Shown: one piece after another, positions 1 to 64,000 of the stretch | Layout: each line of letters opens with the position of its first letter | Position numbering within the stretch: the first letter of the stretch is position 1 | Source of the DNA: Frankia nepalensis | GTDB lineage: Bacteria; Actinomycetota; Actinomycetes; Frankiales; Frankiaceae | Direction of reading: 5' to 3' | Length of the DNA: 64,000 bases | NCBI RefSeq assembly: GCF_016786325.1 | Contig: NZ_JADWYU010000203.1 | Coordinates: 1 to 64,000 of the forward strand | The notes under the pieces: generated by a model | The model's database searches: none | Told to the model about the DNA's origin: nothing | The model's input: the letters and a program-made list of their open reading frames with translations, nothing else | Program-made: the position numbers and the translations under genes

Positions 1-43
<43 letters not shown>

Positions 44-111
44 GGGCAGAAACGGCGATCATGTCCGACGTCGACAGAGGGCCGGCCTTGGCGGGGCCGG
101 CACTGGCCGCC

Positions 112-750
112 CTACCGACCGGGCAGCCACGACGGGCCGCTGACCTCGTCCCATCCGGTCGGGTCGGCGAGGACGGCGGCGACCGCGTCGCCGCGGGGCA
201 GGTTCGCCGCCGACCAGCCGTCGGCGGTGACCGTGATCACGCGGTCGCCGGCGGTCAGCCGGCGGAAGGTTCCGGTCACGACGGGCAGGATGTGCCGGTC
301 GAGGTTCTCGAGCTCGTCGTCGGAGCCGGTGTCGCAGGCGTCGCAGCCACAGTCGGGGACCAGCGCCAGGCAGCTGGCCGGGTCCCCGACGCCCAGGGTG
401 ATCCCGGCGTCCGGCACGTCGCCGAGGCGGCTACGGGCGACGACGAGGGGGAGTGCTCCGGCCGCGTGGGGCACGGCGCGGTCGGTCCTGGTGATGCGCG
501 TTCCGGGCACGCGCTCCCAGCGCGCGTCCGCGTTCCGCTCCACCCGCGCGAGTCCGGCGTCGGCGAGGGCCGCGAACCACGCCTCGATCCGGGCGCCGAG
601 AATCCGATATCTGCCCGGGTTGGTGAGCCGCGAATACTCCTCGTCGACCGGGGACCGGTCGGGATGCGGATCCGGCCACGGCGACAGTCCCCGCGACGTC
701 TGGGCGAAGCGGGCGTCCACGGCCGCGAGCAGCGCGTCCTCGGTGAGCAC
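112..750 (-). CDS. DUF6226-like conserved protein
   Basis: A 212-residue soluble protein without signal peptide or membrane segment. Its N-terminal half carries a WPDPHPDRSP..EEYSRLTNPG block followed by YRILGARIEAW, which I associate with the actinobacterial DUF6226 family. A Cys-rich stretch (CGCDACDTGSDDELENLD) lies near residue 145 and could bind a metal, but that is inference. I chose the GTG at 750 because the family-like sequence begins right after it; the open frame runs further upstream, but that extension is low-complexity and overlaps nothing conserved. No function is known. It stands alone, divergent from the CoA-transferase at 1123. Confidence 0.6.
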   Translation of the reverse strand: MLTEDALLAAVDARFAQTSRGLSPWPDPHPDRSPVDEEYSRLTNPGRYRILGARIEAWFAALADAGLARVERNADARWERVPGTRITRTDRAVPHAAGALPLVVARSRLGDVPDAGITLGVGDPASCLALVPDCGCDACDTGSDDELENLDRHILPVVTGTFRRLTAGDRVITVTADGWSAANLPRGDAVAAVLADPTGWDEVSGPSWLPGR

Positions 751-1122
751 GCGGCCATGATGACGGCCTTCGGGGCCGGCGGCCACGCGTTTTTGTGGCC
801 CTGGGCGGCTCGACCGGAAGGGCGGATGACCGCGGCCGACTGTTCGGACCGGCGCGGCGTGTGGGGGCGCGGCTCGCTGTTTGCCTGGCGTCTGGCCGGC
901 GGTTGGTCGTATGAAGAGGAACAGGGCATCGTGGCCTTGGTGGGCGGTAGCCGCCTCGATCCACGGGTCCAGACAGTGATGTGCCTGTACGGCGGGACCG
1001 GCGCCGATCTCGGTGTCGTCGCCCGCGTCGGTAATACCTGGCGGTCCAGGCGTACCGAGGGTTGATCGTGTACCCGGGGGAGTGGCTGGGCGGCCTGGGC
1101 GACCTGATGGCGGTGAGCTGAC
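751..1122. other. Intergenic region, divergent promoters expected
   Basis: About 370 bases between the DUF6226-like gene and the CoA-transferase gene, which are transcribed away from each other. I see no convincing gene, -35/-10 pair or strong inverted repeat; open frames here have shadow-like composition. Confidence 0.5.
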
Positions 1123-3462
1123 ATGACGGCGCGGCCCGAACCCGACCACTTAGCGACGGCCTCGGCCCCGGCTGGCCAGCCACTGGCCGGCCTGCGCGTG
1201 GCCGAGTGGTCCCGTTCCATCGCCGGCGGCTACGCCGGCCGGATGCTGCGTGACGCCGGCGCCCACGTCACCCGGGTCGGTGCCCCGGGAGTCTCGCTGC
1301 CGAGGCCCGCGCTGGCCGCCTATCTGCATTCCGGCAAGGACGAGCGGCCCGGCACCCTGGCCGAGGTCGCCGCGCTCGCCGCCGACGTCGTCATTCTCGA
1401 GCTTCCGGACGCCCCCGACGACGAGTTCCTCGCCGGTTTCGGTGACGCGGCCGTCGTCGTGATCACTCCCTGGGGGCTGCGCGGGCCGTGGGCCGGCGCC
1501 GGCCGGCCGTGGAGCGAGCTGACCATCCAGGCCGAGTCCGGCTCGTTGTCGATGCGCGGGCTGCCGGACCGGCCGCCGCTCATGACCGGCAGTTCCGAGG
1601 GCCTGTGGATCACCGGCGCGATGGCCGCGGCGGCCGCCGTCGCGGCCGTCCAGGGCGGCCGGGCGCACCGGCTGGTCGACGCCCCGGTGCTGGAGGTCAC
1701 GGCGTACGCCACCAACCTGTTCCAGGACATCGGCGCCTCCCTCGCGGGTGCCTCGCCGGCGACGCCGCCCGCCCGCCACCGGCTGAACCCGTCGGTGGAA
1801 CCGGCCGCCGACGGCTGGGTCGGCTTCAACCTGGCCTCCGCCCAGAACCACGAGGACTTCCTCGTCCTGATCGAGCGCCCCGACTGGCTCGCCGACCCCC
1901 AGATGACGTCACACGCCGGCCGCTACCAGCGGTACGACGAGTTCACCGCCGCGGTGCGGTCCTGGACCCGGCGGCACACCGTCGCGGAGATCGTCGAGCA
2001 GGCCGCCGCCTTCCGGATCCCGTGCGCGCCCGTGCACAACGGCCGCACGATCCTGGCCGACCCGCATCTCGTCGACCGCGGCTTCTACCAGCCGAACGCG
2101 CTGGATCCGGGCCTGCTCGAACCGGCGCCCCCGTTCCTGTTCGACGGCGTGCGGCCGCGGCGCGGCCAGGAGCCACCCCCCACCGGCGCCGCGGCCACCA
2201 GCGCCGCCGCGGCGGCCGACGGCCCGGACGACGCGCTCCCGTTCGCCGGCCTGCGCGTCCTCGATCTCGGTACCTGGTGGGTCGGGGGATACGTCGGCAC
2301 CGCGCTGGGCGCGCTCGGCGCGGACGTGCTCAAGGTGGAGAGCACCCGGCGCGTCGACGGCGCCCGGCTGGCGGGCCTCGTCCCGGCGACCCAGGACCAC
2401 TGGTGGGAGTGCGGCGTCTTCTACCTGGGCGGGAACAGCGACAAGCGCGGCATCACCGTGGACTTCTCCGTGGCCGCCGGCCGGGATCTGCTGGCGCGGC
2501 TGATCGCCGACGCCGACGTGCTGATCGAGAACTACTCGCCGCGGGTGCTGGAGTCGGTCGGGCTCGACTGGGACGCCGTCCATGCGATCAACCCGCGGCT
2601 GGTGATGCTCCGGATGCCCGCGTTCGGGCTGACGGGGCCGCGCCGGTCGATGGTCGGCTACGCGCAGACCGTCGAGCAGTTCTCCGGCCTGTGCTGGCGA
2701 ACCGGCTACCCGGACGCCGACCCGCACAACCCCAGCGGCCCCGCCGACCCGATGGCCGCCGCGAACTCCTTGTTCGCGCTCGCCTCGGCGCTGCTGGCGG
2801 CCCGCCGGACGGGCGCGGGGACGCTGGTCGAGTCGCCGCTGGCGGAGGCCGCGCTGGTGATGGCCAGCGAGCAGGTCCTCGCCTGGACCGCCGACGGCGT
2901 CCTGCTGGAGCGGCTCGGCAACCGGGACGCGGTCGCCGCCCCGCAGGGTGTGTTCCCGACGGCCGAGCCCGACCGCTGGGTCGCTCTCACCGTCGCCGAC
3001 GACGGGCAGTGGCGAGCGCTCGCCGCGCTGAGTGGCCTCGAGGGCTGGGCCGACGACCCCGGGCTCGCCACCGCCGACGGCCGGCGCGCGCGGGCCGACG
3101 AGCTCGAGGCACGGCTCGCCGCGTGGACCGCCGGCCAGGAACGCGGGGCGCTCGTCGACCGGCTGCTCGCGGCGGGCATCCCGGCGGGCGAGGTCCGCGA
3201 CGGCCGGTTCGTCCACGACCACCCCCATCTGGCGGCGCGCGGCTCCTACCAGCCGTTCGAGCTGCCGTGGGCGGGGACCGTCCCGCTGCCGCGGCTGCCG
3301 GTCCGCGCCGCCTCGGGCGGCTGGGCGCACCGGCGCCGCCCGCCGACGCTCGGCGAGCACAACGCCGAGGTGCTCGGCGGCGAGCTGGGACTCGACGAGG
3401 CGCTGCTGGCCGAGCTCGCGGCGGGCGGCGTCCTCGGAACCGTCCCGCGCGGCGTCACGTAG
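1123..3462 (+). CDS. Family III CoA-transferase, two domains fused in tandem (CaiB/BaiF)
   Basis: This 779-residue protein is about twice the usual 380-430 residues of the CaiB/BaiF family because it contains two copies of the fold. The first begins near residue 22 (GLRVAEWSRSIAGGYAGRMLRDAGAHVTRV region), the second near residue 375 (GLRVLDLGTWWVGGYVGTALGALGADVLKVE region), joined by an Ala/Gly/Pro-rich linker around residues 345-368. Family III enzymes move CoA between acids as interlocked dimers, so a fused pair could make one active unit from a single chain. Where the family has its catalytic Asp, both halves seem to read Glu (VLE near 190, LAE near 570); this alignment was by eye. The acid substrate cannot be told. 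ATG 1123 follows a weak ribosome site; no operon partner. Confidence 0.85.
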   Translation: MTARPEPDHLATASAPAGQPLAGLRVAEWSRSIAGGYAGRMLRDAGAHVTRVGAPGVSLPRPALAAYLHSGKDERPGTLAEVAALAADVVILELPDAPDDEFLAGFGDAAVVVITPWGLRGPWAGAGRPWSELTIQAESGSLSMRGLPDRPPLMTGSSEGLWITGAMAAAAAVAAVQGGRAHRLVDAPVLEVTAYATNLFQDIGASLAGASPATPPARHRLNPSVEPAADGWVGFNLASAQNHEDFLVLIERPDWLADPQMTSHAGRYQRYDEFTAAVRSWTRRHTVAEIVEQAAAFRIPCAPVHNGRTILADPHLVDRGFYQPNALDPGLLEPAPPFLFDGVRPRRGQEPPPTGAAATSAAAAADGPDDALPFAGLRVLDLGTWWVGGYVGTALGALGADVLKVESTRRVDGARLAGLVPATQDHWWECGVFYLGGNSDKRGITVDFSVAAGRDLLARLIADADVLIENYSPRVLESVGLDWDAVHAINPRLVMLRMPAFGLTGPRRSMVGYAQTVEQFSGLCWRTGYPDADPHNPSGPADPMAAANSLFALASALLAARRTGAGTLVESPLAEAALVMASEQVLAWTADGVLLERLGNRDAVAAPQGVFPTAEPDRWVALTVADDGQWRALAALSGLEGWADDPGLATADGRRARADELEARLAAWTAGQERGALVDRLLAAGIPAGEVRDGRFVHDHPHLAARGSYQPFELPWAGTVPLPRLPVRAASGGWAHRRRPPTLGEHNAEVLGGELGLDEALLAELAAGGVLGTVPRGVT

Positions 3463-3549
3463 CTCGGGGCGGGGCCGCCAGCCGGCGTGACCGCGACCGG
3501 GCAACCAACGAAGCGGACCACCGCGGTGGGAACCGCGCCGGGGGCGGGT

Positions 3550-3555
3550 TACCAT
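3550..3555 (+). promoter_or_regulatory. Candidate -10 box (TACCAT) for leaderless leader-peptide mRNA
   Basis: TACCAT fits the actinobacterial TANNNT -10 pattern and ends 7 bases before the ATG at 3562. Transcription would thus begin at or next to the start codon, giving a leaderless message. No convincing -35 box is visible. Confidence 0.5.
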
Positions 3556-3561
3556 CGGGTC

Positions 3562-3642
3562 ATGGCAGGCGCCCCCTTGCTGCTGCACAGTGACCGCGTC
3601 ACGGACCTCGGTCGACTGGCCAGCGGCGCCTGTCCCCGGTAG
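3562..3642 (+). CDS. Short leader peptide, cysteine attenuator type
   Basis: A 26-residue ORF (begins MAGAPLLLHSDRV, ends ASGACPR) that matches the pattern of small actinobacterial leader peptides upstream of sulfur and cysteine genes: a hydrophobic LL start, a DRV..DLGRLAS core and a Cys two residues before the end. It lacks an obvious ribosome-binding site and probably starts at the mRNA 5' end. It sits about 340 bases before the cysteine dioxygenase gene. My inference is that ribosome pausing at the Cys codon (TGT at 3631) senses charged tRNA-Cys and adjusts downstream expression. Too short for statistical support on its own. Confidence 0.6.
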   Translation: MAGAPLLLHSDRVTDLGRLASGACPR

Positions 3643-3983
3643 CCCAGGTCCCCGGTAGGCGGCTTCCGCGTCGCCCGCCGGCCGGCTTCCGGTAGCCCGC
3701 CCCCTCGGTCTGTCTCGCCGACCGGCACGTCCTTCGCCGCCTTTCGACCGGCGGCGGGCACCCCACCGACCGGATCCACGTCCGGGGACATCCGCGTGCC
3801 TGGCTGACCGCTCCCATTTCTCAACTTTCTAGGTCGGAAAGAAGAGATATTGGTCGCCGGCCGCGACGCCGACCGTCGTCCCGCGCCTCCCCGCCTGGCA
3901 GCTCCCGGTCCCTCCGCTCCCGCGGAGCGGCCCCGGGGCGCCACCCTCACCGCGCGCCGCGCGCTGAACCGCTGGAGCCTGAC
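3643..3983 (+). other. Untranslated leader between leader peptide and cysteine dioxygenase
   Basis: About 340 bases with no larger gene. The sequence CCGGTAG occurs three times close after the leader peptide (near 3636, 3652 and 3690), which could support alternative RNA pairings, and a short CTTTC/GAAAG hairpin lies near 3825-3841. This is where an attenuator would be expected, but I cannot fold it reliably by eye. Confidence 0.4.
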
Positions 3984-4721
3984 GTGCCTCTTGTCCATCC
4001 CGCGCTGATGGGTCTGCCCCCCTCCTACGCCGCCGCCCTGGGCCCGGCCGGCGCGCGGCCGGCGACGCGTCACCCCGGCGCCGCCGCCTCACCGCGACCG
4101 GGGCTCGCCGACCTGCTCACCGGGACGCTCGCGGCCGAGGTGCTGCGCGACGACGGCGCGCCGCTGGATCTGGTGACCCTGGCCGAACTGGCCGGGCGGC
4201 TCGCGGCCGCGGACGGGCTGTGGCGGCCCGTCGTGCGCCACGACCCGGACCGGCGCTGGTACACCCGGCTGCTGCTGACCGGGGTCGTCGAGGTCTGGCT
4301 GATCGGCTGGGCGCCTGGCCAGCACACCGAGGTGCACGACCACGGCGGGGCGCTGGGCGCGCTCGCGGTCGCGGACGGGGAGGTCGAGGAGGACGTCCAC
4401 ACGGCGCGCGCGGGATCCTGGGAACAGCGCTGGACCCGCCGCCACAGCCGGGGCGAGGTCATCCGGTTCGCCGCCGACCACGTGCACCGGGTCGTCAACC
4501 GCGCGCAGGGCCCGGCCACCACCATCCATGCCTACTCGCCTCCGGAGCTCCCGTTGCGTTACGCCTCCTCGGACACCACCCGTGCCGGCCGGCTCTCGAC
4601 TCCCATCGCCCCCACTGCCGTCACGGCCACATCCGTCTCTCTCGCCCCCGCCCCGGTGACCGGCGGCTGGGCCGCGCCCGCCGACGGCCGGCCCGCCATG
4701 ACGACGGCCGCCGACCGATGA
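3984..4721 (+). CDS. Cysteine dioxygenase-type cupin enzyme
   Basis: A 245-residue cytoplasmic protein of the cysteine dioxygenase type I family, which oxidises cysteine to cysteine sulfinate with non-haem iron and O2. The cupin core spans about residues 80-190. EVHDHGGALG provides the first His pair of the iron site and the VHRVVN motif the third His. The last 50 residues are Ala/Pro/Thr-rich and look unstructured. The start codon overlaps nothing and lies 340 bases after the leader peptide. Its last four bases overlap the rhodanese start (ATGA at 4718), so the two are translationally coupled. A related 3-mercaptopropionate dioxygenase is an alternative, since both share the fold. Confidence 0.8.
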   Translation: MPLVHPALMGLPPSYAAALGPAGARPATRHPGAAASPRPGLADLLTGTLAAEVLRDDGAPLDLVTLAELAGRLAAADGLWRPVVRHDPDRRWYTRLLLTGVVEVWLIGWAPGQHTEVHDHGGALGALAVADGEVEEDVHTARAGSWEQRWTRRHSRGEVIRFAADHVHRVVNRAQGPATTIHAYSPPELPLRYASSDTTRAGRLSTPIAPTAVTATSVSLAPAPVTGGWAAPADGRPAMTTAADR

Positions 4722-5155
4722 GCGGCCACGCCGGGGGCGCCGCCACTGTCACAGGGGGTAGCCGGATCGACGCGATGCTTGCCAGGGCCCGCGCCCGGCT
4801 GCGCCGGATCGACCCCGCCCAGGCCGCGGCCGAGAGCACGAGCGGGGCGCTCCTGATCGACATCCGCCCGGCGGCGCAGCGCGCCGACGAGGGCGAGATC
4901 CCGGGTGCCCTCGTCATCGAGCGCAACGTGCTCGAGTGGCGGCTCGACCCGACCAGCGACGCCCGGCTCCCCGTCGCCACCGGCGACGACCTGCGCGTGA
5001 TCGTCTTCTGCTCCGAGGGGTACACCTCGAGCCTGGCCGCTGCCGCTCTACAGGAGTTGGGGCTGCGGTACGCCACCGACGTCGTCGGCGGCTACCAGGC
5101 CTGGCGGGCGGCCGGCCTGCCCACCACGCCTGGATCCCCGGCGCCCGCGGGCTGA
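4718..5155 (+). CDS. Rhodanese-like sulfurtransferase
   Basis: A 145-residue single rhodanese domain. The loop VIVFCSEGYTSSLAA places the catalytic Cys near residue 95; LIDIRPAAQRADEGEIPGA is the CH2A-like region and VGGYQAWRAAGLP the typical C-terminus. Such enzymes carry sulfane sulfur as a Cys persulfide. The ATGA overlap with the cysteine dioxygenase gene shows the pair is co-translated, which suggests a joint role in cysteine catabolism and sulfur transfer. The same gene pair occurs in other actinomycetes. Confidence 0.85.
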   Translation: MSGHAGGAATVTGGSRIDAMLARARARLRRIDPAQAAAESTSGALLIDIRPAAQRADEGEIPGALVIERNVLEWRLDPTSDARLPVATGDDLRVIVFCSEGYTSSLAAAALQELGLRYATDVVGGYQAWRAAGLPTTPGSPAPAG

Positions 5156-5159
5156 CCAG

Positions 5160-5180
5160 GGGCGCCGGCGGTTGGCGCCC
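5160..5180. terminator. Short stem-loop between convergent genes
   Basis: GGGCGCC and GGCGCCC form a 7-bp stem with a 7-base loop, five bases after the rhodanese stop. Its position between convergent genes suits a bidirectional terminator, though there is no U-tract. Confidence 0.45.
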
Positions 5181-5279
5181 GCTTCCCGATCCGGCGGCCG
5201 GCGCCCGACGGACGTGGCGACGCGCGAGGCGCCGCCAGGGGGAGGCCCGTTGGCTCGCCGTGAGGCTGACGCGCGCCGG

Positions 5280-6257
5280 TTACGAGGCGAGGGCGGGCAT
5301 GACCTTGTCGGCGACCGTCCGCAGGTATGGCCAGGCGATCTCGGGGGGAAGCCCGCCGACGAGGGGCTGCAGCCCGAGGATCTGTCCGGCGCGGGCCCGC
5401 TCGATGGCCTGGTCGACGGTCAGGATGATGTGGTTGCGGTTCTCGGCGCGCAGCTCGTCGACCGTCGTGGCGAACGACAGGCTGGCGGTGGTCCCGTCGT
5501 TCTCGTTCCACGCCGCGTAGCTGACGGCGTCGTGCAGGAGGTAGGAGCCGAGCTCGTCCCACGCGCGGTCGAGGTCGTCGGCGACGAACACGGTCGTGGG
5601 CGAGTCGGGCGACGGCAGGTAGCACATGCCCGGCTCATGACCGGCGTCGCGCGAGGCCTGCTCGTAGGCCTCCTTGAGGCCGTCGGCGGCGCCCTGGGCC
5701 AGGAATCCAAGGCCGTGGCGGCCGGCGCGCCGGGCCGCGGCGATGCTGCCTCCGCCCCACGCGATCATCGGGCCGCCTGGGGTCAGCGGCTTCGGGGTGA
5801 CCTGGATGCGGCGGCCCTCGTACTCGAACGGCTCGCCGGTCTTGGCCCGCAGCAGCAGGCCGAGCTTCTCCTCGGCGATCTTCCCGCGGCGGCGGAAGTC
5901 GACGCCGTACATCTCGTACTCGGCGGGCCGGTAGCCGACGGCGGTCACGTAGGAGACCCGGCCGTTGCTGATGATGTCGAGGACGGCCATCTCCTCGGCC
6001 AGCCGGATCGGGTCGTACAGCGGCAGCACCACCGCCGCCACCATGATGGCGACCTTGTTCGTCCGGGCGGCCAGCGCTGAGGAGAACAGCAGCGGGGAGG
6101 GGAGATAGCCGTCGTCGGACATGTGGTGCTCGCACACCGTCGTCGCCAGGCAGCCCCGGGCCTCCGCCCACGCGGCCATCTCCAGCGCGGCCGCGTACAG
6201 CTCGGTCGCCGGCGCTCCCGTGGACGGTGCCCGCATGTCGAAACGTAACGTGAACAC
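5280..6257 (-). CDS. LLM class flavin-dependent oxidoreductase
   Basis: A 325-residue TIM-barrel protein of the bacterial luciferase-like monooxygenase superfamily, expected to use FMNH2 or F420. It shows the family pattern: MFTLRFDM start, CEHHMSDDGYLPSP near residue 45, AILVAAVVLPLYDP-like strand (here IMVAAVVLPLYDPIRLAEE), then GRVSYVTAVGYRPAEYEMYGVDFRRRG and an RIQVTPKPLTPGGPMIAWGG segment. Many such enzymes act in catabolism of small organics. It is a close paralogue of the gene at 38680, sharing the MFTLRFDMRAP start and most motifs. Substrate unknown. It is divergent from the glycosyltransferase gene. Confidence 0.85.
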   Translation of the reverse strand: MFTLRFDMRAPSTGAPATELYAAALEMAAWAEARGCLATTVCEHHMSDDGYLPSPLLFSSALAARTNKVAIMVAAVVLPLYDPIRLAEEMAVLDIISNGRVSYVTAVGYRPAEYEMYGVDFRRRGKIAEEKLGLLLRAKTGEPFEYEGRRIQVTPKPLTPGGPMIAWGGGSIAAARRAGRHGLGFLAQGAADGLKEAYEQASRDAGHEPGMCYLPSPDSPTTVFVADDLDRAWDELGSYLLHDAVSYAAWNENDGTTASLSFATTVDELRAENRNHIILTVDQAIERARAGQILGLQPLVGGLPPEIAWPYLRTVADKVMPALAS

Positions 6258-6621
6258 AGGTTTCTCCTCGCGTCGCGGTGGCTGGCCGGCCGGTCCCGGA
6301 CGGAGGCGCCCGGGGCGTCGCCGGTCTCAGGGACCGGCTCGCGCGATGACCATGGTCGTCCGCCCTGTCTGGCCACCCATGTTCGCACCTTCCGGTCCGC
6401 CGACGCCGGGTCCGCCGGTGGATCCGCGGGGGAGCGGGAGCCGGCCATGGCATGGGGCGGGTGCCCCGCGCCGGTGAGGCGGGGCGCCCGGCCGGGGCGT
6501 CCTCTCCCGCCCCGCCGGGGCGTCCTCTCCCGCCAGTGGTGGGGCCGCTCGGCCGGCCGCGCGGCATGCCCGTAGGGTCGTGGCGGTGACGGGCACGAAC
6601 CGGGACGGACGGTAGGAAAGC
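6258..6621. other. Divergent intergenic region with a tandem repeat
   Basis: About 360 bases between the LLM gene and the glycosyltransferase gene. It holds a TAGGGT -10-like box at 6573-6578 facing the glycosyltransferase, without a clear -35, and the tandem repeat annotated separately. No gene seen. Confidence 0.45.
6491..6534. repeat. Tandem 23-bp repeat, two copies
   Basis: GCCGGGGCGTCCTCTCCCGC plus one base occurs at 6491 and again at 6514 with period 23. It lies about 90 bases before the glycosyltransferase start and may be a recent slippage duplication. Confidence 0.7.
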
Positions 6622-7854
6622 ATGCGCGTGCTGGTGGCGACACTTCCCGAGCTGAGCCACGCCCTGCCGACGGTGCCGCTGTGCTGGGCGCTGCGGGCCG
6701 CCGGCGCCGACGTGCTGGTGGCGAGCGGTGGCGACGTCGTGAAGATCACCGGAGCCGGCCTGCCGATGGTGGACCTCCTGCCCGGCCGCGGCATCGCCGG
6801 CTTCCTCAACGCCTTCGACCTGGCCGCCCTCGCCGGCCCGGGCGGCGGACAGGCCGCGAGCCCCGCCGCGCCGGCGGGCGAGGCGGCGCCGACGGCGGTG
6901 CCCGACGTGTCGGAGCAACTGGCCGACGCCCCCGAGTACGCCGGGTTCCTCCCGCACGTGAGCCAGATGCTGCCCGAGGACGACATCACCGCCCTCTTCG
7001 CGATGATGCACCGCTTCGTCGACCTCGCGGAGCAGTGGCGCCCTGACGTGATCGTCTACGGGCCGATGACGGTCGGCGCGCTGGCCGCCGCGGCGAAGCT
7101 GGGCGTGCCCGCCATCGAGCACGGCTTCGGATTCCTGCGCACCGACGGCATCGACGAGCTGCTGCGCGTCCTCGGCGGCGAGGTGTTCGACCGGCACGGG
7201 GTCGACCTGCCGGCCCGCAGGTACGCGATCGACGTCGCGCCGCCGAGCATGCTCGCCGAGGCGCCGCGCGGCTGGTCGATGCGCTACATCCCGTACAACG
7301 GCGGCGCCGTGGTGCCCGACTGGCTGCGCGAGCCGCCGGCCCGCCCCCGGGTGGCGGTGACGCTCGGCAACCTGGTTCCCCAGCTGGCGGGCGGCGGGCA
7401 CGGCGTGGTCGGCCGGATCGTCGAGCAGGCCGCCACCGTCGACGCGGAGTTCGTGCTGGCGCTCGGCAACGCGGACCCGAGCGCGCTCGGAGCGCTCCCG
7501 GCCAACGTCCGGACCATCGGCTACACGCCGCTGACCCAGCTGCTGCCGACCTGCGCGGCGGTCGTCCACCACGGCGGCGCCGGTACCTCGATGGGCGCGC
7601 TCGACGCCGGCATCCCGCAGCTGGTCATCCCGCACCTGTTCGACCACCAGCACACCGCCGAGGTGGTGGTGAAGCGCGGCGCGGGCCTCGCGCTGGACCT
7701 GGTCGCCGACGCGGACCTGCCGACCGGCGTCCTCGAGGCGCTGGTGGGCGACGAGCACCTGCGCGCCTGCGCCCGCGAGGTCCAGGCCGAGATGCGGGCT
7801 ATGCCGACTCCCACCGATCTCGCGGCCCAGGTCCTCGACCTGGCGAGCGCCTGA
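6622..7854 (+). CDS. GT1-family glycosyltransferase (macrolide/UGT type)
   Basis: A 410-residue cytosolic GT-B enzyme. The N-terminal domain begins MRVLVATLPELSHALPTVPLCWALRAAGADV, typical of antibiotic glycosyltransferases that bind the acceptor. The C-terminal sugar-nucleotide site is clear: VVHHGGAGTSMGALDAGIPQ near residues 315-335 and IPHLFDHQHTAEVV just after. Such enzymes attach activated sugars to lipophilic acceptors such as polyketides, or act in detoxification. No deoxysugar or polyketide genes lie nearby, so it is an orphan and detoxification is as likely as biosynthesis. ATG 6622 follows GGTAGGAAAGC, a good ribosome site. Confidence 0.85.
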   Translation: MRVLVATLPELSHALPTVPLCWALRAAGADVLVASGGDVVKITGAGLPMVDLLPGRGIAGFLNAFDLAALAGPGGGQAASPAAPAGEAAPTAVPDVSEQLADAPEYAGFLPHVSQMLPEDDITALFAMMHRFVDLAEQWRPDVIVYGPMTVGALAAAAKLGVPAIEHGFGFLRTDGIDELLRVLGGEVFDRHGVDLPARRYAIDVAPPSMLAEAPRGWSMRYIPYNGGAVVPDWLREPPARPRVAVTLGNLVPQLAGGGHGVVGRIVEQAATVDAEFVLALGNADPSALGALPANVRTIGYTPLTQLLPTCAAVVHHGGAGTSMGALDAGIPQLVIPHLFDHQHTAEVVVKRGAGLALDLVADADLPTGVLEALVGDEHLRACAREVQAEMRAMPTPTDLAAQVLDLASA

Positions 7855-7924
7855 CGGGCGGGGCCGGCCGCGCGACAACGCCGGCGGGCCTGGCGATGCC
7901 GGCGAGGCCTGGCGGAAGAACGGG

Positions 7925-10294
7925 TCAGGGGCAGGGTGACCGGTAGGACAGGTCCGGCAGGTAGCGGGCCCATTCCGCCTCGGTGAGCTGGCCGTCCGGG
8001 GTGGCGCAGGCGCGCCCGGCGAGCTCGTCGGGGTCGATCACCCATAGCCGCGTGGTCCGGTCGAGGCTCGTGGTGGCGAGTGTCGCGCCATCCGGGCTGA
8101 ACGCCACGCCGTACACGTGGTCGTCGTGGCCGGCGAGCGTGGCCAGCGCCCGCGGCCGGAGCGGGTCCGCGACGTCCCAGAGCCGGGCGGTCTGGTCGCG
8201 GCCGGTCGTGGCGAGCGTCGCGCCGTCCGGGCTGAACGCGACGCCGTAGATCGCGTTGGTGTGGCCGGCGAGCGTGGCGAGCTCTCGCGGCTGGCGTGGG
8301 TCGGTGACGTCCCACAGCCGGGCCGCGCGGTCACCGCTGCCGGTGGCCAACGTCCGGCCGTCCGAGCTGAACGCCACGTCCAGGACGTAGTCGGTGTGGC
8401 CCGTGAGGGTGGCGAGCGGTGCCGGCGCGCGCGGGTCGGAGATGTCCCACAGCCGGGTCTTCTGGTCGGTCGCGGCGGTGGCCAGCGTCCGGCCGTCCGG
8501 GCTGAACGACAGGCCCCAGGCGGCGCCGGCGTGGCCGGTGATGGTGGCCAGCGGCGCTGGCTGGCGCGGGTCGGAGACGTCCCAGAGCCGGGCGGTCTGG
8601 TCCAGGCTGCCGGTGCTGGCCAGAATCCGGCCGTCCGGGCTGAACTTGACGCCGAACACGGGCGCCGTGTGGCCGGTGAGAACGCCCAGCGGGGCCGGCG
8701 CGCGGGGGTTGGTGACGTCCCACAGCCGGATGGTCTGGTCGCCGCTGCCGGTGGCCAGCGTCCGGCCGTCCGGGCTGAACGCCACGCCGTTGACCTCGCC
8801 GGTGTGCGCGGTGAGGGTGGCGACGGTCGTCGGCTGTGGGCTGGTGAGGTCCCACACCCGGGCGGTCCCGTCGTCGCTGGTGGTGACGAGCACCGTGCCG
8901 TCCGGGCTGAACGCGACGTAGATGACCTCGGCGGTGTGCCCGGTGAGCGTCGCGCGGGTGACCAGTTGGCGGTCCGCGGCCGCCAGCAGGGCCGCGCGTG
9001 CCTCGGCGGTCGGGGACAGCCGGTAGGCGGCCACGGCCAGGCGCAGCGACAGCGCGCGATCCGCCGGCCCGGCCGCGGTGGCCCGCGCGGCGAGCGTCCG
9101 GGACGCGGCCGGCAGGTCCTCGGCGGCGGGCTCGCCCTTGCCGGAGCGCGTGAGCAGCACCGTGGTCGTCACCGCGGCGACGACCACGGCCAGCGCGGCG
9201 GCCGCCGCCACCAGCGCCCGGCGGCGGGGACGCCGCCGGCGTGGCGGCGCGGCGGGCACCGGTGGGCGCGCCTCGATGCCCGGGGGCGGCACTCCGGGCC
9301 GGCTGTCCCGCGGAGCCGGAGGGGGAGGCGGCAACGGGAGCGGGGTCGTCGTCGGGCCCGGCCGCTCGGCCGGCTCCCGGCCGACGCTCGGCCGAGGCGC
9401 CGAGCGTCCCGGCGTCCCCGGCGCCGTCGAACCGAGCAGCATGCCGTAGAGCTCACCGGCGCTCGGCCGGTCCGCCGGGTCCTTGCGCATGGCCGTCGCG
9501 ACGATGTCCCGCAGTGGCAGGGGCAGGCCTGACAGGTCAGGCGCCTTCGTCTCGATGCGGTAGAAGATCACATCGGTGGGGCCGTCCCCGAACGGCAGCC
9601 GGCCGGTCCCGGCGTGCACGATGACGCCGCCCCAGGCGAAGACATCGGCCGCCGGCGTGATCTCGGTACCCGCGACCTGCTCGGGCGCCATGAACGCCGG
9701 TGTGCCGATGCGCCGGATCTCCCGGGACAGCGCGGTCGCCGCGTCCAGCGCGCGGGCGATCCCGAAGTCGATGACGCGGGCGCCGGTCGCGGAGAGGAGG
9801 ACGTTCTCCGGCTTGAGATCGCGATGGACCACGCCGGCGCCGTGGATCACCGTCAGCGCCGTCGCCACGCTGATCGCCAGCTGCTCGAGGTCGGGGCCGG
9901 GCAGCGGCCCGCGTTCCCTGATCGCCTGGGCGAGCGTCGGGCCGTGGACGTAGTCGGTGACGAGGTAGGCGGGCTCGCCGTCCGGGTCGGCGTCGAGGAC
10001 CTCGGCCGTGCAGAACCCCCGGACGCGACGGGCGTTGGCGACCTCGCGGCGGAACCGGGCGCGGAACTCGCGGTCGGCGGCCACGTCCGGCCGGATCACC
10101 TTGACGGCCACCGGCCGCCCCCGCGGGCTGAGCCCGTAGTAGACGACGCCCATCCCGCCGCGGCCGAGCCGGCGTAGCAGGGTGTAGGAGCCGACCCGGC
10201 GCGGGTCGGTGGCCAGCAACGGCGTGCCGGACGGGCCCGAGGGGCCGGATGGTCCGGACGGGCCGGTCGTTCTGCTCGGCGGGTCCGCGGTCAC
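7925..10294 (-). CDS. Membrane Ser/Thr protein kinase with WD40 repeats
   Basis: A 789-residue protein. A GPS-repeat N-terminus (residues 11-23) precedes a PknB-type kinase domain at about 35-285: GRGGMGVVYYG glycine loop, catalytic Lys65 in VAVKVI, HRDLKPEN with Asp159, DFG at 177-179, and APEQVAG. A Pro-rich linker runs to 350, a basic patch then a single membrane segment (about 360-382). Residues 430-775 hold about seven WD40 repeats, each with the FSPDG(R/A)TLAT and ARLWDV pattern. The WD40 propeller would lie outside the cell, which suggests a surface sensor driving cytoplasmic phosphorylation. The seven repeats are also strongly repeated in DNA with about 138-base period. Confidence 0.92.
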   Translation of the reverse strand: MTADPPSRTTGPSGPSGPSGPSGTPLLATDPRRVGSYTLLRRLGRGGMGVVYYGLSPRGRPVAVKVIRPDVAADREFRARFRREVANARRVRGFCTAEVLDADPDGEPAYLVTDYVHGPTLAQAIRERGPLPGPDLEQLAISVATALTVIHGAGVVHRDLKPENVLLSATGARVIDFGIARALDAATALSREIRRIGTPAFMAPEQVAGTEITPAADVFAWGGVIVHAGTGRLPFGDGPTDVIFYRIETKAPDLSGLPLPLRDIVATAMRKDPADRPSAGELYGMLLGSTAPGTPGRSAPRPSVGREPAERPGPTTTPLPLPPPPPAPRDSRPGVPPPGIEARPPVPAAPPRRRRPRRRALVAAAAALAVVVAAVTTTVLLTRSGKGEPAAEDLPAASRTLAARATAAGPADRALSLRLAVAAYRLSPTAEARAALLAAADRQLVTRATLTGHTAEVIYVAFSPDGTVLVTTSDDGTARVWDLTSPQPTTVATLTAHTGEVNGVAFSPDGRTLATGSGDQTIRLWDVTNPRAPAPLGVLTGHTAPVFGVKFSPDGRILASTGSLDQTARLWDVSDPRQPAPLATITGHAGAAWGLSFSPDGRTLATAATDQKTRLWDISDPRAPAPLATLTGHTDYVLDVAFSSDGRTLATGSGDRAARLWDVTDPRQPRELATLAGHTNAIYGVAFSPDGATLATTGRDQTARLWDVADPLRPRALATLAGHDDHVYGVAFSPDGATLATTSLDRTTRLWVIDPDELAGRACATPDGQLTEAEWARYLPDLSYRSPCP

Positions 10295-10734
10295 CGCGCC
10301 TCACCGCCGCGCCAGGCCGCCCACGCCGGACTCGTGCTCACTGTGTCTCCCCGCGTTCCCCGTTTCCGGACATGGTGGCAGTACGACTCGAGGGACGGTC
10401 GCCAGAGTCGTGAACTTGCCGCGGTACGCGACGGACCGGCGCCGGACTGTCGGCGTCACCGGACCTGCCGCGGTCCGCCGGCCGGCAGCCCGTCGAACGC
10501 CCGGCGTGCCCCGCCTGACGCGGCCCGTTCCCAGCCGGAAGGCGAGGGGCCGTGTTCCGCGGCTGGTCCCGCCACACCCGGGCCGGCGGCAGGCGCCGTC
10601 GGCGATAGAAATCGTGAATCGCGGGTTCGGAATTTCGGCGTTGCCGATGCCTCGCGGCGCGCCCAGTATCGCTGGGGCGGGCGCCGTGCCCAGCTCGCGG
10701 CCCGCTTCCGCTGAAGCGACAGAACGGATCTCAC
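10295..10734. other. Intergenic region between kinase and MBL/sugar operon
   Basis: About 440 bases between divergent genes. I see no gene and no confident promoter. The MBL gene is preceded only by a weak ribosome site (ACGGATCTCAC). Confidence 0.4.
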
Positions 10735-11589
10735 ATGCGCCTGACTGTCCTGGGCTGCCGTTCGGGAATGCCCGCCGGTGGCCAGTGCAGCTCGAGCTAT
10801 CTGGTCGAGACGGACTCGACGAGGGTCCTGCTCGACTGCGGCCCCGGCGCGATGACCGCGCTCAGCGCGGTCATGCGGCCGTGGGATCTGGACGGCGTCA
10901 TCATCAGCCATCTTCACCTCGACCACTGCTATGACCTCCTGCCTCTGGGGAAGGCAATGCTGGCCGGCCGGGTGCATCGGTCGATGGGCAGTCTCATGAC
11001 CATTCCGACGCTGCCGGAGATGGCGGATTACGTCGACAGGCTGCCCGTGCCGCTGTATGTTCCGCGCGGTGGGCGGGAGACCCTGAACACGCTCGCCACG
11101 CTCTTTCCCGTCACGACCATCCCACTGCTCGACAAGGCGTTCGAGGTGGCCTTCGAGGTCCGTGAGTACACTCCGGGTGACCTTTTCACCATCAGCGATC
11201 TCGAGATCGGCCTGCATGAGCTGCGGCATGCGGTGCCGAACTGCGGGATACGGGTGGAGAGCAGCGGGGGAAGCCTCGCCTACACCGGTGACACCGGATT
11301 CACCGATGCATTGGTCCCGCTCGCCCGAAACGTTGATCTGCTGCTGTCCGAGGCCACGCTGGCGGTCCCCGACGGGACCGCGCACGGTCACCTGTGTGCC
11401 ACGGAGGCCGGCACGGTCGCGCGGGCGGCCGGCGTCGGGCAACTGGTGTTGACCCACTTCGCGACCGCGGAAGCGCGCTGGCTCGAGGCGCGCAAGGCGG
11501 ACGCCGAGCGGGTGTTCGACGGGCCGGTGCGCCTTGCCGCGCCGGCCGGGCAGTTCGATGTCCGATACTCCCGAAAGGTCATGGGATGA
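10735..11589 (+). CDS. MBL-fold metallo-hydrolase (RNase Z-like)
   Basis: A 284-residue metallo-beta-lactamase-fold hydrolase. The dinuclear zinc motif SHLHLDH gives His59, His61, Asp63 and His64; further ligands are the His in ELRHAVPNCG, the Asp in YTGDTGF and the His in LVLTHFA. The overall arrangement resembles RNase Z and ElaC-like phosphodiesterases rather than beta-lactamases. No signal peptide, so cytoplasmic. Its stop overlaps the start of the sugar-binding lipoprotein gene (ATGA at 11586), making it the first gene of a five-gene transporter operon. That context suggests it acts on something imported or on a derived phosphodiester or lactone, but this is inference. Confidence 0.8.
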   Translation: MRLTVLGCRSGMPAGGQCSSSYLVETDSTRVLLDCGPGAMTALSAVMRPWDLDGVIISHLHLDHCYDLLPLGKAMLAGRVHRSMGSLMTIPTLPEMADYVDRLPVPLYVPRGGRETLNTLATLFPVTTIPLLDKAFEVAFEVREYTPGDLFTISDLEIGLHELRHAVPNCGIRVESSGGSLAYTGDTGFTDALVPLARNVDLLLSEATLAVPDGTAHGHLCATEAGTVARAAGVGQLVLTHFATAEARWLEARKADAERVFDGPVRLAAPAGQFDVRYSRKVMG

Positions 11590-12923
11590 CAGGCCTGATG
11601 GGCCGCATACGTGGCTGGCGCCTGATGCCCGCCGTGGTCGTCGCGGTCGGACTTCTCGCCGCCTGTGGCGAGGATTCCACTCCCACCTCCACTTCCCCGA
11701 CGCCCGGCGCGATTCCGACTCTCGACAGCGCGACCCAGGTGACCATCACCTTTCTCTCCTACAACTACGGCACGCCCGGCCTGGGCGGGCAGGGCACGCA
11801 GGCGCTCATCGACGCCTTCGAGAAGGCTCATCCCAACATCACGATCAAGCCGCAGGGTGTTCCCGTCAAGGACGTGCTCACCAAACTGCGCACCGACACG
11901 GCGGCCGGCACGCCGCCGGACGTCGCGCAGATCGGCTGGAGCAAGATGGCCGAGGCGGTGGAGGCCCTGCCGGTCGTTCCCGTGCAGCAGATCCCGCCGG
12001 AGGCAGAATGGAAGGAACACACCGCCGGAATGTCGCCGAGAATCCTCTCGGCGGTCGCGGACGACGGCCTGGTGAAGTCGATGCCCTACACCATGTCGAT
12101 TCCGATTCTGTACTACAACGCAGACCTGTTCCGCGCGGCCGGCCTTGACCCGGCCAAGCCACCGGCCACGATCGAGGAGGTCAGGGAGTACGCGCTCGCC
12201 ATCAAGGCCAAGGGCTCGGAGGGCGTCTACTACGCCATCGCCGACACCAGCAAGTCCGACTTCCTCACCCAGTCCGTCGTGAACAGCAACGGCGGCAGCC
12301 TCGTCGGCGGCGACGGGGAGGTGACCGTCGACTCCTCGGCGGCGGTTCAGGCCCTGACCACGATGCAGGACCTCACCACGTCCGGCGCGCAGCCCGCGGT
12401 CAACTCGGACAGCGCGGTGGCCGCGTTCAACAGCGGAAAGCTCGGCATGCTCGTCACCAGCACCGCCCTGATGGCCGGCGCGCAGAAGGCCGCGGACGGA
12501 AAGTTCGAGCTGCGCACCGCCGGCTTCCCCGCCTTCGGCGACAAACCCGCCAAGCCCACGTACTCGGGCGCCGGGCTGGCCGTTCTCGCTCGCGACGACG
12601 CACACAAGCGGGCGGCCTGGGAGTTCATCAAGTTCGTGACGAGTGAGGAAGGCTTCGAGATCATCACGTCGCGGATCGGCTACCTGCCGCTGCGCGACTC
12701 GGTGGCCACCAAGCTCGCCGACACGCCGATCATGAAGCTCCTCGAACCGTCGATCAGCCAGCTGGACACGGTCACGCCTTACACCTCCTTCAACGGCACG
12801 AAGGCGAACCAGGCCGTTGTGACGCTGCAGGACGAGGCGGTGGAACCGATCGTGCTGCGGGGGGCCGATCCCGGCCCGACGCTCGCCAGCGCGGCGGACA
12901 AGATCCGAAGGCTGACCGCCTGA
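11586..12923 (+). CDS. Sugar ABC transporter substrate-binding lipoprotein (CUT1)
   Basis: A 445-residue extracellular solute-binding protein family 1 member. The N-terminus is a lipoprotein signal: basic GRIRGWRL, hydrophobic core, then LLAAC with the lipidated Cys27. A Thr/Ser/Pro-rich tether leads into the binding domain, with FEKAHPNITIKPQGVPVKD near residue 80, GTPPDVAQIGW near 110, and the C-terminal WEFIKFVTSEEGFEIIT block typical of oligosaccharide and glycerol-phosphate binders. It overlaps the MBL gene by four bases and leads directly into two permeases and an ATPase. The sugar cannot be named from sequence. Confidence 0.9.
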   Translation: MTGLMGRIRGWRLMPAVVVAVGLLAACGEDSTPTSTSPTPGAIPTLDSATQVTITFLSYNYGTPGLGGQGTQALIDAFEKAHPNITIKPQGVPVKDVLTKLRTDTAAGTPPDVAQIGWSKMAEAVEALPVVPVQQIPPEAEWKEHTAGMSPRILSAVADDGLVKSMPYTMSIPILYYNADLFRAAGLDPAKPPATIEEVREYALAIKAKGSEGVYYAIADTSKSDFLTQSVVNSNGGSLVGGDGEVTVDSSAAVQALTTMQDLTTSGAQPAVNSDSAVAAFNSGKLGMLVTSTALMAGAQKAADGKFELRTAGFPAFGDKPAKPTYSGAGLAVLARDDAHKRAAWEFIKFVTSEEGFEIITSRIGYLPLRDSVATKLADTPIMKLLEPSISQLDTVTPYTSFNGTKANQAVVTLQDEAVEPIVLRGADPGPTLASAADKIRRLTA

Positions 12924-12925
12924 CG

Positions 12926-13998
12926 ATGACGACCGCCACGAGCCAACCGCCGCGCGACCAGGGCGCGTCGCCGGAGACCGACGCGCCGGCGTCCCCCGCG
13001 GCCGGTGCCCGGGCGGCCGCGGCCGGGGGGGGGGGGGGGGGGGGGGGGCGGCGCGCGCCCCCCCCGCGGGGGGGGGGCGGGGGGGCGCGGGCGCGGGGGG
13101 GGGGGCCCCCCCGGGGCCCCCCCCCGCCACCGGCGAGCGGCTGGCGCCCTGGCTCTACCAGGCCCCGGTCCTGGTCTCGCTCGCCGTCTGGGTCTACGGG
13201 CCGCTGGTGTTCACCGGCGTGCTCAGCCTCCTGGAGTGGGACCTGACCTCCCCGGACCGCTCCTTCGTCGGGCTGGACAACTACCGCCGGCTGGCCGAGG
13301 AGCCCGAGTTCCCGCACGCGCTCACCCGGACGGGGCTCTACGTCCTCGCGATGCTGCCGTTCGCCACCGTGGTGCCGATGGCGCTGGCCGTCATGCTGTG
13401 GAAGCGGCCGGGCCGGGCGAGCGACACCTACCGCTCGCTGCTGTTCCTGCCGGTCGTGCTCGCCCCGGTCGCCACCGCGCTGGCCTGGCGCTTCATCCTG
13501 GACCCACTGGGCGGCGTGGTGAACCTGACGCTGGGCGGTCTCGGCCTGCCAGAGCAGGACTGGCTCGGCGACCCGGACACGGCGCTCTGGGCGATCTCCC
13601 TGATCACGGCGGGCAAGTTCGTCGCGTTGAACATGCTCCTCTACGGCGCGGCCCTGGCCTCCCTGGACGGCCGCGCCCTCGACGCCGCGCGCGTGGACGG
13701 CGCGACGGAGTGGGAGATCACCCGTCACCTGGTGGTCCCGCAGCTCACCGGCACGACGGTCCTCATGTCCTTCCTGTGCGTCGTCTTCGCCGGCCAGTGG
13801 ACCTTCACCAACATCGCCGTACTCACCCAGGGCGGCCCGGACAACAGCACGGACAACGCCTACCTGCGCCTTTACACCTACGCCTTCGTCTTCTTCGACG
13901 CTGGGACGGGAGCGGCGGCGGCCGTCGCGATCGTCGTCCTGCTCACCGTCCTGTTCGCGGTGTCCGCTCCCCTCCGGAGGCGCCATGCCCGGCCATGA
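12926..13998 (+). CDS. Sugar ABC permease (MalF/UgpA type), interrupted by a corrupted tract
   Basis: First inner-membrane permease of the transporter. The start at 12926 encodes a cytoplasmic Ala/Pro-rich N-terminus in one frame; after the G/C tract at 13022-13128 the protein continues in another frame, with LAPWLYQAPVLVSLAVWVYG from about 13141 and then WDLTSPDRSFVGLDNYRRL. The EAA loop reads DAARVDGATEWEITRHLVVPQL near 13680-13740. The two frames do not join as written, so the tract must hold an indel error or a real frameshift; error is far more likely since both flanks are intact. Six membrane segments expected. The stop overlaps the next permease start. Confidence 0.8.
13022..13128. other. 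Corrupted G/C homopolymer tract inside permease gene
   Basis: About 107 bases of nearly pure G and C runs, interrupting the permease reading frame. The protein it would encode is Gly/Arg/Pro nonsense. It resembles the tracts at 1 and 28200 and most likely marks a failed sequence join. Confidence 0.75.
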
Positions 13999-14821
13999 CC
14001 GGCGCCCGCGGGCCACGGCCGCCGCGGTCACCCGGCACGCCGTGTTGATCCTGACCGTGTTCGGGATGCTCTTCCCGATGCTCTGGGCGCTCTCGGCGTC
14101 CTTCAAACCCGGCAGCGACGTCTACGGCGCGAGCCCGCTGCCGATGCCGGCGACGCTGGAGAACTACCGGTACGCCCTGGGCGAGTTCCCGGTCGCGAGG
14201 CTGCTGCTCAACACCTTCGTCACGGCGGCCGGCGTGACGGTGCTGCACCTCGCCGCGGGCCTGCTGGCGGCGTGGTCGTTCGTCCGCTTCGCCCACCGTG
14301 GCCAGCGCGTGGTGCTCGGCCTGGTCACGGTGGCCCTCGTCGTCCCTCCCCAGGCATTGATCATCCCGCATTTCCTGATGGTCGCGCGGCTGGGCCAGCG
14401 GGACACCTTCGTCGGGCTCATCGTCCCCCAGCTCGCGACCTGCGCCCTGGCCGTCCTGCTCCTGCGCGAGCACATCCGCGCGATACCGCCGACGTTGATC
14501 GGCGCGGCCACCCTGGACGGCGCGACGCACGCCGAGACGCTGCGCCGCGTCGTCCTCCCGCTGCTGCGCGGCGCGCTCGGCGCCGTGGCGATCGTCGTCT
14601 TCATCACCACCTGGAACGAGTACCTGTGGCCGGTGCTCGTCGCGCCGAGCCCGGAGCACACCACGATCCAGGTGGGTCTGCAGATGTTCGAGACCCAGGA
14701 AGGCCCCGAGCACGGCCCCCTGCTGGCGGCGGCGATGCTCGCGACGATGCCGGTCGTCGCCGTCTACTTCCTCGCGTCCCGGCGCATCGCCGACGCCTTT
14801 CTCCAGTCCGGACTGAGGTAG
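13985..14821 (+). CDS. Sugar ABC permease (MalG/UgpE type)
   Basis: A 278-residue second permease of the carbohydrate transporter. It opens with a membrane segment (AVLILTVFGMLFPMLWALS), followed by SFKPGSDVYG and ENYRYALGEFP, typical of CUT1 MalG-like subunits. The EAA coupling loop is GAATLDGATHAETLRRVVLP near residues 172-191, which contacts the ATPase. Six membrane helices expected. The ATG lies inside the end of the previous permease gene and has a GGAGGCGCC ribosome site, so the pair is coupled; the ATPase gene starts three bases after its stop. Confidence 0.92.
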   Translation: MPGHDRRPRATAAAVTRHAVLILTVFGMLFPMLWALSASFKPGSDVYGASPLPMPATLENYRYALGEFPVARLLLNTFVTAAGVTVLHLAAGLLAAWSFVRFAHRGQRVVLGLVTVALVVPPQALIIPHFLMVARLGQRDTFVGLIVPQLATCALAVLLLREHIRAIPPTLIGAATLDGATHAETLRRVVLPLLRGALGAVAIVVFITTWNEYLWPVLVAPSPEHTTIQVGLQMFETQEGPEHGPLLAAAMLATMPVVAVYFLASRRIADAFLQSGLR

Positions 14822-14824
14822 CCG

Positions 14825-16105
14825 ATGACCTCCATGACGTCGACGCCGCCGACGCCTCTGACGACCGGTCCCGTGGCCGGTTCCCCTGATGCCGCGCCCG
14901 CGCCCGGCGGGGTGACGTTCGACGGTGTCGTGAAGCGGTACGGCGGCCAGACCGTGCTCGACGTGGCCCGCCTGGATGTCCCGCACCGTTCGTTCACGGT
15001 CGTCGTCGGCCCGTCGGGCTGCGGCAAGTCCACGGGCCTGCGGGTCGTCGCCGGCCTGGAGACGCCGGACTCGGGCCGGGTGCGCATCGGCGGGACGGAC
15101 GTCACGGACACTCCACCGGGACGGCGCGGCGTCTCCATGGTCTTCCAGGACTTCGCCCTCTACCCCCATCTCACCGTCGAGCAGAACATCGCGTTCGGGC
15201 TGCGGCTCGAGGCGAAACACAACCGGCGCGCCGGTCCCGACAAGGCCGAGATCGCCCAGCGGGTGACCGACGCCTGCGCCATGCTCGGCCTGGCGGAGCT
15301 GCGCCGCCGCCGGCCGTCCCAGCTTTCCGGGGGTGAGCGGCAGCGGGTCGGGCTGGCGCGTGCCATCGTCCGCCGGCCCAGGGTGCTGCTGCTCGACGAG
15401 CCGTTGTCCGCGCTGGACGCCCAGCTACGTCAGCACGCCCGCGCCGAGCTCGTCCGGCTGCACCGGGAGCTCGGCAACACCGTCATCCTGGTCACCCATG
15501 ACCAGCTAGAGGCGCTGTCGATGGGGACGAACCTGGTGGTGATGAACGCCGGGCGGGTGGCGCAGACGGGCGTGCCCGCCGATGTCTATCAGCGGCCCGC
15601 GGACACCTTCGTCGCCACGTTCGTCGGCAGTCCGACCATGAACCTGCACGACGTGGAGCCGCGCCCGCATCCCGCGGGAGGCGAGCTGGTCGGGCCCGGC
15701 ATCCGTGCCGTCGTCGCCGGAGCCGGCCTGCCGCGTCGGGTCCGGCTGGGGTGGCGGGCGGGCGACGGCGTACTCGAGACGCCGACGGGCGTGAGCCCGG
15801 CGAGCGAGCGGCCGACGGACGAGGCGCCCACCGGGCCGGGCCTCACTCTCGAGGGCCTCATCGACGTCGTCGAGTTCACCGGCGAGTCCACCGTCATCCA
15901 CTGCGTGGGGCCGGCCGGCGGGTGGCGGGCGTCCGTCGGGTCGGGCGTCGCGGTGCCAGCGGTGGGCGAGCGGGTCCGGCTCCGGGTCGAACCGGACAAG
16001 CTGCATCTGTTCGACACGGCGACCGGCCTGCGTCTGGCCGACCCGGCCGGGCCGGTGGCGGAACCGGTCCCGAGCCTGGGTGGCGTCCGGCCCGACGGCG
16101 TGTAG
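14825..16105 (+). CDS. Sugar ABC transporter ATPase (MsmK/UgpC type)
   Basis: A 426-residue ATPase that powers the permease pair. Walker A is GPSGCGKST at 62-70; the signature LSGGERQRVGLARA, Walker B VLLLDEPLSALD and the switch His in VTHDQLEA follow. The C-terminal 150 residues form the TOBE/MalK-like regulatory part. Unlike multitask ATPases coded elsewhere, this one is encoded with its permeases as the last gene of the operon, so the transporter is complete: receptor, two permeases and ATPase. Confidence 0.93.
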   Translation: MTSMTSTPPTPLTTGPVAGSPDAAPAPGGVTFDGVVKRYGGQTVLDVARLDVPHRSFTVVVGPSGCGKSTGLRVVAGLETPDSGRVRIGGTDVTDTPPGRRGVSMVFQDFALYPHLTVEQNIAFGLRLEAKHNRRAGPDKAEIAQRVTDACAMLGLAELRRRRPSQLSGGERQRVGLARAIVRRPRVLLLDEPLSALDAQLRQHARAELVRLHRELGNTVILVTHDQLEALSMGTNLVVMNAGRVAQTGVPADVYQRPADTFVATFVGSPTMNLHDVEPRPHPAGGELVGPGIRAVVAGAGLPRRVRLGWRAGDGVLETPTGVSPASERPTDEAPTGPGLTLEGLIDVVEFTGESTVIHCVGPAGGWRASVGSGVAVPAVGERVRLRVEPDKLHLFDTATGLRLADPAGPVAEPVPSLGGVRPDGV

Positions 16106-16236
16106 CCCAGCCGGCGTGGGAGCGAGGCGTCCGCCCGTTGTGGCCGACCGCTTCCGCGCCGGCGCGCCCACGTCGGTCGGTCGGTCGGTCGCTCGACCTC
16201 GGCCGGTGGTGGCGGGTGGGGCGGTGCCCCTGGTTG

Positions 16237-17217
16237 TCACCAGGCGGCGGGGCGGTCGCCGCGGCGCTGCCCAGGCACCGCGCCCGGGCCGGCGGTGGCG
16301 GGTGGGCCGCCGGCAGCCTCGGCGGCGGCGTCGCCAGCCCGCTCGCGCAGGACCGTGTCCACGCTGTCCAGCAGGGCGGCCACCAGCCTGGTCTGAGGTG
16401 GGCGCCACACCATGTGGACGGGGACCGTCGGCACCGGATCGACGATGGGCACCACGCTCGTGCCATTCAACGTCCGGGCCCGTTCCAGCGAAAGAATCCC
16501 GGCTACCGGGCCGGTGGTGATCCGCAGCCGCACCCCGCCCAGGTCGTCGTTCTCCGCGACGATCCGCAGGTTGGTGCTCGTGCGCTGCGCGATGGCGATG
16601 ATCGTGTCGTACATCGTCGGTGAGGTGGCGCGGCGGCACAACATGCATGCCTGGCTCGCCAGCTCGTGGAACGCGACGCTCTGCCGCCCCGCCCATTCAT
16701 GGTGGTGGCCGACCACCGCGACGAGCTGGACCCGCAGCACCTCGCGGGAGCCCAGCGCGCCGGTCGGTGGCGGGCCGAAGGTGAACCCCACGTCGAGCTC
16801 ACCGTTGAGAAGGCCCTGTACCTGGGGTCCGCTCGTCAGTTCCCACAGGTGCGTCCCGACGCCAGGGTGGGTGCCGCTCAGCTTGACCAGGGCGGGCTGA
16901 AGCACACGTTCGGCGGCCGACAGGTTGAACCCAATGTTGATCCACCCGCTTCGGCCGGCGGCGACCTCCCGTGCCGCGGTCATCGCCCGGTCGGCCTGCT
17001 CGATCAGCTTTCGCGCCTCGGTCTGGAATACCTGGCCGGCGGGAGTCAGCCGAACCTCGTGGGACGTCCGCGCGACGAGCTCGACCCCGACCTCCCGCTC
17101 GAGCCGCCGCAACTGCTGGCTGAGCGATGGCTGCGCAAGGTGCAGCCGGGCCGCGGCCCGGCCGAAGTGCAGCTCATCGGCAATGGCAAGGAAGGAGCGG
17201 AGGATGCGGATATCCAT
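16237..17217 (-). CDS. LysR-family transcriptional regulator
   Basis: A 326-residue regulator with an N-terminal winged helix-turn-helix (residues 1-60: MDIRILRSFLAIADELHFGR, then QPSLSQQLRRLEREVG) and a C-terminal effector-binding domain with a GPQVQGLLNGELDVGF segment. I chose the ATG at 17217 because AAGGAGGA lies 6 bases upstream and the family starts there. It converges on the sugar transporter operon and is divergent from furA, so neither neighbour is an obvious target by the usual LysR rule, although the region upstream of it is shared with furA. The last 40 residues are Ala/Pro/Gly-rich. Confidence 0.88.
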   Translation of the reverse strand: MDIRILRSFLAIADELHFGRAAARLHLAQPSLSQQLRRLEREVGVELVARTSHEVRLTPAGQVFQTEARKLIEQADRAMTAAREVAAGRSGWINIGFNLSAAERVLQPALVKLSGTHPGVGTHLWELTSGPQVQGLLNGELDVGFTFGPPPTGALGSREVLRVQLVAVVGHHHEWAGRQSVAFHELASQACMLCRRATSPTMYDTIIAIAQRTSTNLRIVAENDDLGGVRLRITTGPVAGILSLERARTLNGTSVVPIVDPVPTVPVHMVWRPPQTRLVAALLDSVDTVLRERAGDAAAEAAGGPPATAGPGAVPGQRRGDRPAAW

Positions 17218-17705
17218 TGGTCCTCCTTTGCCGATGCGCTGGCAGCATCGCACGGGCGCGAGATAACGGGCGGTGAAGAATTCATGTTGTGGCGCGGAAC
17301 CGCCCCGGCTTCGACCCGCGGATCGTGACTGACGTCACGGGCGATCCCGCCCGCGTGAACGACGGTTCACCACCTGGGCGATCCGGTGGTCCGTCCGCCA
17401 CGCGGGATTCCGGCGCCCGGTGGCCGACGCCGGCGGGGTGACGAGGCGCCCGGCGGGTCCGCGCCAGGTCGGGACGCCGGCCGCCGATCGGCTCTGGACA
17501 CCGCCGGCCACCGGGGCGATCATCATGCCGCCCGCCTGAACGCTCCCGGCCGCGGTCTCGCCCGGCCAACCGCCGGTCGCCCGCCGCGGGCTGGCGGTGC
17601 CGGGCGCGCGGGCAGGGGCCGGTGGCGGCCGGACCGCGACCGCCCGCTTCGCGCGGTGACCAGATGCCCCGCGGCTGTACTGGGCCCACCCAAAAGATCT
17701 TGAGT
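17218..17705. other. Intergenic region between lysR and furA
   Basis: Nearly 490 bases without a credible gene. The right end carries the furA operator and promoter. The rest shows no clear inverted repeat; a LysR box (T-N11-A) for the divergent regulator cannot be singled out by eye. Confidence 0.4.
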
Positions 17706-17730
17706 GTTTTCTTGACTCGTTCAGGAAAAC
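17706..17730 (+). promoter_or_regulatory. FurA-type operator palindrome
   Basis: Arms GTTTTCTTGAC (17706-17716) and TTCAGGAAAAC (17720-17730) are inverted repeats matching at 9 of 11 positions around a 3-base centre. The AT-rich palindrome covers the -35 box of the furA promoter. FurA in related actinomycetes represses its own furA-katG operon, so this is very likely its binding site. Confidence 0.75.
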
Positions 17731-17740
17731 GGGGAACAGT
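17712..17740 (+). promoter_or_regulatory. furA-katG promoter (TTGACT-17-AACAGT)
   Basis: TTGACT at 17712-17717 and AACAGT at 17735-17740 are spaced by 17 bases. The predicted start lies at the GTG of furA at 17748, giving a leaderless transcript. The operator palindrome overlaps the -35 box. Confidence 0.65.
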
Positions 17741-17747
17741 GTGGGGC

Positions 17748-18179
17748 GTGCCCACGGCCTTGGACTTCGAGCGGATGCTGCGTGAGGTCGCGTTGCGGGT
17801 GACGCGTCCTCGGGTGGCGGTGCTGGGCGCGGTGTACGCGCATCCGCACGCCGACACGGACTCGATCATCGGCGCCGTGCGCGGCGAGCTGCCCGAGGTC
17901 TCGCACCAGGCCGTGTACGACTCGCTGCGCGTGCTGACGGCGGCGGGTCTCGTGCGGCGGATCCAGCCGTCCGGCTCGGTGGCCCGCTACGAGTCGCGGG
18001 TCGGCGACAACCACCATCACGTCGTGTGCCGGTCCTGCGGCGTCATCAGCGACGTCGACTGCGCCGTCGGCGAGGCGCCCTGCCTGACGGCCTCCGACGA
18101 CCGCGGCTTCCTGATCGACGAGGCCGAGGTCATCTACTGGGGCCTGTGCTCCGGCTGCTCCACCGCACCCAGTTCCTGA
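17748..18179 (+). CDS. furA: Ferric uptake-family redox regulator FurA
   Basis: A 143-residue Fur-family repressor. The winged-helix part ends with SHQAVYDSLRVLTAAGLVRRIQ (about residues 52-75); the dimerisation domain carries the metal motif GDNHHHVVCRSCG and a second Cys pair in CSGCS at the C-terminus. In actinomycetes FurA senses peroxide through metal and Cys chemistry and represses katG. Location directly before katG with a 25-base gap confirms the role. I prefer the GTG at 17748 because a promoter predicts transcription starting there; GTG 17739 would lie inside the -10 box. No ribosome site is needed for a leaderless gene. Confidence 0.9.
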   Translation: MPTALDFERMLREVALRVTRPRVAVLGAVYAHPHADTDSIIGAVRGELPEVSHQAVYDSLRVLTAAGLVRRIQPSGSVARYESRVGDNHHHVVCRSCGVISDVDCAVGEAPCLTASDDRGFLIDEAEVIYWGLCSGCSTAPSS

Positions 18180-18189
18180 TCAGTCCTGA

Positions 18190-20448
<2,259 letters not shown>

Positions 20449-20455
20449 TTCCGAC

Positions 20456-20495
20456 GCGGCGTCCAGGCCGGCCGGGCGGCCGGCCTGGACGCCGC
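20456..20495 (+). terminator. Strong terminator hairpin after katG
   Basis: An 18-bp perfect stem (20456-20473 with 20478-20495) and a GGGC loop, beginning 8 bases after the katG stop. No U-tract, as usual in high-GC actinobacteria. Confidence 0.85.
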
Positions 20496-20524
20496 CCCCA
20501 TGCACGGCGACAGGATTCACGAAC

Positions 20525-20558
20525 CCAGCGGCGGGCCGTCCCCTCGGCCCGCCGCTGG
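20525..20558 (+). terminator. Second hairpin after katG
   Basis: A 14-bp perfect stem (20525-20538 with 20545-20558) with a TCCCCT loop and a TCGTGTTTCTG tail. With the hairpin at 20456 it forms a tandem terminator insulating the MMPL gene from the katG operon. Confidence 0.7.
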
Positions 20559-20608
20559 TCGTGTTTCTGAGGCGAGACTCGCGCGCATTACCGTCGGGAA
20601 TCCGACCT

Positions 20609-20634
20609 CCAGGTGTCGGCAAGCCGACATCTGG
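20609..20634. promoter_or_regulatory. Near-perfect palindrome, candidate operator of the MMPL gene
   Basis: CCAGGTGTCGGC and GCCGACATCTGG are inverted repeats matching at 11 of 12 positions, separated by AA. The symmetry and size suit a dimeric repressor of TetR type. It lies 250 bases before the MMPL gene and after the katG terminators, so it most likely serves MMPL. No regulator gene is adjacent. Confidence 0.5.
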
Positions 20635-20883
20635 ACGCCAGCCGGGAAGACCGACTATGGCGGTAGCGGGGTGGGTGCGGGTGGTGAAGTACGGTGAGGC
20701 CCGAGGTGCGGCGCGGGGGTGCCCACCTGCCGGTTCCTGCGCCATCGGCGTGTCGGTAACAAACGGCGCACGTGGCGGCTGACGTCGTTCCTGTCCGGAT
20801 CGGCGTGTCACGTCCGGCCGGTTCTCTCCGTCTTACTTGCGAGTGTTCGTCCGCTGATGTGATCAGCCTGGCAGGGGGGCTTC

Positions 20884-23067
20884 GTGCGCCGTATCGCAGA
20901 GTTCGTACTTAACCATCGCAAGCTTGTCTTGATCGGCTGGCTTCTCGTCGTGGTCGCGGGCATCGCCCTGACCGGCCGGACCAATGATCGCCTGGTCATT
21001 GACTTTTCGTTGCCGGGACAACCAGGCACCGAGACGGCAAATCAGATCGACGAGGAGTTCAAGGCGGGTGGCAAGACCGCGCCCTATGTCGTGAGCGTCA
21101 CAATGCCGGCCGGCCAGGTCGTCACCGGCCAGGAGGCCGCTGTCGGGCGGGCATTCGCCGCCGTGCAGCAGGAGGTGCCGCAGACCCGGGTGATCGACGA
21201 GGCGAACACCGGTGACAAGGCCTTCCGGACCGGCGACGACCGCACGGCCTACGCACTCGTCTTCTACCGCTTCATGCACGACCCGACGGCGCCCTTCCCC
21301 ACCGACGCCATCACCGAGGCCCTGACGGCGGCGGCCCCCACGGGCGCGACGGTCGGCGTCACCGGAGAGGACGCCCTGGCCATCGGCGACGCCGAGGGCG
21401 GCGGGGCCAGCGTGCTCATCGAGGTGCTCTTCGGCGCCCTCGGCGCGCTCGTGGTGCTCGCCTTCGTCTTCGCGTCGTTCCTGGCGTTCCTGCCGCTGGT
21501 CGTCGCGGCGGTCTCGATCCTGACCACGTTCATCCTGCTGCTGCCGCTGACCTACCTCACCGACGTCTCGTTCATCGTCGAGTTCCTGATCGCGCTCATC
21601 GGCCTCGGGGTGGCGATCGACTACTCGCTCATCCTGGTCACCCGGTGGCGCGAGGAGCGCGACCACGGCCGCGACAACCACGAGGCGGTCGTGGTGGCCA
21701 TGCAGACGGCGGGCCACGCGGTGATGTTCAGCGGCATCACGGTGGCCATCGGGCTGCTTGCCCTCGTCGTGCTTCCCGTGCCGTTCATGCGCAGCATCGG
21801 CCTGGGCGGCGCGCTGATTCCGCTGGCCAGCGTGCTGACGACGCTGACGCTGACGCCGGCCATCCTCGGTGGCATCGGCCCGAAGGTCGACTGGCCGAAG
21901 ATCCGGCACGAGAACCGCGCCGGCAAGGCGTGGACCCGATGGGCCAGGGGCGTGGTGCGGCACCGGATCCTCTCGACGGGGGTGGCGCTGCTCGCCCTCG
22001 GCCTGCTGGTCGCCGCGTTCTTCGGCATCAAGATCGGCCTGGCCTCGTCCTCGTCGCTGGCCAAGAACGGGCCGGCCTACACGGCGTTCGAGACGCTGAA
22101 GGCCGGCGGTGTGCCGACCGGCGTCCTGACCCCGATGGAGGTGCTGGTCGACACGCCGCGGGCCGAGTCGGTCGCCGCGGCGCTGCGCGACGTCCCGGGC
22201 GTCGACCGGGCGGTGGTGGCGACCGGCGACGGGCAGTCGGTGAACGGGCACAGCATCGTGGTGGTGATTCCCGACTCGGAGACCGTCAACTCGTCGTCCA
22301 TCCAACCGGTGCGCGACGTCAAGGAGGTCGTGGCCGACCTGCCGGGGGTCGTCGGCGTCGCCGGCATCGGCGCGGACCAGATCGACTTCCTGAAGGCGGT
22401 CTACGGCAACTTCCCGCTGATGCTCACGATCATCGCGCTGCTGACCTTCATCCTCCTGGTGCGCGCCTTCCGGTCGATCCTGCTGCCGATCAAGGCAATC
22501 CTTCTCAACCTGGTCACGCTCGGCGCGACGCTCGGCTTCATGGTGCTGTTCTGGCAGAACGGGTTCGGGTCCGACACGATCTTCGGGGTGGACGAGACCG
22601 GAGCGGTGACCTTCTGGCTCCCGCTGATGGTGTTCGCGTTCCTCTTCGGCCTGTCGATGGACTACGAGGTGTTCATCCTGGCCCGGGTCCGTGAGGAGTA
22701 CGACCGGACGGGGAACACCGATGACGCCGTCGTCGAGGGAATCGGGCGCACCGGCCGGCTCGTGACCAGCGCCGCGCTGATCCTGTTCCTGGCGTTCCTC
22801 GCGCTCGCCACCGGGCCAGGCACCGACCTGAAGACGTTCGCGACCGCGCTCGGCTTCGGCATCCTGCTCGACGCGACCATTGTGCGGTCCGTGCTGGTGC
22901 CGGCGCTCGTCTCCCTGTTCGGCCAGTGGAACTGGTGGCTGCCCGACTGGGTGGCCCGCGTGCTGCGGATACCGCCGTCGCGCCCGATCGAACCGGCCGT
23001 CGTCGGCGACGCGGTCGCGGTACCCGAGCCACGGGGTTCATCCAGCCCATCCAGCGTGTCCGAATGA
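20884..23067 (+). CDS. MMPL/RND-family membrane transporter
   Basis: A 727-residue RND-type transporter with duplicated halves, each expected to hold one membrane helix, a periplasmic domain and five more helices. Clear signs are GVAIDYSLILVTRWREER in the first half (near residues 243-260) and FLFGLSMDYEVFILARVREEY in the second (near 585-605), which carry the proton-relay Asp-Tyr pairs. The family exports lipids, polyketides or drugs using the proton gradient. GTG 20884 follows GGCAGGGGGG. A short inverted repeat GCTGAT/ATCAGC at 20853-20867 sits just before the ribosome site. No cargo gene is nearby, so the substrate is open. Confidence 0.9.
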   Translation: MRRIAEFVLNHRKLVLIGWLLVVVAGIALTGRTNDRLVIDFSLPGQPGTETANQIDEEFKAGGKTAPYVVSVTMPAGQVVTGQEAAVGRAFAAVQQEVPQTRVIDEANTGDKAFRTGDDRTAYALVFYRFMHDPTAPFPTDAITEALTAAAPTGATVGVTGEDALAIGDAEGGGASVLIEVLFGALGALVVLAFVFASFLAFLPLVVAAVSILTTFILLLPLTYLTDVSFIVEFLIALIGLGVAIDYSLILVTRWREERDHGRDNHEAVVVAMQTAGHAVMFSGITVAIGLLALVVLPVPFMRSIGLGGALIPLASVLTTLTLTPAILGGIGPKVDWPKIRHENRAGKAWTRWARGVVRHRILSTGVALLALGLLVAAFFGIKIGLASSSSLAKNGPAYTAFETLKAGGVPTGVLTPMEVLVDTPRAESVAAALRDVPGVDRAVVATGDGQSVNGHSIVVVIPDSETVNSSSIQPVRDVKEVVADLPGVVGVAGIGADQIDFLKAVYGNFPLMLTIIALLTFILLVRAFRSILLPIKAILLNLVTLGATLGFMVLFWQNGFGSDTIFGVDETGAVTFWLPLMVFAFLFGLSMDYEVFILARVREEYDRTGNTDDAVVEGIGRTGRLVTSAALILFLAFLALATGPGTDLKTFATALGFGILLDATIVRSVLVPALVSLFGQWNWWLPDWVARVLRIPPSRPIEPAVVGDAVAVPEPRGSSSPSSVSE

Positions 23068-23145
23068 TCCGAGCAACGGCGCCGTAGACCCGCGCCACCG
23101 CGGTAACCCGCGCCACCGCGGTAACCCGCGGCGAGCAAGACACCG

Positions 23146-23175
23146 GCCCGGCGGAACCCCATGGTTCCGCCGGGC
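23146..23175 (+). terminator. Terminator hairpin after MMPL gene
   Basis: A 13-bp perfect stem (23146-23158 with 23163-23175) and a CCAT loop, about 80 bases after the MMPL stop. Just before it the unit TAACCCGCGCCACCGCGG is repeated. Confidence 0.8.
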
Positions 23176-23253
23176 TGACTCGTTCCCGGGTCTTCGAGAT
23201 CCGTCGCCGCCCGCTCACGCCACCCAAGGCGGCGCGGATACCGGCGTCGTCGG

Positions 23254-23284
23254 TTGACCTCAACCACGGTTGAACAGCCAGGCT
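23254..23284 (+). promoter_or_regulatory. SoxR/MerR-type promoter with palindrome in a 19-bp spacer
   Basis: TTGACC (-35, 23254-23259) and CAGGCT (-10, 23279-23284) are 19 bases apart, the long spacing used by MerR-family activators. Within it CCTCAACCACGGTTGAAC (23258-23275) contains TCAACC/GGTTGA and resembles the SoxR box consensus CCTCAA...TTGAGG. It precedes a quinone oxidoreductase gene, a class of target known for SoxR in streptomycetes. Confidence 0.65.
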
Positions 23285-23317
23285 CGATCGCGGTTACCGA
23301 CGACGAAGGGACACCCG

Positions 23318-24232
23318 ATGAGAGCCGCGGCGTTCACCGAGCCTGGCGGACCGGACGTACTCAGGCTGATGGACCTGGACACCCCGCACGCCGGCGCCGG
23401 CCAGGTCCGGGTCCGGATCAGGGCGGCCGGGGTCCAGCCGGTCGACTGCGCGGTGCGGGCCGGCCGGACCCCGCCCTGGATGGCGCAGGACCCACCGACG
23501 ATTCCCGGGAACGAGTTCGCCGGAGTCATCGACGAGGTGGGCCAGGGGGTGGCGGCCGGACTGATGGTGGGCGGCGAGGTGCTCGGCTTCGGGCGCCTCG
23601 GCGCCTACGCCGAGTATCTCGTGGTCCCGGCCGACCAGGTGACGGCCAAGCCGGCGGCGATGCCCTGGGAGGTCGCCGGCGGATTCAGCGGCGGCGCCCA
23701 GACCGCCCACATAGCCCTGCGGGAGCTCGCCGTGGGCAAGGGCGACACCCTGCTGATCCACGGCGCGGCGGGCGCGGTCGGCACCGTCGCCACGCAGCTG
23801 GCCGCGCGGTGGGGGGCGACCGTCATCGGCACCGCGAGCGCGGCCAACCACGACTACCTGCGCTCGCTCGGCGCGCTCCCGGTGGCCTATGGCGACGGCC
23901 TGCTCGCCCGGGTGCGCGCGCTCGCGCCGGACGGGGTGGACGCGGTCCTCGACGGCGCCGGCGGCGACGCGCTCACCGCCTCGCTCGCCCTCGTGGCCGA
24001 CCGGTCCCGCGTCCTCACGCTGGTCGAACACGCCAAGGCACCCGGACTCGGCATCCGGACCACCCCGAACCTGCGCTCGTCGGCCCGGCTCGCCGAGCTC
24101 GCCCGCCTGTACGCGGACGGCCAGCTACATGTCCAGATCCGGCGGGTGTTCCCCCTGGGCCGCGCGGCCGACGCGCACCGCGACGTCGAGACGGGCCACG
24201 GGCGCGGCAAGGTCGTCCTTCTCGTCGACTAA
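23318..24232 (+). CDS. Quinone oxidoreductase-like MDR dehydrogenase
   Basis: A 304-residue medium-chain dehydrogenase/reductase of the zinc-free quinone oxidoreductase group. The substrate domain ends with IPGNEFAGVIDEVG near residue 65; the Rossmann motif LLIHGAAGAVGTVATQLA lies near 150. The expected role is NADPH-dependent reduction of quinones or enones, useful against redox-cycling compounds. The ATG at 23318 follows GAAGGG and begins the conserved MRAAAFTEPGGPDVL; an upstream in-frame start would lie inside the promoter. Control by a SoxR-like box fits this role. Confidence 0.88.
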   Translation: MRAAAFTEPGGPDVLRLMDLDTPHAGAGQVRVRIRAAGVQPVDCAVRAGRTPPWMAQDPPTIPGNEFAGVIDEVGQGVAAGLMVGGEVLGFGRLGAYAEYLVVPADQVTAKPAAMPWEVAGGFSGGAQTAHIALRELAVGKGDTLLIHGAAGAVGTVATQLAARWGATVIGTASAANHDYLRSLGALPVAYGDGLLARVRALAPDGVDAVLDGAGGDALTASLALVADRSRVLTLVEHAKAPGLGIRTTPNLRSSARLAELARLYADGQLHVQIRRVFPLGRAADAHRDVETGHGRGKVVLLVD

Positions 24233-24275
24233 CGGCGTGTGGCGGGCCATCCTCGGCATGGCCCGCCACACGCCG
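24233..24275. terminator. Bidirectional terminator between convergent genes
   Basis: An 18-bp perfect stem (24233-24250 with 24258-24275) and a CCTCGGC loop, starting at the stop of the quinone oxidoreductase and ending 19 bases before the stop of the ABC permease gene on the other strand. Confidence 0.88.
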
Positions 24276-24293
24276 TCGACACGGCGTCGGTGG

Positions 24294-25121
24294 TCAGGAA
24301 GCGCGGGACATGGCCCGGGTGCCGACGACGAGGCCGAGGGCGGCGACGGCGCCGGCGGCGAGCAGGCCCCACAGCGTGTCCGCGGCGAGGACCTCGCCGG
24401 CGAACAGGCGGCGCTCCGCGTCGACGACGTAGCTCAGCGGGTTGGCCGCCGAGAGCGCCTTCAGCCACCCGGGGGCGTCGTCGAGCGGGAGCAGGACCCC
24501 GGCGAGCAGGAGGAGCGGGAACAGCAGCGTCTGCTGGACAGCCCAGAACAGCCACGTCTGCTGGGCGGAGGCCAGCGCGAGCGCGTACGACAGGGCGCCG
24601 AGCCCGACGCACAGCAGGGACAGGATCAGCAGGCCGACGAGCACGCCGCCGACGTGCAGGTCGAAGCTGAACGGCACGCAGATCACCACGATGATCAGCG
24701 CCTGGACGAACGTCGGCGCGATCTCCTTCAGCGCCCGGCCGAGCAGCAGCGCCGGCCGGCGCAGTGGCGTCACCAGCATGCGCTCGTGCGAGCCGGTCTG
24801 GATCTCGAAGAGCAGGTTCGACCCGGTCATCGACGTGCCGAACAGGCACGACATCACCACGATGCCGGGCACGAACCACTGCAGCGCCGAGCCGCCGTCG
24901 TCGGCCTTCGGCAGCAGCGGGGCGAACAGCGCCAGGAAGAACAGCGGTTGGATCATGCTGAAGATGACCGAGAACGGGTCACGCAGCATCGGGCGCAGCT
25001 CACGGACGAAGACGGTGACCGTGTCTGTCAGCAGGGTGGTGCGGCCCGTGGGCGCGTCGGCGTCGGCCTCGCGGGCGACGTCGGTCGGCCCACCGGTCTC
25101 GGTGATCGTCGCGGTGGTCAT
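24294..25121 (-). CDS. ABC-2 type permease (DrrB-like)
   Basis: A 275-residue integral membrane protein of the ABC-2 exporter family. After a cytoplasmic N-terminus, VFVRELRPMLRDPFSVIFSMIQPLFFLALFAPLL forms the first helix, followed by the family motif GSNLLFEIQTGSHERMLVTPLRRPALLLGRALKE near residues 105-140; five more helices follow. It overlaps the ATPase gene by four bases (ATGA at 25118-25121). Together they resemble DrrAB daunorubicin exporters, so drug or metabolite efflux is likely. Confidence 0.9.
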   Translation of the reverse strand: MTTATITETGGPTDVAREADADAPTGRTTLLTDTVTVFVRELRPMLRDPFSVIFSMIQPLFFLALFAPLLPKADDGGSALQWFVPGIVVMSCLFGTSMTGSNLLFEIQTGSHERMLVTPLRRPALLLGRALKEIAPTFVQALIIVVICVPFSFDLHVGGVLVGLLILSLLCVGLGALSYALALASAQQTWLFWAVQQTLLFPLLLLAGVLLPLDDAPGWLKALSAANPLSYVVDAERRLFAGEVLAADTLWGLLAAGAVAALGLVVGTRAMSRAS

Positions 25122-26203
25122 GCCGGGGTCTCCTTCGCGTTGGCGTCCGCCGCGTCGGCGTCCGCGGACTCGGCGCCGCCGGCGTCGCGCAGGCTGCGAC
25201 CGGTGAGAGAGAGGAAGACGTCGTCGAGGGTGGGGCTCGCGGCGGTCGCGGCGGCCGGGGCGAGGCCCGCCTCCTCGAGGTCGCGCAGCAACCGGGGGAG
25301 CAGCCGCGGCGCGTCGGCCGCCCGCAGCACCACCTGGGCACCTGGCGGGCGCCGCGCTCCCGACGGGTCCGGTACCGGCTCGATCCGGGCCGGGCGGTCG
25401 GGGACGTGCTGGCGCAGCCGGTCGGCGGCGCGCTGGGCGTCGGCGGCGTCGTCGAAGGCGAGCACCAGTTCGCTGTCGGCGTGCCTGGCCTTGAGGCCGG
25501 CCGGAGTGTCGTCGGCGATCAGCTGCCCGTGGTCGATGATGATCACCCGCTCGGCGAGCGCGTCGGCCTCGTCGAGGTAGTGGGTGGTGAGCACGACCGT
25601 GGTGCCGTGCCGGGCGCGCAGCGCGCGGACATGCTCCTGGAGGTTGACCCGGTTCTGCGGGTCCAGCCCGGTGGACGGCTCGTCCAGGAACAGCAGGCGC
25701 GGCGAGTGCACCAGCCCGAGCGCGATGTCGAGGCGCCGGCGCTGCCCGCCGGACATCGTCGACACCTTGCGGTCGGCGACGCCGGTCAGGTCGAGCGAGG
25801 CGATCAGCTCGTCGGCGCGGGCGGCCGTCGCTGCCCGGCTCATCCCGTAGCAGCGTCCCTGGCTGAGCAGTTCGTCGCGACCGCGCTGGCTCTGGCCGGC
25901 GCCGTTGCCCTGGCCGATGTAGCCGATCCTGGCGCGTACCGCGCTTCGCTGCCGGGTGATGTCGAAGCCGGCGACCTGCGCCGTTCCGGCGGTCGGCGGC
26001 AGCAGGGTGGTCAGCATGCGCAGCGTCGTGGACTTGCCGGCGCCGTTCGGCCCGAGCAGAGCGACCAGCTCGCCCTCGTCGACCCGCAGGTCCAGGCCGC
26101 GGACGGCGTCGACCGTCTGCTTGCGGCTCGTGAACTGCTTCGTGAGCCCCTGCGTGCGGATCACCGGCGCGGTGGCCGGGGCGGTGCTGGTAGTCGAAAT
26201 CAT
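25118..26203 (-). CDS. ABC exporter ATPase (DrrA-like)
   Basis: A 361-residue ATPase. Walker A GPNGAGKST at 51-59, signature MSGGQRRRLDIALG near 160, Walker B RLLFLDEPSTGLD near 180 and the switch His in LTTHYLDEADAL. The C-terminal part after residue 250 matches the DrrA C-terminal regulatory region. The ATG at 26203 begins MISTTSTAPA; the frame stays open upstream but only into a hairpin-rich non-coding region. Co-transcribed with the permease at 24294. Confidence 0.92.
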   Translation of the reverse strand: MISTTSTAPATAPVIRTQGLTKQFTSRKQTVDAVRGLDLRVDEGELVALLGPNGAGKSTTLRMLTTLLPPTAGTAQVAGFDITRQRSAVRARIGYIGQGNGAGQSQRGRDELLSQGRCYGMSRAATAARADELIASLDLTGVADRKVSTMSGGQRRRLDIALGLVHSPRLLFLDEPSTGLDPQNRVNLQEHVRALRARHGTTVVLTTHYLDEADALAERVIIIDHGQLIADDTPAGLKARHADSELVLAFDDAADAQRAADRLRQHVPDRPARIEPVPDPSGARRPPGAQVVLRAADAPRLLPRLLRDLEEAGLAPAAATAASPTLDDVFLSLTGRSLRDAGGAESADADAADANAKETPA

Positions 26204-26313
26204 GAGAGAACGGTAGACCGAATTACGGCCGGATCCTGGCCGTAATTTGAGCCTCTGCCGATGGGTTGAGCTGCCGGTGGGCAGTCGCCCACGACGAGTT
26301 TCCTTGGCCCGTC

Positions 26314-26362
26314 CCGGGCAGCCGAAGCACGGATGTCTCCTCACCGTGCTTCGGCTGCCCGG
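26314..26362. terminator. Terminator hairpin, 19-bp perfect stem
   Basis: Arms 26314-26332 and 26344-26362 are perfectly complementary around an 11-base loop. It lies between the end of the CAP-domain gene (26434) and the start of the DrrA-like gene (26203), both on the minus strand, so it should end CAP-gene transcription. Confidence 0.88.
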
Positions 26363-26433
26363 AACGGCGGGTCGCGACGAGTTTCGCGTCGTCGTCGACT
26401 TCTTCGGTGCCGGTGGGGCGTCGGGGCGTGCTG

Positions 26434-27141
26434 TCAGCGGCGGCCGAAGGCCTGCGTCCAGTAGTAGCGGTAGGAGCCACCCTCGGCGTAACCGACGCCG
26501 ATGTGGGTGTAGGAGCAGTTGAGGATGTTGGCGCGGTGGCCCGCGCTGTCCATCCACATCTGGAGGACCTGGGCCGGGGTCTGCGCGCCCGCGGCGATGT
26601 TCTCCCCGACGAAACCGCTCGGGAAGCCGGCCGCCTTCGCCCGGTCACCGGGCGAGCGGCCGTCGCGGCTCGTGTGGCTGAAGTAGTTGTTCGCGGCCAT
26701 GTCGGCCGTGTGCGCCTGCGCCGCCGTGGTGAGGCTCGCGTCGACGGCGAGCGGCCCGCAGCCGGCCTTGCCGCGTTCGACGTTGGTGAGCCGGACGACC
26801 TCGTCGGTCTTCCCGAGCGGCGCGGGCGGCGTCGTGGCCGGGGGCGGCGGGACAGGCGGCCGCGTCGTGGGGGCGGCCGGCGGTGTGGTGCGCGGCGGCG
26901 TCGACGCCGGACGCGTCGTGGTCGGGGGCGGCGGCACCGACGTCGGCGAGAAGGAATGCGTCGGCGATGGCGGCGCCGTCGTCGTCCGGATGGAGGTGGG
27001 CGAGGCCGTCGGGGTGTGGGTAGGCCGTGGGGCGCCGCCGTCACCGGAGGACGGGAACTGGAACGGCTGACAGGCCGTGAGCACCGCCGTCACACCGACC
27101 GCCGCCAGCGGGCCGCGGATGTTTCTGGGAACACGGGTCAT
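26434..27141 (-). CDS. CAP/SCP-domain lipoprotein
   Basis: A 235-residue secreted lipoprotein. The signal peptide ends in LTAC with the lipidated Cys24. Residues 25-110 are a Pro/Thr-rich spacer that would lift the domain off the membrane. The CAP (cysteine-rich secretory/PR-1) domain covers about 110-235 with VVRLTNVERGKAGCGPL, HTADMAANNYFSH, GENIAAG and AGHRANILNCSYTHIGVGY, typical of bacterial YkwD-type proteins. Function of these is unclear; cell-wall or extracellular roles are proposed. ATG 27141 has a GGGGAGA ribosome site. Terminated by the hairpin at 26314. Confidence 0.9.
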   Translation of the reverse strand: MTRVPRNIRGPLAAVGVTAVLTACQPFQFPSSGDGGAPRPTHTPTASPTSIRTTTAPPSPTHSFSPTSVPPPPTTTRPASTPPRTTPPAAPTTRPPVPPPPATTPPAPLGKTDEVVRLTNVERGKAGCGPLAVDASLTTAAQAHTADMAANNYFSHTSRDGRSPGDRAKAAGFPSGFVGENIAAGAQTPAQVLQMWMDSAGHRANILNCSYTHIGVGYAEGGSYRYYWTQAFGRR

Positions 27142-27400
27142 GAGGTCTCCCCTCGGGTACCCCTCCCCAGAACACTGCCAAAGGTAGCAAACCGGTGCAC
27201 GCGGCCGTCGACCCACCCCCGTGGGTATGTGGCGTTCCGCCGGTACCAGCGGTTTTGGTCGCCGTGGCTGGCGCGATCGGCCAGGCTCTGCCGGGCGTTC
27301 GTGCCGCGGCCAGTCCCGCGGCGCACGGCATGGTCACGGCGGGACGGTCGCCGGCGGCGGCGCGCGAGCCGGCGCGGTCCGCGACGGCGGTCCGGAAGCG

Positions 27401-27961
27401 CTACTCGGGGCCGAGCAGGAGCTCCACGCGGGACAGGGTCTCGCGCAGGTTGTCCTCGACGACGAGGTCGAGCGCGTCGGGCAGGCTGAGCCAGCGCAGG
27501 GGCGCGGTGGGCTTCTCCGGGCGGGCCGTCTCCGGCGCCGCGGTCGCCAGCACGAAGCGGAGGTCCGCGTGCTCGTGCGCCTGCTCGCGCGGGGTTTCGG
27601 GCACGGGGACCACGACCACATGCCGTAGGTCCGCCGCCGGCCAGGGACGGAGATCCGCGAGGCCCGTCTCCTCGCGGCCCTCGCGGAGCGCGACATCGAT
27701 CGGGGTGGTCTCACCGGGGTCGGCGTGGCCGCCGACCTGCATCCAGCTCCCCAGTTTCTCGTGCCAGCGCAGCAGGACCCGCCGGCTCTCGGGATGTACT
27801 ACGAGCGCGGACGCCGTGAGGTGCAGCGCGCCATCACGCGACCACGGGTCCTCGCCGCGCTCGACCAGCGCCCGCATCCTGGCCAGGTCGCCGGCCTCGG
27901 TGTCGTCGGCGGGCTGGTAGCCCGCCAGCAAGGCGGCCACACCGGCCGGAACGGTCCCCAT
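27401..27961 (-). CDS. NUDIX hydrolase
   Basis: A 186-residue NUDIX enzyme that hydrolyses a nucleoside diphosphate linked to another group. The box reads GHADPGETTPIDVALREGREETGL (about residues 100-123); by my count it has one residue more than the classic GX5EX7REUXEEXGU spacing. LHLTASALVVHPESRRVLL precedes it as the usual first strand. I chose ATG 27961, since upstream sequence in the same frame is Ala/Arg/Pro-rich and unlike a protein domain; its ribosome site is weak. No clear substrate. Confidence 0.82.
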   Translation of the reverse strand: MGTVPAGVAALLAGYQPADDTEAGDLARMRALVERGEDPWSRDGALHLTASALVVHPESRRVLLRWHEKLGSWMQVGGHADPGETTPIDVALREGREETGLADLRPWPAADLRHVVVVPVPETPREQAHEHADLRFVLATAAPETARPEKPTAPLRWLSLPDALDLVVEDNLRETLSRVELLLGPE

Positions 27962-28199
27962 ACCGCCAAAGCCTAGAAGCTTGGCGTTCCTGAAAACCGA
28001 TTGGCTGGCCCGGCGTTCTCCGTGATCCGCGGCCCACTGATCTCCAGGGCCTGAGACGACGGGCCGCGGCGCCCTGACGCCCGCCGGCGCCGCCGCCGCG
28101 CGACGGACGGGAAGGACTCCGCCGCCGCGGGAACGAGCGCCGACCTTGGTGGGCACGGTTCGGGCCTCCTGGAGCTGGGCCGGAGGCGAGCGGCCGCCG

Positions 28200-28270
28200 G
28201 CGGGGGGGGCGGGGGGCCGCGCCGCGCGCGGGGGGGGGGGCGCGGCGGGCGGGCGCCCCGGCCCCCCCCC
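28200..28270. other. G/C homopolymer tract, probable assembly artefact
   Basis: About 70 bases of G and C runs like those at 1 and 13022. It falls between the NUDIX gene and the methyltransferase-like gene. The 316-base gap 27962-28277 could have lost sequence here. Confidence 0.7.
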
Positions 28271-28277
28271 CGGCCGC

Positions 28278-28964
28278 TCAGCGCGAGGGGTGGTCCCAGC
28301 GGCGTCCGAGCACGAACGCGAAGCGCTCGGGGACGGCGAGCGGGTCGCCGTCGCCCTCGGCTGGGAGCTCCTGGTAGTCGACCGCGACCGTCAGGCCGGC
28401 GACGCGCAGATGCCACGCGATGTCGCGTGGGTCCGGCTGCTCCTCGGGCCGTCGGGTCGCGCCGGCCGGGAGGGCGGGGACAGCGGCCGACGGTGTCACG
28501 AGGAGTAGCCGACCGCCGGGGCCGACGAGCCTTGCCAGGCCGGAGATCACCCGTGGCCAGTCGGCGGGCGGGAGCTGGTCGACGATGCCACCGGCCAGGA
28601 GAGCGTCGAGGTAGCCCGGCGCGACCACGGGCCAGGCGGTGTCCACGCTGTCGGCGAGTTCCTTGGCCGACGCGCCGACCCTGACCAGCCGGTCGTCCGG
28701 CGGCGACTGCCCGAGCGCGTCCCCGGACTGGTCGACATAGAGCAGCCGATCACCTGGGCCGAGCCGCTGAAGCAGGTGGTGAACGTGCGGGCCGCTTTCG
28801 TGGCCCACGCAGGCGACGCGGTCGCCGGGGGTGAGCTGGAGCTTTTCGGCGACGCGGTCCGCCATCCAGCCGAGGACAGCGCCATGGGGCGGAGAACCCT
28901 GGTTCTCGACCATGGCGAGTTGCCTATCGCGCGCAATTGGTTCAACGACGATCAAAGAAATCAC
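28278..28964 (-). CDS. Class I methyltransferase-like protein
   Basis: A 228-residue protein with a Rossmann-like SAM-binding layout: LQLTPGDRVACVGHESGPHVHHLLQRLG near residues 42-68, then GDRLLYVDQSGDAL as strand 2, and LARLVGPGGRLLLVTPS near 150. The glycine motif is degenerate (VGHESGPH), so SAM binding is not certain and the reaction is unknown. The GTG at 28964 is the furthest start; ATG at 28913 (MVENQGSPPHG) is a good alternative. Its 3' end abuts the corrupted tract at 28200. Confidence 0.6.
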   Translation of the reverse strand: MISLIVVEPIARDRQLAMVENQGSPPHGAVLGWMADRVAEKLQLTPGDRVACVGHESGPHVHHLLQRLGPGDRLLYVDQSGDALGQSPPDDRLVRVGASAKELADSVDTAWPVVAPGYLDALLAGGIVDQLPPADWPRVISGLARLVGPGGRLLLVTPSAAVPALPAGATRRPEEQPDPRDIAWHLRVAGLTVAVDYQELPAEGDGDPLAVPERFAFVLGRRWDHPSR

Positions 28965-29099
28965 CTCTGGCGGGCGCGCGACATGGACAGTGGACGGAGT
29001 GGTGGCGGCCGGCGCCCACCGGTTAGTGAAGACCCCGCGGCGGACGCCGGACTCGCTGTGACCCCTGCGCGGAGTCGAACATAACTAGCCACGGAACGT

Positions 29100-29153
29100 G
29101 TGACCAGGTCACGGAAGTGGCCACTAGGCGCCAACTTTGCGTGACGTGGCCAC
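29100..29153. promoter_or_regulatory. Cluster of small palindromes
   Basis: GTGACCAGGTCAC (29100-29112) is a perfect 13-base palindrome, followed by GTGGCCAC at 29117-29124 and again at 29146-29153, 29 bases apart. The spacing suggests protein binding on one DNA face. They lie upstream of the minus-strand methyltransferase-like gene and about 340 bases upstream of the sigma gene. Regulator unknown. Confidence 0.4.
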
Positions 29154-29221
29154 ACCTGGCCAAAGCCGTTAAGACCCGGTCAGCAAGTGCGGTTGCCTGG
29201 TGTAGCGTGCCGCCCACGCCG

Positions 29222-29271
29222 CCCCAGCGCACCGCGCGAACCCACCGACCTCGGCGGCAAGCGCGGTTTCC
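29222..29271 (+). repeat. Hairpin repeat, copy 1
   Basis: A 50-base unit with arms ACCGCGC (29231-29237) and GCGCGGT (29261-29267) around the core CCCACCGACCTC. It is 82 percent identical to the copy at 29361, and the stem differences between the copies are compensatory. Lies upstream of the ECF sigma gene. Confidence 0.7.
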
Positions 29272-29360
29272 CCTCCGTTCCGCCTGCCCATCACCCCTGC
29301 CCGCTGCCCTGCCCCCGCGCCCTGGCCACCGTCCCGCGCCCGCCCCCTGCCCGCCCCTGT

Positions 29361-29410
29361 CCCCAGCGCATCACGCGTGCCCACCGACCTCGCGGGCAAG
29401 CGTGATCTCC
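29361..29410 (+). repeat. Hairpin repeat, copy 2
   Basis: Same 50-base unit, with arms ATCACGCGTGCCC (29370-29382) and GGGCAAGCGTGAT (29394-29406), 12 of 13 pairs, around ACCGACCTCGC. Ends about 80 bases before the sigma gene. See copy 1. Confidence 0.7.
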
Positions 29411-29492
29411 CTGCGTCCCACCCTGCCCGTCGACGATCGACCCCGCCGTCGCCGCGCCGCCCCCTCCCAGCAAGACGGCCCCGAGGTCTGAC

Positions 29493-30155
29493 ATGACAGC
29501 CCCCGATTTGCTCACCAACCTGTACCTGGACAACCAACGGCAACTGCGCCATCTGGCCGCCCGCTATCTCAGCGGCGCCGCCCAGACCCCAGAGGACATC
29601 ACCCAGGAGGCCTACCTGCGGGTTTGGCATGCCTGGGATCGCATCGACCCTCAGGCGGCGCTGGCCTACCTGCGACGCACCGTCGTGAACCTGGCCATCG
29701 AGACGACCCGTCGCCAGGCCAGAGCCGAGCGGCGCGAAGGTGCCCTGTGCGCGACGGCCCACGCCCCCAGCGCCGAGGACGTCGCGCTCGCGCGCCTGCT
29801 CGACGCCGACGTCCACGCCGCGCTGCGGGCACTGCCAGCCCGCCAGCGGGAAGCGATCCTGCTCCGCCACATCCACGACCTGCCACTCCTCGACACCGCC
29901 GGTGAGATGGGTTGCGCCGAGGGCACGGTCAAGGCGTACATCAGCCGGGGACTGGATACGCTCCGCGCCCACCTGGACGCGGACAAACAGGTTCCGGCCG
30001 CCCCCGCGCACCCGCTGACCAAGCCACGGCGGGCGACCCCGCCGAAGCCTCGGCGGGCGGTTTCGGCGAAGCCCCGACGGGCGGCCGCGGCGAAGGCCCG
30101 GCGGGCTGCCCAGGCGCCGGAACCCGTCGGAGCCGCCCTGCGCGGCGCGGCATGA
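29493..30155 (+). CDS. ECF-type RNA polymerase sigma factor with basic repeat tail
   Basis: A 220-residue sigma-70 family protein. Region 2 covers about residues 10-75 (QLRHLAARYLSGAAQTPEDITQEAYLRVWHAWDRI), region 4 about 105-160 (ALRALPARQREAILLRHIHDLPLLDTAGEMGCAEGTVKAYISRGLDTLR, a helix-turn-helix that binds -35). Residues 177-208 form four 8-residue repeats of K(P/A)RRAxxx, giving a strongly positive tail not normal for ECF factors. No anti-sigma gene follows. The ATG at 29493 follows GACCCCGAGGTCTGAC, a weak ribosome site. A duplicated hairpin lies upstream. Confidence 0.85.
   Translation: MTAPDLLTNLYLDNQRQLRHLAARYLSGAAQTPEDITQEAYLRVWHAWDRIDPQAALAYLRRTVVNLAIETTRRQARAERREGALCATAHAPSAEDVALARLLDADVHAALRALPARQREAILLRHIHDLPLLDTAGEMGCAEGTVKAYISRGLDTLRAHLDADKQVPAAPAHPLTKPRRATPPKPRRAVSAKPRRAAAAKARRAAQAPEPVGAALRGAA
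30021..30116 (+). repeat. Four 24-bp repeats coding the sigma factor basic tail
   Basis: Units start at 30021, 30045, 30069 and 30093. Each codes K(P/A)RRA plus three variable residues. The period is in frame, so copy number could vary without breaking the gene. Confidence 0.85.
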
Positions 30156-30368
30156 CCTCGCGGCCCCGGTCGCCCTGGCCGTCCCGGCTGCCCCCGCGCG
30201 GCCGGGACGGAGCCAGGGGCGATCCCAGGACCGGTGAGCGCCGGCGCCGGGCCGGCGCTGGAACACGCGGCGCCGTCCGGCCTCCGTCGTCCCGGCGGTC
30301 GTCCCGGCGCCAGCTGGGCTTGCCCGCCCGGTGGCGGCGGGGAAGCGGAACGCCGCGCGGCGTCGCCG

Positions 30369-30386
30369 CTTAGAACCTGGTTTCAG
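30369..30386. promoter_or_regulatory. Candidate regulatory site 1 (TTAGAACCTGGTTTCAG)
   Basis: AACC-T-GGTT symmetry in an otherwise GC-rich gap. It shares 12 of 18 positions with the site at 30538, and the 9-mer TTAGAACCT recurs inverted at 35483. Confidence 0.4.
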
Positions 30387-30537
30387 AGTGGTCGGGTGAC
30401 GGCGAGGCGGCCGTCGCCCGACCAGGCCGGTTCCCCCGGTGCACCGGGGGAACACGTCGACGCCGCCGGCGGGTCCCCGGACACGCGCTGGCGGCCCCTG
30501 GCCGTTCGCCCGTGGCCGACCCTGGCGGGAGGCGCCG

Positions 30538-30555
30538 TTTAGATCTAGATTCCAG
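30538..30555 (+). promoter_or_regulatory. Candidate regulatory site 2 with -10 box TAGATT
   Basis: TTTAGATCTAGATTCCAG resembles the site at 30369 and contains TAGATT (30546-30551), a good -10. If used, the SDR mRNA has a leader of about 190 bases. No clear -35. Confidence 0.4.
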
Positions 30556-30745
30556 TGCCGTGGCCGGCACGGTCCGCCCGGCTCCCACCCGTCCCGCCGC
30601 CGTCGACCGCGACCGCGGGGCGCGCTCGGCTGTTCCCGCTGCCTGCCGGGGGCGGCCGAGGCGTGGCGCGCGAAAGGGACGGTCTCCAGCAGTCGCGGAC
30701 CGACCTCCACCGTCGAGAGCCCCAGGGCACAGGAGAGGAACGAGA

Positions 30746-31525
30746 ATGCTGCTGCGGAACAAGACGACCCTGATTACCGGCGTAGGCAGTGGCCTGGGAC
30801 GGGAGATGGCTTCTTCCATGCTCGCCGCCGGCGCCAACGTGGTCATCGCCGCCAGGTCCGCCGACGGGTTACGCCAGGCCGCGAAAGAACTCGACCCGTC
30901 CGGTGAGCGTGTTCTCGCCCATCCCGCCGACATCTGCGACGAGGAAAGCTGCGAGGCTCTCGTCACCGCGGCCGTGGACCGCTTCGGCGCGGTTGACTCC
31001 GTGGTTCAGGTCGCCGCATTCGAGGACGCGTTCGGCGGGCTGTTCGACGCGGACCTGGACAAGTGGAGCCGGGCCTTCGACACGAATGTCCTCGGTAGTC
31101 TCCGGCTGCTGCGGGCCGTCGTCCCGGCCATGAAGGAGCGGGGCGGCGGCTCGGTTGTCCTCGTCGGCAGTCAGTCGGCGTTCAAGGTCGCGATGCCCCA
31201 GGGGGGCTACGCGGCCTCGAAGGGCGCCCTCCTGTCGGCGATGTACTACCTCGCCGACGAACTCGGCCCCGACGGAATCCGCGTCAACACTGTCGTTCCC
31301 AGCTGGATGTGGGGCCCCAACGTTCAGCTCTATGTCGACTTCCGCGCGCAGACCGAAGGAAAGTCGACCGACGAGATCCTGGAGGAGATCGTCGGAAAGT
31401 TCCCGCTGCGCCGCATGACCGAGGACAGCGAGGTCGCCGACGCCGCGGTGTTCTTCTGCTCGGACCTGTCCAGGGCCGTCACCGGCCAGTATCTCCTGGT
31501 CAACAGCGGCGAGCTGATGCGCTGA
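30746..31525 (+). CDS. Short-chain dehydrogenase/reductase
   Basis: A 259-residue classical SDR. Nucleotide motif TGVGSGLG near residues 10-17, active site Ser in VLVGSQSAF and YAASKGA (Tyr and Lys) near 155-160, then NTVVPSWMWGPN. The expected role is NAD(P)H-linked oxidation or reduction of an alcohol or ketone. The ATG at 30746 follows AGGAGAGGAACGAGA. The DapB-like gene follows 135 bases later on the same strand; together they may act on the same substrate, but this is inference. Confidence 0.9.
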   Translation: MLLRNKTTLITGVGSGLGREMASSMLAAGANVVIAARSADGLRQAAKELDPSGERVLAHPADICDEESCEALVTAAVDRFGAVDSVVQVAAFEDAFGGLFDADLDKWSRAFDTNVLGSLRLLRAVVPAMKERGGGSVVLVGSQSAFKVAMPQGGYAASKGALLSAMYYLADELGPDGIRVNTVVPSWMWGPNVQLYVDFRAQTEGKSTDEILEEIVGKFPLRRMTEDSEVADAAVFFCSDLSRAVTGQYLLVNSGELMR

Positions 31526-31659
31526 CGCCCGCGCGCCGGCCCACGCGGCGGCCGCGCCACGGGAGGCACGCGCACCTGTCCGCGTCGCGGTCCGTGGTCG
31601 TCTGCTCCGGTGGGCCGAAGGCTCGACCAGCTGGATCCTCGACCACCCAGGAGTGCGCC

Positions 31660-32736
31660 ATGAAATACCCAGTCATCGTGTGGGGAACCGGATTCGTCGG
31701 CAAGCGGGTGATCCGGGAGCTCGTCGACCACCCGGTCTTCGAACTCGTCGGGGTCATCGTCTCCGACCCGGCCAAGGAGGGCCGCGACGCGGGCGAGATC
31801 GCCGGCATCGGACCCATCGGCGTCACGGCCACCCGTGACGCGGCGGCCGTGCTCGGCCGCGGGGCGGCCGCCGTCGCCTACTTCGGCCCGACCGCCGCCT
31901 ATGCCGCGCAGAACATCGCCAACATGTCGCTGGCGCTGCGCGCCGGCGTCAACGTCGTCTCCACGGCCATGACGCCGCTGGTCTATCCCCCCGCCTGCTC
32001 GGAGGACCTCACCCGCGAACTCGCGGCGGCGTGCGCCGAAGGCGCGACCAGCTGCTTCACCACCGGCATCGATCCCGGCTTCGCCAACGACCTCTTCCCG
32101 ATGACGCTGATGGGCCTCACCGGACGCGTCGACTCGGTCCGGATCCAGGAGATCCTCGACTACTCCACCTACACCGGCGACTACAGCCCGATGGGTCTCG
32201 GCGAGCCGGTCGAGACCCAGGCTCTCCTGGAGATCCCGGAGCTGCTGATCTTCGGCTGGGGACACACGATCCCGATGATCGCCGACGCGATCGGCGTCAA
32301 GCTGGAGAAGATCGACACCATCTGGGAGAAGTGGGCGACACCCGAGCCGATCGTCTTTCCGCACGGGCGGGTCGAGACGGGCCACACCGCCGCGGTCCGG
32401 TTCGAGATCCGGGGCTGGGCCGACGGCGAGCCACGCATCGTCGTCGAGCACTGCAACCGGATCACCCACGCCGCGGCACCCGACTGGCCCCGCCCGAAGA
32501 TGGTCGACAACGACGCCTACCGGGTCACGATCAAGGGCAGTCCGAACATCGAGCAGGAGACGGCCTTCCGCGCGTTCGACTCGGGCGACCCCAACGAGGC
32601 CGGCTGCCTGGCCAACGGCATGCGGGCCGTCAACGCCATCCCGGCCGTCGTCGACGCCGCCCCCGGCCTCCTGTCGGCGCTCGACCTCCCCCTGGTCCCG
32701 GGCTTCGGCGCCATGCGCGCCGCCGCCGGTCGGTAG
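31660..32736 (+). CDS. DapB-like NAD(P)-dependent dehydrogenase
   Basis: A 358-residue protein of the dihydrodipicolinate reductase-like group also called 2,4-diaminopentanoate dehydrogenase-like. It begins with a dinucleotide fold (VIVWGTGFVGKRVIREL) and contains TGIDPGFANDLFPMTLMGL near residue 143 and LPLVPGFGAMR at the C-terminus. It is much longer than true DapB (about 250) and no lysine pathway genes are near. It is a paralogue of the gene at 41106, sharing NVVST.MTPLVYPP-like and GIxPGFxxD motifs. These enzymes are common beside P450 and SDR genes in mycobacteria and Frankia; substrate unknown. CAGGAGTGCGCC precedes the ATG. Confidence 0.8.
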   Translation: MKYPVIVWGTGFVGKRVIRELVDHPVFELVGVIVSDPAKEGRDAGEIAGIGPIGVTATRDAAAVLGRGAAAVAYFGPTAAYAAQNIANMSLALRAGVNVVSTAMTPLVYPPACSEDLTRELAAACAEGATSCFTTGIDPGFANDLFPMTLMGLTGRVDSVRIQEILDYSTYTGDYSPMGLGEPVETQALLEIPELLIFGWGHTIPMIADAIGVKLEKIDTIWEKWATPEPIVFPHGRVETGHTAAVRFEIRGWADGEPRIVVEHCNRITHAAAPDWPRPKMVDNDAYRVTIKGSPNIEQETAFRAFDSGDPNEAGCLANGMRAVNAIPAVVDAAPGLLSALDLPLVPGFGAMRAAAGR

Positions 32737-32855
32737 GCCGCGGCTGGCTCCTGGCGCCAGGGATCGCTCCTCGGGCCGTGTCGCGGTTCTCGTCGGTCAC
32801 GGCGGTATCCGCGACGCGGCCCCGCGAGGTGGCGGGTGGGCGCATAGTGGTTGGC

Positions 32856-33344
32856 ATGCCGGTCGTTCGCGCGCAGGTCACGGCGGAGGTGCCGCCAGAG
32901 GTGGCGTTCGTCGTGTCGCAGACGACTGGGGCGCTCCGGCTGAGCTGGGATCCGTTCATCCGCCGGCAGCACTTTCTGGACGGCGCCGAACGGCCGGCGA
33001 AGGGGGTGCGGACGCTGACGCGGTCCCGTCATGGACTGCGCATGGTCAGCGAGTACGTGTCCTACGCGCCGCCCAGCCACGTCGGGATGAAGATGGTCTC
33101 CGGCCCGTGGTTCTTCGAGATGTTCGCCGGTGGCTGGCGGTTCGCGCCGGCGCCGGGTGGCCGGGGGACCGTCGCGACCTGGACCTACAGCTTCCGATGC
33201 CGGCCGCGGCTGCTGCGCCCGGTCATGAACACCGTCGGGACGTGGCTGCTGGGCCGCGACATTCGCCGGCGGCTCGCGGCGTTCGCGGCCGCGTGCGACG
33301 ACGAGCGGATTTGCGCGGTGGCCGTCGGCCAGGGGGCGGCCTGA
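32856..33344 (+). CDS. SRPBCC-family protein
   Basis: A 162-residue START/polyketide cyclase-like protein: VRAQVTAEVPPEVAFVVSQTTGALRLSWDPFI at the start, then HGLRMVSEYVSYAPPSHVGMKMVSGPWFFEMFAGGWRF, and the long C-terminal helix RPVMNTVGTWLLGRDIRRRLAAF. Such proteins bind hydrophobic ligands in a cavity. CATAGT at 32843-32848 could be a -10 box placing the mRNA start at the ATG (leaderless); GTG 32847 is an alternative. Ligand unknown. Confidence 0.7.
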   Translation: MPVVRAQVTAEVPPEVAFVVSQTTGALRLSWDPFIRRQHFLDGAERPAKGVRTLTRSRHGLRMVSEYVSYAPPSHVGMKMVSGPWFFEMFAGGWRFAPAPGGRGTVATWTYSFRCRPRLLRPVMNTVGTWLLGRDIRRRLAAFAAACDDERICAVAVGQGAA

Positions 33345-33415
33345 GCCGCGCCGGCTGACCGCGCCGCGCGCACGACCGTCCCCCGGATGGGTGGGCCAAG
33401 GGATACTCCGGCATT

Positions 33416-33832
33416 GTGGTGCAGCTTTCTCGTCACCTGCTGCGGGCCAAGGACCTTGCTGATGGCCGGTACTTCGAGCCGCTGACCGTGGCGGAGCTGG
33501 CGCGGGCCGCGGGGTTGTCGCCCGCCCATTTCAGCCGTGAGTTCCGGCGCGCGTTCGGCGAGTCTCCGCACCGGTACCTGCTCACCCGCCGGCTGGAGCG
33601 GGCGGCCGCCCTGCTGCGCAACACCGACCGGCCGGTGACCGAGATCTGTTTCTCCGTCGGGCTGACGAGCCTGGGCTCGTTCACGACGAGCTTCCGGCGG
33701 GTGTACGGCGTCACGCCGCTGGCCTACCGCGCCAGCTTCCCGCCGGCCCGGCGGCACATCCGGGTGCCGGACTGCGTCGCCCGGGCCTACGGCCGGCCCA
33801 AGAACCGCACGTTTCGAGAAGTCGAGGCCTGA
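33416..33832 (+). CDS. AraC-family DNA-binding protein (single domain)
   Basis: A 138-residue protein consisting only of the two helix-turn-helix motifs of AraC regulators: LTVAELARAAGLSPAHFSREFRRAFG and PVTEICFSVGLTSLGSFTTSFRRVYGVTPLAYR. It lacks a ligand domain. It is followed 42 bases later by a VOC-family gene, a pairing I know from many actinobacteria, so it probably regulates that gene. The GTG at 33416 lies soon after GATACT (33402), so the mRNA may be leaderless. Confidence 0.88.
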   Translation: MVQLSRHLLRAKDLADGRYFEPLTVAELARAAGLSPAHFSREFRRAFGESPHRYLLTRRLERAAALLRNTDRPVTEICFSVGLTSLGSFTTSFRRVYGVTPLAYRASFPPARRHIRVPDCVARAYGRPKNRTFREVEA

Positions 33833-33874
33833 TCCGGGCGCGTAGCGTCGCGCGCAGCCGACCCGGGAGCCCCG

Positions 33875-34306
33875 ATGATCAGGATCGTCAACGCGCAGTT
33901 CTGGGTGCACGACCAGGACGAGGCGCTCGCCTTCTACACGCGGATGCTCGGCTGGGAGGTGCGAGCGGACGTCACGATGCCCGAATGGGCGTTCCGGTGG
34001 CTCGTCGTCGGCCCCGTCGGACAGGAGGGTGTCGGGCTCGTTCTGATGCCGGTCCCGAAGCCGCCCATGTTCGACGGGAGCACCAGCGAGGCGTTGGCCG
34101 AGCTGGTCGCGAAGGGCGCGGGCGGCACGCTGTTCCTGGAGACCGACGACTGCCAGGCCGCCTACGACGAGCTGTCCGCCCGGGGCGTCGCCTTCAACGA
34201 CCCGCCGACCCGTCAGCCCTACGGCATCGACACGTCCTTCCGCGACCCGTCCGGCAACAACGTCCGCCTCACCCAGGTCCTCGAGTTCTCGCCGGACCGC
34301 CACTGA
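33875..34306 (+). CDS. VOC-family (glyoxalase/dioxygenase fold) protein
   Basis: A 143-residue vicinal oxygen chelate protein: IRIVNAQFWVHDQDEALAFYTRMLGWEVR opens the first beta-alpha-beta-beta-beta module, GTLFLETDDCQAAYDELSARGVAFNDPPTRQPYGID and TSFRDPSGNNVRL the second. Members include glyoxalases, fosfomycin-resistance proteins and extradiol dioxygenases. The typical metal-binding set is incomplete by eye, so catalytic type cannot be named. Pairs with the AraC gene upstream. Confidence 0.85.
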   Translation: MIRIVNAQFWVHDQDEALAFYTRMLGWEVRADVTMPEWAFRWLVVGPVGQEGVGLVLMPVPKPPMFDGSTSEALAELVAKGAGGTLFLETDDCQAAYDELSARGVAFNDPPTRQPYGIDTSFRDPSGNNVRLTQVLEFSPDRH

Positions 34307-34519
34307 GGCAGCCCCGTCGGCCGGCACACGGGCGGCCCTCCCCAGCCCACCGGCCCGGCATCCCACCGCCCGGCATCCCACCGGCGCGGCCGTCGGCCGC
34401 GCGCGGCGCTGGTCGCCCGGCTGTCCCGTGCCAGGCCGCCGCTCGCCGTCACCTGTCGCTTCCCGCGCGGGATCTCGGAACGTGGGATCTCGGAAACCGA
34501 GGAACTGAGGAATCCAGTC

Positions 34520-35116
34520 ATGACGACGGACGACGTCGGCCTTCAGCCGCTCGTGGCCAGGAGCTACCTGGCGCTCGCGGACGTCCTCGACCCGCTCTCC
34601 GACGACCGGTGGGACACGCCGTCGCTGTGCGCGGGCTGGCGCGTCCGGGAGGTCGTCGCGCACCTGACCATGGCGGCGCGTTACTCCGAGAGGGCCTTTC
34701 TCGCCGAGCTGCGCGCCTGTGACTTCGACTTCTCCCGGCTGTCCGACCTGATCGCCGGCCGCGACGCCAGGCTGCCTACCGCGGAGCTGGTCGCGAACCT
34801 GCGCCGCGAGGTCATGCATCGGTGGACGCCGCCGGACGGCGGCCACCGCGGCGCCCTGAGCCACGTGGTCATCCACGGCCTCGACATCACCGTGCCGCTG
34901 GGTGTGCCTCGCCTGGCCGCTGACGAGGCCATGGTTGTCGTCCTCGACAGCCTCGGCGCCGAAGGCGGCGCCAGGCATTTCGGCGTCGACCTCGCTGGGC
35001 GTCGCCTCGAGGCGACGGATCTCGACTGGTCGTTCGGTGCCGGGCAACCACTGCGCGGCCCAGCCGAGGACCTCGTGCTTCTGCTCGCCGGCCGCTCGCC
35101 CATGGCGGATTCCTGA
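34520..35116 (+). CDS. Mycothiol-dependent maleylpyruvate isomerase-family protein
   Basis: A 198-residue DinB-like four-helix protein. LCAGWRVREVVAHLTMAARYS near residues 35-55 carries the His that binds metal in this family, and RGALSHVVIHGLDITVPLG near 113-131 gives the second His cluster. The family uses mycothiol, the actinobacterial thiol, for isomerisation or conjugation. No gentisate pathway genes flank it, so a different thiol-transfer reaction is likely. The 213-base gap upstream holds short direct repeats (CCGGCATCCCACC and GGGATCTCGGAA, each twice). Confidence 0.75.
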   Translation: MTTDDVGLQPLVARSYLALADVLDPLSDDRWDTPSLCAGWRVREVVAHLTMAARYSERAFLAELRACDFDFSRLSDLIAGRDARLPTAELVANLRREVMHRWTPPDGGHRGALSHVVIHGLDITVPLGVPRLAADEAMVVVLDSLGAEGGARHFGVDLAGRRLEATDLDWSFGAGQPLRGPAEDLVLLLAGRSPMADS

Positions 35117-35440
35117 TCCGCGGGTTCGGATTCGCGCTCTGCGAGCGCGCCCGTACCCGGCCTCCCGACGCGGCACCAGCGGATCCGCCATCCTCGCTCT
35201 GTCGCCACGGGCCAGCGGGCGAGCCAGCCGAACACTCGAGCCAGGACCAGATCACCGACCGCAGCGCCATGAACAGTGATCATGGGCCCTCGTGGCTGAC
35301 GGTGGAGTCGCGGGTCGGCACTCCGAAAACGACTTCCGGCGCGGAACTGGCCGCCCTCCGCTCGCCGACGCGCTCCCGTGCACGGCGGGATCATCCGCCC
35401 GGCTCGACGCTTCCTTCCGTCGCCTTGCACCGCACAGGCG

Positions 35441-35469
35441 TTGACTGCCACCAGGCCAGGCGCTACGTT
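35441..35469 (+). promoter_or_regulatory. Promoter TTGACT-17-TACGTT
   Basis: TTGACT (35441-35446) and TACGTT (35464-35469) are separated by exactly 17 bases. Start is predicted near 35476. It points at the cluster beginning at 36032. Confidence 0.65.
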
Positions 35470-35480
35470 CGGAACAACTA

Positions 35481-35496
35481 TTAGGTTCTAATTTAG
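35481..35496. promoter_or_regulatory. Operator-like AT-rich palindromes
   Basis: TTAGGTTCTAATTTAG holds two overlapping inverted repeats, TTAG-GTT-CTAA and CTAA-T-TTAG. It lies at about +5 to +20 from the predicted start, a repressor position. Its inverse shares TTAGAACCT with the site at 30369. Confidence 0.5.
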
Positions 35497-36031
35497 GGTG
35501 ACGAGAAGGAGGCTCGCTCGGCGGCACGAGAGCATGGCGCCGCGGCACGGTTGATCACGGTTGATCACGAGTTGTCCGCGGGAACGGCGAGGAGACCGGC
35601 TGCCGGTCGAGCCGTTGCCGCGAATATTCGGCGATCATGCTCGCGGGTCTGGCGCGTACGGGCCGGGCGAACGCCGCGGGGAGCGGGGCCAGGCGGAAGC
35701 TCAACGGCACACCGATCAGCTGCCGGCTCGGCGTGGCGCGCTGGAAGGCGCCCCGCCTGGCTGGCCGAGGTCCAGAAAACAACCAGCTGGTTTGTTTGGG
35801 TCTCGCCGGAATGCCGCCTCCCGGTTTCGACCAGAATTTCGGGGTCAGTCGGTCGTCTATCCCGCCGACTGATCCGGACAGCGTCAGGGCGGGCGGGAGC
35901 CCTTTCCTGGCTCGGCCTCCTCCGGCTGGCGGACCGCGTCGGCGAGTCGCGTATCTCTGGAAGCGGCCCAGGAGCCGACTGAACGCGGGCATTTCGGGAT
36001 CACACATCTTCGGAGAACAGGCGGGGATCGC

Positions 36032-37330
36032 ATGTGGCACCTCGGGGTCTTCTTACCCAGGCCGACGGGCGGGCGACCGAGGCAGCGGCCGGCGGCCGGT
36101 CTGGTAGCGGTCTTGGCCGCGGCCCTGCTGGTCGCGGCCGGCTGCGGCGGCGACGGCCAGAACAGCGGCGACAACCGTCCGTCGGCCGAAGCCAGCAGCG
36201 CGGCCGATCCGCTCGGTCCCAAGGCGCCAGCGCAGGGGGAGCCGGTACGGATCGGAATCATCTCGGAGGGCAAGAACTCCTTCACGGACACCACGATCGA
36301 GCTGACCGTGGCGAAGGCGACCGCCGCCTGGCTGAACGAGCGCGGCTCCGGGATCGGCGGCCGACCGATCGAGCTGGTGACCTGCGAGCCCCAGGGCGAT
36401 CCAGGCCTGGGCACGGACTGCGGCAACCGAATGATCGAAGAAGATGTCGCCGCCGTCGTCATCGGTCACACAGCGGTCGTCGAGAGCGTATGGCTGCCCC
36501 TGTCGGAGGCCAACATCCCGGTGATGTCCTACACCTCGAGCGGTGAGGCGGTGCTGCGCGACAGCGAGTCGACCTTCGGCCTCACCGATCCGATCTTCCC
36601 CGTGACGGACCTGCCCATCCAGCTCGCGAAGGACAAGGGCGTCGACAGGGTGACAGCGGTCGTGATCGACGTGCCGGCCGCGCTGAACGTCTTCGCGGAC
36701 GACACGCCGTACCGCGAAGCCGGCATCGAGTTCGAGCTCGTCCGGGTTCCCCCGGCCACGGCCGATATGACGGCGCAGTTGCGGCAGGTCGCCGCGGATC
36801 CTGGAGTCGTCTTCGTCGTCGGCACCGACTCGTTCTGCATCGCCGCGTTCAACGGCCTGCGGGCCGTCGGGTTCGACGGCCAGATCGCCGCGATCTCCCT
36901 GTGCGCCAGCGACGCGACCCGCAAGGCGGTGCCGGGCGACACGCTCGACGGCATCGTGATCGCGGCTCAGGTGCCCGTCGGGACGGACAACCCGTCGACC
37001 CGGCTGTACGAGGCGGTCATGCGCGCCTACGGCGCGGACGTCGACACCGCCTCGGACGACGGGATGAGCATGTTCGCGTCACTCGCCGCTCTGCAGGCGG
37101 CGGTCAAGGGCGTCGGGGGGAACATCACCCCCTCGGCCATCATCTCCACGATCAAGGCGATGCCGGAGATCGAACTGCCGGGTGGGGGAGGGATCACCTT
37201 CCGCTGCAACGGGAAGGCTGACCCGGAGCACCCGGCGCTCTGCGTCCGAGGTGGGCTGGTCGCGACGCTGGATGCCAAGGGCAACCCCGCCGAGTACCAG
37301 GTGCTCGGCTCGTCCCCGATCGAGGACTGA
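36032..37330 (+). CDS. Branched-chain amino acid-type ligand-binding lipoprotein
   Basis: A 432-residue secreted receptor of the type 1 periplasmic-binding fold (LivJ/Peripla_BP_6). Signal peptide with LVAAGC, lipidated Cys38; then VRIGIISEGKNSFTDTTIE and GGRPIELVTCEPQGDPGLG as the first lobe, DVAAVVIGHTAVVESVWLPLSEANIPVMSYTS and so on. Such receptors feed ABC importers of amino acids, amides or aromatic compounds, but no permease or ATPase gene is present in the window. It may use a transporter encoded elsewhere or sense a ligand. GGGGATCGC precedes the ATG. First intact gene of the cluster to 42188. Confidence 0.85.
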   Translation: MWHLGVFLPRPTGGRPRQRPAAGLVAVLAAALLVAAGCGGDGQNSGDNRPSAEASSAADPLGPKAPAQGEPVRIGIISEGKNSFTDTTIELTVAKATAAWLNERGSGIGGRPIELVTCEPQGDPGLGTDCGNRMIEEDVAAVVIGHTAVVESVWLPLSEANIPVMSYTSSGEAVLRDSESTFGLTDPIFPVTDLPIQLAKDKGVDRVTAVVIDVPAALNVFADDTPYREAGIEFELVRVPPATADMTAQLRQVAADPGVVFVVGTDSFCIAAFNGLRAVGFDGQIAAISLCASDATRKAVPGDTLDGIVIAAQVPVGTDNPSTRLYEAVMRAYGADVDTASDDGMSMFASLAALQAAVKGVGGNITPSAIISTIKAMPEIELPGGGGITFRCNGKADPEHPALCVRGGLVATLDAKGNPAEYQVLGSSPIED

Positions 37331-37521
37331 GATCCAGGATGCCAGCAGGTACGGGTGGTCGGGCGCTCCCGGGTCGGACCAGCATCGCCAGGCGGGCGCG
37401 ACGACAACGGCACGGGTGCTTGTGCTGACGGCGGTGTCTCCGAGCACCAACACTCGAACCAGACATCAGGTTCGTCATCGCGCGGCCGCCGCCGGCCGCG
37501 CGCCAACGAGGAGGAAATCCG

Positions 37522-38634
37522 TTGTCCTACGAGAGCAGCGCGGAGCCGATCAAGGTTGGCTACCTCATGGACTTCCGGCTCCCGGAGGGCTATCCGCCCG
37601 AAAGACGAGACGACCTGACGCAGCCGTTCGAGCTGGTCTTCGAGGAGGCCTCCAGGCAGGGGATCCTCGACCGAGGGGTGGAAATCGTCTACCGGGAGGT
37701 GGAGGGATTACCGAAGGGTTCGGTCAAGGCGGTGATCGACGCCTACGGCGAACTGGTGGACGAGGGCTGTCTCGCCGTCTTCGGCCCGGCCATCACGGAC
37801 AACTGCGTGCCCACCCGGGAGGCGATCGAACAGCGGTTCCGCGTACCCGCGATCAGTGTGACGGGCACGGACGACTGGCTCGGGGAGTGGACGTTCTCCT
37901 TCCCGCAGGGATCTCTGACCGACGAGCCGATCTTCTGGAGTGACCTGCTGGCCAAGGGCGGCCACACGGACGTTGGCTGTCTTGTCGAGCAGTCGCTCGT
38001 CGGTGAGACCTACATCCGGAACTTCCGTAGGGCGTGCGCGGCCCGGGGCATCCGGATCGTGGCCGAGGAGTGGATCGCCCAGACCGCTCAGGACGTCGGC
38101 GTGGCGGTCCGCAGGCTGCGCGAGGCCAAGGCGGCGGCGATCGTGCACTGCGGTTTCGGCTTCGGGCTCGTGCACGTCAACCCCGCGCTCGAGGCGCTCG
38201 GCTGGGATCCGCCCCGCTTCATGGGGACCGCCTTCCAGAACGCCTGGATCAACGACGTGATGTGGCGGGCGGTTCTGGGCTGGACCGGCGTCGACCAGTA
38301 CGACGAGGGCAACCCTGTCGGCCAGCGGTTCCTCGACCACTACGAGGAGAGGTACGCACGGCGCCCGGAGTACTGCGTGCCGGTGGTCAACCGGGACGTC
38401 GCGACAGTGCTGGTGCACGCGTTCGCCGACGCCCACCCGCTGAGCCCTCGCGGTGTCCGGGACGCGCTCGAGCGCGTGAAGATGCTGCCGGCCGCGTCCG
38501 GCGCGCCAGGGACCCGGCTTTCGTTCGGGAAGTGGACTCGCCGGGGCTGGATGGGCGCCGGCTATCTGGTCGCGCGCCAGCTGGATCCGGACGGAGTGAA
38601 CTCGCGCCTCGTCGACCGTTTCGGCCAGGAGTGA
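37522..38634 (+). CDS. Signal-less ligand-binding protein (type 1 PBP fold)
   Basis: A 370-residue protein with the same type 1 binding fold (IKVGYLMDFRLPEGYPP..., GCLAVFGPAITDNCVPTREAIEQRFRVPAISVTGTDD, AAAIVHCGFGFGLVHVNPALEALGW) but without any signal peptide or lipobox, so it should be cytoplasmic. The TTG start at 37522 follows a strong GAGGAGGAAATCC ribosome site, and no membrane-like sequence is found in frame upstream. Cytoplasmic members of this fold, such as AmiC, act as ligand sensors. It may be a sensor or substrate carrier for the downstream LLM and P450 enzymes; that is inference. Confidence 0.75.
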   Translation: MSYESSAEPIKVGYLMDFRLPEGYPPERRDDLTQPFELVFEEASRQGILDRGVEIVYREVEGLPKGSVKAVIDAYGELVDEGCLAVFGPAITDNCVPTREAIEQRFRVPAISVTGTDDWLGEWTFSFPQGSLTDEPIFWSDLLAKGGHTDVGCLVEQSLVGETYIRNFRRACAARGIRIVAEEWIAQTAQDVGVAVRRLREAKAAAIVHCGFGFGLVHVNPALEALGWDPPRFMGTAFQNAWINDVMWRAVLGWTGVDQYDEGNPVGQRFLDHYEERYARRPEYCVPVVNRDVATVLVHAFADAHPLSPRGVRDALERVKMLPAASGAPGTRLSFGKWTRRGWMGAGYLVARQLDPDGVNSRLVDRFGQE

Positions 38635-38679
38635 GATGACGACCGAACCGTCGCGCCCGTCGTCCACCGGGCACGGCTG

Positions 38680-39669
38680 ATGTTCACCCTCCGGTTCGAC
38701 ATGCGCGCCCCCGACGGGGGCGCGCCCGCCACCGAGCTCTACGCGGCCGCCGTCGAGATGTGCGCCTGGGCCGAAACCCGGGGCGCGGTCGCGGCGGTCC
38801 TCTCGGAACACCACGGCGCTCTTGACGGCCACCTGCCGGTACCGGTCGTCCTGGCGTCGGCGCTCGCGGCGCGGACCGAGCGGCTGGCGATCCTGCTGGC
38901 GGCGGTCGTCCTGCCGCTGTACGACCCGGTCCGGCTGGCCGAGGAGATCGCCGTCCTCGACGTCATCAGCGCCGGACGGGTCTCCTACGTCCTCGGTGTC
39001 GGCCACCGGGCGGAGGAATATGAACACTTCGGGGTCGACTTCCGGCGGCGGGGTCGACTGGCCGACGAGAAGCTCGCCCTCCTGCTGGAGTTGCTGAAGG
39101 GCGGGGCGGTCGCCCATGAGGGCCGGCACGTTCAGGTGACACCGGCGCCCATGACGCCAGGCGGCCCACGAATCATGATCGCCGGCGCGAGCCCGGCGGC
39201 CGTTCGGCGGGCAGCGCGGCACGGGCTCGGGTTCCTCGCCCAGGCAGCGCCGCCCGGGCTGAAGGAGCTGTACGAGGCAGAGTGCCGTGCCCACGGGCAC
39301 GAACCGGGTCCCGCACAGTTTCCAGACCGCGCCGCCCCGACCGCCGTGTTCGTCGCCGACGACGTGGACACGGCCTGGGAGGAACTGGGGCCCTACCTGC
39401 TGCACGACGCGGTGACCGCCGCGGCCTACCGGCCGGGCGGCGCGACGGTCGCCAGCATCTCGCGCGCCAGGAGCGTCGCCGAGCTACGGGCGGAGAACGG
39501 CGCCTACCGGATCTTCACTGTGGACGAGGCGGTCGACCACCTCCGCACCGGGCGAAGCCTGGGGCTGCTTCCGCTGTGCGGCGGACTGCCGCCCCGGCTC
39601 GCCTGGCCCTATCTCCGGCGAGCGGCCGAGGCCGTCGCCCTGGCCGCCGAGCGTGTGGTCCCGGCCTGA
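38680..39669 (+). CDS. LLM class flavin-dependent oxidoreductase
   Basis: A 329-residue luciferase-like TIM-barrel enzyme, paralogue of the protein at 5280 (same MFTLRFDMRAP start, VLPLYDP, GVDFRRRGR, VTPAPMTPGGPRIMIAG, LPYLRRA-like end). Expected to use reduced flavin or F420 and O2. It starts 45 bases after the ligand-binding gene and is followed by a P450, so both oxidise the same or successive intermediates. Ribosome site weak. The CEHH motif of the first paralogue is SEHH here. Confidence 0.85.
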   Translation: MFTLRFDMRAPDGGAPATELYAAAVEMCAWAETRGAVAAVLSEHHGALDGHLPVPVVLASALAARTERLAILLAAVVLPLYDPVRLAEEIAVLDVISAGRVSYVLGVGHRAEEYEHFGVDFRRRGRLADEKLALLLELLKGGAVAHEGRHVQVTPAPMTPGGPRIMIAGASPAAVRRAARHGLGFLAQAAPPGLKELYEAECRAHGHEPGPAQFPDRAAPTAVFVADDVDTAWEELGPYLLHDAVTAAAYRPGGATVASISRARSVAELRAENGAYRIFTVDEAVDHLRTGRSLGLLPLCGGLPPRLAWPYLRRAAEAVALAAERVVPA

Positions 39670-39761
39670 CCGCCGCCGGCCGGCGGACGACCACGGCGCG
39701 GAGCCCACGAGGTTCGGCGAGATGCGCCCGCCGCCACTACCCGCATGAAAGGAACAGACGC

Positions 39762-41048
39762 GTGAGTGCCGGACCCGACGTTCGTTACCAGGACATCGAC
39801 TTCTTCTCGGACCGCTCGATCGTCGACGACCCATACCCGTACTTCGCCTTCCTGCGTGCCGTGCAGGGCCCGGTGTGGTTCGAGCCGCACCACGGGGTGG
39901 CGGTCGTCACCGGACATGCCGAAGCCATGGACGTGTACCGCGACCCCGATCTCTTCTCCTCCTGCAACGCGCCGACCGGGCCGTTCCCGGGCCTGCCGAC
40001 CGTCCCCGATCAGGACGACGCCGGACCGCTCATCGAGCAGTGCCGGGAACAACTGCCCATGCACGAGTTCATGGTGACCATGGATCCTCCGCGGCACAGC
40101 GAGTACCGGAGCCTGTTCACCGGCCTTTTCACGCCGGGGCGCCTCCAGAAGAACGAGGAGTTCATGTGGCGCCTCGCGGACGTCCAGCTGGACAACTTCG
40201 TCGCCAAGGGGCGATGCGAGTTCGTCGGCGAGTATGCCGGACCGTTCGCGGGACTCGTGATCGCGGACCTTCTCGGGGTGCCGCCGGAGGACATGCACCG
40301 CTTTCGCGAAGGATTCGAGAGACAGTCGATGTCCTTGATCGGCGAAAATCCGGACCTGCTTGCCGAGAACCCGCTGGAGTTCATCGAGGGGGCGTTCGTG
40401 TCCTACATCGAGGACCGCCGGCGCCGACCCCGTGGCGACATCCTGACGCACCTCGCCGAGAGACGTTTCTCGAACGGATCACTGCCTGACGTCGCGATTC
40501 TGGCGCGCGAGGCGTCGTTCGTCTTCGCCGCAGGCCAGGAGACGACTGTGCGGTTGATGGCGTTCGCCCTGCGCCACCTGGCCGAACATCCCGGTGTGCA
40601 GGATCGAATCCGCGCGCAGCGCGACCTCATCCCCGCGTTTGTGGAGGAGATGCTCCGGCTGGAAAGCCCCATCAAGAGCCACTTCCGCCTGGCGCGGCGT
40701 CGGACAAGCCTCGGGGGCGTCGAGATCCCGGCCGGGACGACGATCATGCTGCTTCCGGGCGCCTCGAACCGGGACCCGCGGCACTTCGCGGAGCCGGACC
40801 AGTTCGATCTCGGCCGCGCGAACGTGCGAGAGCACCTGGCCTTCGGACGAGGCGTACACGGCTGCCTGGGGCAGCCCCTCGCCCGGTCGGAGACCCGGGT
40901 CACGCTGGAACGCGTGCTGGACCGCATGGCGGACATCAGGCTCTCGGACGACGCCCACGGGCCGGCGGACGACCGTCGGTTCGACTACCTGCCCACCTTC
41001 GTCTTCCGGGCGCTGAACGCCATTCACCTGAATTTTGAGCCCGTATGA
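39762..41048 (+). CDS. Cytochrome P450
   Basis: A 428-residue soluble class I P450. The I-helix AGQET (257-261) replaces the usual AGxDT acid with Glu/Gln variation but keeps the Thr; the ExxR pair is Glu296-Arg299; the haem loop FGRGVHGCLG gives Cys368 as iron ligand. MVTMDPPRHSEYRSLF near residue 104 is the C-helix with the haem-binding His-Arg. GTG 39762 has GAAAGGAACAGACGC. It needs ferredoxin and reductase from elsewhere. Mycobacterial P450s of this layout hydroxylate steroids, terpenes or fatty acids; the substrate here is unknown. Confidence 0.93.
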   Translation: MSAGPDVRYQDIDFFSDRSIVDDPYPYFAFLRAVQGPVWFEPHHGVAVVTGHAEAMDVYRDPDLFSSCNAPTGPFPGLPTVPDQDDAGPLIEQCREQLPMHEFMVTMDPPRHSEYRSLFTGLFTPGRLQKNEEFMWRLADVQLDNFVAKGRCEFVGEYAGPFAGLVIADLLGVPPEDMHRFREGFERQSMSLIGENPDLLAENPLEFIEGAFVSYIEDRRRRPRGDILTHLAERRFSNGSLPDVAILAREASFVFAAGQETTVRLMAFALRHLAEHPGVQDRIRAQRDLIPAFVEEMLRLESPIKSHFRLARRRTSLGGVEIPAGTTIMLLPGASNRDPRHFAEPDQFDLGRANVREHLAFGRGVHGCLGQPLARSETRVTLERVLDRMADIRLSDDAHGPADDRRFDYLPTFVFRALNAIHLNFEPV

Positions 41049-41105
41049 GCCATCTGACGGCCGGCCACCCAGAAAGCCGGCCTAGGGCGCGAATCGAGGA
41101 ACAGC

Positions 41106-42188
41106 ATGAGCAAGCCACTACGGGTCGTGGTCTGGTCGACTGGCTGGATCGGATCGATCGCTGTTGAAGCGGTTCACCGGCGACCGGACATGGAACTCGT
41201 GGGTGTCTGGGTGCACTCCGCGGAGAAGGTCGGCCATGACGTCGGCGAAATCGTCGGCATCGGTACGGTCGGCGTCGTCGCCACCAGTGACGCCGACGCC
41301 CTGATCGCGCTACGACCCGACTGCGTCGTGTACGCGGCGAGCGGGCCCGAGCGCGACACCGCGGCGGTACCGGACTACGTCCGCCTGCTCGAGGCCGGCA
41401 TCAACGTGGTCACGACCACCTCCACGAGGCTCGTGTACCCACCGACCTTCACCGCCCAGTGGCGGGACGCGCTGGAGACGGCGGCGAAGGCCGGCGGGAC
41501 GTCGTTGTACGCCTCCGGCATCTTCCCCGGATTCGGTTCCGACCAGCTGGCGCTCGTGCTGTCGACGCAGTCGAGCACCATCCAGAAGATCGAGGCGACC
41601 GAGGTGTCCCTCAACGACCACTACCCGGTCGCCGACGTGATGATGGACGGGATGGGCTTCGGCCGCCCGCTCGACTTCGCTCCATGGCTGAGCCGCCCAG
41701 GCACCATCGAGGCGTCGTGGGCCGGGCCGATCCACCTCGTCGCCGAGGGGCTCGGGGCCGTGGTGGAGGAGGTGCGTGGCTCGCTGGAACGAGCTCTCGC
41801 CGACCGGGACATCGAGGTGGCCTTCGGCATGATCCCCGCCGGGACCGTCGGCGCCGTCTGCACGCGGGCGGTGGGCGTCGTCGACGGCCGGGAGGCGATC
41901 GTCATCAAACACATCATCCGGATGGCCCGCGACGTCGCACCCGACTGGCTGGGATCGGAGTGCGACGCGACCTACCGGGTGGACATCGACGGTGATCCGG
42001 ACATCCACTGCACCATGACCATGGGGGAGATGCAGGGGCATGCCGCCGGCCGAGGCGCGATGGTGGCCACGGCGATGCGGGTTCTCAACGCGGTCCCGTA
42101 CGTCGTCGACGCGCCCGCCGGCCTGCTCTCCTCGCTCGACCTTCCCCTGACGTTGCCACGCTTCGCGCTGCGGACCGCGCACCGGTAG
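41106..42188 (+). CDS. DapB-like NAD(P)-dependent dehydrogenase, second copy
   Basis: A 360-residue paralogue of the protein at 31660: VVVWSTGWIGSIAVEAV dinucleotide fold, NVVTTTSTRLVYPPTF near residue 101, ASGIFPGFGSDQLALVLS near 138 and a similar LPLTLPRFALR end. Last gene of the co-directional run with the P450. The GxGxxG pattern has Ser at the first Gly (STGWIG). It probably reduces or oxidises a product of the P450 or LLM step. Confidence 0.8.
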   Translation: MSKPLRVVVWSTGWIGSIAVEAVHRRPDMELVGVWVHSAEKVGHDVGEIVGIGTVGVVATSDADALIALRPDCVVYAASGPERDTAAVPDYVRLLEAGINVVTTTSTRLVYPPTFTAQWRDALETAAKAGGTSLYASGIFPGFGSDQLALVLSTQSSTIQKIEATEVSLNDHYPVADVMMDGMGFGRPLDFAPWLSRPGTIEASWAGPIHLVAEGLGAVVEEVRGSLERALADRDIEVAFGMIPAGTVGAVCTRAVGVVDGREAIVIKHIIRMARDVAPDWLGSECDATYRVDIDGDPDIHCTMTMGEMQGHAAGRGAMVATAMRVLNAVPYVVDAPAGLLSSLDLPLTLPRFALRTAHR

Positions 42189-42338
42189 TGGGCAGGAGCA
42201 CGGGACTGGAAATGCCGCGATCCGGGGTGGCCACCGGAGCGCGGCGTGGCCCTGGGTTCGCCTCGGTCATTCACCTGTATCACGCGACACGGCGAGTGGT
42301 GGCCGCGGCGCGGTCCGTCGAGGGCCCGCTGGTCCGCC

Positions 42339-43616
42339 TCACCGCGACGCCGGGTATCGGGACGCGCCGGATCCCGTGTCGGCGGTCCGGTTCCTGACGC
42401 CGCGGAGCACCGTGTCCCGGGCCAGTTCCAGCGCACCTTTCGGACCCAGTCCTCGAACTATGTTCTCCGGTGTCCACAGCAGCGAGAACACCGCCCGTGC
42501 CCGCGCGTCCGCGGGCCATTCCGCCAGCTGGAACTGGCCGGCTTCGTCGCCTTCGGCCAGCAGCCGGGTGACCTGGCCGAGCATCGCGGGGAAGGACAAC
42601 GAGAGGTTGGCGGAGTCCGGCGGCGCCTGCTGGAGGAGAAATGACTGGATCCGATGCTCCTCGCGGAACCGGTCGATCACGTTCACGGCGAACCACATGA
42701 GGCTGTCGATCTTGTCGAGCGGAGTCGCCGACGTGTGAACGACACGATTCCAGCCGTCGGTCAGGAAGGACACGTACGACTCCATGATCGACGCCAGTAG
42801 CGCGTCCTTCGACTCGAACTCGCGGTAGACGGCGGCGAGGGCGAGCCGGGCGGCGGCCGCGACGTCGCGCATCGTGGCGGTCTCGAAGCCGCGCTTGGCG
42901 AACTCGGCGCGCGCGCTCTCGCGGATGACCGCGGCACGGTTGAGCGGCGCCGCCTCCGGCGCCTCCCAGTCCGCGATCAACTCGTCCATCGCGCGGTGGG
43001 CCTCGCTTGGCGCGGAGCCGTCATACTCACGCGGGCGAGCGGCCAGGCCATCGAGGATGACGCGGCATTTCAGCTCGGGATAGCCTCGGGCGGCGCGAGT
43101 CCGGTGATAGACGCCGATGCCCACGTGCAGCATGCCCTGCCAGAAACGATCGGCCACCGCGTCGAGGTCGAGATCCGCTCGCAGGACGCCTTGTTCCCGG
43201 GCCGTCCCCAGAATCGACAGCAACGCCGTGTGAACGGCTGGCGACGTGGTCCGGGAGTCCGGCCGCAGCCCGGAGGCATCGTCGGCCGGGGCCTTGAAAT
43301 GGGTCAGCAGCAGTGCCGCCCGGTGCCGGACCGCGCTGGCGGCGATCTCGTTGCCGAAGGCGATGAGCGCCTCGTCGGGCCGTGTTTCGCCGTCCGCTGT
43401 GTCGAGCGCCTTGGCGGCGATCTCGCCGAGGTTCGCGTGGAATCGCTCCACCAGTTCCGCGATAATCGCTTCCCTGGACTCGAAGTGATGATAGAGGCTG
43501 CCGGCCTGGATGCCGCACTCGTCGGCGATCGCCTTGAGAGAGGTTTTCACGCCCAGCCTCGCGAACATCGACGCCGCGGTGTCGAGGATCTCGCTCCTGC
43601 GCGATTCCGGGCTCAC
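42339..43616 (-). CDS. Tandem double TetR-family regulator
   Basis: A 425-residue protein with two complete TetR units: helix-turn-helix 1 at about 10-55 (SEILDTAASMFARLGVKTSLKAIADECGIQAGSLYHHFESREAI) and helix-turn-helix 2 at about 228-275 (AAVIRESARAEFAKRGFETATMRDVAAAARLALAAVYREFESKDAL), each with its own ligand domain. Normal TetR proteins are about 200 residues and work as dimers; this one would supply both halves in a chain. GTG 43616 has AAGGAG at good spacing. It lies tail-to-tail with the cluster ending at 42188 and may bind the sites at 35481 and 30369. Confidence 0.88.
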   Translation of the reverse strand: MSPESRRSEILDTAASMFARLGVKTSLKAIADECGIQAGSLYHHFESREAIIAELVERFHANLGEIAAKALDTADGETRPDEALIAFGNEIAASAVRHRAALLLTHFKAPADDASGLRPDSRTTSPAVHTALLSILGTAREQGVLRADLDLDAVADRFWQGMLHVGIGVYHRTRAARGYPELKCRVILDGLAARPREYDGSAPSEAHRAMDELIADWEAPEAAPLNRAAVIRESARAEFAKRGFETATMRDVAAAARLALAAVYREFESKDALLASIMESYVSFLTDGWNRVVHTSATPLDKIDSLMWFAVNVIDRFREEHRIQSFLLQQAPPDSANLSLSFPAMLGQVTRLLAEGDEAGQFQLAEWPADARARAVFSLLWTPENIVRGLGPKGALELARDTVLRGVRNRTADTGSGASRYPASR

Positions 43617-43861
43617 CGGGCGCTCCTTGTCCGGCCCAAATACCCCACCGTCCAACGGTACCCGATGTGGCCTCTGTTCCTCGGTGGCGCGGACGACCAC
43701 GGATCAGCTCACGCCTCATGGCGCCAAGCGGTGACCACACGCCGATCGTGGCGTCGATTAACGGCTTGGCCGGCGGGGCCAATTTCGAGCCGGCGGCGTC
43801 GAGTTGCTCGATGGTCGGGCCGCCGAGGATATGCGCGCGCTGGACGGCGGGACCGGCTCGG

Positions 43862-44311
43862 TCAGGCCGGCCAGTAGTACGGCATCGCCGGGTCCACGTC
43901 GCCGAACAGCGGGCCGTAGAAGGCCGGGTCCTTGCGGACCAGCGCGGCCTGGTGGCCGCGGTGGACGCGTTCGTCGCCGAGCCAGCCAGGCAGCAGCCCG
44001 AGCCGCGCCAGCGCCTGCTGGGACCGCGGCGGCGCCAGTCCCGCCCGGGCGAGATCGGTGCTGATCGTGGCCGCGCACGTGTCGGCGCGGCCGACGGAGG
44101 TCCACGCCGCGCAGATCGCCAGCCCGTACGCGGCGACCGCCCGTGGGCAGCCCGCCCACATCCGCACCGCGGGATGCCGCTGCCAGCCATAGCCCTCATA
44201 GGTCAGCGCGCGCAGGATCTGCAGCGCCTCGACCCGCTGCTTGCCGAGGCGGCGGTCGTCGAGAACCGCGGCACTCGCCGCGAAGTCCGCATACGGCAGA
44301 AAGGTCTGCAT
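43862..44311 (-). CDS. MSMEG_6728-family protein (Pyr_excise-like)
   Basis: A 149-residue protein starting MQTFLPYADFAASAAVLDDRRLGKQRVEALQILRAL, then GWQRHPAVRMWAGCPRAVAAYG and an end with DPAMPYYWP. This pattern is that of actinobacterial proteins annotated MSMEG_6728 family and related to the T4 pyrimidine dimer glycosylase fold. The LDDRRLGKQRVE segment is conserved across them. Role in DNA repair is only by fold. ATG 44311 chosen; GTG 44347 is in frame upstream. Confidence 0.78.
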   Translation of the reverse strand: MQTFLPYADFAASAAVLDDRRLGKQRVEALQILRALTYEGYGWQRHPAVRMWAGCPRAVAAYGLAICAAWTSVGRADTCAATISTDLARAGLAPPRSQQALARLGLLPGWLGDERVHRGHQAALVRKDPAFYGPLFGDVDPAMPYYWPA

Positions 44312-44527
44312 CGCCGCCGCCAGGTCCTGGAACGCGCCGCCTCTCACGGCCGGGCTACCCGGCTCCGTCCTCGGCAACCGGCGGCCGGTCCTCGGCAATC
44401 GGCAGCCGACGCGGTCGCGACGCAGGCGAACGGCCCCCCGCGCGGGGACCCCCCGCACGGGGCGCGAGCCGGGGGTTTGGCGACTTTCTGTATAGTTCCG
44501 CCCACCCGCGGGTGATAGGAGGACGCC

Positions 44528-46396
44528 GTGCGTCGCTGGTTCGCGATTACCACCTGTGTCCTGGTCACGGCGAACGGGGTGCGGCTTCGGCTTCGGCTGC
44601 GGGACCTGGCAAGGGCGGCGCGAAGCGCGGACCCGGTGGCCGGGACGCACGCGTTCCTCGTCGCGGACGGCGTCGGGCTGCCGGACGAGGCCCGCCGTGC
44701 CGCGAGCGCCCACGCCCTGCGCGAAGGGCTCGAGGTGCTCGACCTCGTGCCGGAGGATCTTTCGGCGGAACGGCTGCTCGACCTGGCCCGGCTGGTGGAC
44801 ACGTCCCGGTACCGGGGCAACCGGTTCGCGGCCGGCCGGGGCGCGAACCAGGCGCTGCTCGTCGACCGGCGCGTCCTCGCGCGCGCGGGCATCGAGGAGC
44901 GGGAGGACTACTCGCCGCTCGAGCTGGCGGAGCTGACCAGGCGGCTCAAGCAGTACGCGCCGTCCACGTCGGACCTGGTCGTCGTCGCGGGCCTGACGGC
45001 CTCCAGGCCGGGCGCCGCGCAGCGCGTCCGGGGCCAGGTGGCCGCCTACCGCCATCCCTTCCAGGGGCTGGCGTTCCTGCCGGCGGCCCGCGCGGCGGCG
45101 GTGGCGGCGTCCTGCGTGGCGAGCCCGGGGTGGGGCCTCGCGGCGGCCGCGCTGTCCGCGGCGCAGCCGGCCGCGGTCGCCGCCGGGCGGGTCTCCCCGG
45201 GGGCCAGGGACACGCTCGCCGGGCCGGCTCGCCGGCTCGTCGGCTGGCCCGGGTTCGCCGTGGACCTGGCCCGCGCCCGCCGGGCCGGCGTGGGGCCCGA
45301 CCCCGAGGCGTCGCCGCGCCGGCGCCGCTACCAGGAAGAGATCGCGGCCGGCGTCGAGGGGCTGCTGGAGACGCGGCGCGACACCTGCCCCTGGTGCGGC
45401 TCGGCCGCGCTGGCGTTACGCGCCGAGTCCGGCGACACCACCCTGCGCAAGCCGGGTCTGTTCCGGTACGAACAGTGCGCCGACTGTGCGCTGATCTTCC
45501 AGAACCCCCGGCTGACCCCGGCCGGGCTCGACTTCTACTACCGCGACTTCTATGACGGGCTGAACGCGGAACGTGCCGAGGGGATGTTCGGCGCGTCCGA
45601 CCTCGGCTACCGGGCCCGGGCCGCGTTGCTGCCGCCGGAGGCGAAACCCGCCAACTGGCTGGACGTCGGCGCCGGGCACGGCCACTTCTGCCTCGTCGCG
45701 GCCGGGATGCTGCCCGGTGTCGGGTTCGACGCCGTCGACATGGGCGACGGGATCGACGCGGCGGAACGCCGCGGCTGGGTGCGCCACGCGTACCGGAAGA
45801 TGTTCCCCGAGATCGTCGACGAGATCGCGGGCCGCTACGACGTGATCAGCATGTTCCACTATCTGGAGCACACGCCCGATCCCAAGCTGGAGCTGGACAC
45901 GGCGGCGGCGGCCCTGCCCGCCGGCGGCCACCTGATCATCGAGGTCCCGCACGGGCAGGGCCCGTCCTTCAAGCTCTTCCGCGGCCTCTGGGTCGGCCTG
46001 TGCCCGCCCCAGCATCTGCACTTCATCCCGCCCGACGAGCTCGTCAAGGCGCTGGCCGACCGCGGCCTGACCACGGTCACGACGCAGTTCAGCCAGGCCC
46101 ACCTCTTCGGCGACGCCGTCGCGGTGGTCTACTACCTGGCCCAGAAGCTGCAGCCGAACCCCACCCTGCCCTGGCTTCCCGACGAGGCGACTCCCGCGCG
46201 GTGGGCCCGCCGCGTCGCCGCCCTGGCCGTCACCGCGCCCCTCTACCCCGTCGCCTTCGCGGTGGACGCGCTGATGCTGCCGTACCTGCTCACCGGCCGG
46301 CGGGCGAACATCTACCGGGTCGTCGCCCGCAAGGAGCCGGACAGCGCGCCCACCGCCGCGGGCGGAGCCTCCGCCGCGACCCTCGCCGGCCGGTAA
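44528..46396 (+). CDS. Fused SAM methyltransferase with unknown N-terminal domain
   Basis: A 622-residue protein. Residues 1-285 are not recognised; they include a hydrophobic Ala-rich stretch (about 185-230) that could be membrane-associated. A zinc-ribbon CPWCGS...YEQCADC (about 286-320) precedes a class I methyltransferase (about 350-500): NWLDVGAGHGHFCLVAAGM is the SAM motif, ISMFHYLEHTPDP motif II, and GGHLIIEVPHG motif III, as in Methyltransf_23 proteins that act on sugars or small molecules. The GTG start follows TAGGAGGACGCC, so the long N-terminus is real. Convergent with the DHA2 exporter. Confidence 0.8.
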   Translation: MRRWFAITTCVLVTANGVRLRLRLRDLARAARSADPVAGTHAFLVADGVGLPDEARRAASAHALREGLEVLDLVPEDLSAERLLDLARLVDTSRYRGNRFAAGRGANQALLVDRRVLARAGIEEREDYSPLELAELTRRLKQYAPSTSDLVVVAGLTASRPGAAQRVRGQVAAYRHPFQGLAFLPAARAAAVAASCVASPGWGLAAAALSAAQPAAVAAGRVSPGARDTLAGPARRLVGWPGFAVDLARARRAGVGPDPEASPRRRRYQEEIAAGVEGLLETRRDTCPWCGSAALALRAESGDTTLRKPGLFRYEQCADCALIFQNPRLTPAGLDFYYRDFYDGLNAERAEGMFGASDLGYRARAALLPPEAKPANWLDVGAGHGHFCLVAAGMLPGVGFDAVDMGDGIDAAERRGWVRHAYRKMFPEIVDEIAGRYDVISMFHYLEHTPDPKLELDTAAAALPAGGHLIIEVPHGQGPSFKLFRGLWVGLCPPQHLHFIPPDELVKALADRGLTTVTTQFSQAHLFGDAVAVVYYLAQKLQPNPTLPWLPDEATPARWARRVAALAVTAPLYPVAFAVDALMLPYLLTGRRANIYRVVARKEPDSAPTAAGGASAATLAGR

Positions 46397-46405
46397 CGGC
46401 CGGCG
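46384..46405. terminator. Hairpin over the methyltransferase stop codon
   Basis: CGCCGGCCG and CGGCCGGCG form a perfect 9-bp stem with a GTAA loop that contains the stop codon. It lies between convergent genes and probably ends transcription of both. Confidence 0.6.
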
Positions 46406-46409
46406 GCGG

Positions 46410-47951
46410 TCACACCGCCGGGGCCGGCTCGGACCCCGCCTCGGCGTCGGCGTCCTTGGGCCTGTTGGGCAGCCGCAGCGCCAGCAGCGTGAGGACGACC
46501 GCGATGAGCGCGGCCGCGGCGAACGCCCACCGCATCCCGCCGACGAGCGCGTCGGCCTCCGCGGAGCCCGCGTCGGTGAGCCGCGTGGACCGAGCCTCCA
46601 GGATGACGACCAGCAGGGCGGTGCCGATGGCGCCGGCGACCTGCATGATCGTGCCGAGCAGCGAGCTGCCGTGCGAGTAGAGGTGGGCTGGCAGGTCACC
46701 CAGGCCGACGGAGAACACCGGGGTGAGCACGGCGGCGAGCGCGGCCATCAGCACTATGTGCGCCGCCAGCAGGAGCGAGTACGGCGTGTCGCGGCCGATC
46801 CAGGCGAGCACGCCCAGCGAGGCCACGGTGGCCGCCGAGCCCGGGATGACGAGTGGCCGCGCGCCGAACTGGTCGTAGAGGCGCCCCACCGCCGGGCCGA
46901 GCACGCCCATGGCCAGGCCGCCGGGCATCACCAGCAGCCCGGTCTGCAGCTCGCTGAGGTCCCGCACGTCCTGCAGATAGAGCGGCAGCAGGAACATGGC
47001 GCCGAAGAACGCCATGTGGGCGGCCGCCATCAGCAGGAGCGAGACCCGGAACGAGCGGTGGACGAGCGCGCGCAGGTCGAGCAGCGGGCTGCTCAGGCGC
47101 GCCAGCCGCATCTGCAGCGCCGCGAACGCCGCCACGAGCCCCGCGCCGCCCGCGATGATCAGCCCCACCATGATCCCGTCGCGGGCGCCGATCTCGCTGA
47201 GCCCGAACAGGAGACCGCTGAAGCCGAGCGCCGCCAGCACGACGCTGGGCCAGTTCAGGGAGTCGTTCGTCGTCTCGCCGACGTTCTCCAGCTGGCGCAG
47301 GCCGGCGACGGCGACGAGAAGTGCGACCGGCAGCATGAATACGAAGATCAGCCGCCAGGACCCGAGCTGGAGGATGACCCCGGACACCGCCGGGCCGAGC
47401 GCCGGCGCGCAGGACATCGCCATGGTGACGTTCCCCATCACCCGGCCGCGGTCGGACTCGGGGACGACCGTCATCAGCGTCGTCATCAGCAGCGGCATCA
47501 TCACGGCGGTGCCGGCGGCCTGCACGACCCGGCCGGTGAGCAGGATGGGGAAGGCGGGTGCGACGGCGCCGATGACCGTCCCGGTACAGAAGGTCGCCAT
47601 GGCGACCCCATAGGCCGTCCGGGTGGTGACCCGTTGTAGGAACCAGCCGGTTATTGGGATCACTGCGGCCATCGTGAGCATGAAGACGGTCGAGAGCCAC
47701 TGCGCGGTCCGCGGCGAGATGGCGAACTCGTCCATGAGCCGCGGCACCGCGTTGATCATGATCGTCTCGTTGAGGATGACGACGAACGTGGCGGCGACCA
47801 GCAACTTGATGACGAGCGGGGTCCGACCCCGCGCCGCGCCGGCGGTGACCGGGCGGGTCGCGGCGCCGGCCTTGGCCGGGGCAGGGGCGTCGGGGAGTTC
47901 GATCCCGTCGTCCCGCGGGGCGGCGTCGTCCACGCGAGGCGACACGGTCAT
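46410..47951 (-). CDS. MFS transporter, DHA2 family (EmrB/QacA type)
   Basis: A 513-residue multidrug-type exporter, 14 membrane segments expected. It carries motif A-like GRVMGNVTMAMSCAPALGP region (motif C: CAPALGPAVSGVILQ) and the DHA2 start LLVAATFVVILNETIMINAVPRLMDEF. Uses proton exchange to expel drugs. ATG 47951 is chosen over the upstream frame because AAAGGAG lies at 7 bases. A palindrome 400 bases upstream (48348) may be its operator. Confidence 0.9.
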   Translation of the reverse strand: MTVSPRVDDAAPRDDGIELPDAPAPAKAGAATRPVTAGAARGRTPLVIKLLVAATFVVILNETIMINAVPRLMDEFAISPRTAQWLSTVFMLTMAAVIPITGWFLQRVTTRTAYGVAMATFCTGTVIGAVAPAFPILLTGRVVQAAGTAVMMPLLMTTLMTVVPESDRGRVMGNVTMAMSCAPALGPAVSGVILQLGSWRLIFVFMLPVALLVAVAGLRQLENVGETTNDSLNWPSVVLAALGFSGLLFGLSEIGARDGIMVGLIIAGGAGLVAAFAALQMRLARLSSPLLDLRALVHRSFRVSLLLMAAAHMAFFGAMFLLPLYLQDVRDLSELQTGLLVMPGGLAMGVLGPAVGRLYDQFGARPLVIPGSAATVASLGVLAWIGRDTPYSLLLAAHIVLMAALAAVLTPVFSVGLGDLPAHLYSHGSSLLGTIMQVAGAIGTALLVVILEARSTRLTDAGSAEADALVGGMRWAFAAAALIAVVLTLLALRLPNRPKDADAEAGSEPAPAV

Positions 47952-48347
47952 TTCGGCTCCTTTGGTCGCGGGTGCGGCTGGGCCGTCAGCCACGCGCTCG
48001 CGCGCGCCGCGGGGCGACCCCAACCGGTCCGACCGGGACGGGCGGTGGAACTCATCGGTGGGCGAACGGTCCTACGGGAGCCGTGACGGGCAGCACAGGT
48101 GAACCCAGGCTCGCGGCCGGGCATTCCGCCGGCTGGTGCGGCCGCCGCGTCCGCGCGGACACGGCCGGGTGCCGCCTGATCCCGTGCGGCGGCTCCCTCG
48201 GCTCGATGCGCGGCGCGGACCGACGTCGTGACCTGGCAGGGCCCGGCCACCGACGGTGCCGCCGGCCGCGGGCGGACTACCGAGATCCCGGACGTCGCGT
48301 GCCTCCACCGGCTCGATCCAGCCGGATACATGCCGCGCGGCGGTCAC

Positions 48348-48357
48348 TGTCCGGACA
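48348..48357. promoter_or_regulatory. TGTCCGGACA palindrome
   Basis: Perfect 10-base palindrome in an AT-richer patch (CACTGTCCGGACACTAG). Similar centres occur in TetR operators of drug exporter genes; a link with the DHA2 gene is inference. Confidence 0.35.
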
Positions 48358-48445
48358 CTAGCCCGCGTTGGGGTACCCCTGGCAAACGATTTACGGCGCG
48401 CCGGCCTCGTGTTCGAGGCAAAGGACGCCGATGCCGTCCTGCCCG

Positions 48446-48459
48446 GTGACCAGGGTCAC
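48446..48459. promoter_or_regulatory. GTGACCAGGGTCAC palindrome
   Basis: Perfect 14-base palindrome; nearly the same as GTGACCAGGTCAC at 29100. May be a shared operator or chance. Confidence 0.3.
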
Positions 48460-48482
48460 GTGATGGGACGAGACAGATGATC

Positions 48483-48548
48483 GCCGTGGCCGTGGCCGTG
48501 GCCGTGGCCGTGGCCGTGGCCGTGGCCGTGGCCGTGGCCGTGGCCGTG
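48483..48548. repeat. Eleven tandem GCCGTG hexamers
   Basis: Perfect head-to-tail hexanucleotide array. It is intergenic, upstream of the SnoaL-like gene, and prone to slippage. Confidence 0.95.
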
Positions 48549-48822
48549 GCGCGGGCGCGGCGGGCCGACTCGTGGATCACATCCGCCCCTGGCTCTCGCA
48601 ATCTTGGCGGAAGGGATGAAAGCGCGCCGATGATCGGCGCCCGCCGGCGGCCCGTGAGGCCGACGCGATCGCATGACGCCGGAAACATCCAGATATAAAG
48701 TGCCGCCGTCGTCTCCGGCGCGGGATGGTGCCCGCGTTCGCTCGGTGGCTGTTCGCCGCCGGGCGGGATGGCCGCGTGCCGGGTGCCGCAAGGGACGCCG
48801 GGTCAGACCGAGTGGAGGCTTC

Positions 48823-49281
48823 GTGACCGACCAGGACTTAGTGCGCCGGCTCCTCGACATCGAGGAGATCAAGGGGCTCAAGGCGCGTTACTTCCGGACC
48901 CTGGACCAGAAGAAGTGGGACGAGTTCGGTGAGGTGTACGCGGCCGCGGCGGTCCTGGAACTGCCCGAGGTCGAGATGGTCGTCGATGGCCGGGACGCGA
49001 TCGTGAAGATGGTCAGCGAGGCGCTGTCGGGCGCGCGGACCGTCCATCACGGGCACATGCCGGAGATCGAGCTGACCGGTCCGGACACCGCCCGTGGGAC
49101 GTGGGCGATGTTCGACTACGTGGAATGGCCGTCGTCGGACTCGGGAAGCCGGGTCGGCCTGCAGGGCTATGGCCACTACGTCGAGGAGTATGCCCGCGAG
49201 GACGGGCGCTGGCGGATCGCCCGTTCCCGTCTGGACCGGCTGCGCGTCGACTCGCTCGGCGACCTGCCCGTCGCCCCCTAA
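48823..49281 (+). CDS. SnoaL-like (NTF2 fold) protein
   Basis: A 152-residue protein of the nuclear transport factor 2-like superfamily: IEEIKGLKARYFRTLDQKKWDEFGEVYAAAAVLELP, then HHGHMPEIELTGPDTARGTWAMFDYVEW and GRWRIARSRLDRLRV. In this fold small polar pockets bind or convert ligands such as polyketides or steroids. GTG 48823 follows GTGGAGGCTTC, a strong site. It is single-gene; the role is unknown. Confidence 0.82.
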   Translation: MTDQDLVRRLLDIEEIKGLKARYFRTLDQKKWDEFGEVYAAAAVLELPEVEMVVDGRDAIVKMVSEALSGARTVHHGHMPEIELTGPDTARGTWAMFDYVEWPSSDSGSRVGLQGYGHYVEEYAREDGRWRIARSRLDRLRVDSLGDLPVAP

Positions 49282-50123
49282 CCGGTCCCGCCGGGCCGCG
49301 TACGGGCCCGGACGCGGTCCGGACCCGTACCGTAGCGGCCCGTTCCGGATCATCTCCCCGCTGACGGCCCGTTCCCCTGCCGACCGCGGGGCCTCGCCGT
49401 GCCGAGACCGCTTTCGGTGTCGAGGAGGCCCGGCGTACCTGGGAATGGGAAAGAAGGAAGTAGGCACCTGTAGTCGTTGCCGCGGAAAGACTCGGTGCCT
49501 GGAGGGCGGACGGCTCTCCGAGGCGGCCGAGATCAGCTGTAGGGAGTTCGGGGCCAGCTTCGACGCCCGCTGGAAAGCGGCGGTGTGTTCGTCGGCGACA
49601 AGATCACGATCTCGTTGGTGATCGAGGCTGTTCTCCGGCTTCCGCGGGGGTAGGGGCCGAGGCTCATTCCCTACGGCCTGCGCGGCCTCATGCTGGGAGT
49701 TGGCCTTCGTAGCGGGCAGGCGCGGTCACCGATCGGGCAGCCAGGAGGCGCCGGTACGGTCGCCTCTCGAAGGGGCTCGAACTGGCTGCGCTCGCGGTGT
49801 GGTTGCCGCATGTGACCAGTGTGCGGCCACCAGCGCCGCTCCGGAGCGCCGAGCCGGCCGGACTCCCTGACAGACAGACCCACGGACGTCCTTTTGGCGC
49901 TGGCCTCGGTGCCCTCGCGCGCGTCCGGGCAGTACTTCTCGCCTCGCGAACAGGGTGACACGAGCGAGTCTCCGCGGGAGAGAGCTGTGCGGCACGCCGC
50001 GGCCCCGGAGGTCGTGGACCGCCATGGTGCGCGGCCTCAGCCTTTCGCACCAAGCTGAGAGCCCCGCGTGCGCCGGGCCGGACGGAAGCCGCGCGAGCAC
50101 GACACGCCCTCGAGCGGCCGCTC
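49282..50123. other. Long region without recognisable genes
   Basis: Over 800 bases with no open frame resembling a known protein. One frame near 49590-49650 reads VFVGDKITISLVIEAVLRLP before a stop, which might be a remnant of a lost gene. No repeats or transposon ends seen. Confidence 0.4.
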
Positions 50124-50152
50124 TTGACTCTCCATGACATCGGAGGTACCTT
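50124..50152 (+). promoter_or_regulatory. Promoter TTGACT-17-TACCTT of the hydrolase gene
   Basis: TTGACT (50124-50129) and TACCTT (50147-50152) are spaced 17 bases. Start expected near 50159, just before the operator at 50167. Confidence 0.6.
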
Positions 50153-50166
50153 CTGCCGTGTCAAGT

Positions 50167-50181
50167 TTAAACGCCGTGTAG
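50167..50181. promoter_or_regulatory. Operator half-palindrome, shared with 52640
   Basis: TTAAACGCCGTGTAG matches the perfect palindrome CTACACGGCGTGTAG at 52640 in 12 of 14 non-central positions. It lies at about +8 to +22 of the hydrolase promoter. Confidence 0.55.
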
Positions 50182-50348
50182 TAATTTTATGGCGAACTAT
50201 AAATAGACGCCATGCATGATCGGTAGTTGGCGTGGCGGGACCGGCGTTGCGCCGATCCTGACGCGCCCAATCCTCGAAATCACGACCCTCGTCCCTTTGC
50301 CGCACCTCGCGCACAGCACGATCGATCCCGATCGAAGGAGTCCGCCCC

Positions 50349-50420
50349 GTGGGCACCGTCGTCCCGACTCTCGACCGTCCCGGCCCCGACGCCGACCCCG
50401 CCACCGAGTTCGCCGCATGA
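50349..50420 (+). CDS. Small ORF coupled to the SGNH hydrolase
   Basis: GTG-started ORF of 23 codons (MGTVVPTLDRPGPDADPATE...) with a strong GAAGGAG ribosome site; its stop overlaps the hydrolase ATG (ATGA at 50417). The hydrolase ATG itself lacks a good site, so the small ORF probably carries ribosomes to it. Alternatively it is the true N-terminus split by one sequencing indel. Confidence 0.5.
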   Translation: MGTVVPTLDRPGPDADPATEFAA

Positions 50421-51583
50421 GCCGCCAGGACCATGGCTGGACCACCGCCTGGGCGACCGCTCCGCAGCGGCCGGGCGCCGGCTTCGCCCCCAACTGGTCG
50501 GCGGAGGGCTTCGCCGGCCACACGATCCGGCAGACCGTCCGGCTGAGCGTCGGCGCCGACACGCTGAGAGTCCGGCTGTCCAACCGCTACGGCACCGGGC
50601 CCCTGCGGGTCGCGGGCCTCACCATCGCGGCCGCGGCCGGCGGCGTGATCAAGCCCGACACCCTCCAGGAACTGACCGCGGGCGGGAAGCCGGCCTTCAC
50701 CGTCCCGGCGGGCGCCGACCTGGCCACCGACGCGGCGCAGTTTCCTGTCGACGCGCTGGAGTCGGTGACCGTCTCGCTGTACCTGGCCGAGCCCTCCGGC
50801 CCCGCGACCTACCATGCCCAGGCGCTCGCCACGACCTACCGGGCCGCGGGCGACCACCGGGCGGACGCCGACGACACGGCCTTCACCGAGGCCTCGCAGT
50901 CCTTCTACTATCTCGGCGGGATCGAGGTCGCCGCGGCGCCCGGTGGCGAGGCCGACGGCATCGTGGTGCTCGGAGACTCCCTCATCGACGGCACCGGCAG
51001 TTCCCCCGACACCGACCAGCGTTTTCCCGACCTGCTGGCCCACCGATTCGCGACGGTGGGACGGCCGCGGCCCGTGCTGAACCTGGGCATCGGCGGCAAC
51101 CGGGTGACGGTGGACTCGGCCTGGCTCGGCGACCGGGCGACCGCCCGGTTCCAGCATGACGTGCTGGCCCAGCCCGGAGTCGGCACGGTGGTGATCCTCG
51201 CCGGGATCAACGACCTCGCGATCAGCGAGATCGCGCAGACATCGCCGTTCCCGGTCCTGGCGCCCTACATCGAGGTGTCGGCGGCGCAGGTCATCGCCGG
51301 GCACCGGGAGATGATTCAGCGGGCGCGCGGCGCGGGCCTGCGCGTGGTCGGGGCGACGCTGCTGCCGATGCGGGGCTCGGCCTTCTCCACTCCGCGCAGC
51401 GAGGCCAAGCGCGACGCGGTCAACACCTGGATCCGCGAGTCGGGAGAGTACGACGCGGTCGTCGACCTGGCCCTGGCGCTGGGCGACGCGCTCGACCCGG
51501 CCCACGACTCCGGCGACGGGCTGCACCTCAACGACACCGGCTACCGGGCGATGGCGGACGCCGTCGAGCTCGCCGCCCTGTAA
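50417..51583 (+). CDS. SGNH/GDSL-family hydrolase
   Basis: A 388-residue esterase-type enzyme. An N-terminal beta-rich domain (to about 175) precedes the SGNH core: GDSLIDGTGS with nucleophile Ser188, the Gly and Asn blocks IGGNRV and LAGINDLA, and the catalytic pair Asp367-His370 in DGLHLND. It resembles secreted-type GDSL lipases but has no signal peptide from this start, so it is probably cytoplasmic. ATG chosen by coupling with the small ORF. Convergent with the aldo-keto reductase; both are controlled by a matching operator. Confidence 0.88.
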   Translation: MSRQDHGWTTAWATAPQRPGAGFAPNWSAEGFAGHTIRQTVRLSVGADTLRVRLSNRYGTGPLRVAGLTIAAAAGGVIKPDTLQELTAGGKPAFTVPAGADLATDAAQFPVDALESVTVSLYLAEPSGPATYHAQALATTYRAAGDHRADADDTAFTEASQSFYYLGGIEVAAAPGGEADGIVVLGDSLIDGTGSSPDTDQRFPDLLAHRFATVGRPRPVLNLGIGGNRVTVDSAWLGDRATARFQHDVLAQPGVGTVVILAGINDLAISEIAQTSPFPVLAPYIEVSAAQVIAGHREMIQRARGAGLRVVGATLLPMRGSAFSTPRSEAKRDAVNTWIRESGEYDAVVDLALALGDALDPAHDSGDGLHLNDTGYRAMADAVELAAL

Positions 51584-51711
51584 TGCCTGGTGCCGCCCCC
51601 GGGGCGCCTCCCGCCCTGTTCGTCCGTCGGCGCCGCGTGTCACCCGCAACCGGGCCTCCCGGTCCGCCGGGCCGAGACCGTGAACTCGACCCGCGACCGC
51701 GGCGACGGAGA

Positions 51712-52584
51712 TCAGGCCACGGCGGTGAGCGCCTGATACTGCTCGTCCGTCAGCGTGAGCTCGGCGCTGCGCGTGTTCTCCTCGACGTGCGCCACCGTGC
51801 TCGTGCCGGGAATCGGGAGCACGACCGGCGAGTGGCGCAGCAGCCAGGCCAGGGAGAGCTGCGCGGCGGTGGCGTCGGCGTCCGCGGCGACCTGCCGCGC
51901 GGGGCTGTCGGGCCGCGCGAGGGCGCCGCTGGCGATCGGGAACCACGGGATGAAGGCGATGCCCTCCCGCTCGCAGTACCGCAACACGTCCTCGTAATGA
52001 CGGTCGGACAGGTTGTAGAGGTTCTGCACCGACACGATCGGCGCGATCTGCCTGGCCCGCTCGATCTGCTCCACCCCGACCTCGGACAGGCCGATGTGGC
52101 GGATCTTGCCCTCCTGCTGCAGAAGCACGAGCTCGCCGATCTGGTCCGCCAGCGGGACCGCGGGATCGACGCGGTGCAGCTGCATCAGGCCCACGCTGTC
52201 CACGCCGAGGTGACGCAGGCTGCTCTCTGCCTGCTCCCGCAGGAACTCGGGACGCCCCACCGGCTGCCACTGGTCGGGCCCCGGCCGCGCGAGACCGACC
52301 TTGGAAGCGAGGACGAGGTCCTCCGGGTAAGGGTGCAGCGCCCGGCGGATGATCTCGTCGCTGACGAACGGTCCGTAGGCGGCGGCGGTATCGATGAAGT
52401 CGACGCCGAGCTCGCGGGCGCGGCGCACCACGCGGACCGCCTCGGCGGGATCGGCCGGGTCGCCCCAGACCCCGGGGCCGGTCAGCCGCATGGTCCCCAG
52501 GCCGAGGCGGTGAACGGGCAGGTCGCCGCCGAGGCGGAACAGGCCGGAGGCCTCGGCGGGGCGTGCGGGTGTCTGGGTGCTCAC
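51712..52584 (-). CDS. Aldo-keto reductase
   Basis: A 290-residue TIM-barrel NADPH oxidoreductase. The catalytic tetrad is Asp65, Tyr70, Lys95 and His137 (DFIDTAAAYG, LASKVGLARP, GLMQLHRVDP). PIPGTSTVAHVEENT near the C-terminus binds the cofactor phosphate. It reduces aldehydes or ketones. GTG 52584 has GAAGG upstream; the longer frame starts inside the promoter. Its promoter is overlapped by the palindrome at 52640. Confidence 0.92.
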   Translation of the reverse strand: MSTQTPARPAEASGLFRLGGDLPVHRLGLGTMRLTGPGVWGDPADPAEAVRVVRRARELGVDFIDTAAAYGPFVSDEIIRRALHPYPEDLVLASKVGLARPGPDQWQPVGRPEFLREQAESSLRHLGVDSVGLMQLHRVDPAVPLADQIGELVLLQQEGKIRHIGLSEVGVEQIERARQIAPIVSVQNLYNLSDRHYEDVLRYCEREGIAFIPWFPIASGALARPDSPARQVAADADATAAQLSLAWLLRHSPVVLPIPGTSTVAHVEENTRSAELTLTDEQYQALTAVA

Positions 52585-52636
52585 AGGAGACGCCTTCCGG
52601 TGCGGAGCGGGACGGGCGAGATGCCACCGACGCCGA

Positions 52637-52665
52637 ACTCTACACGGCGTGTAGTTACTGCACAA
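52637..52665 (-). promoter_or_regulatory. Promoter TTGTGC-17-TAGAGT of the aldo-keto reductase
   Basis: On the minus strand TTGTGC (52665-52660) and TAGAGT (52642-52637) are 17 bases apart. The palindrome 52640-52654 covers the -10 and part of the spacer, an ideal repressor position. Confidence 0.7.
52640..52654. promoter_or_regulatory. Perfect palindrome CTACACGGCGTGTAG
   Basis: Arms of 7 bases around a central G. The related site at 50167 precedes the convergent hydrolase gene, so one repressor may control both. Confidence 0.7.
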
Positions 52666-52948
52666 CGATCTATACTTTCTTGTCGTACAGCCCGAACACG
52701 ATGCATGGAAGACGTGCTGGCGTTAGAATGGTGAACATGGAAGGGCACCGGGCCGCGCGCCGAGTCGCGAGGTCTAGCCGCGCAGCCCGCGGATCACTCG
52801 CGGGAAGCCTCCTGGCGGCGACCAGGGCGGATATCGGCGACGCCGCGTTGCGCTGGAGCGCCGCACGCCACGGCGCGCCGGTTCTCTGGAACGTGAAGAT
52901 GGCGGGGATACCGGCCGTGCGCCAGCCGGTATCCCCGCCGTACCGCCG

Positions 52949-54151
52949 TCAGTTCCCCAGCCGTTGTCCCTCGCCCCGGGCGGCCAGCGGCGCGGAGGCG
53001 GTCTGCGCGACGAGGTCCGGGGAGGAGGTGGCCGTCGCGGGACGGCGACGGCGCGGGACGGCGAACCTGCGCATCATCGGCGTCTCGACCCACCTGAACG
53101 TCGCCCACGACAGCAGGACCACCACGGTCAGCGCGAGCGCGATGAACCCCAGGTTGCCGGCCGTGGACAGCGGTTGGCGCTCGGCGAAGAGATCGGCGAG
53201 CCACATGAGCACCAGGTAGTGCCAGAGATAGAAGGCGTACGAGATCTGGCCCAGCCACACCATCGGTTTGTTACGGAAGGGCGAGAAGCTGCCTCGCAGG
53301 TCGGCCTGCGTCGCCGCCGCGACCAGCAGGCCGAATGGCAGCGCGGTGCACGCGGCCAGGCCGTATTCGTAGGGCACCTGGGTGGAAAGGACGTAACCGC
53401 CGACCGCGACCGCTAGGGCCGGCACGAGGGGCAGCCGGGGAAGCTGGCCCTCCTTGACCATCCGGGCGAGGAAAATGCCGAGCAGGAAGTCGAGGGTACG
53501 CACCGGCGGAAATCCGTTGATGAACCACAGCTCGGTGATCCCGATCGGCAGCGCCGCACTGCCCGCCTCGTCGGGTAGCACCGCGTGGGCGAGTGAGGGC
53601 ACCGCGGCGATCGCGGCGGTGACCGCGACCACCCAGATCCACAGCCGGCTCGGCCGCACCCGGTTCACCAGTCCGATGAGCAGCGGGAAGCAGGCGTAGA
53701 AGAACACCTCGCAGCACAGCGACCAGGACACCGGGTTGACGCCCCACCAGCTTTCGAACCGCCAGTCCCAGACGTGCACGAGGAACAGGTTCGCGACCGC
53801 GATGCCGGTGCCCGGGAAGATTCCGAGGTAAATAACCAGCAGGACGCCGGCGGCCAGGACCAGGACGTGGTTCGGATACAGCTTGAACAGCCGCCGCCGC
53901 CAGAAGCCGGCGGCCGTGTCGGCGGGCCGGGCGGCCCAGGTCAGCACGAAGCCGCTCAGCACGAAGAAGAAGGTGACGCCGGCCCAGCCGCCCTGGCCGA
54001 ACAGCGAGTGGTAGGTGCGGGCGATGGAGGAGTCCGCGAACGGCGCCAGCGCGTCGATGTGGAAGGCGGCGACGAGGAGCGCGGCGACGATCCTCATCCC
54101 CGTGAGCGATGGTACCGGTATTCCTCGCGCACTACTCGAGTTTTCACTCAA
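52949..54151 (-). CDS. Acyltransferase-3 family membrane protein
   Basis: A 400-residue integral membrane acyltransferase (OafA/NodX type) with about ten helices. SLTGMRIVAALLVAAFHIDALAPF gives the catalytic His, GGWAGVTFFFVLSGFVLTW the next conserved block, and ISYAFYLWHYLVLMWL the late one. These enzymes O-acylate sugars, peptidoglycan or macrolides. The TTG at 54151 is chosen because GGGAGG lies at 8 bases; further upstream the frame is low-complexity Pro/Gly/Arg. Acceptor unknown. Confidence 0.9.
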   Translation of the reverse strand: MSENSSSARGIPVPSLTGMRIVAALLVAAFHIDALAPFADSSIARTYHSLFGQGGWAGVTFFFVLSGFVLTWAARPADTAAGFWRRRLFKLYPNHVLVLAAGVLLVIYLGIFPGTGIAVANLFLVHVWDWRFESWWGVNPVSWSLCCEVFFYACFPLLIGLVNRVRPSRLWIWVVAVTAAIAAVPSLAHAVLPDEAGSAALPIGITELWFINGFPPVRTLDFLLGIFLARMVKEGQLPRLPLVPALAVAVGGYVLSTQVPYEYGLAACTALPFGLLVAAATQADLRGSFSPFRNKPMVWLGQISYAFYLWHYLVLMWLADLFAERQPLSTAGNLGFIALALTVVVLLSWATFRWVETPMMRRFAVPRRRRPATATSSPDLVAQTASAPLAARGEGQRLGN

Positions 54152-54446
54152 ATTTGTTTCCTCCCGAATCGCGGTGGCCTTTTCGGAAAAGGCGTTCGCC
54201 TGGTGGCGGGACGGCGAGCGCGGTCGTCGGCCGACGGCGCGGAACGCGTCGGCGCGTCGGCGGCCCCCGCGGCCGGGGCCGCCCCGGGCCGCCGCCGCGC
54301 GGCCCACACCGGCGACGGCCACGCCCGGGACCCACCCCGCGCCCGGGGCTCCCGCCGGGTCCGGGGCTCCCACTGGACCGGCGAAGCCGATCGGGGAGGT
54401 CCGCAAGCCGCCCGGGGAGGCCCGGGCGGGCGGGCCGGGTGGCGAG

Positions 54447-54938
54447 ATGCGGCTGCGCCGGACCAGCGCCGGCTGGGTGGTGGAGGGCCCCGGCACGGAC
54501 GTCCGGCCGGTGGGCGACCTGATCTCGGCCATGGTGCTGGCGGACCTGCTCGCGGAGGACCTGAACCCGCCGGGCCGGCCGCGCCGCGCCGACCGCGAAC
54601 TCAGCGAGGTCGAGAAGCTGCGGCTGTCCGTGGTCCAGCTGGAGCACGCGCTGGCGTCCAGGGTGATCGTGGAGCAGGCGATCGGCGTGCTCGCCGAGCG
54701 CCACCACATCAAGCCCCGCGACGCCTTCGAGCGGCTGCGGCGCACCGCGCGCGGCATGGGCCGCCGGGTGCACGACCTGGCCCGCCAGGTCGTCGACTCG
54801 GTCAGCGACCCGCGGATCGCGTTGCCCGGTGAGCTCGGCGGCCGGCCGGGGCCCGCCGCGGGCCCCGCGAGCGGCGCCGGGCCGAGTGGCGTCGCGCCCC
54901 GGCCCACCCCGCCGCGGCCGACCCCGAGCAGGCACTGA
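54447..54938 (+). CDS. ANTAR-domain RNA-binding regulator
   Basis: A 163-residue protein. The ANTAR domain (about residues 60-118) reads RLSVVQLEHALASRVIVEQAIGVLAERHHIKPRDAFERLRRTARGMGRRV, with the typical QAIGVL and three-helix pattern that binds paired hairpins in nascent RNA to stop termination. The C-terminus is Pro/Gly-rich. No GAF or receiver domain is present, so the trigger must be another protein. The start is uncertain: the frame is open upstream through Pro/Ala-rich sequence. Confidence 0.75.
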   Translation: MRLRRTSAGWVVEGPGTDVRPVGDLISAMVLADLLAEDLNPPGRPRRADRELSEVEKLRLSVVQLEHALASRVIVEQAIGVLAERHHIKPRDAFERLRRTARGMGRRVHDLARQVVDSVSDPRIALPGELGGRPGPAAGPASGAGPSGVAPRPTPPRPTPSRH

Positions 54939-55032
54939 GCCCGGGTCCGGGACCGACCGCGACCGTCGCCGGTTCCAGGCCCGGGCCCCGCCGGTCCGCT
55001 CCCACGCCGGCCGGCCGCCGGGGCCAGCCGCG

Positions 55033-56367
55033 TCAGGCCGTGGTCACCGGGCCGAGGGCGGCGACCGCCTCGGCGATCTTCTCGGCGTCCCCGACGAGCA
55101 CGGTCATCAACCTGGTCGGCGCGAGCAGGGTGGCGGAGACGGCGAGGACCTCCTCCGCCGTCACCTTGGTCAGCGCCGACGGGTGGTCACGCAGGTACTC
55201 GATCCCGATACCGGCCCCCGCGAGCGCCGACAGGGTGGACGCGAGGCCGGCGGCCGTCGCGCTGCCGAGCGCCATCGTCCCGACGGAGTACTGCCGGGCG
55301 GCCTCGAGCTCGTCGGCCGCCGGCGCGAGCACCGCCATCCGGCCCAGCTCGTAGAGCACCTCCAACAGCGCCGGCCCGGTGACGTCGGTCGAGACGTCGG
55401 CCGCGACGGTGAACCGGGAGCCCGCCAGGTAGTGGTCGACGGAGCTGCGCGGCGAGTAGGTGTAGCCCTTGTCCTCGCGGATGTTGTCGACCAGCCTGGA
55501 GCTGAAGTACCCGCCGAAGATGGTGTTCGCGAGTCGCTGCGCCGGGTAGCCGGGCTGGCCGCGGTCCAGCGCGCCGCCGCCCATCCGGATGTTGGTCTGC
55601 ACCGCGCCCGGCCGGTTCACGATCAGGATCGGCCCGGTCGTCAGGGCCGGCACGGCGGGCACCGACTCCGGTTCGCCGCCGGACCAGCCGCCGAGCGCCG
55701 CCTCGACGGCGTCCAGCGCGGCGGCCGGGTCGACGTCGCCGACCAGGGTCAGGATCGCGCCGCGAGGCGAGATCCTGACCGTGTGCAGGTCGCGCACGGC
55801 CTCGACGCCCACCTCGGCGAGCACCGTCGGCTCGGCGACCGCGCTCCCGTAGGGGTGACCGGGGAACATCCTGCCGAGCAGCGCTTCCCGGGCGATCACG
55901 GCCGGCTGGCTGAGCGCCATCGTGGCGTCCTCGACCACCCGGTCCCGCTCGCCCGCGAACTCGTCGTCCGGGTAGGCCGCCTCGATGAGCACCTCGGCGA
56001 GGATGCCCAGCAGCGGGTCGAGGTTGGTGGCCAGCGCCGAGCCGACGACGGCGAGCCGGTCGGCGTCCACGCCGGTGGACAGGGCCCCGCCGAGCGCCTG
56101 CACCGCCGTGGCGATCTCCACCCGGTCGCGCTTCGCGGTCCCGGTGAACAGCGTCTCGGCGAGCAGCTCCGCGCGGGCGGCGTAGTCCGCCCCGCGGCCC
56201 GTGAACGGGATCCGCAGCCGCAGCTCGACCAGCGGCACGCTGGTACGGGCGACCACCAGCACGCGCAGCCCGTTCGGCAGCGTCCGCTCCACCACGGTGG
56301 GCAGCTCCGCCGGCACGGTCGGCCGGACGGCCGGGATGGGACTCGTCCGCTCGGTCATCGTCGTCAT
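55033..56367 (-). CDS. M16-family peptidase, probably non-catalytic subunit
   Basis: A 444-residue M16-fold protein (ERTLPNGLRVLVVARTSVPLVELRLRIPF start, RLVDNIREDKGYTYSPRSSVDHYLAGSRFTV near residue 290). It lacks the HxxEH zinc motif at the expected site (here AARAELLAETLF), so it is probably the partner of the catalytic subunit encoded just upstream. The two-subunit M16 clamp degrades peptides or matures a substrate. Start at 56367 is uncertain; ATG 56358 is close. Confidence 0.85.
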   Translation of the reverse strand: MTTMTERTSPIPAVRPTVPAELPTVVERTLPNGLRVLVVARTSVPLVELRLRIPFTGRGADYAARAELLAETLFTGTAKRDRVEIATAVQALGGALSTGVDADRLAVVGSALATNLDPLLGILAEVLIEAAYPDDEFAGERDRVVEDATMALSQPAVIAREALLGRMFPGHPYGSAVAEPTVLAEVGVEAVRDLHTVRISPRGAILTLVGDVDPAAALDAVEAALGGWSGGEPESVPAVPALTTGPILIVNRPGAVQTNIRMGGGALDRGQPGYPAQRLANTIFGGYFSSRLVDNIREDKGYTYSPRSSVDHYLAGSRFTVAADVSTDVTGPALLEVLYELGRMAVLAPAADELEAARQYSVGTMALGSATAAGLASTLSALAGAGIGIEYLRDHPSALTKVTAEEVLAVSATLLAPTRLMTVLVGDAEKIAEAVAALGPVTTA

Positions 56368-56476
56368 CGCCCCCGTCGTCCCATCGCTCGAAGTGTGCTG
56401 GCGCCCGCCGGGCACGCGCGGCCGCGCCGGGCCTCGTCCCCGGCTTCCTCGCCGGCGTTCCCGGTGCCCGCTGGCC

Positions 56477-57778
56477 TCATGACGCCGCCCCGGCTCGCAG
56501 CTCCAGCACCGAGCGGCCCTGCGCGCGCAGCGCGGCGGCGGCCCCGGCGACGGCGTCGCCGGTCACCTCGGCCAGCAGCCCGGGCAGCTCGTTCAGCATC
56601 TCCGGTTGGCCCCGGTGCAGCTCGAAGGCGCCGAACGCCAGCGCGCGGCCGAGCGCGTCGTCCGCCTCCCGCAGGAGCCCCGACGCCACGCGGGCACGGA
56701 TCCGTTCCAGCTCGCCGTCGGCCAGCCCGTCGGTGGCGATCTTGTCCAGCTCCTCGTCGACAGCGGCGATGATCCCGTCGGCCGGCGACTCCGCCGGGTG
56801 GCGGGCCTCGACCGTCAGCAGCAACGGGTCGCGCTGGTCGAACGGGTCGCCGAAGGTGCCGACGTAGCTGCTCACCCCGATCACCGACCGGTCGGTCTGC
56901 ACCAGCCGCCGCTCGAGCCGGCTGGCGTCGCCGCTGGTCAGCACGTCGGTCAGCAGGTAGTGGGCGAGGAAGGTGGTCAGGTCGGCGTCCGGGTCCGGAA
57001 CCCGGTAGCCGATCGCGAGCGCCGGCCGGGGGGCGAGCTTGTCGACCAGCTCGCCACGCCGCTCCTCGGCCCGGACGGGCTCGGCGAAGCTACGCCGCTC
57101 CGGCACCGCGCGGGCCGCGATGTCGCCGAAGTACCGCTCGACGAGCGCCAGCGTGTCCGCGACGACGAAGTCGCCGGCGATCGTCAGGACGGCGTTGCCC
57201 GGCGCGTAGAACTTCTCGAAAAAGTCGGCGGCGTCGTCCAGGCTGGCCGCCTCCAGCTCGCTGAAATCGCCATAGCCGTTGTGAGCGTTCGGGAAGGTGT
57301 CGAACGCGACCGGCGGCAGGGTGATCCAAGGAAAGCCCCCATAGGGGCGGTTCATCACATTTACCCGGATTTCTTCCTGGACGACGGCTATCTGGTTGTC
57401 CAGGTTCTCCCGGGTGATCTTCGGCGCGCGCATCCGGTCGGCCTCGAGGAAGAGCGCCAGCTCCAGGGCTCCGGCCGGCAGCAACTCGTAGTAGTCCGTG
57501 TGATCCGGATGCGTGGAGCCGTTGAATACGCCACCGGCGGCCTGCACGTACTTCGGATGCTCGGCCTTCCCGACGTGCTCACTGCCCTGGAACATCATGT
57601 GCTCGAACAGGTGCGCAAACCCGGTGCGGCCCTCCGGCTCGGACCGGAAACCGACGTCGTAGTGCACGGCGACGGCCACGACCGGCGCGGTCGCGTCGGG
57701 AGCGAGCACGACCCGCAGCCCGTTGTCGAGCCGGGTCTTCTCCAGCGGGTAGGCGGGCGAGGGAAGGGACGAGGTCAT
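56477..57778 (-). CDS. M16-family zinc peptidase, catalytic subunit
   Basis: A 433-residue insulinase-family peptidase. The inverted zinc motif HLFEH (His56, Glu59, His60) lies in GFAHLFEHMMFQGSEHVG and the third ligand near Glu137 (VVQEEIRVNV). Together with the non-catalytic protein at 55033 it makes a heterodimeric protease. The pair is in one operon, with the catalytic gene first. No signal peptide, so cytoplasmic. Substrate unknown. Confidence 0.92.
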   Translation of the reverse strand: MTSSLPSPAYPLEKTRLDNGLRVVLAPDATAPVVAVAVHYDVGFRSEPEGRTGFAHLFEHMMFQGSEHVGKAEHPKYVQAAGGVFNGSTHPDHTDYYELLPAGALELALFLEADRMRAPKITRENLDNQIAVVQEEIRVNVMNRPYGGFPWITLPPVAFDTFPNAHNGYGDFSELEAASLDDAADFFEKFYAPGNAVLTIAGDFVVADTLALVERYFGDIAARAVPERRSFAEPVRAEERRGELVDKLAPRPALAIGYRVPDPDADLTTFLAHYLLTDVLTSGDASRLERRLVQTDRSVIGVSSYVGTFGDPFDQRDPLLLTVEARHPAESPADGIIAAVDEELDKIATDGLADGELERIRARVASGLLREADDALGRALAFGAFELHRGQPEMLNELPGLLAEVTGDAVAGAAAALRAQGRSVLELRAGAAS

Positions 57779-58131
57779 CGTGGCGGACGCCGCCGGGCCG
57801 GTGCCGGTACGTGAAGACACATCTGGCCACGCTACTGCCCCGGGCGGGCTCGCCGGCACCGGTAGTGCCAAACAGAGGACCGTTGTACCCGTCCGGCCAC
57901 GTCATGCGCGCTTTACCCGGATGGCAGGCCACCCGCACCGCGCGGCGACACCCCCGTCAGCGAGCGGTGGTGGCGGTAGCCGGTGGCGGAGGCGGCCCGG
58001 TCAGCGGCCCGTGGAGACGGCGCCGGCTGGTGCCGCCGAGGCGGGCCGGGGTGGCCGCGAGGCCGGCCCACCGGCCCACCGGCCCGCGGGCCCACCGGTC
58101 GACGGGCGCGCGGGCCAGCGGGGCCACGCGA
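57779..58131. other. Intergenic region with GGCCCACC repeats
   Basis: About 350 bases with no gene. The unit GGCCCACC recurs three times near 58065-58100 between the lipoprotein stop and the peptidase start. Confidence 0.45.
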
Positions 58132-59013
58132 TCAGCTGACCTCGAGATCGCTCGCGAGGATGGTGGCGAACTCCGGCGGCGTCCCGACGGGGGTCGAGAC
58201 GATGTAGCGGCCGGGGCCGAGCGTGGTCAGGCCGTAGGCGGGGCCGGAGCCGACGGGCTGGGCCACCCCGACGATGTCGGAGACCTCCTGCAGGACGGCC
58301 GTGCCCGCCCGGACGTCGGCGGCCGTGGCGGTCTCGCCGTCGCGGACCTTGCCGATCAGCAGGATGAAGCCAGCCTTCGCCGGATCGGAGCCGGCGTTGG
58401 TGAACTTCAGCGCCACCGGGCCGGCGGGCAGCGACGTCGACACCCCGGAAAGGGCGCTGCCGTCGCTGTTGGTCACGTCGAGGGTGGTGTAGCCGCAGGA
58501 GTCGTATGCCCACCCGTTCACGGCCGTGAGCGCCGCGCCCAGCGAAGCGTCCTCGGTGGGCACCTGCTTCCCGTCCTTCGCGTCCCGCACGACCCCGTCG
58601 AGCGCGTCGATCTGGCTCGTGAGGCTGGCCGGGACCCCGGCGCGCAGCGTGGCGAGCTGGGTCTGCAGCGGCGTCGCCCAGGCGGCGAGTTCCGCCGCGG
58701 ACGCCGGCGGCTGTGACGGGTTGATCCCGGGGATGTTCACCCAGTCACTGGCCAACGCGGCGTCGCAGGCGGCCTCGGTGGCCTCGGTGGCCTCGGCGGG
58801 CGCCACCGCTGGGCCGCCGGCCCCGGCGGGCGGCCCGGACAAGTCGGACGAGTCCGAGCAGGCGGCCAGCAGGACGGTGGCGCCGATGCCGAGCGCGCCG
58901 GCGACGGCGGTCCAGCCGCGCTGGCCGCGAGGCCCGTGACCGCGCGCCGCTGGACCGTCGCCGCGTGACCACGGACGACGGCGGGCCTGGTCATCGAGTT
59001 TGTGGATCTTCAT
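58132..59013 (-). CDS. Lipoprotein of unknown function
   Basis: A 293-residue lipoprotein: basic N-terminus, hydrophobic core and LLAAC with Cys52. The middle part is helical (LQTQLATLRAGVPASLTSQIDALDGVV); the last 120 residues read like a beta-sandwich (PAGPVALKFTNAGSDPAKAGFILLIGKVRD) similar in layout to cupredoxin-like domains but without obvious copper ligands. I do not recognise the family. ATG 59013 has GGGAGACAACCACA. It is divergent from the sensor kinase gene and shares its upstream region, so the kinase may control it. Confidence 0.75.
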   Translation of the reverse strand: MKIHKLDDQARRRPWSRGDGPAARGHGPRGQRGWTAVAGALGIGATVLLAACSDSSDLSGPPAGAGGPAVAPAEATEATEAACDAALASDWVNIPGINPSQPPASAAELAAWATPLQTQLATLRAGVPASLTSQIDALDGVVRDAKDGKQVPTEDASLGAALTAVNGWAYDSCGYTTLDVTNSDGSALSGVSTSLPAGPVALKFTNAGSDPAKAGFILLIGKVRDGETATAADVRAGTAVLQEVSDIVGVAQPVGSGPAYGLTTLGPGRYIVSTPVGTPPEFATILASDLEVS

Positions 59014-59236
59014 TGTGGTTGTCTCCCGATCGGGTCCTGGCCGGACCGGTCCGGCTGACCGGTCATCGACACAGGGCGATCATTCGGGCACTCGGATCCC
59101 GCCGGCACGGGTGCGCGTTCCCGAAGCGGTCGGGTGAATTTCCCGGCTCGGCCGGGAACCACCGTGCCCCACACTGGTCGGACCGGGCACGATCACGCGG
59201 TCGCCCGGAGAGCGGGCGCAGGGGAGCTGTCGTGAC

Positions 59237-61471
59237 GTGAACGCAGGAGCGAGCGGGGACGAGGCCGCGCCGAGCGCGGCGACGGAGCGGACGCGAGACG
59301 ACGTGACCGTTCAGGACCAGCCGCGCCCGGCGCTGTCGCGGTCGCGGTGGCGATGGGCCGCGCACGCCCTGGCCATGACCGTGCTGGCGCTGGTCGTCGC
59401 CGGCGCGCTGCTCACCCTCGCCGTCCCGGACGGGGTGACCGCGCCGTCCGGGGACTCGGTACCCCGGTATGGCTGGACCCAGATCACGCTCGCGGTCCCG
59501 TTCCTGGCCGCCGGCTGGCTGCTGGCCACGCGCCGGCCAGAGGTCCCGTTCGGCTGGCTGGCCCTGGCGGCCGCGGTGGCGCACGCCGGCGCCGCGGCCG
59601 GCGGCGGCTGGGCGATGGCCGCCGTGTATGGCGGCCATGACCTGCCGGGCGTGATCCCCGTGGCGGTTCTCACGGCTGCCTGCGAGGCGACCGAACCCCT
59701 CGTGCTGGTGACCACCTGGGCGACCTTCCCGGGCGGCCGGTTTCCCCGCGGGCGGATCCGCTGGTTCGCCGCCGTCAGCGTCGGGTTGTGCGCCGTGGGC
59801 TGGCTGTCCGCGCCACTGGGGGACTTCGAGCTCGTCGACCCGCCACCCGCGTACGCCACGTTCGCCAACCCGATCGGCGTCTCTTTCCCCGCCTGGCTGC
59901 CGGTGCTCCTGTTCGCCTCGGGACTGCTGCTCGGCTCGGTCGTGATGGTGGCCCGCTGGCTGCGGGCCGAAGGCGAGCTGCGGCAGGTTCTGCGCTGGCT
60001 GGCCGTGGTCAACGCCATCGGCATCGTGCTGACGCCGTTCGTCGTCGCGCTGCCGGCCGGTGCGCTGATCGCCAGCGTCGGCACCGTCGTCCAGCTGGTC
60101 GTCGTCGTCGCCGTGGTGCTCGCGCGCCGGGTCTACGGCATCGAGGTCGTCCTCAACCGCACGCTCGTCTACGTTCTGCTGACCGCGTTCGTGGCCGCCG
60201 TGTACGCGGCCGGCGTGGCCGTGCTCGCCGCGTTCGGGCAGGCCGTCGGCGGCCCCTGGCCCGCGGTGGCCGCCCTCGCCGCCGCGTTCAGCCTCGCCCC
60301 GGCGCGCTCGCGGGTGCAGCGGGTCGTCAACCGCTTCCTCTATGGCGAACGGGACGACCCCTACACGGTGGTGGCCAGGGTAGCGGCCCGGCTGGAGTCC
60401 GCCGGGAGCGTGGACGCGCTGCTCCCGAGCCTGCTCGACGCGCTCACCGGAACCCTGCGGCTGCCGCGCGCGACGGTGGAGCTGCGCGGCGACGACGGAT
60501 CGGTCCGGGCCATCTCCTCGGGCAAGGGGCGCGAGGCCGACCGCTCGGCACGCGCGACCACAGCCCGGTTCCCGCTCGTGCACCAGGGTGAGGACATCGG
60601 CGCGCTCGTCGTGCGACTGCGTTCCGGGCAGAACGCCCTCAGCCCCCGGGAAACCCGTCTGCTTACCGACATCGCCCGCCAGGTCGCCGTCGCGGCAAGC
60701 AACGTGCGGCTCACCGAGGCGCTGACGCGCTCCCGGGAACGGATCGTCGGCGCCGCCGAGGAGGAACGCCGCCGGCTGCGCCGCGACCTGCACGACGGCC
60801 TCGGGCCCACGCTGACCGCGGCCGCCACCAAGGTGGACGCCGCCCGTAACCTCGCCGGCCGCGACCTCCCCCGCGCCACGAACCTGCTCGCCGACGTCCG
60901 CCACGACCTGACGTCCGCGCTCGGCGAGCTGCGCAGGCTCGTCTACGCGCTGCGCCCACCCGCCCTGGACGAGCTCGGACTGCTGGCGGCACTGCGCGAG
61001 ACGCTGCGCGGCGCCGCGGTGCCGGTGACGCTGACGGCTCCCGACGCGCTGCCGCCGCTGCCCGCGGCGGTGGAGGTCGCCGCCTACCGGATCGTCACGG
61101 AGGCGGTGACCAACGTCGCGAAGCACACCGGTGCCACCCGCTGCGAGGTGACGATCGACTGCGCCGAGACGCTGACCGTCGAGATCCGCGACGACGGCCA
61201 CGCGAGCGGCTCCGAAGGGACCGCGACCACCTGGACGCCGGGGGTCGGGCTGACCTCGATGCGGGAGCGGGCCATGGCCCTGGGGGGAACCTGGAGCGCC
61301 GGGCCCGCCGCCGGCGGCGGCCAGGTTCTGGTCGAGCTCCCCCTCTCCCTGGCCGGCAGCGCCGTGCCGCGCGCCGCGCGCGGCACGGATGCCTCGGGTA
61401 TCACGGACCTCGCGAGGTTCAAGGACGCCATGGGCACGGCGGGTAGCCAGCTGGCCGGGAGCGCGGGATGA
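59237..61471 (+). CDS. NarL-type membrane sensor histidine kinase
   Basis: A 744-residue kinase. The first 330 residues hold six to eight membrane helices; a GAF-like part follows (about 380-490), then the HisKA_3 phosphoacceptor RRLRRDLHDGLGPTL with His519 and a HATPase domain with NVAKHTGATRCEV (N box) and GVGLTSMRERAMALGG (G box). Stop overlaps the regulator start (ATGA at 61468). Membrane signal unknown. GTG 59237 follows GGGGAGC. Confidence 0.9.
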   Translation: MNAGASGDEAAPSAATERTRDDVTVQDQPRPALSRSRWRWAAHALAMTVLALVVAGALLTLAVPDGVTAPSGDSVPRYGWTQITLAVPFLAAGWLLATRRPEVPFGWLALAAAVAHAGAAAGGGWAMAAVYGGHDLPGVIPVAVLTAACEATEPLVLVTTWATFPGGRFPRGRIRWFAAVSVGLCAVGWLSAPLGDFELVDPPPAYATFANPIGVSFPAWLPVLLFASGLLLGSVVMVARWLRAEGELRQVLRWLAVVNAIGIVLTPFVVALPAGALIASVGTVVQLVVVVAVVLARRVYGIEVVLNRTLVYVLLTAFVAAVYAAGVAVLAAFGQAVGGPWPAVAALAAAFSLAPARSRVQRVVNRFLYGERDDPYTVVARVAARLESAGSVDALLPSLLDALTGTLRLPRATVELRGDDGSVRAISSGKGREADRSARATTARFPLVHQGEDIGALVVRLRSGQNALSPRETRLLTDIARQVAVAASNVRLTEALTRSRERIVGAAEEERRRLRRDLHDGLGPTLTAAATKVDAARNLAGRDLPRATNLLADVRHDLTSALGELRRLVYALRPPALDELGLLAALRETLRGAAVPVTLTAPDALPPLPAAVEVAAYRIVTEAVTNVAKHTGATRCEVTIDCAETLTVEIRDDGHASGSEGTATTWTPGVGLTSMRERAMALGGTWSAGPAAGGGQVLVELPLSLAGSAVPRAARGTDASGITDLARFKDAMGTAGSQLAGSAG

Positions 61472-62181
61472 CGGAGACGAACGGGGGCACTGGCCGCCGG
61501 GCAGCGGCGGCGCCCGGCGGCGGAGCCGAGGAGCAGGCGCCGGACATCCGCGTGGTCGTCGTGGACGATCATCGGATCGTGCTCGACGGGCTGGTCGTCC
61601 TGCTGGACTCGGTGGACGGGCTCGCGGTGGCGGGCGAGGCTGCCTCGGGCGAGGAGGCGGTCGGGCTGGTCGGCCGGCTGCGCCCGGACGTGGTGCTCAT
61701 GGACATCGAGATGCCCGGGATCGGTGGCATCGAGGCCACCAGGCGGATCGCGTCCGCGCACCCGGCGGTCGCCGTGGTGATGCTGACGATGTACGGAGAG
61801 GACGAGTTCGTCTTCGCCGCGCTGCGCGCCGGTGCCCGTGGCTACCTGCTCAAGGGAGCGCAGCAGGAGGACGTCGTGCGCACCGTCCACGCCGCCGCGC
61901 GCGGCGACGCGGTGTTCGGGCCGGACGTCGCGCGGCGGGTGCTGCGCACGTTCGCCGACCCGCGGCCGGCCGCCAGGCCGTTCCCCGAGCTGACCGACCG
62001 GGAGCGCGACGTCCTCGGCCTGCTCGCGAACGGCTGGCCGAACGGCCGGATCGCCCGCCACCTCGGGCTCACCCCGAAGACGGTCGCGAACAACGTCTCG
62101 AACATCCTCGCGAAGCTGCACGCCGCCGACCGCGCCGCCGCGATCCTCGCGGCTCGCCGCGCCGGCCTAGGCGACCCCTGA
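61468..62181 (+). CDS. NarL/LuxR-family response regulator
   Basis: A 237-residue regulator. Receiver domain residues 27-145 with Asp33/Asp34 and phosphoacceptor Asp79 in VVLMDIEMPG, and the Lys in GYLLKGA; C-terminal LuxR helix-turn-helix LTDRERDVLGLLANGWPNGRIARHLGLTPKTVANNVSNILAKL. Translationally coupled with the kinase and so its partner. Its targets could include the lipoprotein at 58132. Confidence 0.95.
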   Translation: MTETNGGTGRRAAAAPGGGAEEQAPDIRVVVVDDHRIVLDGLVVLLDSVDGLAVAGEAASGEEAVGLVGRLRPDVVLMDIEMPGIGGIEATRRIASAHPAVAVVMLTMYGEDEFVFAALRAGARGYLLKGAQQEDVVRTVHAAARGDAVFGPDVARRVLRTFADPRPAARPFPELTDRERDVLGLLANGWPNGRIARHLGLTPKTVANNVSNILAKLHAADRAAAILAARRAGLGDP

Positions 62182-62352
62182 CCGCCCTTCCCGGCACGCC
62201 GGGCGACCGCCGTTCGCGCGCCCGCCCGGCGGCCCGACCGGGCAGGGCGAGAACGGCGGAGCCGTGGGCGGGCCCGAGCCGATCGGATCGGCCAGGACTC
62301 GGCGTCCACCGGGACGGCCGTGAAACCCGGGTTCGGCGGATGTCGAGCCGGC

Positions 62353-62358
62353 TAGGGT
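62353..62358 (+). promoter_or_regulatory. Candidate -10 box (TAGGGT) for a leaderless gene
   Basis: TAGGGT ends 7 bases before the GTG at 62365, which suggests transcription from the start codon itself. No good -35. Confidence 0.5.
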
Positions 62359-62364
62359 GGGGAC

Positions 62365-63636
62365 GTGGACGCGACTGTTCCGGGGGGACAGTTTCCGGCC
62401 GGCCTCGGGACGCTGCTGGGCGCGGAGCTGTCCTGGGTGGGCGAGGACATCATCGGCGCCATCGCGGCGGAGGTGCCCGCCTATGCCCGGCCGCTGGAAG
62501 GGCGGTTCGGGCAGGGAGTGCGCGCGGGCGTGACCGAGGCGCTGCGCCGGTTCCTGGTGATCGTCGACGGCGACCCGGCCGACCCGGCCGACGTCGCCGC
62601 CAGCCGCGACGTCTACGTCCGGCTGGGCCATGGCGAGTTCCACGCCGGCCGGTCGCTGGACAACCTGCTCGCCGCCTACCGGATCGGCACCCGGGTCGCC
62701 TGGCGGCGGTTCGCCGACGTGGCCCGGCTGCGCGGCGGGCTGGACGCGGCCGGTCTGGTGACCCTCGGCGAGACGCTCTTCGGCTACATCGACGGCGTCT
62801 GCGCCGCGTCCGCCGAGGGCTACGCGCTGGCCCAGTCCGCGGACGCCGGCGCCCGCGAGCGGCTGTGGGAGCGCGTCGGTGAGCTGCTGCTGTCCGGGGC
62901 GGACCCCGCCGACGTCGAGGAGATCGCCCAGGCCGGGTCGCTGCGGATCCCGGGCCGCCTCGCCGCGGTGCTCGTCCCGTCGCGCGCGGACGGCCGTCAC
63001 CGGCTCGGCCTGCCCACCGGCTGCCCGAACACCACCCACGGTTCGGACCTGTGGCTGTTCGTCAACGGGGATGACGTGGGCGGGTCACGGCTGGCCGGCC
63101 AGCTGGCGGGGCGCTCGGCCGTCGTCGGCCCGGCGGTCGGCTGGACCCGGGCGGCCGCGAGCGCCGAACGGGTCAGGTTCGCGCGCGAGGCGCGCGACGA
63201 CGGGCTGCTCCCGGCCGACCCGGGCGGCGCCCCGCTGTTCACCGACGACCACCTCGCGACGCTGCTGCTCACCCGCGACCCGGCGCTGCTGGCCGACCTC
63301 ACCCGCCGCCGGCTCGCGCCGCTCGCGGCGCTGCCCGAGCGGACCCGGCAGCGGCTGGCCGCGACGCTGCTGCACTGGCTGGCCCTGCGCGGCCAGCGCG
63401 GGCTGGTCGCCCGCCGGCTGCACGTCCATCCGCAGACCGTCCGCTACCGGGTCCTGCAGCTGCGCGACCTGTTCGGCGACGCCCTCGACGACCCGGATGC
63501 CCGCTTCGAGCTGGAGCTCGTCCTGCGCGCGGGCGCCGACGCGGTCGTCGACGACGACGGCGAGCACACGGGCGACGGCGCCCGGCTCCGGCCCCGCGCG
63601 GACCCGGGCGCGTCCCCCGGGGCCAGCGAGGCGTAG
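62365..63636 (+). CDS. PucR/CdaR-type helix-turn-helix regulator
   Basis: A 423-residue regulator with a C-terminal PucR helix-turn-helix (LALRGQRGLVARRLHVHPQTVRYRVLQLRDLFGDALDDPDARFELELVLR) at about 345-395. The N-terminal 130 residues are helical with the block GHGEFHAGRSLDNLLAAYRIGTRVAWRRF, typical of the family's signal part. Controls catabolic or stress genes in other actinobacteria. Runs toward the convergent nucleoside hydrolase gene; no target known. Confidence 0.88.
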   Translation: MDATVPGGQFPAGLGTLLGAELSWVGEDIIGAIAAEVPAYARPLEGRFGQGVRAGVTEALRRFLVIVDGDPADPADVAASRDVYVRLGHGEFHAGRSLDNLLAAYRIGTRVAWRRFADVARLRGGLDAAGLVTLGETLFGYIDGVCAASAEGYALAQSADAGARERLWERVGELLLSGADPADVEEIAQAGSLRIPGRLAAVLVPSRADGRHRLGLPTGCPNTTHGSDLWLFVNGDDVGGSRLAGQLAGRSAVVGPAVGWTRAAASAERVRFAREARDDGLLPADPGGAPLFTDDHLATLLLTRDPALLADLTRRRLAPLAALPERTRQRLAATLLHWLALRGQRGLVARRLHVHPQTVRYRVLQLRDLFGDALDDPDARFELELVLRAGADAVVDDDGEHTGDGARLRPRADPGASPGASEA

Positions 63637-63701
63637 CCACGAGCCGAGGGTGGCACCCGGCCGCCCTCCCAGGGCCCGCGACAGCGGGACGCCGCCGGCG
63701 G

Positions 63702-63735
63702 CGGCCCCGTCAGGACGACGGCCCCGTCAGGACGA
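63702..63735. repeat. 17-bp tandem duplication over a stop codon
   Basis: CGGCCCCGTCAGGACGA occurs at 63702 and again at 63719. The second copy contains the stop of the gene at 63727 (minus strand). Confidence 0.85.
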
Positions 63736-64000
63736 CGGCCCCGCGGCGGGCTCGCCCGCGAGCTCGCGCACCGCCGCCCGGAAGAAGTCGACGTCGACGG
63801 TCAGCCCGACGGCGACCGGAGCGCCGACACCGGCCTCGTTGCCGTCCGGCCCGCGGCCGGGCTCGACGACGGCGGCCGCCGGCTCGCCGCGGCGTCGCCA
63901 GCCCAGCTCGCGCAGGTCCACCACTGTCTGGCCCCAGGCGGCGCTGCCTCCGGTGTCGACCTCGACCGGCAGCGTCTCGACGCCGAGGATGTCGGGCCGG
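63727..64000 (-). CDS. Probable nucleoside hydrolase, C-terminal part (truncated by window)
   Basis: The last 90 residues of a protein whose start lies beyond the window. It reads PVEVDTGGSAAWGQTVVDLRELGW and ends VGLTVDVDFFRAAVRELAG, matching the end of ribonucleoside hydrolases (purine/pyrimidine nucleosidases), where a TVVD strand and a VDVDxF helix close the fold. Catalytic residues are outside the window, so the call rests on this tail only. Confidence 0.55.
   Translation of the reverse strand, partial: RPDILGVETLPVEVDTGGSAAWGQTVVDLRELGWRRRGEPAAAVVEPGRGPDGNEAGVGAPVAVGLTVDVDFFRAAVRELAGEPAAGPSS

Follow-up and report, generated by a model that had tools for sequence, protein, structure and literature searches.

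A probable SoxR-dependent promoter in front of a quinone oxidoreductase gene of Frankia nepalensis

MerR proteins distort DNA to act on promoters with 19-20 bp spacers (PMC9909328), and one such regulator, SoxR, has a regulon in Streptomyces coelicolor that is described as comprising an ABC transporter, a flavoprotein reductase, an epimerase/dehydratase, an oxidoreductase, a monooxygenase and the quinone oxidoreductase SCO0320ext (PMC4146615). The SCO0320ext promoter is bound by SoxR in EMSA at 5-10 nM, and a soxbox is found in only 23 percent of SCO0320ext homologs across 55 Streptomyces species (PMC4146615). Reported inducers of S. coelicolor SoxR are actinorhodin, pyocyanin, phenazine methosulfate, plumbagin and benzoquinone, whereas paraquat and menadione bisulfite are reported not to activate it (PMC5288332). 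Outside the actinobacteria, SoxR boxes are given as CCTCAAGTTAACTTGAGG for E. coli and as CCTCAACTGCAGTTGAGG, in a 19-bp spacer, for the mfsA promoter of Stenotrophomonas maltophilia (PMC4411124).

Here we examine a 64,000-nucleotide stretch of the Frankia nepalensis genome (the window), in which a sequence-only reading had pointed to a SoxR-like box ahead of a quinone oxidoreductase gene (QOR). We propose, with high confidence, that this element is a SoxR-dependent promoter that switches on QOR. The target class fits the streptomycete SoxR regulon, as had been claimed, since the S. coelicolor set in PMC4146615 includes a quinone oxidoreductase, although the host here belongs to the Frankiaceae and is not a streptomycete. 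SCO0320ext and the window QOR are alike in that a quinone oxidoreductase promoter with a SoxR box is found in an antibiotic-producing actinomycete, a likeness of class and not of orthology; they differ in that SCO0320ext is described as frameshifted in S. coelicolor while the window QOR frame is open over 304 aa, and in bacterial family. The classes of four further S. coelicolor targets, SCO2478 (flavoprotein reductase), SCO7008 (ABC transporter), SCO1178 (NAD-dependent epimerase/dehydratase) and SCO4266 (oxidoreductase), as named in PMC4146615, are also boxed in the F. nepalensis genome, again a match by class only, whereas for the sixth class, monooxygenase (SCO1909), no boxed gene was seen there. 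As for the box itself, 13 of the 18 bases of the reported mfsA box equal those of the window box, but the gene served there, which is divergent from soxR, encodes an MFS pump, and the host is Gram-negative. The E. coli box as given in PMC4411124 has the left arm CCTCAA and the right-hand TTGA in common with the window box, but the inner six bases are GTTAAC in E. coli and CCACGG in the window, where the right arm is imperfect. Moreover, the E. coli SoxR target is a regulator gene, soxS, whereas here it is an enzyme gene. Literature searches for SoxR with Frankia, or with polyketide and quinone oxidoreductase, returned nothing visibly on such a promoter.

The promoter and its target gene

The window box is real and its coordinates are exact (Table 1). 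Six of the nine arm pairs of CCTCAACCACGGTTGAAC match, the mismatched ones being the two outermost and the central pair, and the dyad thus has a good inner part (TCAACC..GGTTGA) and an imperfect outer part. Measured against the arms CCTCAA and TTGAGG, the left arm is identical (6/6) and the right arm agrees at 4/6 positions (TTGAAC); the box of the soxR-divergent gene in the same genome likewise deviates here (TTGAAG). Identity to the E. coli SoxR consensus is 10/18, a score reached at 154 positions on the two window strands, with 20 more scoring 11. Since such scores are common in the window, a match to this consensus alone is not above chance and is weak evidence by itself, and the consensus was dropped as sole yardstick. 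The pattern TTGACCTCAAN6TTGAGG, with up to 3 mismatches, has one match in the window (2 mismatches) versus 0.10 expected, and 10 of 100 shuffles gave a match.

Table 1. Features of the QOR promoter region, in window coordinates
Feature	Position	Strand	Remarks
Hairpin, 13 bp, perfect; possible terminator	23146..23175	+	Separates the MMPL gene from the QOR promoter; no T run behind it
-35 hexamer TTGACC	23254..23259	+	Read directly; TTGA invariant in 20/20 boxed QOR promoters
SoxR-type box CCTCAACCACGGTTGAAC	23258..23275	+	Dyad overlapping the -35, within the 19-bp spacer; kept in orthologs
-10 hexamer CAGGCT	23279..23284	+	Spacer of 19 bp to the -35; xAxxxT with A and T invariant in 20/20 boxed QOR promoters
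Shine-Dalgarno-like GAAGGGA	23305..23311	+	6 nt ahead of the ATG; read directly, putative function
QOR, MDR-superfamily quinone oxidoreductase of 304 aa; target gene	23318..24232	+	PF08240, PF13602 and PF00107 over cut-off
ABC-2 type permease; convergent neighbour of QOR	24294-25121	-	Nearest models are drug exporters

The -10 hexamer CAGGCT lies 33 bp ahead of the QOR start codon (23318). The encoded protein combines ADH_N and zinc-binding-dehydrogenase domains, and its best PDB match is the quinone oxidoreductase 3tqh (E 1.3e-34). Its nearest NCBIfam model, TIGR02824 (PIG3), scores 153.8 bits, below the curated cut-off of 296.8, and the protein is thus an MDR superfamily relative of PIG3 and not a member. 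Upstream, an MMPL transporter gene runs in the same direction as QOR and ends at 23067; as a strong hairpin (fold of 23140-23190: -35.7 kcal/mol, z -5.07) precedes the promoter, QOR is probably its own transcription unit. One may argue that SoxR bound at this site does not activate QOR but acts as a repressor or controls another unit, as a SoxR box over the start site is reported to repress soxR in S. maltophilia (PMC4411124). This is highly unlikely, however, because a box between -35 and -10 at 19 bp is the activating layout in that report and points to QOR, and because the co-directional MMPL gene ends before the hairpin.

Two other features of the surroundings may be recorded. Just 3' of the MMPL gene, at 23088-23123, the 18-bp sequence ACCCGCGCCACCGCGGTA occurs in two exact tandem copies, and about 3 kb upstream of QOR (17622-20448) a gene for a Fur-family regulator is followed by one for a katG-type catalase-peroxidase (18205-20448).

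Conservation of the box among QOR loci

To place the box in a wider context, QOR was searched in 35 family genomes, 26 of which matched at 1e-40, and in named GTDB genomes (97 relatives, 80 kept). Counting that of the window, 110 QOR loci were scanned, and 20 of them have a box, scored as at least 13/16 positions within 500 bp upstream. A tree was built from 60 of these loci, omitting L068 and L104-L152; it unites every boxed QOR in one group of 28 (branch support 100/98), and the other 32 tree rows contain no boxed locus. Three near-copy pairs among them (L046/L069, L050/L051 and L047/L048) leave about 17 of the 20 as independent. The boxed promoters are drawn from several actinobacterial families, their flanking bases are far more variable than the -35, the arms and the -10, and the distance from -10 to start codon ranges from 7 to 144 bp. 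An xAxxxT motif stands at exactly 19 bp in all 20, with A and T invariant, though the -10 played no part in their selection; in the window, as the sequence-only reading had stated, the palindrome lies between a -35 and a -10 with MerR-type spacing. In addition, when the consensus was shuffled 200 times, the number of the 20 loci reaching the box score averaged 0.005 and never exceeded 1.

It is this conservation that lifts the window box above chance. The dyad could be a chance palindrome before a constitutive gene, given how common a 10/18 identity to the E. coli consensus is in the window, how the single pattern match compares with 0.10 expected, and that 8 of the 28 members of the boxed clade are without a box. 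Yet a -35, arms and -10 retained by 20 promoters of several actinobacterial families, between flanks that vary much more, make a conserved footprint that rules such a coincidence out for practical purposes. Boxless relatives are known in Streptomyces too, as the 23 percent of SCO0320ext homologs with a soxbox indicates. The SoxR test covered six of the boxless clade members (L070, L075, L078, L086, L087 and L088), and all six are in genomes with SoxR; the other two, L083 and L084, are from Paenibacillaceae. As for the genus, its seven other genomes give matches to QOR of 44% identity at most (E 1e-40), and two of them give none.

SoxR and further boxes in the genome

The F. nepalensis assembly (G000; 10.7 Mb, 398 contigs, 96.8% complete) contains 22 MerR-domain matches. 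The SoxR model gives 15 matches at E <=0.001, only one of which is over the curated cut-off, at C11:44938-45357 (190.6 bits versus 116.9), so the genome search suggested by the sequence-only reading does find a SoxR. Its absence from the window had also been stated correctly: contig C209 has no MerR or SoxR match, all being on other contigs. The C11 protein has the [2Fe-2S] motif CX2CXCX5C (CIGCGCLSFDRC), aligns with E. coli SoxR (2zhg) over 137 residues at 137.5 bits with the four cluster cysteines kept, and is alone among 21 aligned MerR proteins in having the helix SALRFYE. Its gene is divergent from one for an NADPH-dependent FMN reductase (PF03358), whose promoter reads TGGACC - 19 bp - CAGGCT. 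QOR and this soxR-divergent gene have the box in common: CCTCAACCTTTGTTGAAG equals the window box at 14 of 18 bases, and the two -10 hexamers are identical. When the 22 MerR loci were scanned with flanks of about 1.5 kb (less at one locus), a box of at least 13/16 was found at the SoxR locus only, with a score of 14. Two loci score 12/16, of which L012 has different arms (CTTCGAG/CTCGAAG) and L018 is without a TTGAC -35.

SoxR is over cut-off in 30 of the 35 family genomes and in 14 of 14 named genomes, and it is present in every one of the 19 genomes whose QOR is boxed. A box of at least 13/16 beside soxR is nevertheless not general, being found at 5 of 30 family soxR loci and 8 of 20 in named genomes. 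The soxR loci of three same-genus genomes (L157-L159 in G029, G031 and G033) carry TTGACTTCAAGTTAACTTGAAG or a one-base variant with an E. coli-like GTTAAC centre, and soxR-linked boxes thus vary within the genus. No soxR was found in the 1.5-2 kb flanks of the 20 boxed QOR loci, the nearest one seen being about 13 kb off, in G010. A neighbouring MerR gene was considered as regulator of QOR and set aside: a search around 32 of the 110 QOR loci gave a single flanking MerR-like ORF (Kitasatospora, L080), whose best match is not SoxR and which an opposite-strand ORF separates from QOR.

A genome-wide search with TTGACCTCAAN6TTGARG (up to 3 mismatches) gave 35 matches, versus 11 for the reversed control pattern. 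Five sites have intact CCTCAA..TTGA: those of QOR, the FMN reductase divergent from soxR, an NmrA-like gene on C341, an ABC exporter gene on C380, and a fifth on C347. The last (C347:32174, CCTCAACCTTTTTTGA) is without a -35 and, by the ORF filter applied, without a coding-like ORF within about 2 kb, and was taken as chance. Further copies of the box, which the sequence-only reading had proposed to look for, are thus present with intact arms and a -35 at the FMN reductase, ABC exporter and NmrA-like genes. Two of these targets, the exporter and the FMN reductase, were checked in 22 further genomes, where, own loci included, 11 of 29 loci of the exporter and 8 of 30 of the FMN reductase have the box. 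All 39 boxes of the QOR, exporter and FMN-reductase families have xAxxxT at 19 bp. Moreover, in G022 and G017 the FMN reductase gene is divergent from QOR, with the boxes back-to-back; soxR beside the FMN reductase here and the FMN reductase beside QOR in relatives form a linking chain. In G022, a neighbour of this boxed pair (L216:5080-5802) encodes a TNT-type domain (PF14021).

Two broader comparisons are less telling. Of the 35 family genomes, 23 match the pattern with one mismatch or none; such a match is absent from the 4 genomes that gave no SoxR match and also from 8 of the 31 with SoxR, a tally that is confounded with genome size and kinship and is not used as proof. Within the same genome, the likeness of the QOR box to the soxR-adjacent box is 74 versus a permuted mean of 67, with 2.2% of permutations as high. 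As this test covers six hand-picked genomes, three of which are closely related, and omits further soxR copies and weaker boxes (G035, G041), the likeness is only suggestive.

Four more sites have one mismatch, the same count as the window site, and stand before a patatin gene, two PPOX-like genes (one Pfam-confirmed) and a SnoaL-like gene. Other MerR proteins may therefore read similar boxes, which slightly lowers our confidence in the SoxR reading. TTGACCTCAA promoters, probably leaderless, were seen at L182, L184-L187 and L195-L198 (G000 contigs 341, 11, 99, 109, 114, 342, 360, 371 and 380). In 9 of 14 sites examined, 34-39 nt separate the first T of TTGACC from the start codon of the longest frame, which is then 3-8 nt past the -10. 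The Pfam classes at the 8 scanned sites are NmrA, patatin, PNPOx, SnoaL/DUF4440 (two), glyoxalase, SDR and erythromycin esterase; L190 and L194 (doubtful frames) and L191-L193 (seemingly inside coding sequence) were left out of this classing. The regulator of these promoters may be SoxR or another MerR protein.

Hence the main competing explanation is that another MerR-family activator with a similar recognition sequence drives QOR, perhaps sensing an electrophile or a drug. The genome offers 22 MerR-domain matches for this role, and besides that of NmrA there are eight TTGACCTCAA-type promoters, whose genes are of the patatin, PPOX-like, SnoaL/DUF4440, VOC, SDR and erythromycin-esterase classes. 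No MerR match of the genome is within 10 kb of those promoters, so a distant regulator would be needed there too. We regard such an activator as improbable, because among the MerR loci only that of SoxR has a box of at least 13/16, only SoxR has the SALRFYE helix among the 21 aligned proteins, the boxed genes fit known SoxR target classes, and SoxR accompanies the boxed QOR in 19 of 19 genomes. Thus, the SoxR interpretation of the sequence-only reading is supported and very probably correct.

Proposed mechanism and polyketide context

From the arrangement of promoter, regulator and target we infer SoxR binding, activation, inducer and substrate as follows. A reduced SoxR dimer would sit on the dyad, where the over-long 19-bp spacer would leave RNA polymerase unable to use the -35 and -10 together. 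A redox-active compound, such as a quinone, phenazine or aromatic polyketide of the cell or a neighbour, would oxidise the [2Fe-2S] clusters, and oxidised SoxR would distort the DNA, realign TTGACC with CAGGCT and so switch QOR on. QOR may then reduce or tailor the inducing quinone-like compound. The same small regulon would include the FMN reductase, the ABC exporter and probably the NmrA-like dehydrogenase.

In two relatives, the boxed QOR is within a type II polyketide cluster. In G003 (L214) it adjoins a pair of neighbouring ketosynthase genes, from their layout KS-alpha and KS-beta, together with acyl-CoA dehydrogenase, SDR and SnoaL-like genes, and the genes of this cluster are present in G010 at about 97-98% identity (L212, G010:C337:5001-25000). 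The G010 contig also carries a second SoxR about 13 kb from QOR, two further boxes, and glycosyltransferase and aminotransferase genes. In the window, no ketosynthase was found among the 24 genes run against Pfam, and the two ketosynthases used as queries gave no match there. The F. nepalensis genome does have paired ketosynthase genes on C34 (best match at 62% identity), which makes a home-made aromatic inducer possible; none of its 35 pattern sites is on C34. Tentatively, and as a conjecture that is possible rather than probable, the boxed QOR clade might be a portable promoter-plus-enzyme cassette of aromatic-polyketide biology, which moves between type II polyketide clusters (as in G003 and G010) and stand-alone sites like the window, keeps its SoxR switch, and modifies the redox-active polyketide of its own cell or a neighbour only when that compound is present.

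In summary, SoxR regulons linked to antibiotics are described in Streptomyces and Pseudomonas, and such a regulon very probably exists in a Frankiaceae genome too, for which QOR, the FMN reductase, the ABC exporter and the NmrA-like gene are named as testable candidate SoxR targets. In addition, since two relatives have members of this QOR clade within type II polyketide clusters, these clusters could help to identify the aromatic metabolites that SoxR senses.

Follow-up and report, generated by a model that had tools for sequence, protein, structure and literature searches.

A five-gene run of Frankia nepalensis is probably a fragment of a larger, Mce3R-like double-TetR regulon

In Frankia nepalensis, five co-directional genes bring together two proteins of the same binding fold, a flavin oxidoreductase, a cytochrome P450 and a dehydrogenase. 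Do these genes form one module, and what would it do? The sequence-only reading had proposed a sense-and-oxidise unit. The run was analysed within the window, that is, the whole stretch of 64,000 nucleotides of DNA. Gene identities, conservation, co-occurrence and a shared DNA element were computed. The features of the run are as follows.

35464..35469, plus strand: TACGTT, a -10-like box of the TAnnnT type, directly 5' of O1
35471..35488, plus strand: operator-like element O1, GGAACAACTATTAGGTTC, heading the run
35489..36031, plus strand: leader between O1 and SBP1, 543 bp, no recognised gene
36032..37330, plus strand: SBP1, exported lipoprotein of the Peripla_BP_6 family (HAAT-type; PF13458, E 5.6e-33), accessory
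37456..37473, plus strand: weak operator-like site O2, GAACCAGACATCAGGTTC, 48 bp 5' of the SBP2 start
37522..38634, plus strand: SBP2, Peripla_BP_6 (PF13458), TTG start, leaderless, conserved core
38680..39669, plus strand: LLM, luciferase-like flavin/F420 oxidoreductase (Bac_luciferase, PF00296, E 1.7e-46)
39762..41048, plus strand: cytochrome P450 of the CYP150 family, GTG start, heme motif FGRGVHGC
41106..42188, plus strand: DapB/2,4-diaminopentanoate-dehydrogenase-like NAD(P) oxidoreductase (DapB_N PF01113 and DAP_DH_C PF19328)
42339..43610, minus strand: double TetR with two TetR_N domains, candidate repressor of the regulon

The basic description was borne out. All five genes lie on the plus strand, have a good coding signal, belong to the Pfam families as named and are separated by gaps of 191, 45, 92 and 57 bp. 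The run encodes neither a permease nor an ATPase, and a double TetR gene, convergent with the DapB-like gene, indeed stands at its end. A longer mechanical ORF call for the P450, starting at 39282, was spurious and the GTG at 39762 was taken.

The five-gene order, whose conservation the earlier reading had set as a check, was found neither elsewhere in Frankiaceae nor in the 80 best-matching loci. Conserved instead are the gene families, a common operator-like element and the regulator. In the 80 loci, mainly from Mycobacterium, Mycolicibacterium, Mycolicibacter and Nocardia, SBP2 relatives are 74-87% identical to the window protein, and near them lie close homologues of the window LLM (66-73%), the DapB-like protein (70-73%), the CYP150-type P450 (57% in the mycobacterial operon, 75% in locus L039) and the tandem TetR. 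The mycobacterial core is ordered VWA, MoxR, SBP2, AveC-like, SDR, aldehyde dehydrogenase (ALDH), P450. Genes for an AveC-like protein, ALDH, SDRs, MoxR and VWA belong to the unit elsewhere, including on two other contigs of the F. nepalensis genome. The AveC-like membrane protein is encoded within 8 kb of SBP2 in all 64 loci with full flanks. Median identities are 79% for SBP2, 68% for TetR and 65% for AveC, and the constraint on SBP2 is similar to that on the enzymes. Mycofactocin was discarded as a discriminating trait since MftC is present in nearly all Frankiaceae genomes. A plasmid origin was also discarded; close relatives on plasmids were not found.

The shared element and the conserved co-located families therefore uphold the module idea, with the run as probably a fragment of a larger, Mce3R-like double-TetR regulon. 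The genes do form one unit, to which the intracellular binding protein, the P450 and the tandem TetR belong, but its order is not conserved; the unit is larger than the genes of the window; and the surface lipoprotein is present here but is no constant part, being missing from the mycobacterial loci. Literature searches on gene combinations yielded no matching paper and a text search with the element sequence nothing relevant, in line with the earlier reading, to which no described pathway with this order was known. The gene set is apparently undescribed so far.

The element, with the consensus TAnnnT-n2-GAACAAATATTAGGTT, is imperfectly symmetric, 18 bp long and common to many operons of the gene set. 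O1 reached a held-out matrix score of 28.0 (next best match in the 64 kb window, 5.9) and is one of only two exact matches in the genome (G000); its 16 bp at 35472-35487 have a chance expectation of 3e-5 per 64 kb. In the adjoining TACGTT box the TA and the final T are conserved columns of a 59-site alignment, and the box may serve as part of a promoter. O2, with a score of 4.1 the third best in the 64 kb, is located where mycobacterial loci have a strong site, and may be there by chance. Whole-genome scans placed the element before SBP2, LLM, DapB, P450, ALDH and AveC genes, including the LLM relatives mentioned above. Most examined sites (28 of 30) precede an SBP2, LLM, DapB, P450, SDR or ALDH gene of the set, and the other two precede one alkyl-sulfatase-like family. 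In 25 mycobacterial and Nocardia genomes 41 sites were found versus one for the control. The exact pattern occurs five times in 35 Frankiaceae genomes, always in genomes with a tandem TetR (reversed control, 0). Of the eight Frankiaceae genomes that have a double TetR, four lack an exact site and show weaker ones or none.

At 543 bp the leader in front of SBP1 is long, and this counts against the proposed regulon explanation. It contains no coding ORF and no Rfam match. An RNA leader element was rejected, as the window leader has nothing in common with other leaders but the operator-like element, and so was a remnant of a cluster gene, for which tblastn matches were at chance level. Locus L043 has a leader of ~620 bp with a decayed P450 remnant between the operator-like site and an SBP1-like gene.

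The double TetR is a protein of 423 aa with two TetR_N stretches, and thus two TFR units in one chain. The double-TFR protein Mce3R (9b7y) was among its PDB matches, and the Mce3R sequence matches it only over the N-terminal part (E 6e-9). The Mce3R regulon of M. tuberculosis likewise has a double TFR of the ~400-residue type in one chain and an asymmetric operator in several copies (the operators being likened by description); it is autoregulated and comprises lipid-related genes, a further likeness to the window regulon (PMC11667970). The element was found before the double-TetR gene in L094, L106, G026 and G028; none was seen before the window's own. To our knowledge the Mce3R regulon includes no SBP-fold protein, in which it differs from the regulon described here. 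The double TetR occurs in 8 of 34 Frankiaceae genomes, all eight of which also have SBP2 (Fisher p 5e-7, an optimistic value because related genomes are not independent). Among the 64 full-flank loci, 19 have no double TetR within 8 kb; in the four of these genomes that were searched further, it lies at another place. From this pattern we infer that the double TetR is a candidate repressor that would bind the shared element.

We favor, with somewhat more confidence than doubt, the view of the run as the Pseudofrankia-type form of a double-TetR regulon conserved in actinobacteria, which would oxidise a hydrophobic compound of probably terpenoid or steroid-like nature, with SBP2 as a cytoplasmic carrier. 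The double TetR would sit on the asymmetric operator GAACAAATATTAGGTT at the transcription start and be released once it binds the substrate or a product formed early on. The CYP150-type P450, when induced, would hydroxylate the compound, and the LLM, DapB-like, SDR and ALDH enzymes would then process the resulting alcohol or carbonyl. Cytoplasmic SBP2 and the AveC-like membrane protein may hold the substrate or pass it to the P450, a route that would stand in for uptake by an ABC permease. SBP1, found in some frankiae only, may be an extra lipoprotein at the cell surface that serves this compound or one related to it. More tentatively, and with the odds rather against it, SBP2 and the AveC-like protein (with MoxR/VWA in mycobacteria) could be a fixed pair that moves a hydrophobic substrate from the membrane to the P450 in place of an ABC transporter and is controlled by a double-TetR switch. 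Such a switch would be common to frankiae, Nocardia and both environmental and opportunistic mycobacteria.

Could SBP2 be the sensor? The protein is predicted to be cytoplasmic and of the type I periplasmic-binding fold. Its AlphaFold2 model (pLDDT 90) has its best PDB matches in LivK/LivJ-type binding proteins (Z 34), and a profile search recovered HAAT-type proteins; a PDB sequence search with SBP2 alone gave no match. The cytoplasmic amide sensor AmiC of Pseudomonas, a known precedent, is leaderless and has the same fold, and a ligand-bound SBP2 might similarly change the activity of a regulator through direct contact, the double TetR being the regulator in this case. AmiC (1qnl, Z 29.6) was indeed among the structural matches, but as just one of many equal ones. 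AmiC has an AmiR/ANTAR partner, whereas SBP2 is accompanied by the AveC-like protein, the P450 and the double TetR; a Pfam scan of the module and of nine genes beside it (29.5-48 kb) found no AmiR/ANTAR gene, other loci being judged by clustering. SBP2 does co-occur with the double TetR, but its tie to the AveC-like protein is closer still. The strongest element stands before the SBP2 gene, and SBP2 therefore looks like one of the induced products. Double TetRs moreover have a ligand pocket of their own, as in Mce3R (PMC11667970). We consider an AmiC-like sensor improbable. The sense-and-oxidise idea remains plausible in outline, with the double TetR as a likelier sensor than either binding protein.

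The best PDB match of the window P450 is CYP150A6 (6dcd, E 3.6e-153, residues 9-427), followed by the next family at 2e-51; with FGRGVHGCLG, ExxR and AGQET motifs it belongs to the same family as CYP150A5 and CYP150A6 of Mycobacterium marinum, for which no description of a regulon context was found in the literature. CYP150A5 hydroxylates beta-ionone (PMC6237146). The DapB-like protein matches members of the native amine dehydrogenase superfamily (6g1h/6g1m/7xdu, 6iaq, 7qzl) and shares fold, family and the DapB_N plus DAP_DH_C architecture with these enzymes and 2,4-diaminopentanoate dehydrogenase. The PDB relatives have Glu-Glu or Ala-Glu-Glu in an AEEM/SEEM/GEEA segment (query 106-109), the Glu of which is catalytic in native amine dehydrogenases. 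The window protein reads STRL there, without the acidic residues, and amine chemistry is therefore doubtful. DapB copies with 69% identity or more lie within ~9 kb of SBP2 in 15 of 16 cases, and in seven genomes whose SBP2 locus has no DapB-like gene, no copy was found at E 1e-100.

Tailoring enzymes are commonly AveC-like proteins or P450s, and the cluster might be biosynthetic, making a specialised metabolite, instead of catabolic. CYP150 members, a family reported as expanded in mycobacteria, are also reported within predicted biosynthetic clusters there (PMC9820752). Against this, the loci contain no recognised polyketide, peptide or terpene synthase, the partners are acyl-CoA dehydrogenase pairs, a thiolase, an AMP ligase, a mycofactocin-type SDR and an Rv0768-type ALDH, and YrbE (mce-type) genes flank the cluster in Mycolicibacter. 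A biosynthetic role thus appears quite unlikely.

Still less credit is due to the idea that SBP1 and SBP2 are ordinary ABC binding proteins with permease and ATPase encoded elsewhere, SBP2 being mis-called without its signal peptide. Both match Peripla_BP_6, and the genome holds 65 BPD_transp_2 permease genes. However, a strong Shine-Dalgarno sequence, GAGGAGGAA, precedes the SBP2 TTG, and in an alignment of 43 relatives the start residue hardly varies. The top 15-aa N-terminal hydropathy is 0.2 for SBP2 and 2.7 for SBP1, and none of 80 SBP2 relatives is clearly hydrophobic at its N-terminus (highest mean, 1.5). SBP2 thus has no signal peptide and its loci have no recognised permease, which sets it apart from HAAT binding proteins. 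SBP1, with a hydrophobic signal peptide ending in LVAAGC (judged by eye, as was the lipobox), appears exported. It is one of ~30 related paralogues in the genome, and for 87 of the 111 members of the family in this genome no permease gene lies within 10 kb, contig ends included. We infer that SBP1 was added on the Frankia side, from an expanded, permease-less family of HAAT-type lipoproteins. The Bug-type orphan expansions of Bordetella, a different family, comprise many exported binding proteins without dedicated permeases and are comparable.

Chance assembly from common P450, SDR and LLM genes deserves hardly any weight: the families are abundant (25 DapB-like matches in G000, for example) and the five-gene order is not conserved, but relatives co-locate at the subfamily level, and the five-gene neighbourhood is more than random, as a rare operator-like element recurs before relatives in other genomes and is common to the gene set genome-wide.

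What looked like a curiosity of five genes is thereby placed in a defined regulon, for which an operator is predicted, a candidate repressor is named and a gene list is conserved in many mycobacteria. The predicted inducer-responsive promoter would offer a direct route to the substrate by reporter screening. If true, the pairing of a cytoplasmic binding protein with an AveC-like membrane protein would put the transporter-receptor fold to unusual use.

Open reading frames, coding signal and Pfam confirm all five genes, and the tandem TetR, named by the sequence-only reading. They lie on contig C209 of the 10.7 Mb Frankia nepalensis genome:

35471-35488: operator-like DNA element
36032-37330 (+): SBP1, first gene of the run, exported binding lipoprotein of the Peripla_BP_6 family
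37522-38634 (+): SBP2, second gene, same family, no signal peptide, predicted cytoplasmic
38680-39669 (+): LLM, luciferase-like oxidoreductase
39762-41048 (+): P450
41106-42188 (+): DapB-like protein
42339-43610 (-): double TetR, candidate repressor

SBP2 starts with a TTG codon preceded by GAGGAGGAA, and a clearly hydrophobic N-terminus was found in 0 of 80 close relatives. The LLM, P450 and DapB-like genes follow downstream with gaps of 45-92 bp, and the double TetR gene is convergent with DapB. Upstream lie a sigma factor, an SDR and DapB-like pair (30746-32736, +), a polyketide-cyclase-like gene, AraC, glyoxalase and MDMPI; downstream are a pyrimidine-dimer glycosylase, a methyltransferase and an MFS gene. 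Recurrence of these flanking genes together with the module was not seen, and they were treated as lying outside it. A paralogue of the module LLM (69% DNA identity) is located at 5280-6257 (-).

By its match to 6dcd (CYP150A6), the P450 is assigned to the CYP150 family. The DapB-like protein falls into the DAPDH/native amine dehydrogenase superfamily, but its reaction may differ, since it lacks an acidic segment common to the aligned relatives. The structure model of SBP2 (pLDDT 90) matches leucine- and aromatic-acid-binding proteins along its whole length (best Z 34); this predicted fold by itself decides neither for a sensor nor for a carrier.

As well as the window genome, 8 other members of the set of 35 Frankiaceae genomes have SBP2 relatives with 77-87% identity. 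A scan of named genomes yielded 233 relatives, of which 80 (74-87% identical) were kept, from Mycobacterium, Mycolicibacterium, Mycolicibacter, Nocardia, Aldersonia, Frankia and a few proteobacterial MAGs. The latter (L082, L126, L127 and L135; Novosphingobium and others, 74-78% identity) may reflect either horizontal transfer or MAG contamination. Gene calling on the 80 loci revealed a stable mycobacterial operon, VWA > MoxR > SBP2 > AveC-like > SDR > ALDH > P450 > P450/SDR. The double TetR is on the opposite strand, and beyond it there are often genes for LLM, a DapB-like protein and another P450. Pfam and NCBIfam identified AveC_like (a membrane protein), a CbbQ-type AAA protein, VWA, a mycofactocin-coupled SDR and an aldehyde dehydrogenase (ALDH) closest to the Rv0768 type. 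The five-gene order had no second instance among the Frankiaceae genomes and loci compared; subfamily-level relatives do lie near SBP2 in mycobacterial loci. The window proteins share 70-73% (DapB-like), 66-73% (LLM) and 57% (P450) identity with members of SBP2 loci, and DapB identity peaks at only 42% in the other genomes of the window's own genus. Within 8 kb of SBP2, the 64 loci with full flanks contained AveC-like (64), P450 (62), MoxR (55), double TetR (45), DapB (19) and LLM (14) genes. Median identities in 33 complete operons were 79% for SBP2, 85% for MoxR, 81% for ALDH, 68% for TetR, 65% for AveC and 61% for VWA; constraint on SBP2 is about that on the enzymes.

Because such genes are common, presence of a P450 or SDR alone is little proof; DapB is informative. 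In 25 genomes picked by eye from the SBP2 loci, partly for having DapB, 15 of 16 DapB copies with at least 69% identity lay within about 9 kb of SBP2, and the 7 genomes without a DapB match at E 1e-100 all have an SBP2 locus lacking DapB. Of 34 Frankiaceae genomes, 8 have the double TetR, and each of these carries SBP2 with the TetR nearby (Fisher p 5e-7, genome kinship ignored); extra copies are found near MoxR.

Pseudofrankia BMG5.36 (L043/L078) bridges the two arrangements: it has the full mycobacterial operon, and an SBP1-like lipoprotein with 55% identity to window SBP1 is encoded upstream, past the double TetR. In both the window and L043, an operator-like site lies about 540-620 bp ahead of SBP1. 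SBP1 is probably a later addition to the module. At L043 1439-2083, a decayed P450 heme-loop fragment stands between one or more operator-like sites and the SBP1-like gene. Of the 111 Peripla_BP_6 genes above cut-off in the window genome, only 24 have a BPD_transp_2 permease within 10 kb (contig ends included): receptors apparently lacking a permease are greatly expanded. LLM, P450, SDR and AMP-ligase genes are among the neighbours of 20 SBP1-type loci. Pseudofrankia also has a second leaderless SBP family (L044, L047, L048, L049 and L045 16820-17932) with 59-60% identity to SBP2, located beside genes for AMP ligase, thiolase, SDR and DapB-like proteins; no double TetR was detected near these five loci.

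By-eye comparison of the DNA before SBP2 of another locus with the window gave GGAAC-n5-TTAGGTTC, without mismatch at 35471. The consensus TAnnnT-n2-GAACAAATATTAGGTT, drawn from 59 sites of which 58 precede SBP2 and one is the window's, lies about 40 bp ahead of the SBP2 start. With a matrix built without the window, the window site scored 28.0 and the runner-up in the 64 kb 5.9. Across the 80 loci, 255 sites scored at least 11 and reversed sequence gave 4. Most of the 255 precede SBP2, VWA, double TetR, LLM, P450 and DapB, and for 89 of them no gene start was called within 400 bp. The exact pattern GAACRAMNNTTAGGTT was also run against whole genomes, in two scans that are independent of locus choice. 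In 35 Frankiaceae genomes 5 sites were found (control 0), all in double-TetR genomes (Fisher p 0.001): before the window operon, before a decayed ALDH and an AveC-like gene on another contig (C286) of the window genome, before AveC in G006, and adjoining the double TetR in G026 and G028. The scan of 25 mycobacterial and Nocardia genomes gave 41 (control 1). Thirty fetched sites preceded SBP2 (14), LLM (6), DapB (4), SDR (2), P450 (1), ALDH (1) and, in the remaining 2, an alkyl-sulfatase-like metallo-beta-lactamase gene (L178 1501 and L181 1501, two mycobacteria), a hint at sulfate esters or alcohols as substrates. In Mycolicibacter MYC017 (L202), an LLM > DapB pair with a double TetR carries the same element at a distance of about 20 kb from the SBP2 operon.

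Since LLM, DapB, P450, ALDH, AveC and SBP2 genes have the element in common, they form one putative regulon, larger than the module boundary drawn earlier. The sequence-only reading was right on the composition of the module but not on its boundary and order. The double TetR would bind the element, as suggested by co-occurrence, by sites before its own gene and by the precedent of Mce3R, a single chain with two different HTH units that binds an asymmetric site (PMC11667970).

Pieces of the regulon are scattered over the window genome, and the window copy is its sole intact SBP2 of this type. The C286 group (L158, 62400-72009), a putative remote member, has at 1660-3044 of the locus the element, then the ALDH relic and then an intact AveC-like gene. 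A second VWA-MoxR-AveC-SDR-P450 cluster with double TetR (L056, C371:30000-46865) shows weaker operator-like sites ahead of VWA, and SBP2 shrunk to short C-terminal remnants. A further P450-SDR-VWA-MoxR group (L168, C63:6200-21300) has an SBP1-type lipoprotein alongside.

We propose that the double TetR acts as a repressor which the substrate or product would release. A hydrophobic substrate might be handled by SBP2 together with the AveC-like protein and hydroxylated by the P450; SDR and ALDH would degrade it further, joined in some loci by thiolase and paired acyl-CoA dehydrogenases. This is a real module and part of a conserved actinobacterial regulon, which has apparently not been described so far.
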